Assembly (NCBI GenBank): GCA_947426355.1
Contig: CANEDU010000007.1
Span: 1 to 35,739, forward strand
Direction of reading: 5' to 3'
Origin: an uncultured Adlercreutzia sp.
GTDB taxonomy: Bacteria > Actinomycetota > Coriobacteriia > Coriobacteriales > Eggerthellaceae
DNA: 35,739 bases
A model generated the notes under the pieces. That model worked only from the letters and a program-made list of their open reading frames with translations, was not told where the DNA came from and ran no database searches. Below, one piece after another: positions 1 through 35,739 of this stretch; the first letter of the stretch is position 1, and each line of letters begins with the position of its first letter. Position numbers and translations under genes: made by a program.

Positions 1-135
1 GGCGTGTCGCGCCTGGTGCTGGAGAACTGCGATTTCGGTGTGAAGTTGCCCCAGGTGGGCGAGATTTCCTCGCTGAACGTGGCCCAGGCCTCCACGGCCT
101 GCATGTACGAGTGGCTGCGCCAGAACTGGGAATAG
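1..135 (+). CDS. C-terminal end of SpoU/TrmH-family rRNA 2'-O-methyltransferase (RlmB-like), partial
   Basis: The frame is open from the first base and closes with TAG at 133-135, giving the last 44 residues of a protein whose start lies left of the window. The segment reads GVSRLVLENCDFGVKLP..., then GEISSLNVAQASTACMYEWLRQ. This matches motif 3 of SpoU-family knotted methyltransferases (I-P-M-x-G-x-x-x-SLNVS-x-A, then a helix ending in an RQ-like stretch), which forms part of the SAM-binding knot. These enzymes 2'-O-methylate rRNA or tRNA ribose; RlmB acts on 23S rRNA. The next gene, 15 bp downstream, is an NYN nuclease of the YacP type. That same order (rlmB then yacP) is known in Bacillus, which favours RlmB over tRNA paralogues. 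The assignment rests on the tail only. Confidence 0.75.
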   Translation, partial: GVSRLVLENCDFGVKLPQVGEISSLNVAQASTACMYEWLRQNWE

Positions 136-150
136 CTCACAGGTCGCATT

Positions 151-693
151 ATGGCCAAGCAGCGGAAAAAGCTCCTCATCGTCGATGGGTACAACGTGCT
201 GCGCTCAGGCAGCCGGTACAAACGGCAGCCCCGCGCCGATGAGGACTATGCTGACGACTACTTCAACGCGGCGCGCGACAGGCTCATCAACGATGTGGTG
301 AACTTCGCCGGACGCGATATGGGCGCCATCATCGTGTTCGATGCGGGCGACAACGAGCTGTCCCAGGGCAGCCGCACGAAGGTGGGCGGCGTGCAGGTGG
401 TCTTCTCGCCGGCGGGACAGTCGGCCGACAAGGTGATCGAGAAGCTGGCCTACGATGCCGGCAAGCGCGGCGTGGAGACCATGGTGGTCACGAGCGATGC
501 CGCCATTCAGGACACCGTGTTCGGCGGCGGCGTGGATCGCATGAGCGCCGAGGGATTTTCTCACGAGATGGGCGAGTACTACGAGGACGCGCGGCTCGAC
601 GACACGCCGAAGGTGGCTCCGAAGCGCACCGTGGCCGACCGCATACCGGCCGACACCTTGGCGAAGCTAAAGGCTCTGCGCGACGCGAAGTAG
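151..693 (+). CDS. NYN-domain ribonuclease, YacP/Rae1-like
   Basis: 180 aa, close to the usual size of YacP/Rae1 (about 170 aa). The N-terminus reads KKLLIVDGYNVLRS, the signature first strand of NYN (PIN-like) nucleases, with Asp12 and Asn15 as expected acidic/amide residues. A second acidic strand follows (IIVFDAGDN) and a third near TSDAAIQDTVFGGG, typical of the metal-binding PIN-like core. In Bacillus, Rae1 is a ribosome-associated endoribonuclease that cuts mRNA in the A site; that role is inferred here by family. The gene lies 15 bp after an RlmB-like methyltransferase and is probably cotranscribed with it. The ATG at 151 is preceded only by a weak purine stretch, consistent with coupling to the upstream gene. 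Confidence 0.85.
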   Translation: MAKQRKKLLIVDGYNVLRSGSRYKRQPRADEDYADDYFNAARDRLINDVVNFAGRDMGAIIVFDAGDNELSQGSRTKVGGVQVVFSPAGQSADKVIEKLAYDAGKRGVETMVVTSDAAIQDTVFGGGVDRMSAEGFSHEMGEYYEDARLDDTPKVAPKRTVADRIPADTLAKLKALRDAK

Positions 694-721
694 GGTATTT
701 CCCCTGCTCAGGAGTTTCGCA

Positions 722-757
722 ACCAATAATTGCGGGAAATGACAACGCGAATTGGTC
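722..757. promoter_or_regulatory. Imperfect dyad upstream of XRE regulator 1
   Basis: ACCAAT (722-727 region) and ATTGGT (about 751-756) face each other, with inner GCG/CGC pairing. The dyad lies about 75-110 bp before the regulator's ATG. XRE proteins often bind dyads near their own promoter, so this is a candidate autoregulatory site. The arms are short and no convincing -35/-10 pair was found beside it. Confidence 0.25.
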
Positions 758-829
758 GCGCGGACGATGGCGTTTGGGTAGGCTCGATAGAGCACACTGA
801 AGGCAAACGCAGAAGACAAGGAGCACACC

Positions 830-1741
830 ATGAACGTTGAGATCGCCGAGCGCTTGGCCGCGCGCCGAAAGCTTGCTGGGCTGTCGCAGGAGGCCCTGGC
901 CGAGAAGCTGGGCGTGTCGCGCCAGGCCGTATCCAAGTGGGAGCGTTCGGAATCGTCGCCCGACACCGACAACCTCATCGCCCTGGCGAAGCTGTACGGG
1001 GTGTCGTTGGACGAGCTTCTGTACGTGGACGATACCATCGCCGACGACGTGGCCTTCGAAGCAGCCGACCGGGCCGATGCCCGACAGGGCGCGGCTGCGC
1101 CGAATGACTCCCACGGCACCGTCGAAGTTGAGGGTATCGATTTCGAAAAGGAGGGTCGCGGGCGCGTACGAGTGAGTCCGGCGGGCATCCATGTGGAAGA
1201 CGGGAAAGATTCGGTGCATGTGAGTTGGCGCGATGGCGTGCACGTGCTGGATCGCAATGGCGAAGAAGTGCACGTGGGCTGGGATGGCGTGCGCGTCCGC
1301 TCCTCGAATCCCGAGCTTGTCGACCACATTGGAAAGCATGGCTGGCACCTGGACGAAGAGGGAAAAGCGCGGGCGGCGGCATGGCTGAAGTTTCCTTTCT
1401 GGGCTCTTGTCATCGTGGCGTATCTGGTTCTGGGCATGCTGAGCGGCACGAGCTGGGGCGTGGGGCTGTTCCTGCTGTTTCTCATTCCCGTTTACTACTT
1501 GGTGGGCGCAGCGGTTGCCTCGCGTCGCGTGGCACCGATGCTGTGCGGCCTGTATCCTCTTGGCGCCACGGCGTGGTTCTTCTGGATGGCCTTCATTGTG
1601 GGCCAGTGGCATCCCGCCTGGGTCATCTTCCTCACCATTCCGCTCGTGGAGGTGCTCATCGTGAAGATCTCCGAGGCGTGGCATCGCCGCCGCGGGGAAG
1701 AGGTGGCGGATGCGGAGGTCGTTGCGGAAGACGAGCAGTGA
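830..1741 (+). CDS. XRE-family HTH regulator with C-terminal membrane domain (paralogue 1)
   Basis: 303 aa. Residues 5-65 are a textbook XRE (Cro/C1) helix-turn-helix: LSQEALAEKLGVSRQAVSKWERSES, then the supporting helices ending LYGVSLDELL. Residues about 95-170 form a polar, beta-rich segment with repeated G-V-H-V and V-S-W-R type strands. The C-terminal third has about four hydrophobic spans, starting FPFWALVIVAYLVLGML and ending in WHPAWVIFLTIPLVEVL, followed by a charged tail. The protein is thus probably a membrane-tethered regulator. The start is supported by AAGGAG at 819-824 before the ATG. The next gene is a paralogue that shares nearly the same HTH and the WHPxWVIFLTIP membrane motif. 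Ligand and target are unknown. Confidence 0.8.
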   Translation: MNVEIAERLAARRKLAGLSQEALAEKLGVSRQAVSKWERSESSPDTDNLIALAKLYGVSLDELLYVDDTIADDVAFEAADRADARQGAAAPNDSHGTVEVEGIDFEKEGRGRVRVSPAGIHVEDGKDSVHVSWRDGVHVLDRNGEEVHVGWDGVRVRSSNPELVDHIGKHGWHLDEEGKARAAAWLKFPFWALVIVAYLVLGMLSGTSWGVGLFLLFLIPVYYLVGAAVASRRVAPMLCGLYPLGATAWFFWMAFIVGQWHPAWVIFLTIPLVEVLIVKISEAWHRRRGEEVADAEVVAEDEQ

Positions 1742-1783
1742 CATTTCCGAGAGGCCTTGTCGTTTAACTGAGGCACTTCTTCG

Positions 1784-1818
1784 GCCCTGCGTTCGTCGAG
1801 CGCGGGGCTTATCTTTTT
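1784..1818 (+). terminator. Rho-independent terminator after XRE regulator 1
   Basis: GCCCTGCG (1784-1791) pairs with CGCGGGGC (1801-1808), eight pairs including one G-U, followed by TTATCTTTTT. It lies 43 bp after the stop and would separate transcription of the two regulator genes, at least partly. Confidence 0.65.
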
Positions 1819-2004
1819 GGTATCCTGGTGCGCACGAGAAGAACAGCGGCGTATTCCCAGGTCGTTGGCGGGGCAACCGTTGGTTGTCGCGGCTGGTTTC
1901 TGCGGGGTTTTCGAAATTGACCACAAAGGGTGCTGGTGCAACGGCAAGGGAAACCATAGGGTGAAAGGCGAGAAGTGACCACACGCAGGACACGAAAGGG
2001 AACC

Positions 2005-2967
2005 ATGATGAACGTGGAGATTGCCCAGCGCCTCGCCGAGCTGCGTCGCGAGCGCGGCTTTTCCCAGGAGGGCTTGGCCGAGCAGCTGGGGCTGTCGCGC
2101 CAGGCCGTTTCCAAATGGGAACGCGCCGAGTCGGCGCCCGATATGGGGAACCTCATCGCTTTGGCCGATCTATACGGCGTGACGCTTGACGAGCTGTTGC
2201 GCGTGAGCCCCGAGGTGGAAGAAGATGTGCGCTACGAGTCGCAGGAGCGCGCCGCCTCGTCGGAGGCCCAGGCCGCGGAAGCGGCCGAGGAGGCCCGGGA
2301 GGCTGCCGAGCGCGCCGAGGCCGCCGCGGTAGCCGTTGCGGCTCAGGAAGCGCCGCCCCAGAAGGTGGTTGTGGAAGTGAACGCGCCGGCGCCGACGCTG
2401 CCGCCGCGACCGATGGGGGCGATGCCCGGTCCGGCTGGCGCGAGCGGCGGGATGCCCGGAGCTGGCGTGCCGAACGCGCCTGCCGCAGGGATGCCCGGGG
2501 CAGCCGCCGCGGTGCCCGGTCCGGTTGGAGCGCCCGGGGTGCCCGGGGCGCCGGCGTATATGCCCGGATACCAGGCGCCTCCGACCCCGCAGCCCTTCCC
2601 GCCGGCTGCAGCCGTGCCCATCACGCCGCCGGCGCCGCCCGAGCCGAAGGATCCCCTGCGCAGCTTTCCCTATCCGCTGCTGTGCGCGGTGCTGTTCCTG
2701 CTGGGCGGCTTCTGCTTCGGCTGGTGGCATCCCGGTTGGGTGATTTTCCTTACCATTCCGTTCTACTACTGGGTGGTGAGCACGCTGGAGGCCGACCCGG
2801 CGTACCGCGAGTGGGTTGAGGAGCGGCGGCAGGCCGCGGCTGCGGTTTCTTCCACCAATGCCGCTGCTGTTGAAAGCGGGGCTCGCCCGGCGTCTGCCGA
2901 AGGATGTGCCGCCTCTTCCGAAGAGGCTTCCGCGGAGGCTTCGTCCGTTGAGGGAGGTGCCCGATGA
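2005..2967 (+). CDS. XRE-family HTH regulator with Pro/Gly/Met-rich linker and membrane tail (paralogue 2)
   Basis: 320 aa from ATG 2005, chosen because AAAGGG sits at 1995-2000; ATG 2008 gives a one-residue shorter protein that matches paralogue 1 (MNVEIAQRL). The first 65 residues are an XRE HTH almost superimposable on that of the gene at 830. Then comes an Ala/Glu-rich stretch likely to form a coiled coil, and a long Pro/Gly linker with repeated M-P-G units. After that are two hydrophobic spans (YPLLCAVLFLLGGFCFGWW and WVIFLTIPFYYWVV) and an Ala/Ser-rich tail. The WHPGWVIFLTIP motif is shared with paralogue 1. Its stop overlaps the next start by 4 bp (ATGA), implying translational coupling with the DUF4097-like lipoprotein. 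Function beyond DNA binding is not recognisable. Confidence 0.8.
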   Translation: MMNVEIAQRLAELRRERGFSQEGLAEQLGLSRQAVSKWERAESAPDMGNLIALADLYGVTLDELLRVSPEVEEDVRYESQERAASSEAQAAEAAEEAREAAERAEAAAVAVAAQEAPPQKVVVEVNAPAPTLPPRPMGAMPGPAGASGGMPGAGVPNAPAAGMPGAAAAVPGPVGAPGVPGAPAYMPGYQAPPTPQPFPPAAAVPITPPAPPEPKDPLRSFPYPLLCAVLFLLGGFCFGWWHPGWVIFLTIPFYYWVVSTLEADPAYREWVEERRQAAAAVSSTNAAAVESGARPASAEGCAASSEEASAEASSVEGGAR

Positions 2968-3914
2968 GGCTGGCGACGAGTACCTATATTAAAGTAGCGC
3001 TCATTGTGGTTCTGTGCCTGGCCGTGTGCAGCTGGCTCGGCGGGTGCGGGCGCGGCATCTGGCCCAGCTCGCTGTTCATGCCTGGCGGTGTGATAGGTTG
3101 TATGGGCGTCGATGTGGTGGACGATGTCGCTGATGAAGTTCGCCAAGGCATTGTGGAGCGCGGCGCCGTGGCGACCACCGACGAGGGTAGCCATTTCGAA
3201 ATTGCCGCTAGCGAGGTAAGCGCTCTCGAGCTGAACTGGTTGGCGGGACGGGGCACGGTGCAGGTGGTGCCCGATGCCGAGACGGGCGGCAAGGTGCTTG
3301 TGGACGAGGTGGTGAAGGGGGGCTATGCGCCCGCTATGGTATGCGAGACGGGCGGCGGCGTGCTGTCCATCAGCTACATGGAGGGCAGCGGCGGGCTTTC
3401 GGGCTGCTCGGTGTCTATGGCGAGCAAGGACCTTACGGTGAAGGTGCCCGCATCGTTGGCCGAACAGCTTGAGTTGTTCGAGCTGGAAGCAGCTTCGGGC
3501 CACTACGAGGTGGAAGGCCTTACGTGCGACGATCTTGAGCTGGGCGTGGCCTCAGGCAACGTGAACGCCACGGCCATGGCCGCCCAGCGCGCTTCGCTGA
3601 ATGTGGCGAGCGGGCAGGTGTCGGTGCAGGGCTCGGTGGCCGAGCACCTTGAGGTGGAGATAGCCTCGGGCACGACCACACTGTCATTGGGCGAGGGCGC
3701 GCCGACGCAGATGTCGGGCAGCTTGGCTTCGGGGAAGTTGGTGTTGGAAGTCCCTGCGAACACGCGTCTTGCGACCAACATCAACAAGATGAGCGGCAGC
3801 TTCAACAACGAGCTCGCTAACGGAGGAGCTGGCAGCTCCGAAGGCGATGCGTCCGCGTGCTCCCTCGACTTCGAAATCCTCAGCGGCAACTTCACCGTGA
3901 AGCCGGCGGCATAG
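2964..3914 (+). CDS. DUF4097-like beta-repeat lipoprotein
   Basis: 316 aa. The N-terminus (MRLATSTYIKVALIVVLCLAVCSWLGGC) is a signal peptide ending in a lipobox-like LGGC, so the protein is probably lipid-anchored outside the membrane. The rest is a regular beta-strand protein. ASG/MSG/LSG turns recur about every 20 residues (AASGHYEV, VASGNVNA, VASGQVSV, IASGTTTL, LASGKLVL, MSGSFNN, LSGNFTV), the pattern of DUF4097 beta-solenoid domains. DUF4097 proteins commonly sit beside small regulators and membrane-domain genes in envelope-stress clusters; that context matches here. The start overlaps the upstream XRE gene by 4 bp. Biochemical role is unknown. Confidence 0.75.
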   Translation: MRLATSTYIKVALIVVLCLAVCSWLGGCGRGIWPSSLFMPGGVIGCMGVDVVDDVADEVRQGIVERGAVATTDEGSHFEIAASEVSALELNWLAGRGTVQVVPDAETGGKVLVDEVVKGGYAPAMVCETGGGVLSISYMEGSGGLSGCSVSMASKDLTVKVPASLAEQLELFELEAASGHYEVEGLTCDDLELGVASGNVNATAMAAQRASLNVASGQVSVQGSVAEHLEVEIASGTTTLSLGEGAPTQMSGSLASGKLVLEVPANTRLATNINKMSGSFNNELANGGAGSSEGDASACSLDFEILSGNFTVKPAA

Positions 3915-3946
3915 GGGCTCTGTCGCGCGAAGGCCGGGCGCGTTTC

Positions 3947-4068
3947 TGGGAAGAAAAAGACGGTTTTCGTAGTCTTTGAGGCTCAGACAGGCGCGGCCAA
4001 CAAGCGCGACCAGGGAAAATGCTGTCTAGGTGGGCGGCCAGACTACGAAAACCGTCTTTTTCTTCCCA
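3947..4068. repeat. 29-bp perfect inverted repeat at a convergent gene junction
   Basis: The arm 3947-3975 (TGGGAAGAAAAAGACGG...) is an exact reverse complement of 4040-4068. The spacer is 64 nt and holds a further short pair (AGACAG 3985-3990 with CTGTCT 4022-4027). The right arm carries a T-run in its middle. No flanking target-site duplication and no transposase are visible. It lies between two converging genes, so it may act as a bidirectional terminator or transcript-end structure. Confidence 0.85.
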
Positions 4069-4076
4069 AAATCAAC

Positions 4077-4101
4077 GGGGCGCTCCTTCGAGGAGCGCCC
4101 C
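4077..4101 (-). terminator. GC-rich terminator hairpin for htrA-like gene
   Basis: GGGGCGCTCCT and AGGAGCGCCCC form an 11-bp stem around a TCG loop. Read on the minus strand, it lies about 60 nt past the htrA-like stop and is followed by GTTGATTTTGGG, a moderate T-run. On the plus strand no T-run follows, so it is assigned to the minus strand. Confidence 0.6.
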
Positions 4102-4160
4102 GCTTGCTGTTATGCGACCGCTGTCGAATCCGGCTGGGCCGTCTCCGCGGTATATGCTGC

Positions 4161-5570
4161 CTAGCGCTGGCCGAACAGGTCGTCCAGGTTCAGGCCGCGG
4201 CCGTCCTGGCCATACGGGTCGCCGTAGCCGTAGTCATTGCCGCCGTCCTGGCCGTAGCCGTAGCCGTTCTCGGGCATCTGCTGCTCCTGCTGCTCTTTGG
4301 CCTCAGCCGCGGCCTTTTGGCTGGCGGCATCGTCTCCCAGGGTCACCTGCACCTCCTGCTCCTGGCCGTTGCGGTTCACCGTGAGCGTCACGGTGTCGCC
4401 CGGCTGCTCGCCGCGCACGGCCAGCATCAGATCGGAGGCTCCCTCCACCGCCTCGCCGTTCAGGGCCGTGATGATGTCGCCCTCCTGCAGGCCCGCGGCG
4501 GCCGCGCCCGAGCCCTCGGCCACGCCGGCCACATAAGCGCCGTTCTCGGTGGGCAGGCCGTAGTTGCTGGCCATCTGGTCGTTCACCGTGGACAGGCTCA
4601 CGCCGAGCTGGGCGTGGGTGGGCGTCTCGCCAGCGATGATCTGGTTCGCGAGGTTCACCGCGTAGTTCGCGGGAATGGCGAAGCCCACGCCGGAGTAGTT
4701 GCCCGAGTACGAGGTGATCAGCGTGTTGATGCCGATGAGCTTACCGTCGGAATCAACCAGGGCGCCGCCGGAGTTGCCCGGGTTGATGGCCGCATCGGTC
4801 TGGATCATGTTCGGGTAGATGGTCGTCTCGCCCGAACCGCCCGACTGGAGCGACTCGCTCGCGTCCATGATCTGCGAGCGGCTCGTGGCGCTCACGATGC
4901 CCGTGGCCACCGATTGCTCCAGCCCGAACGGCGCGCCCAGGGTCATGACCCACTCGCCGACGTTCAGGTTATCGGAGTCGCCGATTTCCATGGGGGTGAG
5001 GCCGCTCGCGTCCTTGGCCTTCAGCACGGCCACATCCGATGAGGGGTCGGTACCCACGAGCTCGGCATCGTAGGTGGTGCCGGCGATGGTCACCTTGAAG
5101 GCCGACCCGCCGTCCACCACGTGGTTGTTCGTGATGAGGTAGCCGTCCTGGGTCATCACCACGCCCGAGCCGGTGCCCAGAGCCTGCAGCTGGCCGCCCG
5201 CATTGGCGTAGGTTTCCACGAACACCACCGACGGCAGGCACTTGGCTGCCACGGTTTCGGCCAGGGTGGCGTCGCCGCTCGTGGCCAGGGCGGCCTGGGT
5301 GACGGGCGCCGGGCTGTTCACGGCCTCGGCGGTCGCAGGGTCGATGATCGCGCTGTTGATGCCCAGGGCCAGCATGCAGGCCATGGCGGCGCCGGCGAAA
5401 CCGGTGAGGAAGGTGCGGTTGCGCGCCTTCTTGGCGCCGGGCACCGTCTCGGCCACGGAGGCGGCCACCGAGCCGTCGATGTCGAAGGGCTGCGCGGTGG
5501 CGAGGATATTGTCGCGGCGGGCGTGGTTGCCGCGGATGGAGGGAACGTTGTTGCCGTTGAAGTTCGTCAT
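4161..5570 (-). CDS. HtrA/DegP-like membrane-anchored serine protease with PDZ domain
   Basis: 469 aa from the ATG at 5570, chosen because CAAGGAGATCACCC lies directly before it; the upstream in-frame extension lacks such a site. Order: cytoplasmic N-terminus (1-52), one membrane span (about 53-76, FLTGFAGAAMACMLALG), trypsin-like domain with triad His150 (ITNNHVVDG), Asp179 (PSSDVAVLK) and Ser267 (NPGNSGGAL), then a PDZ domain about 320-410 (YVAGVAEGSGAAAAGLQEGDII). A Gln/Gly/Tyr/Asp-rich tail ends GLNLDDLFGQR. These proteases degrade or refold misfolded envelope proteins, and the triad is intact. Gene order does not tie it to a specific substrate. The glycine/tyrosine-rich tail is uncommon. 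Confidence 0.93.
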   Translation of the reverse strand: MTNFNGNNVPSIRGNHARRDNILATAQPFDIDGSVAASVAETVPGAKKARNRTFLTGFAGAAMACMLALGINSAIIDPATAEAVNSPAPVTQAALATSGDATLAETVAAKCLPSVVFVETYANAGGQLQALGTGSGVVMTQDGYLITNNHVVDGGSAFKVTIAGTTYDAELVGTDPSSDVAVLKAKDASGLTPMEIGDSDNLNVGEWVMTLGAPFGLEQSVATGIVSATSRSQIMDASESLQSGGSGETTIYPNMIQTDAAINPGNSGGALVDSDGKLIGINTLITSYSGNYSGVGFAIPANYAVNLANQIIAGETPTHAQLGVSLSTVNDQMASNYGLPTENGAYVAGVAEGSGAAAAGLQEGDIITALNGEAVEGASDLMLAVRGEQPGDTVTLTVNRNGQEQEVQVTLGDDAASQKAAAEAKEQQEQQMPENGYGYGQDGGNDYGYGDPYGQDGRGLNLDDLFGQR

Positions 5571-5595
5571 GGGTGATCTCCTTGTTCGAGGGGGT

Positions 5596-5635
5596 CGTGT
5601 TTGTGCTGGGGCGAACTCTAGCACGCGCAAACACG
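5596..5635. promoter_or_regulatory. Spaced dyad in htrA-like promoter region
   Basis: CGTGTTTG (5596-5603) and CAAACACG (5628-5635) are exact inverted repeats with 24 nt between them, 26-65 bp before the htrA-like start. A minus-strand TAGAGT, a passable -10, lies between the arms. It could be an operator of a stress regulator; no regulator is linked to it here. Confidence 0.35.
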
Positions 5636-5747
5636 CTTTTTCATGGCGGCAACCCCCCGTCACGTCCCTGACACGCAGATACATCAGATGGAGTAGTCTC
5701 CGGGTATGACGCAAAGCTCTGTACCGCATTCAGGACAGCAAAGAACA

Positions 5748-5766
5748 GGCCGCCTTTGTGGCGGCC
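5748..5766 (-). terminator. Terminator of LuxR-type regulator 1
   Basis: On the minus strand GGCCGCC-ACAAA-GGCGGCC forms a 7-bp GC stem, followed by TGTTCTTTG. It begins 27 nt after the regulator's stop. Confidence 0.6.
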
Positions 5767-5792
5767 ATCCCGGGTGAAACGCTCCGAAAGCA

Positions 5793-7379
5793 TCAGTAAC
5801 GGTCGACGAGATCGATGAGGTCTTGCTTGGAGTGGAGGCAGGTCTTTTCCAAGATGCGGCGGGTGTGGGTGCGAATGGTGGACTCGGATACGAACAACGC
5901 CTCGGCGATTACACGAGCCGAACGACCCTTGGCCAGGTAGGGGAGCACCTCTGCCTCGCGACGGGTCAGGCCGTAGTCTTCGGCGATAAGGGCGAACACT
6001 GCTTCCTCGCTCGCGGCATCCGGGTCGTCGCTCGCCTCGGTTTCCGCAGGGACGGCTGCTGTCACCGCCTCTGCGCTTTCCGCGGCGGCCACTTCGGGAG
6101 CCTCCGGCAGATGCGTGCCGAGGGCGCATTGGCTGCATGAAGCGGGCGGAACAGCACCGTCGTTTTCCGTATTCGGGGGGCGCACGGTTAGGTGGCGGTT
6201 GCTGCGCCAGAGGAACCAGAGCAGAATGACCAGCAGGTACACCGCGCCTACGCATACCCCGATGAGCGCTCCGCCGTCCATTTCGGGAATGAGCATGATC
6301 AGGTACCCGATGCCAATGCCCACAAGCCGTGCGAGAATGGAAATCGCGCGAACCAGGCCACCTATTACAAAGCCCGAAACGGCGAAGTCGTAGGCCGTTG
6401 TGGCCACCATGTACCAGATGATCACGTCGAAGATGCCGTGGACGGCACTCATGATGGCGTTGAACACCACCGGCTGTGCATGCCAGAAGAAGGGCGTTGT
6501 CGTGAACAGCGCAATGGAGATGGGGATGAGGATTTGGTAGGCGAGCGTTAAGTTGATGTGTCGTCGGGTAGCGACAACGAAGACCAGCAACGCTACTGCC
6601 GCCACAAGGTTCAGAACGAGGGGCAGCTCGTGGGCCTGAGAGGCGGAATTAGCGCTGAGAACCGTGGTCTCCCAGGCGAAGCCGAACAAAAACGAGAAAA
6701 CGAGCGCCGCGATGATGAGGGGAGCGAGCGATCCGAGGGCGGTCAAGTACCGGCGGCCGTCGGCGCGCGGCGAAGGCGCTTGCCCCGCGTCAGCCCGGCA
6801 GCGGGTGAGGCACAAAAGCGACAGCACGGGCAGGGGAACTATTAAGAGCAAGGGCGGCACGGGCACTACGGCAGTTACCAGGACAATGACGAGAAAGACC
6901 ATCGCCGTCAGCAGAAAAGCGGCTGGCGCGTAGAACGCCGTGCTAGACGGATGCGCCCGTCCGAGCACGTCGGCCCAGCTTCCCCAGAAATAGCCGTAGC
7001 CCACTCCGGTAAGAGCGGAGCCTGCGACGAGTATCGCGACGAGCGCCGCGTCTTGGAACCAGGCTCCCGCGGCACCGATGCACGCCAGTCCCGCCACAAC
7101 GAAGGCGCAGAAAAGCCACGGCGGCAGCTTCGCCAAGCTATTCGGGTCGCTCTCGACGAGCGTCGAGATGCTCAGCAGCGTGGTCATGTTCGCCAGAAAT
7201 GAGACGACGGTGACAAGGGTGTTGAACTCAGGCGTGTCGGCCGGCCCGTTCAAGAGGATGGAGCTGCGGAAGGTGAGCATGCTGCAGGCCCAGAACAAGG
7301 CGAGGCCCAAGTAGCGCGGATGAAGCGTCGGACCCAGCCGGGTGGGGGAGGCGCTCGTGCCCCCCAGAGATGCTGCCAT
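5793..7379 (-). CDS. Multi-span membrane regulator with C-terminal LuxR-type HTH (module 1)
   Basis: 528 aa from the ATG at 7379, preceded by GGGAGGTGG eight bases upstream. A longer in-frame extension to 7454 has no such site. The first about 400 residues make about 12 hydrophobic spans, then comes an Ala/Glu-rich linker (EAPEVAAAESAEAVTAAVPAE). The last about 65 residues are a LuxR/GerE HTH: YGLTRREAEVLPYLAKGRSA, then ALFVSESTIRTHTRRILEK. This architecture is characteristic of Eggerthellaceae, where such regulators are known to control neighbouring inducible reductases. It is divergent from the torD/psr-like operon across 150 bp containing two dyads, so it most likely senses a substrate in or across the membrane and activates that operon. 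Ligand unknown. A paralogue lies at 17722-19491. Confidence 0.92.
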   Translation of the reverse strand: MAASLGGTSASPTRLGPTLHPRYLGLALFWACSMLTFRSSILLNGPADTPEFNTLVTVVSFLANMTTLLSISTLVESDPNSLAKLPPWLFCAFVVAGLACIGAAGAWFQDAALVAILVAGSALTGVGYGYFWGSWADVLGRAHPSSTAFYAPAAFLLTAMVFLVIVLVTAVVPVPPLLLIVPLPVLSLLCLTRCRADAGQAPSPRADGRRYLTALGSLAPLIIAALVFSFLFGFAWETTVLSANSASQAHELPLVLNLVAAVALLVFVVATRRHINLTLAYQILIPISIALFTTTPFFWHAQPVVFNAIMSAVHGIFDVIIWYMVATTAYDFAVSGFVIGGLVRAISILARLVGIGIGYLIMLIPEMDGGALIGVCVGAVYLLVILLWFLWRSNRHLTVRPPNTENDGAVPPASCSQCALGTHLPEAPEVAAAESAEAVTAAVPAETEASDDPDAASEEAVFALIAEDYGLTRREAEVLPYLAKGRSARVIAEALFVSESTIRTHTRRILEKTCLHSKQDLIDLVDRY

Positions 7380-7420
7380 GTAATTCCACCTCCCTCGCAC
7401 CGTGTTTGAACGGGCATTTC

Positions 7421-7446
7421 GTTGGTCTTTCTCTATTATGACCAAC
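7421..7446. promoter_or_regulatory. Dyad GTTGGTC-N12-GACCAAC
   Basis: GTTGGTC (7421-7427) and GACCAAC (7440-7446) are perfect inverted arms. They flank TATTAT/CATAAT, which reads as a minus-strand -10 (CATAAT, 7435-7440) for the LuxR-type regulator gene. An operator over its own promoter would fit autoregulation. Confidence 0.45.
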
Positions 7447-7460
7447 TTGCTCAACGGTAA

Positions 7461-7479
7461 ATCATCAGAAACTGATGAT
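7461..7479. promoter_or_regulatory. 19-bp palindrome ATCATCAG-AAA-CTGATGAT, candidate LuxR-regulator site
   Basis: A perfect 8-bp dyad with a 3-nt centre lies between the divergent regulator and torD-psr operon. It ends 21 bp before a candidate plus-strand -10 (TAGCAT, 7501-7506) and 20 bp before the minus-strand CATAAT (7435-7440). That centres it about 43 bp before either predicted start, as expected for a class II LuxR-type activator. Length and ends (ATCA...TGAT) match the dyad at 19649-19667. Confidence 0.55.
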
Positions 7480-7529
7480 ATGGCGCGAGCCTGGTGATTC
7501 TAGCATGGGGCACGTCGAGAGGAGGTGCC

Positions 7530-8225
7530 ATGGAGGCCATGCGATCTATGCGGGAGAGGGCGAGCCGGCTGCGAATCGCCGCGGCGCTCTTCGCGCCCTG
7601 GGGCGACGACTACCGTGCGGCCTACGAGGAAGCACGCGAGGCGTTGGGCCCCCAGGCGCCCGCGCTACCGACGGCCGCCGTGCGCCGACGGCTCGAGCGC
7701 GACGTGCTCGCGGCGGGCGCGCCGGCCTCGGCGCTACCGGTGGAGTCGCTGTACCGCCCATGGGCCGCCGCTCCGGAAGGGGCTGGCGGAGGTGCGCCGC
7801 GCGGCGGTGCGGCCGACTTCGGGGCGGCGCGCCATCTGTTCCTCGGTGATAGCGCGCAGCACATGCGGGAGCTCTACCGGCGCCTTCAGCTGGAGGTGCC
7901 CCCGCCTTTCGCAGCCATGCCCGATCACGTGGTCCTGCTCGCCGAGACCGTGGACCTGTTCGCGCAGGCTGGCAACGCCGAGGCCGTGGCCGCGATGATG
8001 GACGACCACTTCGGCTGGCTGGGCGACTACCGGACAGAGCTCGCGGTGCGTCGCGAGGCCCTGGATGCCCGTGCGGATGTGGGCATTCCCCAGGCCGACG
8101 AGCTGGCGCGCGCCCTGGACCACGCGGCGGCTCTGGCCGACGGGCTCGTGGCCCTTGCAGATGACCTTGCGCTGTCCGTTCGAGCGATCGACGGGCGCTG
8201 GGATAGAGAACAGACACACCGATAA
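7530..8225 (+). CDS. TorD/DmsD-like redox enzyme maturation chaperone (module 1)
   Basis: 231 aa from ATG 7530; AGGAGGTG, a full anti-rRNA match, lies at 7520-7527. The next downstream ATG (7539) would also be served by it, so the start is uncertain by three residues. The protein is helical and soluble, with no signal peptide. The region around LFLGDSAQHMRELYRRLQLEVPPPFAAMPDHVVLLAE resembles the TorD-family core, in which a Tyr/Arg helix is followed by P-x-x-PDHL-x-x-E. Family members bind the Tat signal of a partner molybdoenzyme and hold it until cofactor insertion. The next gene is exactly such an enzyme, 19 bp away. Sequence similarity is weaker than for the second chaperone in this window (23719-24393). 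Confidence 0.75.
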   Translation: MEAMRSMRERASRLRIAAALFAPWGDDYRAAYEEAREALGPQAPALPTAAVRRRLERDVLAAGAPASALPVESLYRPWAAAPEGAGGGAPRGGAADFGAARHLFLGDSAQHMRELYRRLQLEVPPPFAAMPDHVVLLAETVDLFAQAGNAEAVAAMMDDHFGWLGDYRTELAVRREALDARADVGIPQADELARALDHAAALADGLVALADDLALSVRAIDGRWDREQTHR

Positions 8226-8244
8226 CACGGAAGAGGAGGGTTTC

Positions 8245-10428
8245 ATGCGGTGCAATCCAACGAGGCGGACCTTTTTGAAGGGAACCGCCGCCACAGCCGT
8301 CTTGGCGGCAGGGGGCGCCTGCTCCCTGGGAGCGTGGCAGCGCGAGCAGGCCGAGGCGGCTGGCGCGCTGACGTCGGGCCCGTCGCTGTGCAACGGCTGT
8401 TCCAGTAAGTGCGGTCTTGTGGCCACTACGCGCGACGGCCGTCTGTGGACGGTCGAGGGTATGGAGGAGCATCCCTACTCCAAGGGGACGCTTTGCGGGC
8501 GCGGCCACGGCACGGCCCAGTGGGCCTATTCCGATGGTCGTTTGACCCAGCCCATGAAGCGTGTCGAGGACGGCAGCTTCGCGCCCATAAGCTGGGACGA
8601 TGCCTTCGCTGAAATTGGCGCGAAGGTGCAGGAGATCGTGGCCGAGGCCGGCCCCGAGGCTTTAGCCATCATTCAGGACCCGCGGCCGTCGGGCAAGTAC
8701 TACAGCAAGCGGTTCATGAACGCACTCGGCTCGGCCAACGTGTACACCCACGCAGCGGCGTGCAACCTCTCGAAGGAGAGCGGCATCGAGCAGGCCACGG
8801 GCGCTCAGAACTTCTCCGTGGACTTCGCTAACACCAAGATGGTGGTCTTCATCGGCCGCAGCTACGGCGACGCTATCCGCCCCTCTTCGGTGAAGAGCCT
8901 TGCTGGGGCCGCCGCGAAGGGCGCGCGCGTGGTCATTGTGGACCCGCGTCTGAACAACACGGGCGTTTTCGCCACCGACTGGGTGCCCATCAAGCCGGGA
9001 ACCGACATCGCCTTGCTGCTCGGCATCGCCAACGTGCTGGTCACGCGCGATCTGTACGACCACGAGTTCGTGGAACAGCACGCGGTGGGCTTCCCCGAGT
9101 TCGCCGCCCAGGTGGCCGACTACACCCCCGAATGGGCCGAGGGCATCTGCGACGTGCCGGCGGCCACCATCGAGGAGCTGGCCGAGTCCTTGGCCGCCGC
9201 GGCGCCGGCGTGCGCCATCGAGCCCTCGTGGCGCGCGGCCTTCGGGTGCGCCTACCAGAACTCCTTCGAGACGGCGCGTTGCGTGTGCGCGGTGAACGCC
9301 CTGCTCGGCAGCTGGGGCCAGAAGGGCGGGGCGCTCCTGACCTCGTCTCCCAAGGCAGGCGACCTTGACCCTGCGAAGTTCCCCAAGGTGCCCGCGCCCG
9401 CTTCCCCGCGTCTGGGCGATGAGGAGTACCCGCTGGCGCTTTCCGGCACCGGCACCAACCTGGCCGTGCTGAACGGCTGCAACGACGGCGCCATCCAGGG
9501 CGTGTTCTTCTACAACTCCAACGCCGTGCAGGGCTACGCGCAGCCGGCGAAATGGCGCGAGGCCCTGGCCAAGGCGAAGCTCGTGGTGACCATCGACGTG
9601 CAAATGAGCGAGACGGCCTTGGAATCCGACTACGTGCTGCCCGAGTGCACGGTGCTCGAGCGCTTGGAACTCCCCGAGTTCATCGGCGGCAAGAAGCACT
9701 ATGTGGCCCTGCGCACGCCGGTACTCGAGCGCATCCATCCCGAGACGAAGCCGTGCGACGAGATCTTCGCGGGGCTTGCCGAGGCGTGCGGCGTGGGGCA
9801 GTACTTCCCCTTCACGGTGGAAGAACTCGCCGATGCCCAGCTGGCCAGCGTGGGCACCTCGCTTGACGAAGTGCGCGAGGCCGGCATCGTGGAACTGACC
9901 GATCCCGAGTTCGCCTACGGCGTGCCCACGTTCAAGACGCCTACGGAGAAGTTCCAGTTCACATCTGAGAAGGTGGGCACCGCGGGGCTCAACCCGGTTA
10001 TCGGCTATGTGGGCCGTCTCGTGGAGCCTGCGGAAGGCGAGTTCTTCCTCGTCGGCGGCAAGCAGGGCATCCACTCCCACACCATGACCATGAACCTGGA
10101 GGCGCTCAACGCCATTTCCCGCGAGTATGGGCTGGAGCGTTTGTGGATGGCCACGTCCGATGCGGAGTCGCTGGGCATCGCCGACGGCGATACGGTGGAG
10201 GTCGAGTCGAGCGAAGCTACAGGTCAGGTGACCGTAAAGGTGACCGAGCGCTTGAAGCCCGGCGTGCTGTTCCTGCCGACGCACTACGGCAGCACGTCGC
10301 CCTATCTGACGCGGGCGCAGGGTCTTGGCATCAACATGATGGATTTCGTTCCGCTGCACCTTGAGCCCAAGGTCGGCTCGGTTATGAGCCAGGAAGTGGC
10401 GGTGAAGGTTAGGAAGGTGGAAGGCTGA
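8245..10428 (+). CDS. Tat-exported molybdopterin oxidoreductase, PsrA/PhsA-like catalytic subunit
   Basis: 727 aa from ATG 8245, after GAGGAGGG. A Tat signal starts the protein (RRTFLKGTAATAVLAAGG). The Fe-S motif is Cys49-x2-Cys52-x3-Cys56-x27-Cys84, in CNGCSSKCGL...LCGRG. A Mo-bisMGD fold follows, with GRSYGDAIRPSS, VDPRLNNTGVFATDWVPIKPGTD and a C-terminal MGD-binding domain (FLPTHYG). The Cys at 173 (HAAACNLSKESG) sits where this superfamily places its Mo ligand; a Cys ligand would place it nearer polysulfide/thiosulfate-reductase relatives than DMSO reductase, which uses Ser. The ferredoxin and NrfD-like genes follow with 1-bp overlap and 6-bp gap. The complex likely takes electrons from menaquinol to an external acceptor. 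The acceptor cannot be named from the sequence. Confidence 0.87.
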   Translation: MRCNPTRRTFLKGTAATAVLAAGGACSLGAWQREQAEAAGALTSGPSLCNGCSSKCGLVATTRDGRLWTVEGMEEHPYSKGTLCGRGHGTAQWAYSDGRLTQPMKRVEDGSFAPISWDDAFAEIGAKVQEIVAEAGPEALAIIQDPRPSGKYYSKRFMNALGSANVYTHAAACNLSKESGIEQATGAQNFSVDFANTKMVVFIGRSYGDAIRPSSVKSLAGAAAKGARVVIVDPRLNNTGVFATDWVPIKPGTDIALLLGIANVLVTRDLYDHEFVEQHAVGFPEFAAQVADYTPEWAEGICDVPAATIEELAESLAAAAPACAIEPSWRAAFGCAYQNSFETARCVCAVNALLGSWGQKGGALLTSSPKAGDLDPAKFPKVPAPASPRLGDEEYPLALSGTGTNLAVLNGCNDGAIQGVFFYNSNAVQGYAQPAKWREALAKAKLVVTIDVQMSETALESDYVLPECTVLERLELPEFIGGKKHYVALRTPVLERIHPETKPCDEIFAGLAEACGVGQYFPFTVEELADAQLASVGTSLDEVREAGIVELTDPEFAYGVPTFKTPTEKFQFTSEKVGTAGLNPVIGYVGRLVEPAEGEFFLVGGKQGIHSHTMTMNLEALNAISREYGLERLWMATSDAESLGIADGDTVEVESSEATGQVTVKVTERLKPGVLFLPTHYGSTSPYLTRAQGLGINMMDFVPLHLEPKVGSVMSQEVAVKVRKVEG

Positions 10429-10964
10429 TGGCCCGGTACGGAATGCTCATCAACACGAAGAAGTGCGTCGGGTGCTACGCCTGCCGCGTAGCATGCCAGA
10501 TGGTGAACAGCCTGGCGCCCGAGGAGTCCTTCATCTCGTTCAACGAGCTGGAGCAGGGAAGCTATCCCAATGTGTACGCGGAAGTGGTGCCCGTGCAGTG
10601 CATGCACTGCGAGGACGCGCCCTGCGAGGCCGTGTGTCCCACCCATGCCACCTACACCACCGATTCGGGTGTAGTGCTGGTGGACGAGGGCAAGTGCATC
10701 GGCTGCAAGTACTGCATGGCCGCCTGCCCCTACGGCGCGCGCGTGCAGATCGAGGAGACCGGCGTGATAGAGAAGTGCCGCTTCTGCTGGTACGAGGGCG
10801 AGCCGGGCAACCCGCCGCGGTGCGTGAACACCTGCATTTCGGGCGCCCGCATCTTCGGCGATTTGGACGACCCGGAAAGCGAGATCTGCCGGGAGATCGC
10901 CCGCACCAACGCCCAGCCTCTGGCGGGCAATCTGACCGCTGCGAAAATCTATTACGTGAGGTGA
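10428..10964 (+). CDS. Four-cluster ferredoxin subunit, PsrB/NrfC-like
   Basis: 178 aa; its ATG overlaps the preceding TGA by one base (TGATG), so translation is coupled. Four Cys groups appear in the order of the DmsB/PsrB family: CVGCYACRVAC, CMHCEDAPCEAVCP, CIGCKYCMAACP, and CRFC...CVNTC, enough for four [4Fe-4S] clusters. It should pass electrons between the NrfD-like quinol-oxidising membrane subunit and the Mo catalytic subunit. No signal peptide is present; such subunits are carried out with the Tat-signal-bearing partner. Confidence 0.92.
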   Translation: MARYGMLINTKKCVGCYACRVACQMVNSLAPEESFISFNELEQGSYPNVYAEVVPVQCMHCEDAPCEAVCPTHATYTTDSGVVLVDEGKCIGCKYCMAACPYGARVQIEETGVIEKCRFCWYEGEPGNPPRCVNTCISGARIFGDLDDPESEICREIARTNAQPLAGNLTAAKIYYVR

Positions 10965-10970
10965 TGACCG

Positions 10971-11837
10971 ATGGTTTGGGGACCTATGATCGCATGGTAT
11001 CTGTTTCTGGCAGGTGCCTCCGCCGGGGCTTTTCTCACGGCGGCGTTTGTTGAAGCGAAGTATCCCGATAGCGTGAAGATGCGCGTCGCGGGCCGCATCA
11101 TTGCCCCGGTGTTTCTGGGCGTGGGTCTGATCATGCTCATGCTGGACGCCGAGGCGGGCCTGCGCAATCCGCTGCGCTTCTTCTACCTGGTGATGAACCC
11201 GGGCTCGGTGATGACGCTGGGCGTGTACTTCATCTGCCTGTTCATGCCCGTCTCGTTGGTGGCGGCCCTGCTTGAGGTACTGCGTCGCCCCGTGCCGAAG
11301 TGGCTCACGTGGACGGGTATCGTGTCGGCGTTCTGCGTGGCGGCCTACACAGGCTTTCTGCTGGGCGTGGTGCAGGCCTACCCCCTGTGGAACAACGCCA
11401 TCCTGCCGGTGCTGTTCGTGGTGTCGGCTCTGTCGGCGGGTTTGGCCGCCACGAGTTTGGTGGGCCTGGTAACCGACCGCGAGCGCTTCGAGCAGATGTG
11501 GCTCATCAAGAAGAGCCACGTGATTCTGTCGGCCATCGAGATGGTGGTGCTCGCCACCATGCTCATCATCGTGAGCGCTGGCAGCGTAGAGGGGGCCGCG
11601 TCGGTGGCGTCTCTCGTATCGGGCGAGTACGCGCCCATGTTCTGGGGCGGCCTGGTGCTGCTCGGCCTGGTGGCGCCCTTCGCCATCGAAGGCTGGCCGG
11701 TATTCATCACGCGCAAGGTGGAGACATCCACCACATCCATGGTGGTGAGCGTCATTGGCGAAGGCGGCGTGCTGGTAGGCGGCTTCCTGCTGCGCCTGCT
11801 GGTCATCCTGGCCGCGCTGCCGGTGGTGTACTTGTAG
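10971..11837 (+). CDS. NrfD/PsrC-like membrane anchor, quinol-interacting subunit
   Basis: 288 aa, start supported by GAGGTGATG just upstream; it begins 6 bp after the ferredoxin gene. The first span reads GPMIAWYLFLAGASAGAFL, the hallmark opening of NrfD/PsrC proteins. About eight hydrophobic segments follow, including LMLDAEAGLRNPLRFFYL, a typical NrfD loop. In PsrABC-type complexes this subunit anchors the enzyme and oxidises menaquinol. It is the last gene of the torD-psrABC-like operon; a terminator follows within 15 bp. Confidence 0.9.
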   Translation: MVWGPMIAWYLFLAGASAGAFLTAAFVEAKYPDSVKMRVAGRIIAPVFLGVGLIMLMLDAEAGLRNPLRFFYLVMNPGSVMTLGVYFICLFMPVSLVAALLEVLRRPVPKWLTWTGIVSAFCVAAYTGFLLGVVQAYPLWNNAILPVLFVVSALSAGLAATSLVGLVTDRERFEQMWLIKKSHVILSAIEMVVLATMLIIVSAGSVEGAASVASLVSGEYAPMFWGGLVLLGLVAPFAIEGWPVFITRKVETSTTSMVVSVIGEGGVLVGGFLLRLLVILAALPVVYL

Positions 11838-11848
11838 CTGAAGTTCGG

Positions 11849-11875
11849 GCGCCCGCTTGATGCGGGCGTCTTTTT
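11849..11875 (+). terminator. Rho-independent terminator of the psr-like operon
   Basis: GCGCCCGC-TTGAT-GCGGGCGT forms an 8-bp stem (11849-11869, one G-U), then C and five Ts. It abuts the end of the converging MoxR-like gene. Confidence 0.85.
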
Positions 11876-13399
11876 CTACTCCTCGTCCAGGGTGATGCGG
11901 TCGATGCGGGCGGCCAGGTCGCTGCCGCGCTCGTAGAACTGCAGGTTCTGGTTGTGGGCGAAGTAGCGCTCGCAGCCGTGGTCGTTGATGAAGGCCATGC
12001 CCGCGCGACTCACCGACAGGTCGGTTACCAGCATGAGCATCTCCTGGCCCTCGCCGAAGGCCTCTTCCACGAACTTGAACACGTTGTCGAGCGCTGTGGA
12101 GGCCGCATCTACCGAGGCGTCAAGCTCGTCTAAGCGCTCGTTGAAGCGCTCGCGCAGCAGGTCGAACGCGGCGCCGTCGGGCAGCTCGGCCCCGGTGCGC
12201 AGCACCTCGTCCAAAAGCCCGATGGCGCGCTCGAAGGAACGGTAGCGCTCCTCGGAAAGCAGGCTCGATGCGCGTTCCACATAGCGGGTATGCGCCAGCT
12301 CGGTGCTTGTGGCGCGAATGAGCGCGGAGGCATCGGAGGCGTCGGCTATGCCCTCGGCGGCCAGACGCTCCTTCAGGTCGGCCAGCACGCCGTGGGTGAA
12401 GGCGGCGGCCTTTTCCTCCATCACCGCCTGGCGCAGCACGCCCACAGTGGCGTCCACCACCAGCCCCATCACAGCCACGCGCTCGTCGAAGGGCGCCCGC
12501 CGCGCGCGCTCGGCCAGGCCCACCTCGGCGGTGCCGTCCAAGATGCGGTCGATCTGATAGTCGCTGCGGTACTTGGTGAACAGGTCGTAGTACATCGCGA
12601 ACCGCTTCGCGATATCGGCGTTCTGCACGTACTGTTCCACCAGCAGCTCGTCCACCGCAAGGCCCTGGGCCTCGTAGAGCTTGATCATGGCCGACAGGTC
12701 GTCCCAGCCGCGGGCCGTCACGAACGACGCGCCGTCGGGGGTGGCTTCCACGGCGTAGAAGTGCCCGCGCTCGATATCCAGGTAGGTGATGACGGCCGGG
12801 TGCACCTCGCTGGCCACGGCGAACTCGCGCCACACGTCGTAGTCGGGCTCCACCTCGATGCGCTTCAAGCGGTCCCAGGTGGCAATGTCGAAATCGCGGG
12901 CCGTGCGGTTGTACTCGGGCGGGTTGCCGGCCGTTACCACAATCCAGCCGGCGGGCACCGCGTGGCGCCCGAACACCTTGTACTGCAAGAACTGCAGCAT
13001 AGCCGGCGTGAGCGTTTCGGACACGCAGTTGATCTCGTCCAGGAACAGGATGCCCTCGGTACGCCCCGTGGTTTCCATGGCCTCGTACACCGACGCGATG
13101 ATCTCGCTCATGGTGTACTCTGACACCTGGTAATCCTGGCCGCCGTAGGTCTTCGTGGCGATGAAGGGCAGGCCCAGCGCGCTCTGGCGCGTGTGGTGGG
13201 TCATGGAGTAGGACACGAAGCCCACTTCCAGCTCCTGGGCGATCTGCTCCATGATGGCCGTCTTGCCGATACCCGGCGCGCCCAGCAGGAACACCGGGCG
13301 CTGCCGCTCGGCCGGCAGCAGGTAGTTGCCGAACTCGTCCTTGGTGAAGTAGGCCACCATGGCGTTTTTGATCTGCTGCTTCGCTTCCCGAATGTTCAT
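11876..13399 (-). CDS. MoxR-type AAA+ ATPase
   Basis: 507 aa; the ATG at 13399 follows TTAAGGAGCCTCT. Walker A is GAPGIGKT (40-47), Walker B GILFLDE (116-122), with a sensor-like TAGNPPEYNRTARDFDIATWDR. About 250 C-terminal residues are helical and not recognisable. MoxR ATPases work with von Willebrand factor A proteins as chaperone-like machines that remodel or activate partner complexes. The VWA partner is the gene immediately upstream in the same operon (57 bp gap). The target is not encoded next to them in an obvious way; the psr-like operon ends 39 bp away on the other strand, which may be chance. Confidence 0.87.
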   Translation of the reverse strand: MNIREAKQQIKNAMVAYFTKDEFGNYLLPAERQRPVFLLGAPGIGKTAIMEQIAQELEVGFVSYSMTHHTRQSALGLPFIATKTYGGQDYQVSEYTMSEIIASVYEAMETTGRTEGILFLDEINCVSETLTPAMLQFLQYKVFGRHAVPAGWIVVTAGNPPEYNRTARDFDIATWDRLKRIEVEPDYDVWREFAVASEVHPAVITYLDIERGHFYAVEATPDGASFVTARGWDDLSAMIKLYEAQGLAVDELLVEQYVQNADIAKRFAMYYDLFTKYRSDYQIDRILDGTAEVGLAERARRAPFDERVAVMGLVVDATVGVLRQAVMEEKAAAFTHGVLADLKERLAAEGIADASDASALIRATSTELAHTRYVERASSLLSEERYRSFERAIGLLDEVLRTGAELPDGAAFDLLRERFNERLDELDASVDAASTALDNVFKFVEEAFGEGQEMLMLVTDLSVSRAGMAFINDHGCERYFAHNQNLQFYERGSDLAARIDRITLDEE

Positions 13400-13456
13400 A
13401 GAGGCTCCTTAAGGGGTGCGGGGGGTGACTGGCATGCTAGAGCTGGACGGCGACTC

Positions 13457-15010
13457 TCACAATGGCTCCTCTTCCAATACGAAGGTGTCGTCCAGTACCA
13501 CTTTCATGGCCCATGGGGGCACAGGCGCGCTCGCGGCGGCGTCGTCGGAATCGAGGAACACAAAGGCGCTCTCGAAAGGCGGCCGCCGCGCGGGGTAGGT
13601 CCCTTGGCCGTCGGTGAAGTAAATGAGGCCGCCCAAATCGTTCAGCTCGCCGGCGGCCAGGGCATCTTCCACGAAGCGGAACACGGGGCGGAAGTCGGTG
13701 CCGCCGAGTCCCTTGATGACGGGGTTGTCCAGGTAGCGCTCAAGATCTTGCAGGCAGGTGATACGCGCCACGTCGGTGACGGCCGCGTCGCACTGCACGA
13801 TGAGCACGTTCATCTGTGTGAAGAAGCTGGCTTCGTCGGCTAAGATGGAGTAGGTGCGCTCGATGAACTTCCGCACGAGGCCGTCTTTGGTGGAGGCCGA
13901 GGTGTCGATGGCGATGACGAAGTCGCGGATGCGCTTCTCCTCGGCGAACTCCACCGGCTCCACGAGCGGCAGGTTGCCGTAGAGGGAGAGGCCGTAGGTG
14001 TAGAACACGTAGTCGAACTCGTCGTCGTTTACGCGAATTTGCTCGCCCATGCGCGCGAACTTCCGTAGGAAGGCGCGGTAGTCGTGCTTCTCGCGGGTGA
14101 CCTTGCGCAGGTTCATGGCGAGGTTCGATCCCTCGATGCCCCACAGTTTCGCGTAGGCGTCCAGCTGGATGCCCATTTCCAGGGCGGCGTTCTCCCACTG
14201 CTCGCGGGAGCGGTCCAGCTGCACGGTGTCGGCGAAGCGCTCGCCGATGGCTCGGGCGGCGTGCTCGGGCGCCTTCTTCTGGGTGATGTCAGCGGAGTCC
14301 ATGGCGCGATGGGCTTTGTGCGAGTAGGGCACGTCGGCCGCCTCGTCGGGAATGTCCATATCGGTGCCGGGGGTGTCGGCCGCACCGGCGGCGGCGCTGC
14401 GCTGGCCCTCGCCCTCGGCCGCCTCGCCCTCGGGTGCCGTGTCGCCCTCGCCCTCGGCGATGACGATGGCGTGCCACGGGCGGTGATCGTCCACGTGGAA
14501 GCGCGCGCCCAGGCGGGCGAGCTCGTCGTCGGTGGCGCCGGCCTCGCGTCGGTCGCGCAGGGCGGCGTACACGCGCTCGGCGGTCATGAGGCCGGCCTCG
14601 GCGGCCATGCGCTCCAGCTCGGGGCGCGAGGCCGCAGCCTGGGGCGTGCGCGTGGCGGGCAGATCCAGCTGGTCGATTACCGATTCCACCACCATGTCAC
14701 AGGCGATGTCCCACAGGTCGGGCTCGACGTTCGCGCCCGGGTACAGATGCAGAAACACGTTATGGAGCACCACGTGTAGGTAGGCGCGGCTGGCCTCGGC
14801 AGGATCGGCCGCGTAGGTGCGTGCCCAGTGAGCGGGATTGAAGCGCAGGTGCGCCCCATCGGTGGCCAGGGTTGCGCCGGGCTGCGGCAGGGGAGTCAGG
14901 CGGGCGAAGGCGGCGCTCATGAAGCGCAAGTTCACGAGCAGGCCGTTGCGCACGAGGTCGAGCGCTTCCAGCGCCAGCGCTTCCACGTCGCTGCTGCGGT
15001 TGTCGCGCAC
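13457..15010 (-). CDS. VWA-domain protein with N-terminal DUF2201-like (degenerate metallopeptidase-like) domain
   Basis: 517 aa from a GTG at 15010, with GAGAGGAGG nine bases upstream. The N-terminal domain (about 20-150) resembles the DUF2201 peptidase-like fold, but the expected His-Glu-x-x-His reads H79-V-V-L-H83 (then His88), so the catalytic Glu is missing. A low-complexity Glu/Gly/Ala stretch lies at about 185-225. The C-terminal VWA-like domain carries the metal-site motif D369-T-S-A-S373 and a later GLGGTDFRP, a typical third metal-site loop. The protein is likely the substrate adaptor of the MoxR-type ATPase encoded directly downstream. Here VWA precedes MoxR, the reverse of the common order. 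Confidence 0.83.
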   Translation of the reverse strand: MRDNRSSDVEALALEALDLVRNGLLVNLRFMSAAFARLTPLPQPGATLATDGAHLRFNPAHWARTYAADPAEASRAYLHVVLHNVFLHLYPGANVEPDLWDIACDMVVESVIDQLDLPATRTPQAAASRPELERMAAEAGLMTAERVYAALRDRREAGATDDELARLGARFHVDDHRPWHAIVIAEGEGDTAPEGEAAEGEGQRSAAAGAADTPGTDMDIPDEAADVPYSHKAHRAMDSADITQKKAPEHAARAIGERFADTVQLDRSREQWENAALEMGIQLDAYAKLWGIEGSNLAMNLRKVTREKHDYRAFLRKFARMGEQIRVNDDEFDYVFYTYGLSLYGNLPLVEPVEFAEEKRIRDFVIAIDTSASTKDGLVRKFIERTYSILADEASFFTQMNVLIVQCDAAVTDVARITCLQDLERYLDNPVIKGLGGTDFRPVFRFVEDALAAGELNDLGGLIYFTDGQGTYPARRPPFESAFVFLDSDDAAASAPVPPWAMKVVLDDTFVLEEEPL

Positions 15011-15046
15011 GGCCCCTCGCCTCCTCTCGCTGGTGGGCTCGTTTTA

Positions 15047-15064
15047 CGTTTGTGGCCACAAGCG
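15047..15064. promoter_or_regulatory. Palindrome centred on TTGTGGCCACAA
   Basis: TTGTGGCCACAA (15050-15061) is a perfect 12-bp palindrome; outer bases extend it to 18 bp with one mispair. It lies 37 bp before the VWA start and upstream of the LRR gene promoter, so it could control either divergent gene. Confidence 0.35.
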
Positions 15065-15079
15065 CAATCTGCCTTGTCG

Positions 15080-15108
15080 TTGTGCTCGCTTGCGGCGTAG
15101 TGTAGCAT
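15080..15108 (+). promoter_or_regulatory. Candidate promoter of the LRR-protein gene
   Basis: TTGTGC (15080-15085), 17-bp spacer, TAGCAT (15103-15108). Only three or four bases of each box match consensus. The same TAGCAT box is the candidate -10 of the module 1 operon. Confidence 0.35.
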
Positions 15109-15137
15109 GGGGCGCACACGGGGTAAACAGCCCCATG
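15106..15137 (+). promoter_or_regulatory. Leader hairpin before the LRR-protein gene
   Basis: CATGGGGC (15106-15113) and GCCCCATG (15130-15137) pair perfectly across 16 nt. The hairpin ends 14 nt before the ribosome-binding GAAGGTG (15151-15157). Confidence 0.35.
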
Positions 15138-15166
15138 ACCTCCGAATTGGGAAGGTGCACAAAATT

Positions 15167-17488
15167 ATGAACACGGACACGCTGGTCTTTCGTGACGATG
15201 CGACTTCTATAGACAATCTTGTTGCGCGCGTGTGCGAAAGCCCTCTGACTATGAGTCTGGACGATGTGACGGTGGAGGAGCCCGGTCACGCCATCGAGGG
15301 GGAGAACTGGCGTCCGCAGCTGGCGCCCTATGAGCCATGGGTGCACGATGCAGCGCTCGATGAATCCAGTGAGCTTGCCGGCGCCGACGGAGATTTGTTC
15401 ATCGTGGGGGCACTCGGCATGGGCATCTCCGATGAGGAGCGCATAGCCCTCATCGGAGATGCGGTGCACGGAGGTGCGGGGGAGCGGGAGGCGGTGCGCG
15501 GAAGCGCGGGGGAGCGGGGTACGTCGTGCGAAAGCGCGGGGGAGCAGGGCGAGCCTGCTCGCGCGCTGACGCCCCACGAGCTGTGGACGCTGGGTCAGAC
15601 GCCGCGTTGGACGCCGCCTGAGGAGGATGCTACGGATCAGCATTGTGAAACATCTGAATGCCGTGAAACACTCGAATCAAACCGTGAAACGCTCAATACC
15701 GACCGTGAAACATTTTTACAGACCTGTGAAACAATGGGAGGCGATGCAGCACCTGATGAGCTGCGCCACTTCGCTACCAATGTGCCTCTGACAGTGCGGC
15801 GCGATGGCGATGGCTTTGCGGTGTCGGCGGTGCACCTGGGCGTATTGGCCGAGCACGGGCTGCCCGCCGACAACCTGGTGGTCGTGGTTCCGTCGTCCAT
15901 CGATGGCGTGCCCGTCACGCGCATTGCCTCGGAGGCCTTCGCTCGACGCTTTACGAGCGGCGCTCACGTGCGCCTTCTGGTAGTGCCCGATACGGTGGAA
16001 GTGGTGGGCGCCCAAGCATTCGGCTCGGTGTGCGCCGAAACGGTGTATCTGGGCGCGGGCGTGCGTACCTACGATCCGGCTCCGCTGGATCTGGCGCTGC
16101 CGAACCCGCGGCTGGAGGCGCGTCGCTACCGGGTAAGCGCCGCCAACGAGCGCCTCGCCGTGCAAGACGGTTGCTTGCTGGAGAAGATGGGCGATACGAA
16201 TGCGGAAGGCTGGGGAGACTGCCATGGCGTAACAGAGGACAGGTCAAGCGGCTCTGATGCCGGGAAGAACGCGGACGTTCCGTCCGATGAGTCCACACCA
16301 TTTAGCGGCTCGTGGCGGCTGCTGTTCGCGGAAGCCCCTTACGAGGAGCGGCTCGCTCTTCCCGAAGGCGTGCGCGTGATGGGGCCGGCCGCCTTTGCGA
16401 AGAGCTGCCCACCCCCGCGCGTGCTGGACGCTCCCGACTCGCTGATGCGGGTCGACGGCGCGGTGCATCCCGAGACCATCTGGCGGGGCAGCGACCGGGG
16501 CGCTCTCGCGCGCATCGTGCAGCGCTGCGGCGGTCGCGTCACCGATTTCCAGGCGGTAGAGGAAGACCAGTGCTGGTACGGCTTCGCCGACGGCGAGGCG
16601 CGGCTCGTGGCCGGACCGCCCGCGCCCGACTCGGTGTCGCGGCGCTTCTCGTCGGCTGCCCATGCGCGGGTGCGGAAGGGCGCGGCGCTCTCGCCTCGCG
16701 AGATTGCCGCGGAAGCAGCGGCAGCCCTGGTGGCGCCCGCGCCCGTGACTGACCGGTTGGCGCTGCCCCGTATGGTTCAGGGCATGCCGCTCACGACCAT
16801 CGCCGAGCGCGCCCTCATCACGGCGCCGGCCACGCTGGCATTGCCCGACACGGTGCGCACAGTGCACGACGGAAACGCCTGCAAGGGCACGCGCAAGCTC
16901 ATGTTGCCCGCGGGCTTGCAGTCCATCGGCGCCCACTGCTTCTGCTCGCGCAGCCTGGTGGGACCGGTGCTCATTCCCGCAAGCGTGGAAAGCATCGGCG
17001 AGGGCAGCTTCGAGTACGCCGTGGTGCGGCTGGAAGCTGCCGATGCGGTGGTGCACGTCACATCCGACCAGCTCATAAGCTGCTTTACGGAAGCGGCTGC
17101 GGGTGGCGTGCCCTTCGATTTCGCCCGCTACGACGATCAACTGCTCGTCGGTCGTGGGCTGCCCGATCACCTGGGCGCCCTGCTGCATCGCGTGGCGGCC
17201 TCCTTCCGTCTCGCGCCCGAGATGCGCGCTCGCATCGTGGACGCCCTGCGCGAACGCGCCGCTGATGCCGTGGCCTACGTGGCCCGCGAGGGCGACATCG
17301 CCATGGTGCGCGCCCTGGCCGAAGCGGGCTTCCTGGACGACGCGGCGCTGTTCGACCGCCAGATCGAGCGCCTTCGGGCCAGCAACCGCACCGATTGCGT
17401 GCTCTTCCTCATGAACTGGCAGCATGATCGCACCGAGGCTGCCCGCCCCGCCACGCCCCAGCGCGCTCGCGACCGCTTCGCACTGTAG
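15167..17488 (+). CDS. BspA-like leucine-rich-repeat protein with repeat-rich N-terminal linker
   Basis: 773 aa from ATG 15167 (GAAGGTG nine bases before it); ATG 15107 lies in the leader hairpin and lacks a site. Several LRR_5/BspA-type units are visible: VPSSIDGVPVTRIASEAF, LLVVPDTVEVVGAQAFGS, LMLPAGLQSIGAHCFCS and LIPASVESIGEGSFEYA. The C-terminus (VAYVAREGDIAMVRALAEAGFLDD) looks like an ankyrin-type helix pair. There is no signal peptide or membrane span, so it is probably cytoplasmic, unlike most surface BspA proteins. Residues about 85-190 are low complexity, encoded by an inverted repeat (15423-15462), GC-rich tandem units and five evenly spaced R/C-E-T motifs. Function unknown; proteins of this type usually bind other proteins. 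It is divergent from the VWA-MoxR pair. Confidence 0.7.
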   Translation: MNTDTLVFRDDATSIDNLVARVCESPLTMSLDDVTVEEPGHAIEGENWRPQLAPYEPWVHDAALDESSELAGADGDLFIVGALGMGISDEERIALIGDAVHGGAGEREAVRGSAGERGTSCESAGEQGEPARALTPHELWTLGQTPRWTPPEEDATDQHCETSECRETLESNRETLNTDRETFLQTCETMGGDAAPDELRHFATNVPLTVRRDGDGFAVSAVHLGVLAEHGLPADNLVVVVPSSIDGVPVTRIASEAFARRFTSGAHVRLLVVPDTVEVVGAQAFGSVCAETVYLGAGVRTYDPAPLDLALPNPRLEARRYRVSAANERLAVQDGCLLEKMGDTNAEGWGDCHGVTEDRSSGSDAGKNADVPSDESTPFSGSWRLLFAEAPYEERLALPEGVRVMGPAAFAKSCPPPRVLDAPDSLMRVDGAVHPETIWRGSDRGALARIVQRCGGRVTDFQAVEEDQCWYGFADGEARLVAGPPAPDSVSRRFSSAAHARVRKGAALSPREIAAEAAAALVAPAPVTDRLALPRMVQGMPLTTIAERALITAPATLALPDTVRTVHDGNACKGTRKLMLPAGLQSIGAHCFCSRSLVGPVLIPASVESIGEGSFEYAVVRLEAADAVVHVTSDQLISCFTEAAAGGVPFDFARYDDQLLVGRGLPDHLGALLHRVAASFRLAPEMRARIVDALRERAADAVAYVAREGDIAMVRALAEAGFLDDAALFDRQIERLRASNRTDCVLFLMNWQHDRTEAARPATPQRARDRFAL
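15423..15462. repeat. 15-bp perfect inverted repeat inside the LRR gene
   Basis: GCATCTCCGATGAGG (15423-15437) and CCTCATCGGAGATGC (15448-15462) are exact reverse complements with a 10-nt loop. It encodes part of the linker GMGISDEERIALIGDA. Confidence 0.85.
15463..15555 (+). repeat. Degenerate GC-rich tandem repeat in LRR gene
   Basis: Three units of about 30-33 bp share GCGGGGGAGC(A/G)GG and encode V-H-G-G-A-G-E-R, V-R-G-S-A-G-E-R and C-E-S-A-G-E-Q. All are in frame. Confidence 0.7.
15645..15732 (+). repeat. Five in-phase GTGAAAC motifs in LRR gene
   Basis: GTGAAAC occurs at 15645, 15663, 15684, 15705 and 15726, spaced 18, 21, 21 and 21 bp, encoding a repeated C/R-E-T heptad. The local base composition is less GC-rich than the flanks. 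Confidence 0.75.
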
Positions 17489-17521
17489 GCGGTCAGGGCA
17501 ACAGGGCGAGAGCCAACTATG

Positions 17522-17654
17522 TTGGAAAACGTGCTTTTTTGGTCAGAAGTACTTGGAAAATGTGCTTTTTGATTTCCGGAAAACACCCAGTTTCACCTGG
17601 CAATATGCGAGAAATCCCAGCTCAGAAGCCTGGACAAAATATCACATTTTCCAA
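17522..17654. repeat. Direct and inverted repeats at a convergent junction
   Basis: TTGGAAAA(C/T)GTGCTTTTT occurs at 17522-17539 and 17553-17570. CACATTTTCCAA (17643-17654) is an exact reverse complement of TTGGAAAATGTG (17553-17564). The repeats lie between the ends of the LRR gene and LuxR-type regulator 2, where no ordinary GC hairpin plus T-run was found, so they may end both transcripts. Confidence 0.75.
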
Positions 17655-17721
17655 ATCTTCGAGCCGTTAGGAGTACGCTCTGAGCTCTGAGCAGCCTTCA
17701 GGCTCGGGTGCGGACGAGCTT

Positions 17722-19491
17722 CTAGCGCCCTTCTGGTTCGAAGTGCTCTACGAGGTCGATGAGCTCCTGGCGCTTGTGGATGTCCAGCTTCACGTAGATG
17801 TGCTTGGCGTGGGTGCGCACGGTGTTCTCTGACACGAACAACAACTCGGCGATGTGGGCCATGGTGTTGCCGCGGGCGATGAGCTCGGCCACCTCGGTCT
17901 CGCGCGCCGACAGGCCGTAGAATTCCCGCACCGCCGCCATGCGCTTGGAAAGCCGATCGCGGTAGGCGCCCTCTGCGGGCGCGGGGCCGGGCTCAAAGGG
18001 CGATTCGCACGCGGTTGCCGATTCGGGCTCGGCCGTTTGCTCGGGCTCGGGTGCTGCCCCAGGTCCGGTCGCCACCTCGAGCCCGGTCGCCTCAAGTCCA
18101 GCCGCCTCGAGCCCGGCTGCTCCCTCAACCGCATCCGTCGCCCCGGCTCCGCCCGTCGCCCCGGCTCCGCCCGTCGTCCCGCGTCCAGCTGCCGCCCCGG
18201 CTCCGCCCTCCGCCGCGGCCGCGGTTGCCGGCCCGCCCGCAGCGCCAATCGCGCGCGGCACACGGCGCGTGAGGGCCAGAAGCTCAATTTCCTCCGCCGC
18301 CCCCGATGCCAGCGCACGCCGGAAGCCACCCTGTCCCACGAAGTACATGATGCCCAGCAAGTAAACGGCCCCGATGGTGATGAGCGCCAGCGGGGGCAGG
18401 CCGGCCACCTGCACCGTTTCCAGGAAGCGTCCACCCAGGAACCCTACATCGTGCAGGGCGTACATGATACCCCCGAACACGCCGTAGATGAACACTGGGT
18501 TAATGCCCCCGTCGCGCGACACCTGGGCGCACTGCACCATCATGAGCACGATGGCCACCGACCACAGCGCGTACAGGCCGGCTGCCAGCGCCTCGGCATA
18601 GCCGTGGCCCAAAAGCGGCAGCAGCAGGAAGGCCGTGGTCACCACGGGGAAGAATATCCGGTAGCCCACCGACACGTTGATGCGCAGGCTCTTCGTGGCC
18701 CACGCGGCCAGCAGCGCCACGGCGGCCACGAGCGTGGCGCCCATCGAGAGCGCGTTCACGAAGGTGCCCACCGAAGGGTCGCCGATGGCCAGCGAGCGCA
18801 TGATGCCGGTGCACAGCCCCAGGGTGCCCAGGGCCAGCGCTGGCCGCCAAATGGTGGACACCACGTGGCGATAGGTGCGCACGTGCTCGCGCGGGGCGTC
18901 CTCGAACATGGGCTGGTCCAGGTCGATGGTGCGGCTCTCCAGCAGCACCGCCAGCCCGAACAGGGGCAAAAACACACAGGGAATGAGGTAGGCCGTCACG
19001 GCCACGGGAATGAGGTACAGCGCGAAGTACAGCACGGCGGCCCAAGCGGTGCCGGCCACCAGGTTCACGATGCCGCGCCGCGCGTCCTGGCTCGCGAACA
19101 GCCGCTGCCACAGCATGTAGAAGCCGGCCGAGCCCACGCCCAGCAGCGCGCCGCCCGCGGCCGCCAGGGGCACGGCGCTCGCGTGCAAATACAGGGCTCC
19201 GATGAGCAAGCACCAGCCGGCCATGTAGGGCACCGCGACAGCCTTCACGAGGAAGCGGCGGGTCTCGGCGGGGAAGAAGTAGGTGCCCACGGCGCTCGCC
19301 AGAAACGTGAGCGCGAAGGCGAGCGACTCGGCTCCGAAGAACCACAGCATCACGGCCGGCGTCTGGAAGCCCATGGGCAGAAACGGAAACACGCCGCCCC
19401 ACACGCTGGCCGCGTTGATGGCCAGAAACAGTCCGTAGCCAACCGAGGCCACGTTGGGCCGCAGCAGCTCCAGCACCGCGCGCAGGTTCAC
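17722..19491 (-). CDS. Multi-span membrane regulator with C-terminal LuxR-type HTH (module 2)
   Basis: 589 aa from a GTG at 19491, preceded by GAAGGGAGGGG. About 12 hydrophobic spans fill the first 400 residues. A long Gly/Ala/Thr/Pro/Glu linker follows (repeated G-G-A-G-A-T and G-L-E-A-A/T units, encoded by 18-bp DNA repeats near 18141-18180). The C-terminal LuxR/GerE HTH reads YGLSARETEVAELIARGNTM, then LLFVSENTVRTHAKHIYVK. It is a paralogue of the regulator at 5793-7379, and as there it is divergent from a molybdoenzyme operon (dms, 307 bp away). Likely a one-component membrane sensor that activates dmsA-dmsC on meeting its substrate. The longer, repeat-built linker is the main difference from its paralogue. 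Confidence 0.92.
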   Translation of the reverse strand: MNLRAVLELLRPNVASVGYGLFLAINAASVWGGVFPFLPMGFQTPAVMLWFFGAESLAFALTFLASAVGTYFFPAETRRFLVKAVAVPYMAGWCLLIGALYLHASAVPLAAAGGALLGVGSAGFYMLWQRLFASQDARRGIVNLVAGTAWAAVLYFALYLIPVAVTAYLIPCVFLPLFGLAVLLESRTIDLDQPMFEDAPREHVRTYRHVVSTIWRPALALGTLGLCTGIMRSLAIGDPSVGTFVNALSMGATLVAAVALLAAWATKSLRINVSVGYRIFFPVVTTAFLLLPLLGHGYAEALAAGLYALWSVAIVLMMVQCAQVSRDGGINPVFIYGVFGGIMYALHDVGFLGGRFLETVQVAGLPPLALITIGAVYLLGIMYFVGQGGFRRALASGAAEEIELLALTRRVPRAIGAAGGPATAAAAEGGAGAAAGRGTTGGAGATGGAGATDAVEGAAGLEAAGLEATGLEVATGPGAAPEPEQTAEPESATACESPFEPGPAPAEGAYRDRLSKRMAAVREFYGLSARETEVAELIARGNTMAHIAELLFVSENTVRTHAKHIYVKLDIHKRQELIDLVEHFEPEGR

Positions 19492-19517
19492 GCTTCCCCT
19501 CCCTTCTCGTCGCGCCC

Positions 19518-19547
19518 AGTATACCGTGCCGGACAGTCTCCTGTCGC
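19518..19547 (-). promoter_or_regulatory. Candidate promoter of LuxR-type regulator 2
   Basis: On the minus strand GCGACA (19547-19542), an 18-bp spacer, then TATACT (19523-19518), five of six matches to the -10 consensus. The leader to the GTG would be about 20 nt. Confidence 0.45.
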
Positions 19548-19616
19548 CCCCGAAGGGCGTGCCATCGGCCCCTGTTCATGGGGCGACCGCGGGTGATACC
19601 ATAGGGAAGTGCGAAA

Positions 19617-19667
19617 GTGTGATAGGTCTGAACTGGGGAAATGTGAAAATCACACGGAGTGTGTGAT
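19617..19667. promoter_or_regulatory. GTGTGAT box cluster with 19-bp dyad ATCACAC-GGAGT-GTGTGAT before dmsA
   Basis: GTGTGAT lies at 19617-19623, ATCACAC at 19649-19655 and GTGTGAT at 19661-19667. The last two form a perfect 7-bp dyad with a 5-nt centre, 19 bp overall, ends ATCA...TGAT. It finishes 22 bp before CATAAT (19690-19695), a candidate dms -10, centring it about 44 bp before the start. A further GTGATA lies at 19593. Confidence 0.55.
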
Positions 19668-19797
19668 ACGGCCTCGGCGCGCCGCGTCCCATAATTCCAG
19701 CCATCGGCAGCGGTGAGGAGCCGCCGCCGGAATCGCGGACCGCCCGACAGCGCGGCCCGCACGAGAGAAGATATTTGCACAAGGAAAGGGAGGGACC

Positions 19798-22221
19798 ATG
19801 ACGACTCACGAGAAGACATCGGTGTCTCGTCGCACGTTCGTGAAGGGTACGGCGCTCGCCGGCCTGGGGGCCGCCGCGGGCTCCGCCACGTTGTTCGGCT
19901 GCGCGCCGGCGACTGAGGGCGGCGCCGATTTGGCCGCCACTGGCGATGCCCCCGAGGAGAAGGTCGTGTGGGGTCACTGCGCCGTGAACTGCGAGTGCCG
20001 CTGCGCTTTGCGCTTCCACGTGGTGGACGACGAGGTCGCCTGGGTGGAGACCGACAACACTGGCGACGACGAGTACGGCAACCACCAGCTGCGCGCCTGC
20101 CAGCGCGGCCGTTCCATCCGCCGCTGGATCAACCATCCCGATCGCCTCACCGTGCCGCTCAAGCGCGTGGGCAAGCGCGGCGAGGGCAAGTTCGAGGAGA
20201 TTTCCTGGGACGAGGCTATCGACGCCATCGCCACGGCCTACAAGAAGGTGCTCGACGAGTACGGCCCCGAGGCGGTGCTCGTGCAGTACGCCACCGGCGT
20301 GCAGGACAGCAACATCCGCAACTTCGTGAAGCGTCTGGCCTGCATCAACGGCGGCTTCCTGAAGACCTACGGCTCCTACTCGTCCGCCCAGATCGGCCAG
20401 GCCCTGCCGTGGCTGTACGGCGGCCGCGAGGCCAACGGCACCTCGGATGTGGCCAACTCCAAGCTCGTGGTGCTGTTCGGCGACAACAGCTGCGAGACGA
20501 AGATGTCCGGCGGCGGCCCCACCTACCACTATATGATGGGCTTGGAGAAGTCGGGCGCCAAGGTCATCGCCGTCGATCCGCGCTACACCGACACCGCCGC
20601 GGTCCATGCCGACCAGTGGATTCCCATTCGCCCCGGCACCGACGCGGCGCTGGTTGACGCCTGCGCCTACGTGATGATCACCGAGGGCCTGGTGGACGCG
20701 GAGTTCCTCTCCACCTACTGCGTCGGCTACGACGATGCCACCATGCCCGAGCAGCTGCGCGGCCAGGGCAAGTCCTACGTCGACTACATCACCGGCAAGG
20801 GCGCCGACCAAACGCCGAAGACCCCGGAGTGGGCGAGCGCCATCACGCTCGTGCCGGCCGAGACCATCGCCGCGCTGGCCCGCGAGATCGCCACGACGAA
20901 GCCCTGCGCCATCTACCAGGGCAAGGGCCCGCAGCGCCGCGGCAACGGCGAGCAGACGGCCCGCGCCATCTGCATGCTGGCCATCCTGACCGGCAACGTG
21001 GGCATCAACGGCGGCAACACCGGTTCCGACCTGGACAGCTACTACATGCCGGCCGATTACGGCATCCCCATGCCCGACAACGGCGTGGAAACCTCCATCG
21101 GCGTGTTCACCTGGATCGACGCGGTTGATCGCGGCACGGCCATGACCGCCACCCGCGACGGCGTGCGCGGCCGCGACGCTCTGGCGGTGCCCGTGAAGTT
21201 CATCTTCAACTACGGCGGCAACTGCCTGACCAACCAGCACCACGACATCAATCGCACCCACGACATCCTGGCCGACGAGAGCAAGTGCGAGTTCATCGTG
21301 GTGTGGGACACCTTCCTCACCGACTCCGCGAAGTACGCCGACATCCTGCTGCCCGACCTCATGGCCGTGGAGCAGCCCAACATCGTGCAGAGCGAGTATG
21401 CGGGCAATATGGCCTACACCATCGCCGGCACGGCCATCACCTCGCCGAAGTTCGAGCGCCGCACGCTGTACTCCGTCCTGGCCGACATCGCCGATAAGCT
21501 GGGCCAGCGCGACGAGTTCACCGAGGGCCTGGATGAGATGGGCTGGCTCGAGCGCCTCTACGAGCAGGGCCGCGAGGGCGACCCCGATCAGCCAACCTTT
21601 GAGGCCATGCTCGAGCAGGGCGTCTACCGCAAGCTGTGCCCCGAGGGTGAGCACGTGGCCTTCAAGGACTTCCGCGACGATCCGGTGGCCAACCCGCTGG
21701 ACACCCCCTCGGGCAAGATCGAGATCTACTCGGCCGCGCTTGAGGAGGCCACGGCCGACTGGGAGCTCGCCGACGACGAGTTCATCAGCCCGCTGCCGGT
21801 GTACTGCCCCGAGTCCGAGGGCTACGCCGACCCGCTGTCCGAGAAGTACCCGCTCCAGATGACCGGCTTCCACTACAAGGGCCGCTGCCACAGCTCCTAC
21901 GGCAACATCGAGGTGCTGAAGGCCGCCAACCCCCAGGAGCTGTGGATGAACCCGCTGGATGCCGAGGAGCGCGGCCTTACCGACGGCGACACCGTGCACG
22001 TGTTCAACGATCGCGGCACCGTGGAAATCGTGGTGAAGGTGACGCCGCGTATCATCCCCGGCACCGTTGCCATGGGCCAGGGCGCCTGGCACGACGCCGA
22101 CATGGCCGGCGACAAGGTGGACAAGGGAGCGTGCATCAACACGCTGACGGCCTACAAGCCCTCGCCCTACGCCAAGGCGAACCCGTCCCACACCAATCTC
22201 GTCGAAGTGGCCCGTGCCTAG
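19798..22221 (+). CDS. dmsA: DMSO reductase-type catalytic subunit A
   Basis: 807 aa, very close in length and sequence to Escherichia DmsA. Tat signal RRTFVKG (11-17), with a lipobox-like LFGC ending at Cys35, so lipid attachment is possible. The Fe-S motif is Cys61-x3-Cys65-x3-Cys69-x31-Cys101 (ACQRGRSIRRW). YGSYSSAQIG holds the Ser expected to ligate Mo (about Ser195). Other family landmarks are LVVLFGDNSCETKMSGGG, VDPRYTDTAAVHADQWIPIRPGTD (read in parts) and the C-terminal LQMTGFHYKGRCHSSYGN. It reduces DMSO, amine N-oxides or another S/N-oxide using menaquinol electrons passed by DmsC and DmsB; the true physiological substrate is uncertain. First gene of a five-gene operon; GGGAGGG precedes the ATG. 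Confidence 0.95.
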   Translation: MTTHEKTSVSRRTFVKGTALAGLGAAAGSATLFGCAPATEGGADLAATGDAPEEKVVWGHCAVNCECRCALRFHVVDDEVAWVETDNTGDDEYGNHQLRACQRGRSIRRWINHPDRLTVPLKRVGKRGEGKFEEISWDEAIDAIATAYKKVLDEYGPEAVLVQYATGVQDSNIRNFVKRLACINGGFLKTYGSYSSAQIGQALPWLYGGREANGTSDVANSKLVVLFGDNSCETKMSGGGPTYHYMMGLEKSGAKVIAVDPRYTDTAAVHADQWIPIRPGTDAALVDACAYVMITEGLVDAEFLSTYCVGYDDATMPEQLRGQGKSYVDYITGKGADQTPKTPEWASAITLVPAETIAALAREIATTKPCAIYQGKGPQRRGNGEQTARAICMLAILTGNVGINGGNTGSDLDSYYMPADYGIPMPDNGVETSIGVFTWIDAVDRGTAMTATRDGVRGRDALAVPVKFIFNYGGNCLTNQHHDINRTHDILADESKCEFIVVWDTFLTDSAKYADILLPDLMAVEQPNIVQSEYAGNMAYTIAGTAITSPKFERRTLYSVLADIADKLGQRDEFTEGLDEMGWLERLYEQGREGDPDQPTFEAMLEQGVYRKLCPEGEHVAFKDFRDDPVANPLDTPSGKIEIYSAALEEATADWELADDEFISPLPVYCPESEGYADPLSEKYPLQMTGFHYKGRCHSSYGNIEVLKAANPQELWMNPLDAEERGLTDGDTVHVFNDRGTVEIVVKVTPRIIPGTVAMGQGAWHDADMAGDKVDKGACINTLTAYKPSPYAKANPSHTNLVEVARA

Positions 22222-22248
22222 CGCGGCACCTGAACGAAGGAGCATACC

Positions 22249-22863
22249 ATGACCTACGGATTCTATTTCAACGGCCAGCGCTGCACCGGCTGCAAGACCT
22301 GCGTGATGGCCTGCAAGGACAAGAACGACCTGGCCGAGAACATTAACTTCCGCAACGTGCTGGAGTACGGCGGCGGCACTTGGGAGAAGGGCGCCGACGG
22401 CTGCTGGGGCACCAACACGTTCGCCTACAACGTGTCCATTGCCTGCAACCACTGCGACATGCCGATGTGCATGGCCCAGTGCCCCCAGGGTGCCATCGAG
22501 AAGGACGCCGACACCGGTGAGGTGCGCAGCGATCCCGAGAAGTGCATCGGCTGCGGCACCTGCGCGACCACCTGCCCCTACGGCGCCCCGAAGGTCGACA
22601 TGGAGCAGATGAAGTCGGTGAAGTGCAACATGTGCGCCGACCGCGTGGAGGCCGGGCAGAAGCCGATCTGCGTGGAGGCCTGCCCCCTGCGCGCCCTGGA
22701 CTTCGGCGACATCGACGAGCTGCGCGCGACCTACGGCGACGTGGCCGATTTGGCCCCGCTGCCCGATTCCAGCGAGACGAGCCCGAACCTGGTCATCACC
22801 GCCCCGGCCCAGGCCGCCGCGGCGCCGGCCGGCGAGCTGCTGAACGAGCGCGAGATTTTGTAA
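22249..22863 (+). CDS. dmsB: DMSO reductase iron-sulfur subunit B, copy 1
   Basis: 204 aa, the size of Escherichia DmsB (205). Four Cys groups: CTGCKTCVMACKD, CNHCDMPMCMAQCP, CIGCGTCATTCPYGAP and CNMC...CVEACPLRALDFG, giving four [4Fe-4S] clusters that wire DmsC to DmsA. It starts 27 bp after dmsA with AAGGAG in front. The C-terminus is extended by an Ala/Pro stretch (AQAAAAPAGELL). A second dmsB follows 221 bp downstream in the same operon, so this copy is assigned to DmsA mainly by position. Confidence 0.94.
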   Translation: MTYGFYFNGQRCTGCKTCVMACKDKNDLAENINFRNVLEYGGGTWEKGADGCWGTNTFAYNVSIACNHCDMPMCMAQCPQGAIEKDADTGEVRSDPEKCIGCGTCATTCPYGAPKVDMEQMKSVKCNMCADRVEAGQKPICVEACPLRALDFGDIDELRATYGDVADLAPLPDSSETSPNLVITAPAQAAAAPAGELLNEREIL

Positions 22864-22867
22864 GTTC

Positions 22868-23004
22868 CGATCGTCCTGGCGGACGATCGTAAGGGCCGAC
22901 GCTGCGGCTCCGACAGGCACCTGCCTCTGCGCCTCACCGCTTACCCTCACGTACGAAGTACGCTCGGCCGCGGTTCAGCACAGATCCAGGCACCTGTCGG
23001 AGCC
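22868..23004. repeat. Hairpins and inverted repeat between the two dmsB genes
   Basis: CGATCGTCC-TGGC-GGACGATCG (22868-22889) is a 9-bp hairpin 5 nt after dmsB1, without a T-run. GGCTCCGACAGG (22906-22917) pairs perfectly with CCTGTCGGAGCC (22993-23004), and CAGGCACCTG occurs in both arms (22914-22923, 22987-22996). Between them CGTAC-GAA-GTACG makes a further small hairpin. The set could limit read-through or protect the upstream mRNA. Confidence 0.75.
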
Positions 23005-23084
23005 TCGCTGGCTTCCTTGGGCGCACCGGGGTGCGGTAGAATGGCAACGACGGTTTTGGGGGTTTTAGAGGGAAGGGGGCGACG

Positions 23085-23708
23085 GTGCAGTACGGGTTCC
23101 ATGTTGACGCGCGGCGATGCACGGGGTGCAAGACCTGCGCTTTGGCCTGCACGGACTTCCACGACCTTTCGCCCGACATCGCCTTTCGCCAAGTGTACGA
23201 GTACGGCGGCGGCGCGTGGAGCCGCGGCGCTGACGGGCTGCCCGTCGGGAGCGCCTTCGCCTACTATCTGTCCGTGGCCTGCAACCACTGCGGCAACCCG
23301 GCCTGCGTGCGGGTGTGCCCTACCGGCGCCATGCACAAAGACGAGCGCGGGCTCGTTTCGGTGGACGCCGACCGCTGCATCGGCTGCGGGTACTGCGCCC
23401 TTTCGTGTCCCTACCGCGCCCCGAAGGTGGACCGCGCTGCCGGGCACTCAGCCAAGTGCGACGGCTGCACTCGCCGCGTAGCCGAAGGCCTTGCGCCCGT
23501 GTGCGTGGAAGCCTGCCCCCGTCGCGCGCTGGACTTCCTTCCCGCCGACGAGCTGCGTGAACGCTATGGCGACGAGGCCGACCTGCCTCCGCTGCCGCCC
23601 GCTTCGGCCACCGCCCCGAACCTGGCCATTACGCTGCCGCCGGCGGCATCCGACCTTCAGGCCGTGCGGGAGCGCGGCTGCGTGCTGAACCCGAGAGAGA
23701 TTGTCTAG
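23085..23708 (+). CDS. dmsB: DMSO reductase iron-sulfur subunit B, copy 2
   Basis: 207 aa from a GTG at 23085, after GAGGGAAGGGGGC. The four Cys groups are complete: CTGCKTCALACTD, CNHCGNPACVRVCPTGAMHKD, CIGCGYCALSCPYRAP and CDGCTRR...CVEACPRRALDF. Several stretches (FAYYLSVACNHC, PTGAMHK, KCDGC, RVAEG) are closer to Escherichia DmsB than copy 1 is. It is followed by the chaperone and DmsC genes with almost no gaps, while 221 bp with hairpins separate it from copy 1. It may replace copy 1 under some conditions or serve a DmsA encoded elsewhere; neither can be decided here. Confidence 0.92.
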   Translation: MQYGFHVDARRCTGCKTCALACTDFHDLSPDIAFRQVYEYGGGAWSRGADGLPVGSAFAYYLSVACNHCGNPACVRVCPTGAMHKDERGLVSVDADRCIGCGYCALSCPYRAPKVDRAAGHSAKCDGCTRRVAEGLAPVCVEACPRRALDFLPADELRERYGDEADLPPLPPASATAPNLAITLPPAASDLQAVRERGCVLNPREIV

Positions 23709-23718
23709 GAGCCTGCTT

Positions 23719-24393
23719 ATGACCGAGACCCAGACCTGCGCCGCCCCTGTGGCTGCCGATGCGCTCGAGACGCTGGAGGCCGCGGCTTTCGCGGCATCGG
23801 CCCTGGCGCCCTTCTTCATGAATGACCCGCGCACGGGCGATGCGGCCGACGCGTTCGCTGCCCTGGCCGAGCTGGATGTGGCCGCGGCCGCCGAGGAGTG
23901 GCCCTTCGTGGACGCCGACGAGGCGGCCCGCGATTTGGGCGCCATGGTGGAGGGCCTGGCCGCCGGCGCCGATCACGACGATCTGGTGTGGGAGTACCGG
24001 CGCCTGTTCGTGGGCCCCGGACACTTGGATGCGCCGCCCTGGGGCTCGGTGTACACCGACCGCGAGTGCGTCGTTTTCGGCGAGGCCACCTTGGCGCTGC
24101 GGGCGTGGATGCGCTCCCGCGGCATCGAGCGCCTCAGCGACGAGCGCACGCCCGAGGATCACATCGGCCTCATGCTGGCGCTTCTGGCCTTCATCGCCGC
24201 CGAGCGCCCCGAGCTTTTGGACGAGTTTCTGCGCGATCACCTGCTTACCTGGGCTCCCCACTATTTAGATGGACTGGAAGCGGCCGCCGAGCACCCGTTC
24301 TACCAGGGTCTCGCCCGCCTCACCCGGGCCACGCTCGGCGGCCTTCAGGCGGTCCGCGGCCTCACGGTGACGCTGCCGCGCTTCTACCGCTAG
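23719..24393 (+). CDS. DmsD/TorD-type chaperone (module 2)
   Basis: 224 aa from ATG 23719; AGGAG at 23707-23711 overlaps the dmsB2 stop, implying coupling. The family core is clear: YRRLFVGPGHLDAPPWGSVY, then ERTPEDHIGLMLALLAFI and FLRDHLLTWAPHYLDGL, matching the Y-x-R-L-F-x-GP, PPWGS-V, PEDH and H-x-x-x-W-x-x of TorD/DmsD proteins. It should bind the Tat signal of DmsA and time its export with Mo-cofactor insertion. It sits between dmsB2 and dmsC. Confidence 0.93.
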   Translation: MTETQTCAAPVAADALETLEAAAFAASALAPFFMNDPRTGDAADAFAALAELDVAAAAEEWPFVDADEAARDLGAMVEGLAAGADHDDLVWEYRRLFVGPGHLDAPPWGSVYTDRECVVFGEATLALRAWMRSRGIERLSDERTPEDHIGLMLALLAFIAAERPELLDEFLRDHLLTWAPHYLDGLEAAAEHPFYQGLARLTRATLGGLQAVRGLTVTLPRFYR

Positions 24394-24402
24394 GCGCATG
24401 CC

Positions 24403-25482
24403 ATGACCGGCTTCGCCACCGCCTTCGGCGAGATCACCCTGGTGCTGTTTACCACGCTCGCACCCTCGGGAGCCGCGGCCTACCTCATCATGGGCCTGCC
24501 GGTGCTCACGGGCCGCGCGACGGGAGAGGACGCCCGGCGCCTGAACCGACTCACCTGCCTGCCGCTGCTCATCGCCATGGCGGGCCTCATTGCCTCGGCC
24601 ACGCACTTGGGAAACCCTGCGAACGCCCTGTACGTGTTCACGGGCGCGGGGCGCAGCCCGCTTTCAACCGAGGTGTGCTGCGCGGTAGCGTTTCTGGCTC
24701 TGGCCGGTATATTCTGGCTGTACTCCTTTGCCGAAGAGCCGCGCCGCTGGCTGCAGCGGGCGCTGCTTGGCGCCATTGACGTGTCCATCGTCGCCTTCGT
24801 GGCAGCTGTGGCCTATGCCTACGATGTGGACACCATCATCACCTGGAGCCTGCCGCTCGTGCCCGTGGCGCTGGTGCTGAACGCGTTGGTGGGAGGACCG
24901 CTCATTGCGCTTGTCGGCTTCGCAGCGGCCCGGTGGGCTGCGCCGTGGCGGCTGCTTGTGGCGCTGCCTGCCGTGGCGGCGGTGGCGAATGCGGCGGTGT
25001 ACGTCGTCCTCGGCGGCGATCTGGCGCCCCTGGCCAACGAGCTTGCGTCGGTGTCCCAGCTCGTGCCGGCTTACCCCGTTTGGGTGGCTGCCTTTGTCGT
25101 GTTGGTCTTCGCGGGAGTCGTCGTCGCCTGGCGCACGGGCCGCCGCACCGCAGGGATGAAAGAGGGAGCGGGCCACAAGAGGGCTGCTGCCTTCGCATCG
25201 GGCGCCCCGGCCGGCATCGGGGCTAGCTCCCCGGCCACCGCCAAGGCCACCGCCGCAGTCGGCACCGAAGCCACTGCCAAGGCCACCGCCGAAGTCGGCA
25301 CCGAAGTCACCGCTAAAGCCACCGCTAAAGCCACCGCCAAAGTCGCTGTCTGCTTTTCTCGTCGCGCTGGCCGCCGGGCCGTTGTTGGGTACTCCGCGGC
25401 CGCGTTGCTGGCCCTAGCCGGCATTTTCATCATGCGCTTCGTCTTCTACATGACGCATCTCACGCTGGGTTTGGGAGTGTAA
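24403..25482 (+). CDS. dmsC: DmsC-like membrane anchor subunit with low-complexity loop
   Basis: 359 aa, longer than Escherichia DmsC (287). It begins 9 bp after the chaperone stop. Hydrophobic spans start at FGEITLVLFTTLAPSGAAAYLIMG; the motif LIASATHLGNPANALYVF, followed by GRSPLSTEVCCAVAF, is the DmsC signature (ASxxHLGxP, then S-x-LS-x-E). About seven spans precede a roughly 85-residue insert rich in Ala/Thr/Lys (repeated A-T-A-K-A-T-A), followed by one last span (VVGYSAAALLALAGIFIMRFVF). DmsC anchors the complex and oxidises menaquinol. The insert should lie in a loop and probably does not disturb the core. No clear terminator follows the stop. Confidence 0.88.
   Translation: MTGFATAFGEITLVLFTTLAPSGAAAYLIMGLPVLTGRATGEDARRLNRLTCLPLLIAMAGLIASATHLGNPANALYVFTGAGRSPLSTEVCCAVAFLALAGIFWLYSFAEEPRRWLQRALLGAIDVSIVAFVAAVAYAYDVDTIITWSLPLVPVALVLNALVGGPLIALVGFAAARWAAPWRLLVALPAVAAVANAAVYVVLGGDLAPLANELASVSQLVPAYPVWVAAFVVLVFAGVVVAWRTGRRTAGMKEGAGHKRAAAFASGAPAGIGASSPATAKATAAVGTEATAKATAEVGTEVTAKATAKATAKVAVCFSRRAGRRAVVGYSAAALLALAGIFIMRFVFYMTHLTLGLGV
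25234..25345 (+). repeat. 36-bp tandem repeat within dmsC
   Basis: Two near-identical 36-bp units (CCACCGCCAAGGCCACCG..., ending GGCACCGAAG) and a decayed third with GCTAAAGCCACC subunits encode A-T-A-K-A-T-A-x-V-G-T-E. All are in frame. Confidence 0.8.
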
Positions 25483-25902
25483 CGACCCGCGCTCGGGGAC
25501 TAGGGCTTGGCGATCGGTGGCCTGGGGTCTGTCGGTCGCCGGATGGTGGGCCCTGACAGCTGCCGGGCGCTTGGGTACCTGGCAATCGCCGGACACTTGG
25601 GGCTTGTCAGCCGTCACGCGCCGGGGACGACTGTTGCTGCGAGGGCGGTCGGGCACGACGTTTCTAGGCCGGAGGAAAAAATTGGCCCCAAACACCCTCG
25701 AGTGAATCTTTCCCCTTGCCCAAACCTCCCGCTCCCCCTTCTCTAGGCGGAAATCTGGCTGATTTGCTCCCGTTGTTGCGTAGTTTGTCTCCGATTTGTC
25801 CTACAGAGGGGTTCACTCGAGGACATTTCGGGCCACAAAAAGAAAGCGAGCTTCCCGAACAGGACGATTTGCGCACTAATAGGGTTCGCCGAGCGCGTTT
25901 CC
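25483..25902. other. 420-bp convergent intergenic region, no gene recognised
   Basis: The region between dmsC and the converging phosphoesterase shows no ORF with a ribosome site or recognisable product. The first 190 bp are G/C-rich with short degenerate repeats (CGCCGGA twice, GGGGCTTGTC-like words). The rest is less GC-rich and carries the long inverted repeat 25683-25835. Confidence 0.7.
25683..25835. repeat. Spaced inverted repeat at a convergent junction
   Basis: CCTCGAGTGAA (25696-25706) pairs exactly with TTCACTCGAGG (25812-25822); TGGCCC (25683-25688) pairs with GGGCCA (25830-25835), both 7 nt further out, with AAA/TTT matching between. About 20 of 24 positions pair. In RNA the inner stem can extend a few more pairs using G-U. 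It may form the 3' end structure for dms and the opposing gene. Confidence 0.75.
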
Positions 25903-26421
25903 CTACGCCTCCAGCAGTACCTTGCCGTCGAGGTTCTCGATGGTGGTGTGCAGGATGCGACCGTCCTCCACGTCCATTTTCGCGACAGTGCGGCCGAAGT
26001 CGCTGCGGGGGCGAAACACCGCGCCCGGGCACAGGTAGACGCTCGCGGGCCGCGCGTCAGGGCCGGTCTTCAGCTCGGGCACGTGGGTGTGACCATGCAC
26101 GATGACGTCGGGGATGGGATCGCCCGGGGCCAGGGCGGCCGAGCCCGAGAAACTGATGCGCACGTCGCCGGGCTTGTGGCCCACGAGGAAGCGAACGCCG
26201 TCGATGACGGGGTGCGCGAAATGGCTCACGGCGCTGCCGTACTCGTCGAAGTCGTTGTTGCCGAGGACCGCCGTGACCGGCGCCAGCGTTTCCAGTTCGC
26301 GCAGAATAGCCGGGCTGCAAATGTCGCCGGCGTGAATGATGTGGTCGCAATCCGCGAGCGCCGCATAGGCCCGCGGATCCAGCGATCCGTGCGTATCCGA
26401 GATAATGCCGATGCGTGTCAT
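25903..26421 (-). CDS. YfcE/MJ0936-type metallophosphoesterase
   Basis: 172 aa, the usual size of this family. GAAGGAGCGCCC precedes the ATG. Metal-binding motifs appear in order: D9-T-H11-G, H30-A-G-D33, GNND (54-57) and VHGHTH near residue 110. Family members hydrolyse phosphodiesters such as bis-p-nitrophenyl phosphate in vitro; the natural substrate is generally unknown. The gene stands alone, converging with dmsC and divergent from the met operon, and no functional link is evident. Confidence 0.9.
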   Translation of the reverse strand: MTRIGIISDTHGSLDPRAYAALADCDHIIHAGDICSPAILRELETLAPVTAVLGNNDFDEYGSAVSHFAHPVIDGVRFLVGHKPGDVRISFSGSAALAPGDPIPDVIVHGHTHVPELKTGPDARPASVYLCPGAVFRPRSDFGRTVAKMDVEDGRILHTTIENLDGKVLLEA

Positions 26422-26674
26422 GGGCGCTCCTTCGGTTGGGGCAAGTTTTCCCGCTTATTTTGGCGAAAAAACGCATTTGTTAGACATTGAAAAAGGGAAA
26501 GGAACGGAATAAACAGGAGGGGCTTAGCAAAATGCCCGTTCAACGGCTTCGCGCTAAGTGCCAATTGCTTTTCAGAATGCGGCAGGTGCAAACAATCGTG
26601 CTTTTTTGCAAAATCTCAGGGAAAAACTTCGCCCGAAGAGCCGGGGTGGCGCGGGAAGGGGTCGGACTGCTTTC

Positions 26675-26680
26675 TATAAT
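26675..26680 (+). promoter_or_regulatory. -10 box of the met operon (TATAAT)
   Basis: A perfect TATAAT lies 111 bp before the metF start. No good -35 is found 16-18 bp upstream (the area reads GGGAAGGGG), so an activator or an unusual -35 may be needed. Confidence 0.5.
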
Positions 26681-26782
26681 AGAGCGAGACGCGCAGGAGC
26701 GAGCAACGCGAAACGACGCGGAGCCGCGCGAAAAACGAGCTAAGAGATAGCGCAAGAGCGCGCGAGAGAAAGCAACGAGAGG
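26681..26782 (+). promoter_or_regulatory. Nearly T-free metF leader
   Basis: From just after TATAAT to the metF start region, 102 nt contain only two Ts (in TAAGAGAT), with repeated GCGA/GAGC/ACGCG words. Such an RNA would fold poorly. It ends in GAGAGG (26777-26782), the likely ribosome site. Confidence 0.6.
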
Positions 26783-26791
26783 ATGCGGCAG

Positions 26792-27679
26792 ATGGATTTA
26801 AGGTCGGCGGCGCAGGTGTTCGAGGAGCAGCGCCGGGAAAAGCGCATACCCTTCTCGGCGGAGATGTTCCCGCCGAAAGGCCAGCTCACGCTGGATGCGG
26901 CTCGAGAGGTTGTGGAAGGGCTGCGGGCCGCTTCGCCGGACTTCATTTCCGTCACGTGCTCTGCGGGTGGCAGCGGCAACGGCTCGGGCGGCCAGACCGT
27001 GGCCATCGCCGAGCTCATCCAGAACGAGGCGGCTATCCCTGCCGTGGCGCACTTCACCTGCGTAAACGCCACCCGCGATTCCGTTACCCAAGTCATAGGC
27101 GATTTGCGCGCTGCCGGCGTGAGGACGGTGCTCGCCCTGCGCGGCGATCTTGTCGAAGGCCAAAAGCCGGCTGATTTCCACTACGCGTGCGAGCTCATCC
27201 CGCTGTTGAAGGATGCGGGATTTTGCGTAGGTGCGGCGGCGTATCCCGAGGGCCATATCGACTGCCTGGACCCGCGCGAGAACATTCGCCATCTGAAGGC
27301 GAAGCAGGAGGCGGGAGCCGACTTCTTCATTACCCAGCTGTTCTTCAACAATGACGACTTCTATCGGTTCCGCGACGATGCCGCAGCCGCCGGTGTGACG
27401 GTGCCCATCACCTGCGGCATCATGCCCTTTTTGGGAAAGTCCCAGATCCAGCGCATGGTGTTCCTGTGCGGCAGCTCGCTTCCCGCGCCCATCATCAAGC
27501 TGCTGGCGAAATACGAGGACGACCCGGCCTCTTTGCGCCAGGCGGGCATCGAATATGCCTGCAATCAGCTGGTTGACCTGGGGCGCCAGGGCGTGGACGG
27601 TCTGCATGTTTACGCCATGAACCAGCCCGACATCGCGCACGCCGCTGCTGAGGCCATTGCCGCGGCGGGACTCAGGTAG
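26792..27679 (+). CDS. metF: Methylenetetrahydrofolate reductase
   Basis: 295 aa from ATG 26792. This start is preferred over ATG 26783 because GAGAGG ends directly against 26783 (no spacing) but lies nine bases from 26792. The protein has the MTHFR barrel: PFSAEMFPPKG with the catalytic Glu24, LALRGD in the folate/FAD region, and ADFFITQLFFNNDDFYRF, GIMPFLGKSQIQRM as family landmarks. It reduces 5,10-methylene-THF to 5-methyl-THF, the methyl donor used by MetH, which is encoded two genes downstream. It is the first gene of the metF - activation domain - metH operon. Confidence 0.94.
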   Translation: MDLRSAAQVFEEQRREKRIPFSAEMFPPKGQLTLDAAREVVEGLRAASPDFISVTCSAGGSGNGSGGQTVAIAELIQNEAAIPAVAHFTCVNATRDSVTQVIGDLRAAGVRTVLALRGDLVEGQKPADFHYACELIPLLKDAGFCVGAAAYPEGHIDCLDPRENIRHLKAKQEAGADFFITQLFFNNDDFYRFRDDAAAAGVTVPITCGIMPFLGKSQIQRMVFLCGSSLPAPIIKLLAKYEDDPASLRQAGIEYACNQLVDLGRQGVDGLHVYAMNQPDIAHAAAEAIAAAGLR

Positions 27680-27684
27680 GCTCG

Positions 27685-28548
27685 ATGGAGCTGAAGGCGC
27701 GCGTCAAGAGAGAAGAGGCCCTGGCGTTCCTCGGTCATCGCGGGCAGGAGCTGGGCGATTTGCGCGAGCGGTTGAACCGGGCAGCGACTCTTTGCGAGGC
27801 GGAGCTCGTCCCGCGGGGCGTTTACTGCGTCGTGCCTGCCTGCGCGGCGCGGGAGGTGCTGCCTGGTGAAGATATTGCCTGCCATCTGGAAGATTGCGAC
27901 GAAGTGGCGCTGATGGCAGTGACGCTCGGCGCGCAGAGCGAGATGCTTTTGCGCCGTGAACAGGCGCTGAGCGCGACGGATGGTCTGTTGGTGGACGCGT
28001 GCGCCTCGTCACTCGTTGAGCAGGCGGCCGATGCCCTGAACGCGCTTATTGTCGAAGAGGTCGCAGCGCGCGGTCTTGCCGCTACGACGCGGTTCAGTCC
28101 CGGCTATGGCGATTTGCCCCTGAGCTGCCAGCCGGCGTTTCTCGCCGCCTGTGGTGCCGATCGCGCTCTGGGCATACGGGCTACCGCGGCCAACCTGCTC
28201 GTTCCCGCTAAATCCATCACCGCTGTCATCGGGCTTTATCCTCAAGCAAGCTCCGCTCGGGAGGGCGGACTAAAGCCCACCCCCACGGAAGGAACCTGGA
28301 GCGCGGATGCTGTCGTTGGGATCCCGGCCGGCATGGCCGCCGGAGTCTCTCCCGAGGTCATCGTTGGGACTCCCTCCTTTGCCGAAGTTTCCCCCGCAGG
28401 GGGCGATTTCAGCCGCCCCTCTGCCCCGACCGCGGATGATGTTCGAAAGGACGGCGCGCCCCGCGACGCGCGCTGCTCAACTTGCCCGCTCGCTGAGACG
28501 TGCGCCCTGCGCGCCCAAGGAAGGACCTGCCATGGCAACCCCGCGTAA
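27685..28548 (+). CDS. Stand-alone methionine synthase activation (B12-reactivation) domain protein with Cys-rich tail
   Basis: 287 aa, starting 5 bp after metF and overlapping metH by 17 bp. Residues about 20-186 match the MetH activation domain, including TRFSPGYGDLPLSCQPAF, the SAM-binding segment, and LLVPAKSITAVIGLYP. In one-piece MetH this domain uses SAM and an electron donor to re-methylate oxidised cob(II)alamin; here it is separate, and the adjacent MetH lacks it. Residues about 187-262 are a low-complexity linker made by palindromic DNA units (28259-28421). The tail carries Cys264-x2-Cys267-x5-Cys273-x8-Cys282, as in related stand-alone activation proteins, and could hold a metal or Fe-S centre; that is inference. 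Confidence 0.87.
   Translation: MELKARVKREEALAFLGHRGQELGDLRERLNRAATLCEAELVPRGVYCVVPACAAREVLPGEDIACHLEDCDEVALMAVTLGAQSEMLLRREQALSATDGLLVDACASSLVEQAADALNALIVEEVAARGLAATTRFSPGYGDLPLSCQPAFLAACGADRALGIRATAANLLVPAKSITAVIGLYPQASSAREGGLKPTPTEGTWSADAVVGIPAGMAAGVSPEVIVGTPSFAEVSPAGGDFSRPSAPTADDVRKDGAPRDARCSTCPLAETCALRAQGRTCHGNPA
28259..28421. repeat. REP-like palindromic units, opposed pair, inside the activation-domain gene
   Basis: Unit A (28259-28294, GGGCGGACTAAAGCCCACC...) and unit B (28388-28421, GGGCGATTTCAGCCGCCC with flanks) are diverged reverse complements of one family. Both are in frame, encoding R-E-G-G-L-K-P-T-P-T-E-G and S-P-A-G-G-D-F-S-R. Copies occur in metH at 30964-31106. Confidence 0.7.
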
Positions 28549-31501
28549 GCTCACGGTAACCGACGCTCACCTGGCTGAGGCCCTGGCCGGCCGCGCCTAC
28601 CTGCTCTTCGACGGCGGCATGGGCACGCTCGTTCAGGCGGCGGGCCTGCATACGGTGCACGAGGTGCCCGACCTGCTGAATCTCACCCACCCCGACGAGA
28701 TTGCCGCTATCCAGCGACGCTACGTGGAAGCGGGCGCCGACTGTCTTACCACCAACACGTTCAGTGCGAATCGGCTGAAGCTCGCAGGCACGGGTGCCAC
28801 GGTGACCGAGGTGTACGCTGCAGCTGCCGCCAACGCGCGCGCGGCCGGCGCGCGCCTGGTCGCGGGCGATATTGGCCCCACGGGCTCGCTCCTCGAGCCG
28901 CTCGGTGCGCTCACGTTCGAAGAGGCCTACGATATCTTCGCAGAGCAGGCACGCGCTGCCGAGGCCGCGGGCTGCGACCTCATTGTTGTCGAAACCATGG
29001 CCGATTTGCTGGAAGCCAAAGCCGCTGTGCTTGCCGCTGCGGAAACCACCGCGCTGCCCGTCTTCGCCACGATGACGTTCGGCGAGGACGGCCGCACGTT
29101 CCTCGGCACGACGCCAGCCATTGCCGCCACGACGCTCTCGTCGCTTGGCGCTTCGGCAGTGGGCCTCAACTGCTCGCTGGGCCCCACCGAGCTGGCGCCG
29201 CTTGTGAGCGAGATGGCGCCCCATAATCGGGCTCTTATCATGGCCCAGCCCAATGCCGGATTGCCCCGTATCGAGGCGGGCGAGACGGTCTTCGATGTGG
29301 GTCCTCAGGACTTTGCCCAGGCCATGGAGGCAATTCTGGACGCCGGCGCCACGATTGTCGGCGGATGCTGCGGTACCACTCCCGACCATATCGCCGCGCT
29401 GCGCGCCGTTCTCGATCGGCGGATGAAGGTGTCCGCCGCGGAAGAAGCGAAAGAATCTCACGCAGGCACCCCCCGCGCTCCCCATGCGCGCTATCGCCCC
29501 GCTTTTACGGTGACCTCTGCCCAGCAGATGGTGGCGCTGCCGAGCGGCGAGGCGCGTATCGCGGTCATTGGCGAGCGCATCAACCCTACGGGGAAGAAGA
29601 AGCTGAAGGCCGCTCTGCAGGCCGGCGATGTGGACTATCTTGTAGCCGAGGCGGCCGCCCAGCAGCGAGCCGGCGCCGATATTCTAGATGTGAACGTCGG
29701 CGTGCCCGGTCTTGATGAGTCGGCGCTGCTTTCCCAGGTCACGCGCACGCTGCAGAGCACGGTGCCCCTGCCTTTGCAGTTGGATTCTTCCGACCCAGCA
29801 GCCATCGAGGCCGCCGCTCGCGCCTATGCGGGCCGGCCCATGGTGAACTCCGTGAACGGCAAAGCCGACAACCTTGCCGCCGTGTTGCCTGTGGTGGCGC
29901 GCTATGGCTGCACGGTCGTCGGCCTCACCTTGGACGAGGGCGGCATTCCCCCCACGGCTGAGGAGCGCCTGGCCATCGCTGAGCGCATCGTGGATGCCGC
30001 CGAAGCGCACGGCATTCCCCGCGAAGATGTGGCCATCGACTGCCTCGTTATGGCCGCTGCTACCAACCAGCGCGAGGTGCGCGAGATTCTGCGCGCCGTC
30101 GCACTGGTGAAGGAGCGCCTCGGCGTGCGCACGGTGCTCGGCGTGTCGAACGTGAGCTTCGGTCTGCCGGCGCGTCCGCTTGTGAACAGCACGTTTCTTG
30201 CTGCCGCCTTCGGCGCCGGTCTCGATATGCCCATTTTGAACCCGCTGAATGCCCGGTATCGCGACACGGTTGCCACCTTCCGCATCCTCAACGGCCAAGA
30301 CGTGGGCTGTCGCGCCTTTTTGGAAGACTGTGCCAATGCCCAGGACCCCTACGAAATCGCTGCTAGCGGAGCTTGTGTTGGCGGCGCCCCCATGGGCGGA
30401 AGCGCCGCCGCTCCCGGAAAAGTGGGCGAAAACGCCGCCGCTCCCGGGCAAACGGGCGGAAGCGTCGCCGTTCCCGGAAAAGTGGGCGAAAACGCCGCCG
30501 CTCCCGGGCAAACGGGCGGAAGCGCCGCCGTTCCCGGGCGCGTGGGCGGAAACGCCGCCGCTCCCGGACAAGCGCGTGGAAACGTGGGCGGAAACGCCGC
30601 CGTTCCCGGACAAATGGGCGGAAACGCCGACGCTTCCGGCCCCCTGGGCGAAGGCCTGGTCGCCTGCCCCATCCCGATTAGCGCTGCTTTCGCCGCCATT
30701 CCAGAGACGGTCGCCGCGCTGGCCGAATATGTGCTGGAAGGTCGCGGCGCGCCGGTGGCAGCTACGACTGAGGCGCTGCTGGCAACCTACGACGGGCTGG
30801 CCATCATCAACGATATCTTCGTCCCCATTCTCGATGTTGTTGGACAGAAATACGACGACGGGACGTTCTTCTTGCCCCAGCTCATGGCTTCGGCCGAAGC
30901 GGTGAAAGCGGGCTTCGACCTCATTCGCGACCACAATGCCGCAGCCTCTGCGTCTCCCGCGACCTCTCCTGCAGGGGGCGACTTCAGTCGCGCCTCGTCC
31001 TCGGGTAAGGGTGCCGCCTGGGAGGGCGAGCTACCGTCAGCCCCTACAGAGGGAAGCGCCGTTTCGATGGGCTCTTCCTCCGCAGGCGGCGATTCCGGTC
31101 GCCCTTCGCGCTCCAGTGCGGGCGAACGCTCCATCATCGTGGCGACGGTGCAGGGCGATATCCACGACATCGGCAAGAATATCGTGAAGATGCTCCTGGA
31201 AAACTACGGCTTTTCCGTTGTTGACCTGGGGCGCGACGTTGCCCCCGAGGCGGTCGTCGATGCCGCTCGCGAAAGTGGCGCGCGTCTCATTGGACTCTCG
31301 GCGCTCATGACCACCACGGTCGGCGCCATGGAGCGCACGATTAAGCTCGTGCATGAGCAGCTGCCCGGCGTGGCCGTCATGGTGGGTGGTGCTGTGATTA
31401 CCCAGGAGTTCGCCGACCAAATCAACGCCGATTACTACGCCAAGGACGCCGCCGCCTCCACCCGCATCGCCTCTGCCTTCTTCGAAGGCGATCCCTCCTG
31501 A
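28532..31501 (+). CDS. metH: Cobalamin-dependent methionine synthase lacking the activation domain
   Basis: 989 aa from ATG 28532 (AAGGAAGG upstream). Domains: homocysteine-binding barrel (about 20-300) with Zn ligands Cys214 (GLNCSLGP), Cys279 and Cys280 (GGCCGTTPDH); pterin-binding barrel (about 340-605, GERINPTGKKKLK, DVNVG, QLDSSDP); cobalamin cap (about 715-802); cobalamin Rossmann domain (about 867-985) with D876-x-H878-x-x-G881 supplying the lower axial His. The C-terminal activation domain is absent and encoded by the preceding gene. Two long inserts are unusual: residues about 612-708, a 10-residue Gly/Ala/Pro repeat between pterin and cap domains, and about 803-866, a Ser/Gly stretch between cap and Rossmann domains. 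Both fall at domain boundaries, so catalysis is probably preserved. Confidence 0.95.
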   Translation: MATPRKLTVTDAHLAEALAGRAYLLFDGGMGTLVQAAGLHTVHEVPDLLNLTHPDEIAAIQRRYVEAGADCLTTNTFSANRLKLAGTGATVTEVYAAAAANARAAGARLVAGDIGPTGSLLEPLGALTFEEAYDIFAEQARAAEAAGCDLIVVETMADLLEAKAAVLAAAETTALPVFATMTFGEDGRTFLGTTPAIAATTLSSLGASAVGLNCSLGPTELAPLVSEMAPHNRALIMAQPNAGLPRIEAGETVFDVGPQDFAQAMEAILDAGATIVGGCCGTTPDHIAALRAVLDRRMKVSAAEEAKESHAGTPRAPHARYRPAFTVTSAQQMVALPSGEARIAVIGERINPTGKKKLKAALQAGDVDYLVAEAAAQQRAGADILDVNVGVPGLDESALLSQVTRTLQSTVPLPLQLDSSDPAAIEAAARAYAGRPMVNSVNGKADNLAAVLPVVARYGCTVVGLTLDEGGIPPTAEERLAIAERIVDAAEAHGIPREDVAIDCLVMAAATNQREVREILRAVALVKERLGVRTVLGVSNVSFGLPARPLVNSTFLAAAFGAGLDMPILNPLNARYRDTVATFRILNGQDVGCRAFLEDCANAQDPYEIAASGACVGGAPMGGSAAAPGKVGENAAAPGQTGGSVAVPGKVGENAAAPGQTGGSAAVPGRVGGNAAAPGQARGNVGGNAAVPGQMGGNADASGPLGEGLVACPIPISAAFAAIPETVAALAEYVLEGRGAPVAATTEALLATYDGLAIINDIFVPILDVVGQKYDDGTFFLPQLMASAEAVKAGFDLIRDHNAAASASPATSPAGGDFSRASSSGKGAAWEGELPSAPTEGSAVSMGSSSAGGDSGRPSRSSAGERSIIVATVQGDIHDIGKNIVKMLLENYGFSVVDLGRDVAPEAVVDAARESGARLIGLSALMTTTVGAMERTIKLVHEQLPGVAVMVGGAVITQEFADQINADYYAKDAAASTRIASAFFEGDPS
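30393..30655 (+). repeat. 30-bp tandem repeat array within metH
   Basis: About eight units of consensus G(T)GGGCGGAA-CGCCGCCG-TCCCGG-AAA encode a ten-residue G-G-N/S-A-A-A/V-P-G-x-V/T motif. Some adjacent 60-bp blocks are identical, indicating recent duplication. Confidence 0.85.
30964..31106. repeat. REP-like palindromic units, B-A-B, inside metH
   Basis: Unit B at 30964-30996 (GGGCGACTTCAGTCGCGC core), unit A at about 31019-31057 (GGGCGAGCTACCGTCAGCCC core), unit B at 31073-31106 (GGCGATTCCGGTCGCC core). The B cores are themselves palindromic. Encoded peptides (SPAGGDFSR, W-E-G-E-L-P-S-A-P-T-E-G, SAGGDSGR) echo those of the activation-domain gene. Confidence 0.7.
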
Positions 31502-31571
31502 CGCAAGAACACCCTCGTCGCCCGACGCAGCGAGGCACGAGGTACACGGCCGTGCAGGACGCGGCACAGGC

Positions 31572-31616
31572 GGCGTTGCGCGGCATGGCGTTGCGCGGCA
31601 TGGCGTTGCGCGGCAT
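31572..31616 (+). repeat. 15-bp tandem repeat, three copies
   Basis: GGCGTTGCGCGGCAT occurs three times in perfect tandem (31572, 31587, 31602). Degenerate GCGCGGCAT copies follow further downstream, for example near 31770 and 31790. Confidence 0.92.
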
Positions 31617-31837
31617 GGCACGGCGCGGAGCGGCACCGTGCGGGATGGGGCATGCGAGACGTTGCGCGACACGGAACGAGGAGCCATGCGAGTTGGCACG
31701 CGGCGCGGTGCGAGGCACGAGATGGGAGCCATGCGGGACGCCACGTGGCACGGAATCACCACGCTGCGCGGCATCGCCTGACACTGCGCGGCATGTCAGG
31801 GAGAGCCTGGGCGCGAGGAACTTGGCCAAATATGCGG

Positions 31838-31938
31838 GATATGGACACTCCGAGCAGCCCTCTTGGCTCGCAAGAGCCAAGAGGGCCCAGGTCAGATTTT
31901 CCGATTGGCGCAAAACGCGGAACAGAAGTGTCCATATC
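31838..31938. repeat. 11-bp inverted repeat enclosing a 13-bp GNRA hairpin
   Basis: GATATGGACAC (31838-31848) pairs with GTGTCCATATC (31928-31938). Inside, GCCCTCTTGGCTC (31857-31869), loop GCAA, GAGCCAAGAGGGC (31874-31886) make a perfect 13-bp stem with a stable tetraloop. No strong T-run follows, so a structured RNA or distal terminator is possible. Confidence 0.85.
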
Positions 31939-32022
31939 GGCCGTTTCTGGCCGATTTCCCCCGGCGCGCGTCCATATCGGCCGTTTCTGGCCGATTTCCC
32001 CCGGCGCGCGTCCATATCGGCC
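31930..32022 (+). repeat. 40-bp tandem repeat, 2.3 copies
   Basis: Two identical 40-bp units start at 31930 and 31970 (GTCCATATCGGCC..., ending CCCCCGGCGCGC), with a partial third at 32010-32022. Each full unit holds the dyad ATCGGCC-GTTTCT-GGCCGAT. There are no spacers, so this is not a CRISPR array. Confidence 0.93.
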
Positions 32023-32150
32023 AAATTTGCCCAGTTTCGCCGCGCGTATGTCAAATATCGGGGCTTTGGACACGACGGAGGAGCGAAGCGCCCCGACGCG
32101 CTATCATGGAAGCATTCGCAACCCGCATTGATCGGAGAAAAGGAGCCTCC

Positions 32151-32468
32151 ATGGGGAAGAAGGACGTTGAAGCCCTCGAGATCACCATCGACGAGCTGCC
32201 CACTTACCTGCACACGAACCACTCCATTTATATGGAAGTGGCCGACGGGCTGTACTACCTCACTGACGTGAACGACCGCTACTGGCGCGCCCAGGACACC
32301 AACCGGTTCAACGAGAAGGGCCACTATGTTGATGCAAGCCCGCTCGTCCCCACCATCGCTGAGTTTCTCGATCTGCCCTTCCATGAGGGCAAATCCGTGA
32401 ATGACCTGTTTGCCGAAGCCACCTTCTATGCTTCCGGCGACGGCAAGGACATGCCCGAAAATTTCTAG
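32151..32468 (+). CDS. Small acidic hypothetical protein
   Basis: 105 aa from ATG 32151, preceded by AAAAGGAG. The protein is soluble and acidic with no signal, span or Cys. It reads like a compact alpha/beta fold: ALEITIDELPTYLH, SIYMEVADGLYYLTDVND, YWRAQDTNRFNEKGHYVD, then helical IAEFLDLPFHEGKSVNDLF. Codon use matches the neighbours, which supports a real gene. No family is recognised. It sits between a repeat locus and the Mrp-type ATPase gene, 144 bp apart with a hairpin and promoter between, so it is probably a separate transcript. The aromatic-rich centre suggests ligand or protein binding, but this is conjecture. Confidence 0.75.
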   Translation: MGKKDVEALEITIDELPTYLHTNHSIYMEVADGLYYLTDVNDRYWRAQDTNRFNEKGHYVDASPLVPTIAEFLDLPFHEGKSVNDLFAEATFYASGDGKDMPENF

Positions 32469-32499
32469 CCCTCGCGATGCTCTCGCTGAAACAGGAAGA

Positions 32500-32532
32500 C
32501 AGTGCCGCGCCGAGCCATCGGTTGCGGCACTG
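32500..32532 (+). terminator. Hairpin after the small hypothetical gene
   Basis: CAGTGCCGC (32500-32508) pairs with GCGGCACTG (32524-32532) across 15 nt. The following TTGCGTTGTG is only moderately T-rich, so termination may be weak. Confidence 0.45.
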
Positions 32533-32549
32533 TTGCGTTGTGCTATGAT
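32522..32549 (+). promoter_or_regulatory. Candidate promoter of the Mrp-type ATPase gene
   Basis: TTGCGG (32522-32527), 16-bp spacer, TATGAT (32544-32549). The -35 overlaps the right arm of the preceding hairpin. Confidence 0.45.
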
Positions 32550-32612
32550 GCCCAGCGAACTATTCTCGAGCGGCCATAAAGCTGCTGACCAGTGACAAGA
32601 AAGAAGGAAATC

Positions 32613-33461
32613 ATGGCAGAAGAATGCTCGCATGAGTGCTCCAGCTGCGGCGTGTCCGGCTGTGGCGATCGTACCGCTGAGGCGGGTCCCAGCACTCTTG
32701 AGCCCAACAAGCGCACCAACGTCAAGCACGTCATCGGCGTGGTGTCCGGCAAGGGCGGCGTGGGCAAATCCCTCGTGACCAGCCTGCTTGCCTCCGAGAT
32801 GAACAAGCGCGGCCATAAGGTGGCCATCCTGGATGCTGACATCACCGGCCCGTCCATCCCGAAGTCCTTCGGCGTGGATGCGCGCCTGACGGCCGACGCC
32901 GACGGCATCAACCCGGCTCAGTCCGCCAGCGGCATCGAGGTCATGTCCGTGAACCTCATGCTGCCCGAGGGCGACATGCCCGTGGCTTGGCGCGGACCGG
33001 TGGTCACGGGCGCCATCAAGCAGTTCTGGCAGGAAGTGAACTGGGGCGATGTGGACTACATGTTCGTCGACATGCCTCCGGGAACCTCCGATGTGTTCCT
33101 CACCGTGTTCCAGTCGCTGCCGGTGGACGGCATCGTCACCGTGTCGGCTCCGCAGGAGCTCGTGGCCATGATCGTGGGCAAGGCCGTGAACCTGGCGAAG
33201 TCGCTGGAGGTGCCGGTGGTGGGCCTCGTGGAAAACATGGCCTACTTCAAGTGCGACGAGTGCGGCAAGGAGCACCACATCTTCGGCGAGCCCCAGGGCG
33301 CGGCCGTGGCCGAGAAGTACGGCATTCCCGCCGTGGCCACCCTGCCCATGGATCCCTCCTTCGCTCGTCTGGTGGACGAGGGCAAGGTGGAAGCCTACGA
33401 AGTGGAAGGTGCGCTGGACGGTATCATCGACCAGATTATCGCCACCACTGAAGCCGCGTAG
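32613..33461 (+). CDS. Mrp/NBP35-type P-loop ATPase, iron-sulfur carrier
   Basis: 282 aa from ATG 32613 (AGAAGGAAATC upstream). The deviant Walker A is SGKGGVGKS (45-53), followed by AILDADITGPSIPKSFG and YMFVDMPPGTSDV, all Mrp hallmarks. An N-terminal Cys cluster (Cys5, 9, 12, 17 in CSHECSSCGVSGC) recalls the NBP35 ferredoxin-like motif. The paired Cys214-x2-Cys217 (CDEC) is where dimers of this family bind a bridging [4Fe-4S] cluster. The protein probably carries Fe-S clusters to apo-proteins; the many Fe-S subunits encoded in this window are plausible clients. It is monocistronic, with a tRNA gene downstream. Confidence 0.93.
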   Translation: MAEECSHECSSCGVSGCGDRTAEAGPSTLEPNKRTNVKHVIGVVSGKGGVGKSLVTSLLASEMNKRGHKVAILDADITGPSIPKSFGVDARLTADADGINPAQSASGIEVMSVNLMLPEGDMPVAWRGPVVTGAIKQFWQEVNWGDVDYMFVDMPPGTSDVFLTVFQSLPVDGIVTVSAPQELVAMIVGKAVNLAKSLEVPVVGLVENMAYFKCDECGKEHHIFGEPQGAAVAEKYGIPAVATLPMDPSFARLVDEGKVEAYEVEGALDGIIDQIIATTEAA

Positions 33462-33481
33462 AATTTTTTTCAAAAAAGTTC

Positions 33482-33509
33482 TTGCGCGATGCGAGCACTG
33501 TGTTAATAT
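33482..33509 (+). promoter_or_regulatory. tRNA-Ala promoter
   Basis: TTGCGC (33482-33487), 16-bp spacer, TAATAT (33504-33509), about 18 bp before the tRNA. An A/T tract (TTTTTTTCAAAAAA, 33467-33480) just upstream could act as an UP element and weakly as the mrp transcript end. Confidence 0.55.
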
Positions 33510-33526
33510 AGTCCTCGCACTTTTTC

Positions 33527-33602
33527 GGGGCCTTAGCTCAGCTGGGAGAGCGCATGGCTGGCAGCCATGAGGTCAGGGGTTCGATCCCCCTAGGCTCCAC
33601 CA
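33527..33602 (+). tRNA. tRNA-Ala (anticodon GGC)
   Basis: 76 nt with CCA encoded. Acceptor GGGGCCT pairs with AGGCTCC (one G-U). D-loop AGCTCAGCTGGGAGAGC; anticodon stem CATGG/CCATG with loop CTGGCAG (anticodon GGC at 33560-33562); T-arm AGGGG-TTCGATC-CCCCT. It reads GCC/GCU alanine codons, GCC being very frequent in this DNA. Confidence 0.97.
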
Positions 33603-33925
33603 AACTTTCAAGCCCGCCTTATGGCGGGCTTTTTTTGTCGATGCTGCAGGTTCATAAAATGACCCACTATCTCGTCTTTTAAGGTTCTTTCAGAAACTTT
33701 ACAGGTATGTGCGGAAATTGTTGCAGGGGTGTGTGGCCTGGGTGATTCGCTTCACCTTTCGCGCGCGCATTGGAATAATGGCGCCCTAACCTGACGAAAA
33801 GGTTACAATATCCAGTTAGCGCTCATGAAGGAAGGGCGGGAACCCCGCGGAGGGAGCGGGAGCGCGCTCAATGAGCCCTGCGTTGGCAATAGGGCCGACG
33901 CAACGTCATGAAAGGTTGAGGATAA
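33603..33925. other. Region between tRNA-Ala and the parvulin-type lipoprotein gene
   Basis: 323 bp, no gene seen. It holds the tRNA terminator, an AT-richer stretch with a candidate -10 (TACAAT, 33804-33809) but no clear -35, and a G-rich leader. In the leader TGCGTTGGC (33879-33887) pairs with GCCGACGCA (33894-33902), just before the ribosome site GAGGA. Confidence 0.6.
33610..33636 (+). terminator. Terminator of tRNA-Ala
   Basis: AAGCCCGCC-TTAT-GGCGGGCTT, nine pairs (33610-33631), then further Ts to 33636. Confidence 0.93.
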
Positions 33926-35287
33926 ATGAACGTTACCTCGTTCAAGAGCTCTGCTCTGAAGAGCGTCGGAGCGGTTTCGCTCTGCGTCGCTCTCGGCGCT
34001 GGCCTGGTGGGCTGCGGCGGCGGCGAAGGCGGTGCCGGTGGCGCCGTGGCTGCCACGGTCAACGGCCAGGAAATCATGGAGCAGACGGTCACCGATTACG
34101 TGGCCGACTTCCGTGCCAACACGTCCCTCGAGACGGACGAGGCTTGGGGTGAGTGGATGGTTGCCAATGGCTACACCCCTCAGTCTGTCCGCGAGGAAGT
34201 TATCGACTACTATGTGAACCAGGACCTCTACGAGCAGGCTGCCAACGAGTATGGCGTTGCCGTCGAGCAGGCCGATGTGGATGCCGCTCTGGAGGAGACC
34301 AAGGCGATGTTCGAGTCCGAGGAGGCCTTCCAGGAGGCTCTCGAGGCGTCGAACATGACTGAGGAGTCTTACATCGAGGACGTTATTCGTCCGAATCTGC
34401 TGCAGACCAAGCTCGCCGAGGCCGTTTCTGCTGAGGAGTCCGGTGCCGAGGGCGAGGATGCCCAGCTGGCTCAGGCTCAGGCCATGGCTGATCAGTGGAA
34501 TGGCGCCAAGCGCTCCAGCCACATCCTGCTCCAGGCTGAGGAGGGCGAGGACGACGCTGCTCTGGCCGCCCGCGCTCAGGCCCTGCTCGACCAGATTAAC
34601 GCTGGTGAGATCAGCTTCGAGGATGCTGCCGCCCAGAACTCCACCGACACCGGCTCCGCTGCCAACGGTGGTGATGTGGGTTGGGACGCCCTGACCACCT
34701 TTGTGACCGAGTACCAGGATGCCCTGAACGGCCTCGAGAAGGACCAGATCGTTGCCGAGCCCGTGAAGAGCGAGTATGGCTACCACATCATCAAGGCGAC
34801 GGATGTCTTCGAGGTTCCCGAGGGTGGCATTACCTCTATGGATCAGGTGCCGGCCGAGTTCCAGGATTACCTGACCGCCATGGAGCAGAGCAACTCTTCG
34901 CAGAACTTCTCCACCTGGTTCCAGGAGTATCGTGACGCTGCCGATATCGTCATCAACGAGATGCCCGAGGGCCTGCCCTACGATATCGACCTGACCCCCT
35001 ACGAGGAGGCTGCCGCCGCTGCTGAGGGCACTGAGACCGAGCCTACGGGCGTCGAAGATCAGGCCGCGGCCGACGCCGCCGCTGACGCTGCTGCTGCCGA
35101 CCAGGCTGCTGCCGACGCCGAGGGCGACGCTGCCGCTGATGCTGCTGCCGAGGGCGACCAGGCTGCCGCCGATCAGGCCGCTGCCGATGCTGCCGCCGAC
35201 CAGACCGCTGCCGACCAGGCCGCTGCGGACGCCGCTGCCGACCAGGCTGCTGCGGACGCCGCTGAGGGCGAGGCTGCCCAGCAGTAA
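33926..35287 (+). CDS. Parvulin-type peptidyl-prolyl isomerase lipoprotein (PrsA/SurA-like) with Ala/Asp tail
   Basis: 453 aa. Signal peptide with lipobox LVGC, lipidated Cys at 30, then a Gly-rich linker. Residues about 40-190 are a SurA/PrsA-like helical domain (VNGQEIMEQTVTDYVADF). Residues about 195-293 form the parvulin domain, opening RSSHILLQ and closing EYGYHIIKATD. A helical segment follows (to about 370), then a low-complexity tail built from A-A-A-D-Q and A-A-D-A units through to the C-terminus. Such lipoproteins fold secreted proteins outside the membrane. The tail is strongly acidic and absent from PrsA; it may span or contact the cell wall. GAGGAT lies before the ATG, and a strong terminator follows. 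Confidence 0.88.
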   Translation: MNVTSFKSSALKSVGAVSLCVALGAGLVGCGGGEGGAGGAVAATVNGQEIMEQTVTDYVADFRANTSLETDEAWGEWMVANGYTPQSVREEVIDYYVNQDLYEQAANEYGVAVEQADVDAALEETKAMFESEEAFQEALEASNMTEESYIEDVIRPNLLQTKLAEAVSAEESGAEGEDAQLAQAQAMADQWNGAKRSSHILLQAEEGEDDAALAARAQALLDQINAGEISFEDAAAQNSTDTGSAANGGDVGWDALTTFVTEYQDALNGLEKDQIVAEPVKSEYGYHIIKATDVFEVPEGGITSMDQVPAEFQDYLTAMEQSNSSQNFSTWFQEYRDAADIVINEMPEGLPYDIDLTPYEEAAAAAEGTETEPTGVEDQAAADAAADAAAADQAAADAEGDAAADAAAEGDQAAADQAAADAAADQTAADQAAADAAADQAAADAAEGEAAQQ

Positions 35288-35313
35288 AACCGAACTTCAT
35301 ATCGGTTCTTTCG

Positions 35314-35346
35314 AGGGCCCGTGCAAAGCGCACGGGCCCTTTTTTA
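35314..35346 (+). terminator. Rho-independent terminator of the parvulin-type gene
   Basis: AGGGCCCGTGC pairs with GCACGGGCCCT (11 bp, loop AAAGC), followed by TTTTT. It begins 27 bp after the stop. Confidence 0.93.
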
Positions 35347-35515
35347 CGTCAAAAATTGCGAGATGCGGCCCATAATTGGCCGAATAGCCATTCAAAAGAA
35401 GAGCGTTAGCCTGTCAAAATATGAGAAAATCGCTTAGCGCATCACAATTCAGCGTCTTTCCAGCCATAAGCCGACGACATCTTTAGCCAAATAATGCCCT
35501 GTTCAAGCCACTTAA

Positions 35516-35557
35516 GTAACGTGAAGGTAACGTCGCCGTCAACCTGCCGTTACCTTC
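35516..35557. promoter_or_regulatory. GTAACG repeat cluster, candidate operator
   Basis: GTAACGT occurs at 35516-35522 and 35527-35533, 11 bp apart, one helical turn. GAAGGTAACG (35523-35532) pairs with CGTTACCTTC (35548-35557). Direct half-sites on one helix face plus an inverted copy suggest a regulator site for the gene right of the window. Confidence 0.5.
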
Positions 35558-35605
35558 TGGACAACATGAAGAAAAGTTTTAGAATTCGTTACTAAGTGTC
35601 AATGT

Positions 35606-35653
35606 ACGCAAATTGCGTCTTGATGAGGGAAAATGTCAGGGTTTTGCCTCATC
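35606..35653. promoter_or_regulatory. Palindrome ACGCAA-A-TTGCGT followed by leader hairpin
   Basis: ACGCAA/TTGCGT (35606-35618) is perfect around one base. Directly after, GATGAGGGAAAA (35622-35633) pairs with TTTTGCCTCATC (35642-35653), 11 of 12 positions. The hairpin could be in a transcript leader. Confidence 0.45.
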
Positions 35654-35739
35654 CATTGGGAAGGAAAGCCAATGCGACCTGCAACTTTGCGTGAGATAGG
35701 AAACTGAGCGAGGAACTAGCGAAGACATGGCGAATTTTA

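Follow-up and report, generated by a model that had tools for sequence, protein, structure and literature searches.

What fills the intergenic DNA between a metH-like gene and a gene for a 105-amino-acid protein in an uncultured Adlercreutzia sp., where inverted words, a hairpin, and tandem repeats lie close together? The locus belongs to a stretch of 35,739 nucleotides (the window), which is contig C7 of a 2.09-Mb assembly with 79.6% completeness (G000). A sequence-only reading had described positions 31838 to 32080 as a nested hairpin with 40-bp repeats that could encode a structured RNA or bind a protein at phased dyads. That observation is real, yet it forms part of a larger, dispersed set of arrays.

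Five degenerate 22-bp sites make up the window array

The unit that occurs five times in the array is GTCCAWATCGSSNNTATTTGSC, a degenerate site of 22 bp, and the array spans 31825 to 32071. The features on which the sequence-only reading was built were all found, including GATATGGACAC at 31838-31848, GTGTCCATATC at 31928-31938, and the ATCGGCC/GGCCGAT dyads, but the left edge of the element lies at 31825 and not at 31838. Likewise, the words GTCCATATCGGCC, GGACAC, and AAATATCGGGG, which had been listed separately, are all present, but once the copies are set in register each proves to be a piece of one 22-bp unit. Site 1 (31825-31846) lies on the minus strand, where it reads GTCCATATCCCGCATATTTGGC with no mismatches to our search pattern GTCCAWANCSSSNNNATTTGSC and a matrix score of 33.7. 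Site 2 (31930-31951, plus strand; GTCCATATCGGCCGTTTCTGGC; two mismatches, score of 23.9) starts 105 bp, or 10 helical turns, from site 1, and an identical site 3 (31970-31991, plus strand) follows 40 bp beyond it. The 40-bp tandem repeat noted earlier was confirmed as two identical units over 31930-32009 and a third unit at 68%; it represents two plus-strand sites 40 bp apart that share the same filler, site 3 belonging to the second unit. The remaining sites form an inward-facing 40-bp pair, with site 4 (32010-32031, plus strand; GTCCATATCGGCCAAATTTGCC; no mismatches, score of 31.4) as its left half and site 5 (32050-32071, minus strand; GTCCAAAGCCCCGATATTTGAC; one mismatch, score of 27.6) as its right half. 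Between sites 1 and 2 lies a center motif on the minus strand (31881-31897; ATCTGACCTGGGCCCTC), 34 bp from site 1 and 32 bp from site 2.

The reported hairpin with a 13-bp stem and a GCAA loop was verified at 31857-31886, where it overlaps the first bases of the center motif. This hairpin is confined to the window array and absent from the other arrays, and its stem resembles a terminator hairpin in another genome of the order (L029). From this resemblance, the hairpin is probably a decayed terminator, or a product of chance. As the sequence-only reading had stated, the array has no terminator-type T-run, and we found neither a promoter nor a terminator for it. The same reading had seen no gene at the locus; open reading frames do overlap the array, and none of them has a protein match.

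Beside the array is a GC-rich, low-complexity stretch (31530-31815) made up of degenerate repeats that are short, and one-sided stretches of this kind likewise lie beside arrays C2, C16, C24, and C185. Thirty-one base pairs past the array end, upstream of the 105-amino-acid gene (start at 32151), is a -10-like hexamer, TATCAT (32102-32107, plus strand), which sequence comparison showed to be conserved as TATCAT/TATTAT in sister genomes and at which a consensus promoter scan made no call. The metH-like gene (28307-31501) contains a 60-bp tandem repeat in three copies at 30394-30571.

The site recurs in apparently intergenic clusters across the genome

The genome-wide search that the sequence-only reading had advised did find copies elsewhere. 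With GTCCAWANCSSSNNNATTTGSC and up to two mismatches allowed, G000 yielded 44 matches in contrast to none for the reversed pattern used as a control, these counts being those of pattern searches. On array-bearing contigs, a weight matrix gave the sites scores of 13 to 36 and everything else scores of about 10 or less. Because of this gap and the empty control, we conclude that the site is enriched far beyond chance. The 44 matches group into 14 clusters, with up to eight sites in an array. These clusters are apparently intergenic, falling between called genes apart from unverified open reading frames, where the surrounding genes are open reading frame and GC-frame calls partly checked by Pfam. 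The logo of 42 G000 sites reads T-GTCCAWATCGSSNNTATTTGSC, with G1, T2, C3, C4, C9, T19, G20, and C22 invariant, and the 22-bp site is quasi-palindromic, with a left box GTCCAWA and a right box TATTTGSC.

Contig C74 carries two 107-bp elements that are 97% identical and 6.5 kb apart (L081:980-1086 and L081:7518-7624). In each, copies of the site form the terminal repeats and the center is palindromic; together they enclose oxidoreductase, cytochrome, and LuxR genes, and they are the only sign of recent copying. A solitary element before a gene start (L105:1430-1590; contig C2 near 15105) has another left word, GTGCGCCTCAAATCG, and keeps the same right half and the palindromic center.

A second species keeps the layout with a drifted site

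We searched for the inward-pair pattern across 140 genomes of the family, and the only match besides G000 was a weak one in a genome of the same genus (G003). The G003 array at that place carries a related site, TACCAAACCCCYNNTTTTTGMC, and a search of G003 with TACCAAACCCCYNNTTTTTGMC recovered 42 sites in nine clusters, along with stray matches and no control matches. The G000 and G003 logos share CCAWA at positions 3 to 7, C9, and the TNTTTGNC right half, giving a core common to both sets of sites of CCAWA-N9-TTTGNC. An unrelated left word in each species had been considered and was dropped since both logos share CCAWA at positions 3 to 7. Judged from the logos, the G003 site is the same kind of site, drifted in its left part, and the G003 arrays keep the layout seen in G000. 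In G007, G113, G114, G127, and other family members, arrays combine a related right half with a different left part. An exact inward-pair scan of GTDB genomes returned no match outside G000.

The array loci proved to be lineage-specific when G000, G003, and the sister genomes were compared. The border between metH and the 105-amino-acid gene measures about 100 bp in the sister genomes G001 and G008 versus about 650 bp in G000, and the extra 550 bp or so consists of the array and the GC-rich low-complexity stretch, both absent from G001 and G008. The intergenic DNA of these genomes is too diverged to place insertion edges for a target-site duplication check. Array neighborhoods of G000 and G003 showed no synteny at the arrays.

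Some matches in other genomes were set aside. Matches to the center palindrome in Brevibacterium, Thermomonospora, Aromatoleum, and other genera were not used, being near the number expected by chance for the pattern or a single inherited locus. Several Brevibacterium genomes carry TCTGACCTGG-N16-CCAGGTCAGA at a single conserved position upstream of a gene resembling a glycosyltransferase (L122:1657-1692, L126:3045-3080, L137:4884-4919, and others); this sequence may be unrelated to the arrays. A 26-bp TCTGACC match beside tmRNA in G005 and G006 was discarded as terminator-like.

Spacing follows the helical repeat around an oriented center motif

Of the 27 inward pairs in the two species together (a plus-strand site and then a minus-strand site, start to start), 24 were spaced at 40 bp, one at 39 bp, and two at 81 bp. 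Outward pairs (minus and then plus) were spaced at 32, 42, 52, 53, 74 (eight times), 105 (five times), 106, 115 (twice), and 126 bp (twice). When periods from 8 to 14 bp were scanned on the distinct values, the best was 10.50 bp (R = 0.96), a fit equalled by none of 20,000 random spacing sets in a test on few distinct values that are partly related by descent. Outward spacings of 42, 42, 157, and 177 bp in G113, G007, and G127, which were not used in fitting, also lie near multiples of 10.5 bp. Neighbors in the same orientation (22, 23, 31, 33, 38, 40, 41, 52, 62, and 116 bp) were loosely periodic. Thus, outward pairs show the helical-repeat spacing of a phased protein-binding array, and this 10.50-bp period, along with the genome-wide copies, strongly supports the earlier suggestion of protein binding at phased dyads.

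An oriented center motif, with the consensus TTCTGACCTGGGGTTTT, sits between outward sites, usually once per array. The distance from its TTCT end to the nearest site was 32 bp in six of seven G000 arrays and 43 bp in the seventh; for G003, 10 of 11 distances were 23 bp and the remaining one was 34 bp, so that the exceptional offset is 11 bp longer in both species. On the far side, the distance was 34 or 44 bp in G000 and 11, 12, 43, or 44 bp in G003. These counts exclude array C4, which is without a clear center. A defined protein-DNA assembly requires a register, fixed offsets, and polarity of this kind, which neutral repeat decay would not keep. We consider it fairly probable that each locus serves a putative oligomerizing DNA-binding protein as a polar, lineage-specific array of binding sites in helical phase, and that this protein would loop the DNA across the center.

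The sites probably act as double-stranded DNA

The other proposal of the sequence-only reading, a structured noncoding RNA encoded at each array, fared poorly. Hairpins are possible from the inward pairs, and the window array folds better than its shuffles (z = -5.3), a strong fold that inverted repeats and a local hairpin would give anyway; for a single site, the folding energy was 0 to -2.8 kcal/mol. The arms of inward pairs in G000 matched no better than re-dealt arms (P = 0.30), arguing against covariation there. In G003 the arms did match better than chance (P = 0.003), and this similarity suggests covariation but also fits either hairpins or repeat copying. A search of Rfam 15 over 31400-32600 gave no match at an E value of ≤1, and the other arrays tested likewise had no Rfam match. 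No promoter or terminator was found either, and the 10.50-bp outward period is that of B-DNA and is not needed by an RNA. Filler within inward pairs was 30% identical between G000 arrays (25% when shuffled) versus 75% for the sites, and the corresponding values in G003 were 39% and 78%. Because the filler is barely conserved and the G000 arms do not covary, a complex on double-stranded DNA fits better than an RNA, and we regard an encoded RNA as highly improbable. On balance, the sites probably act as double-stranded units.

We also observed a conserved repeat of about 115 bp that does resemble a structured RNA, at L079:9075-9215 (contig C24, G000) and, in G003, at L190:9103-9240, L188:6800-6945 (minus strand), and L183:8520-8660. 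It has 41 consensus pairs, seven of them with compensatory changes in the four sequences, and no Rfam match. Array C170 is followed, after about 190 bp, by an FMN riboswitch on its downstream side (L084:2517-2682, contig C170), which is probably unrelated.

Neighboring genes share no function, and mobility would explain part of the pattern

The genes beside the arrays have no common function or pathway, and no gene common to the array neighborhoods was found as a candidate binding partner. Neighboring genes often converge on an array, with arrays C3 and C24 in G000 and C1, C9, C22, C26, and C38 in G003 lying between 3' ends. This arrangement bears on whether the sites are operators of a regulator controlling the adjacent genes, as the position of the last window site upstream of the conserved TATCAT hexamer and that of array C25 immediately before a gene for pyrroline-5-carboxylate reductase would allow. 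The many arrays between 3' ends speak against operators, as does the regulon, which would have to differ between sister species. Because the neighbors share no function, control of particular genes is less likely, and we judge an operator role to be improbable. Unrelated neighbors and frequent placement between converging genes instead point to a chromosome-level or selfish role.

The arrays could also be non-autonomous mobile repeats, similar to MITEs or REPINs: the sites would be ends for a transposase or recombinase acting in trans, the arrays would be composite or tandem insertions, and the family would have been amplified in each species. Lineage-specific placement is better explained by such repeats than by a binding array, and the two nearly identical copies on contig C74, the unrelated neighbor genes, and the in-pair similarity in G003 are consistent with them. 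So are the inverted doublets with a fixed distance and variable filler, as in REPINs (PMC3116915). In contrast, recent copies would share filler too, and the unshared filler is better explained by a binding array. Spacing changes by whole turns and fixed center offsets also would not be kept under drift after insertion. Whole-length likeness with terminal inverted repeats, as in MITEs, was limited to the C74 pair, and the other arrays share sites only. REPs linked to a RAYT were rejected after a search for the Y1 transposase/RAYT family (PF01797) found no match in the approximately 80%-complete G000 and positive controls were detected. Mobile-element ends around a gene were rejected as well, since the sites form short clusters and none bracket a transposase. 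We consider mobile repeats a rather unlikely explanation. They are compatible with a binding array, whose origin could lie in the complexes formed at the ends of an element.

Other origins were also rejected. Neither the array nor the pair pattern had a match in phage, plasmid, IMG/VR, or GTDB sequences, which speaks against a phage, plasmid, or viral origin. A CRISPR array, with identical direct repeats and unique spacers of constant length, does not fit sites that vary in sequence, face both ways, and have irregular spacing.

Relation to described systems

REPINs and BIMEs are REP doublets, inverted at a fixed distance with variable filler (PMC3116915, PMC2817692, PMC3733652). The arrays resemble them in this arrangement of short sites, in being extragenic and clustered, and in having a species-specific sequence, which makes REPINs and BIMEs the nearest described kind by layout. 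Unlike them, the arrays have no RAYT that we could find, logos with neither a GTAG nor a CGTC tag, single sites that barely fold, and about 14 loci with 44 matches as opposed to hundreds of copies (REP copy number is usually above 100). The arrays also have a separate, oriented center motif with helical-turn spacing across it. Because a RAYT, a tag, hairpin folding of single sites, and a high copy number were all looked for and found lacking, we do not file the arrays as REPINs or BIMEs.

Three other systems share some traits with the arrays. Complex transposon ends, such as those bound by TnsB of Tn7 and MuA of phage Mu, are arrays of transposase sites of about 22 bp. The array sites are similarly bipartite, asymmetric, about 22 bp long, in several orientations, and in some cases nearly abutting, but the arrays bracket neither a transposase nor cargo. 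The parS of P1-type plasmids has two box types around a bend site, in helical register, with species specificity in part of the site. Box types around a center, helical register, and a partly species-specific site recur here, but at about 14 chromosomal places, with different sequences and no parABS operon seen beside the arrays. Looping repressors of the LacI and AraC types use operator pairs whole helical turns apart, as are site pairs here; unlike those operators, the arrays are not tied to promoters, have up to eight sites, and lie beside unrelated neighbors.

A model for the arrays and its significance

In the model that we favor, a putative sequence-specific, oligomerizing protein would occupy the sites as double-stranded DNA, with inward pairs at their constant 40 bp forming a fixed unit. 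Looping would join units that flank the center, whole helical turns apart, in one polar nucleoprotein complex; the center itself would carry a second protein or a bend. The arm match in G003, the loose periodicity of same-orientation neighbors, the lineage-specific loci, the 97% identity of the C74 pair, and the absence of a clear center from C4 all count against a binding array. The purpose would most likely be at the level of the chromosome, serving its architecture or insulating gene borders; alternatively, mobile-element ends would be the source from which the complex descends.

Sequence alone rarely reveals a 10.5-bp register, fixed offsets, and polarity in intergenic DNA that is otherwise not conserved. 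Together they imply a multiprotein DNA complex, for which we found no description in Eggerthellaceae in the literature searched; nor did we find such arrays described in Coriobacteriia, although a description may exist beyond that literature. Concrete baits for finding the protein are available in the 22-bp site, the 40-bp pair, and the center. Tentatively, the arrays may belong to an undescribed nucleoprotein system of Eggerthellaceae, in which an oligomeric protein with a species-drifting site would build polar, phased, center-marked complexes at no fewer than a dozen intergenic points. These complexes would organize the chromosome or insulate the borders of genes, and the protein would change in step with its sites. 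Sister species that share the layout but differ in the site offer a natural experiment in how a DNA-binding protein and its sites across a genome change together.
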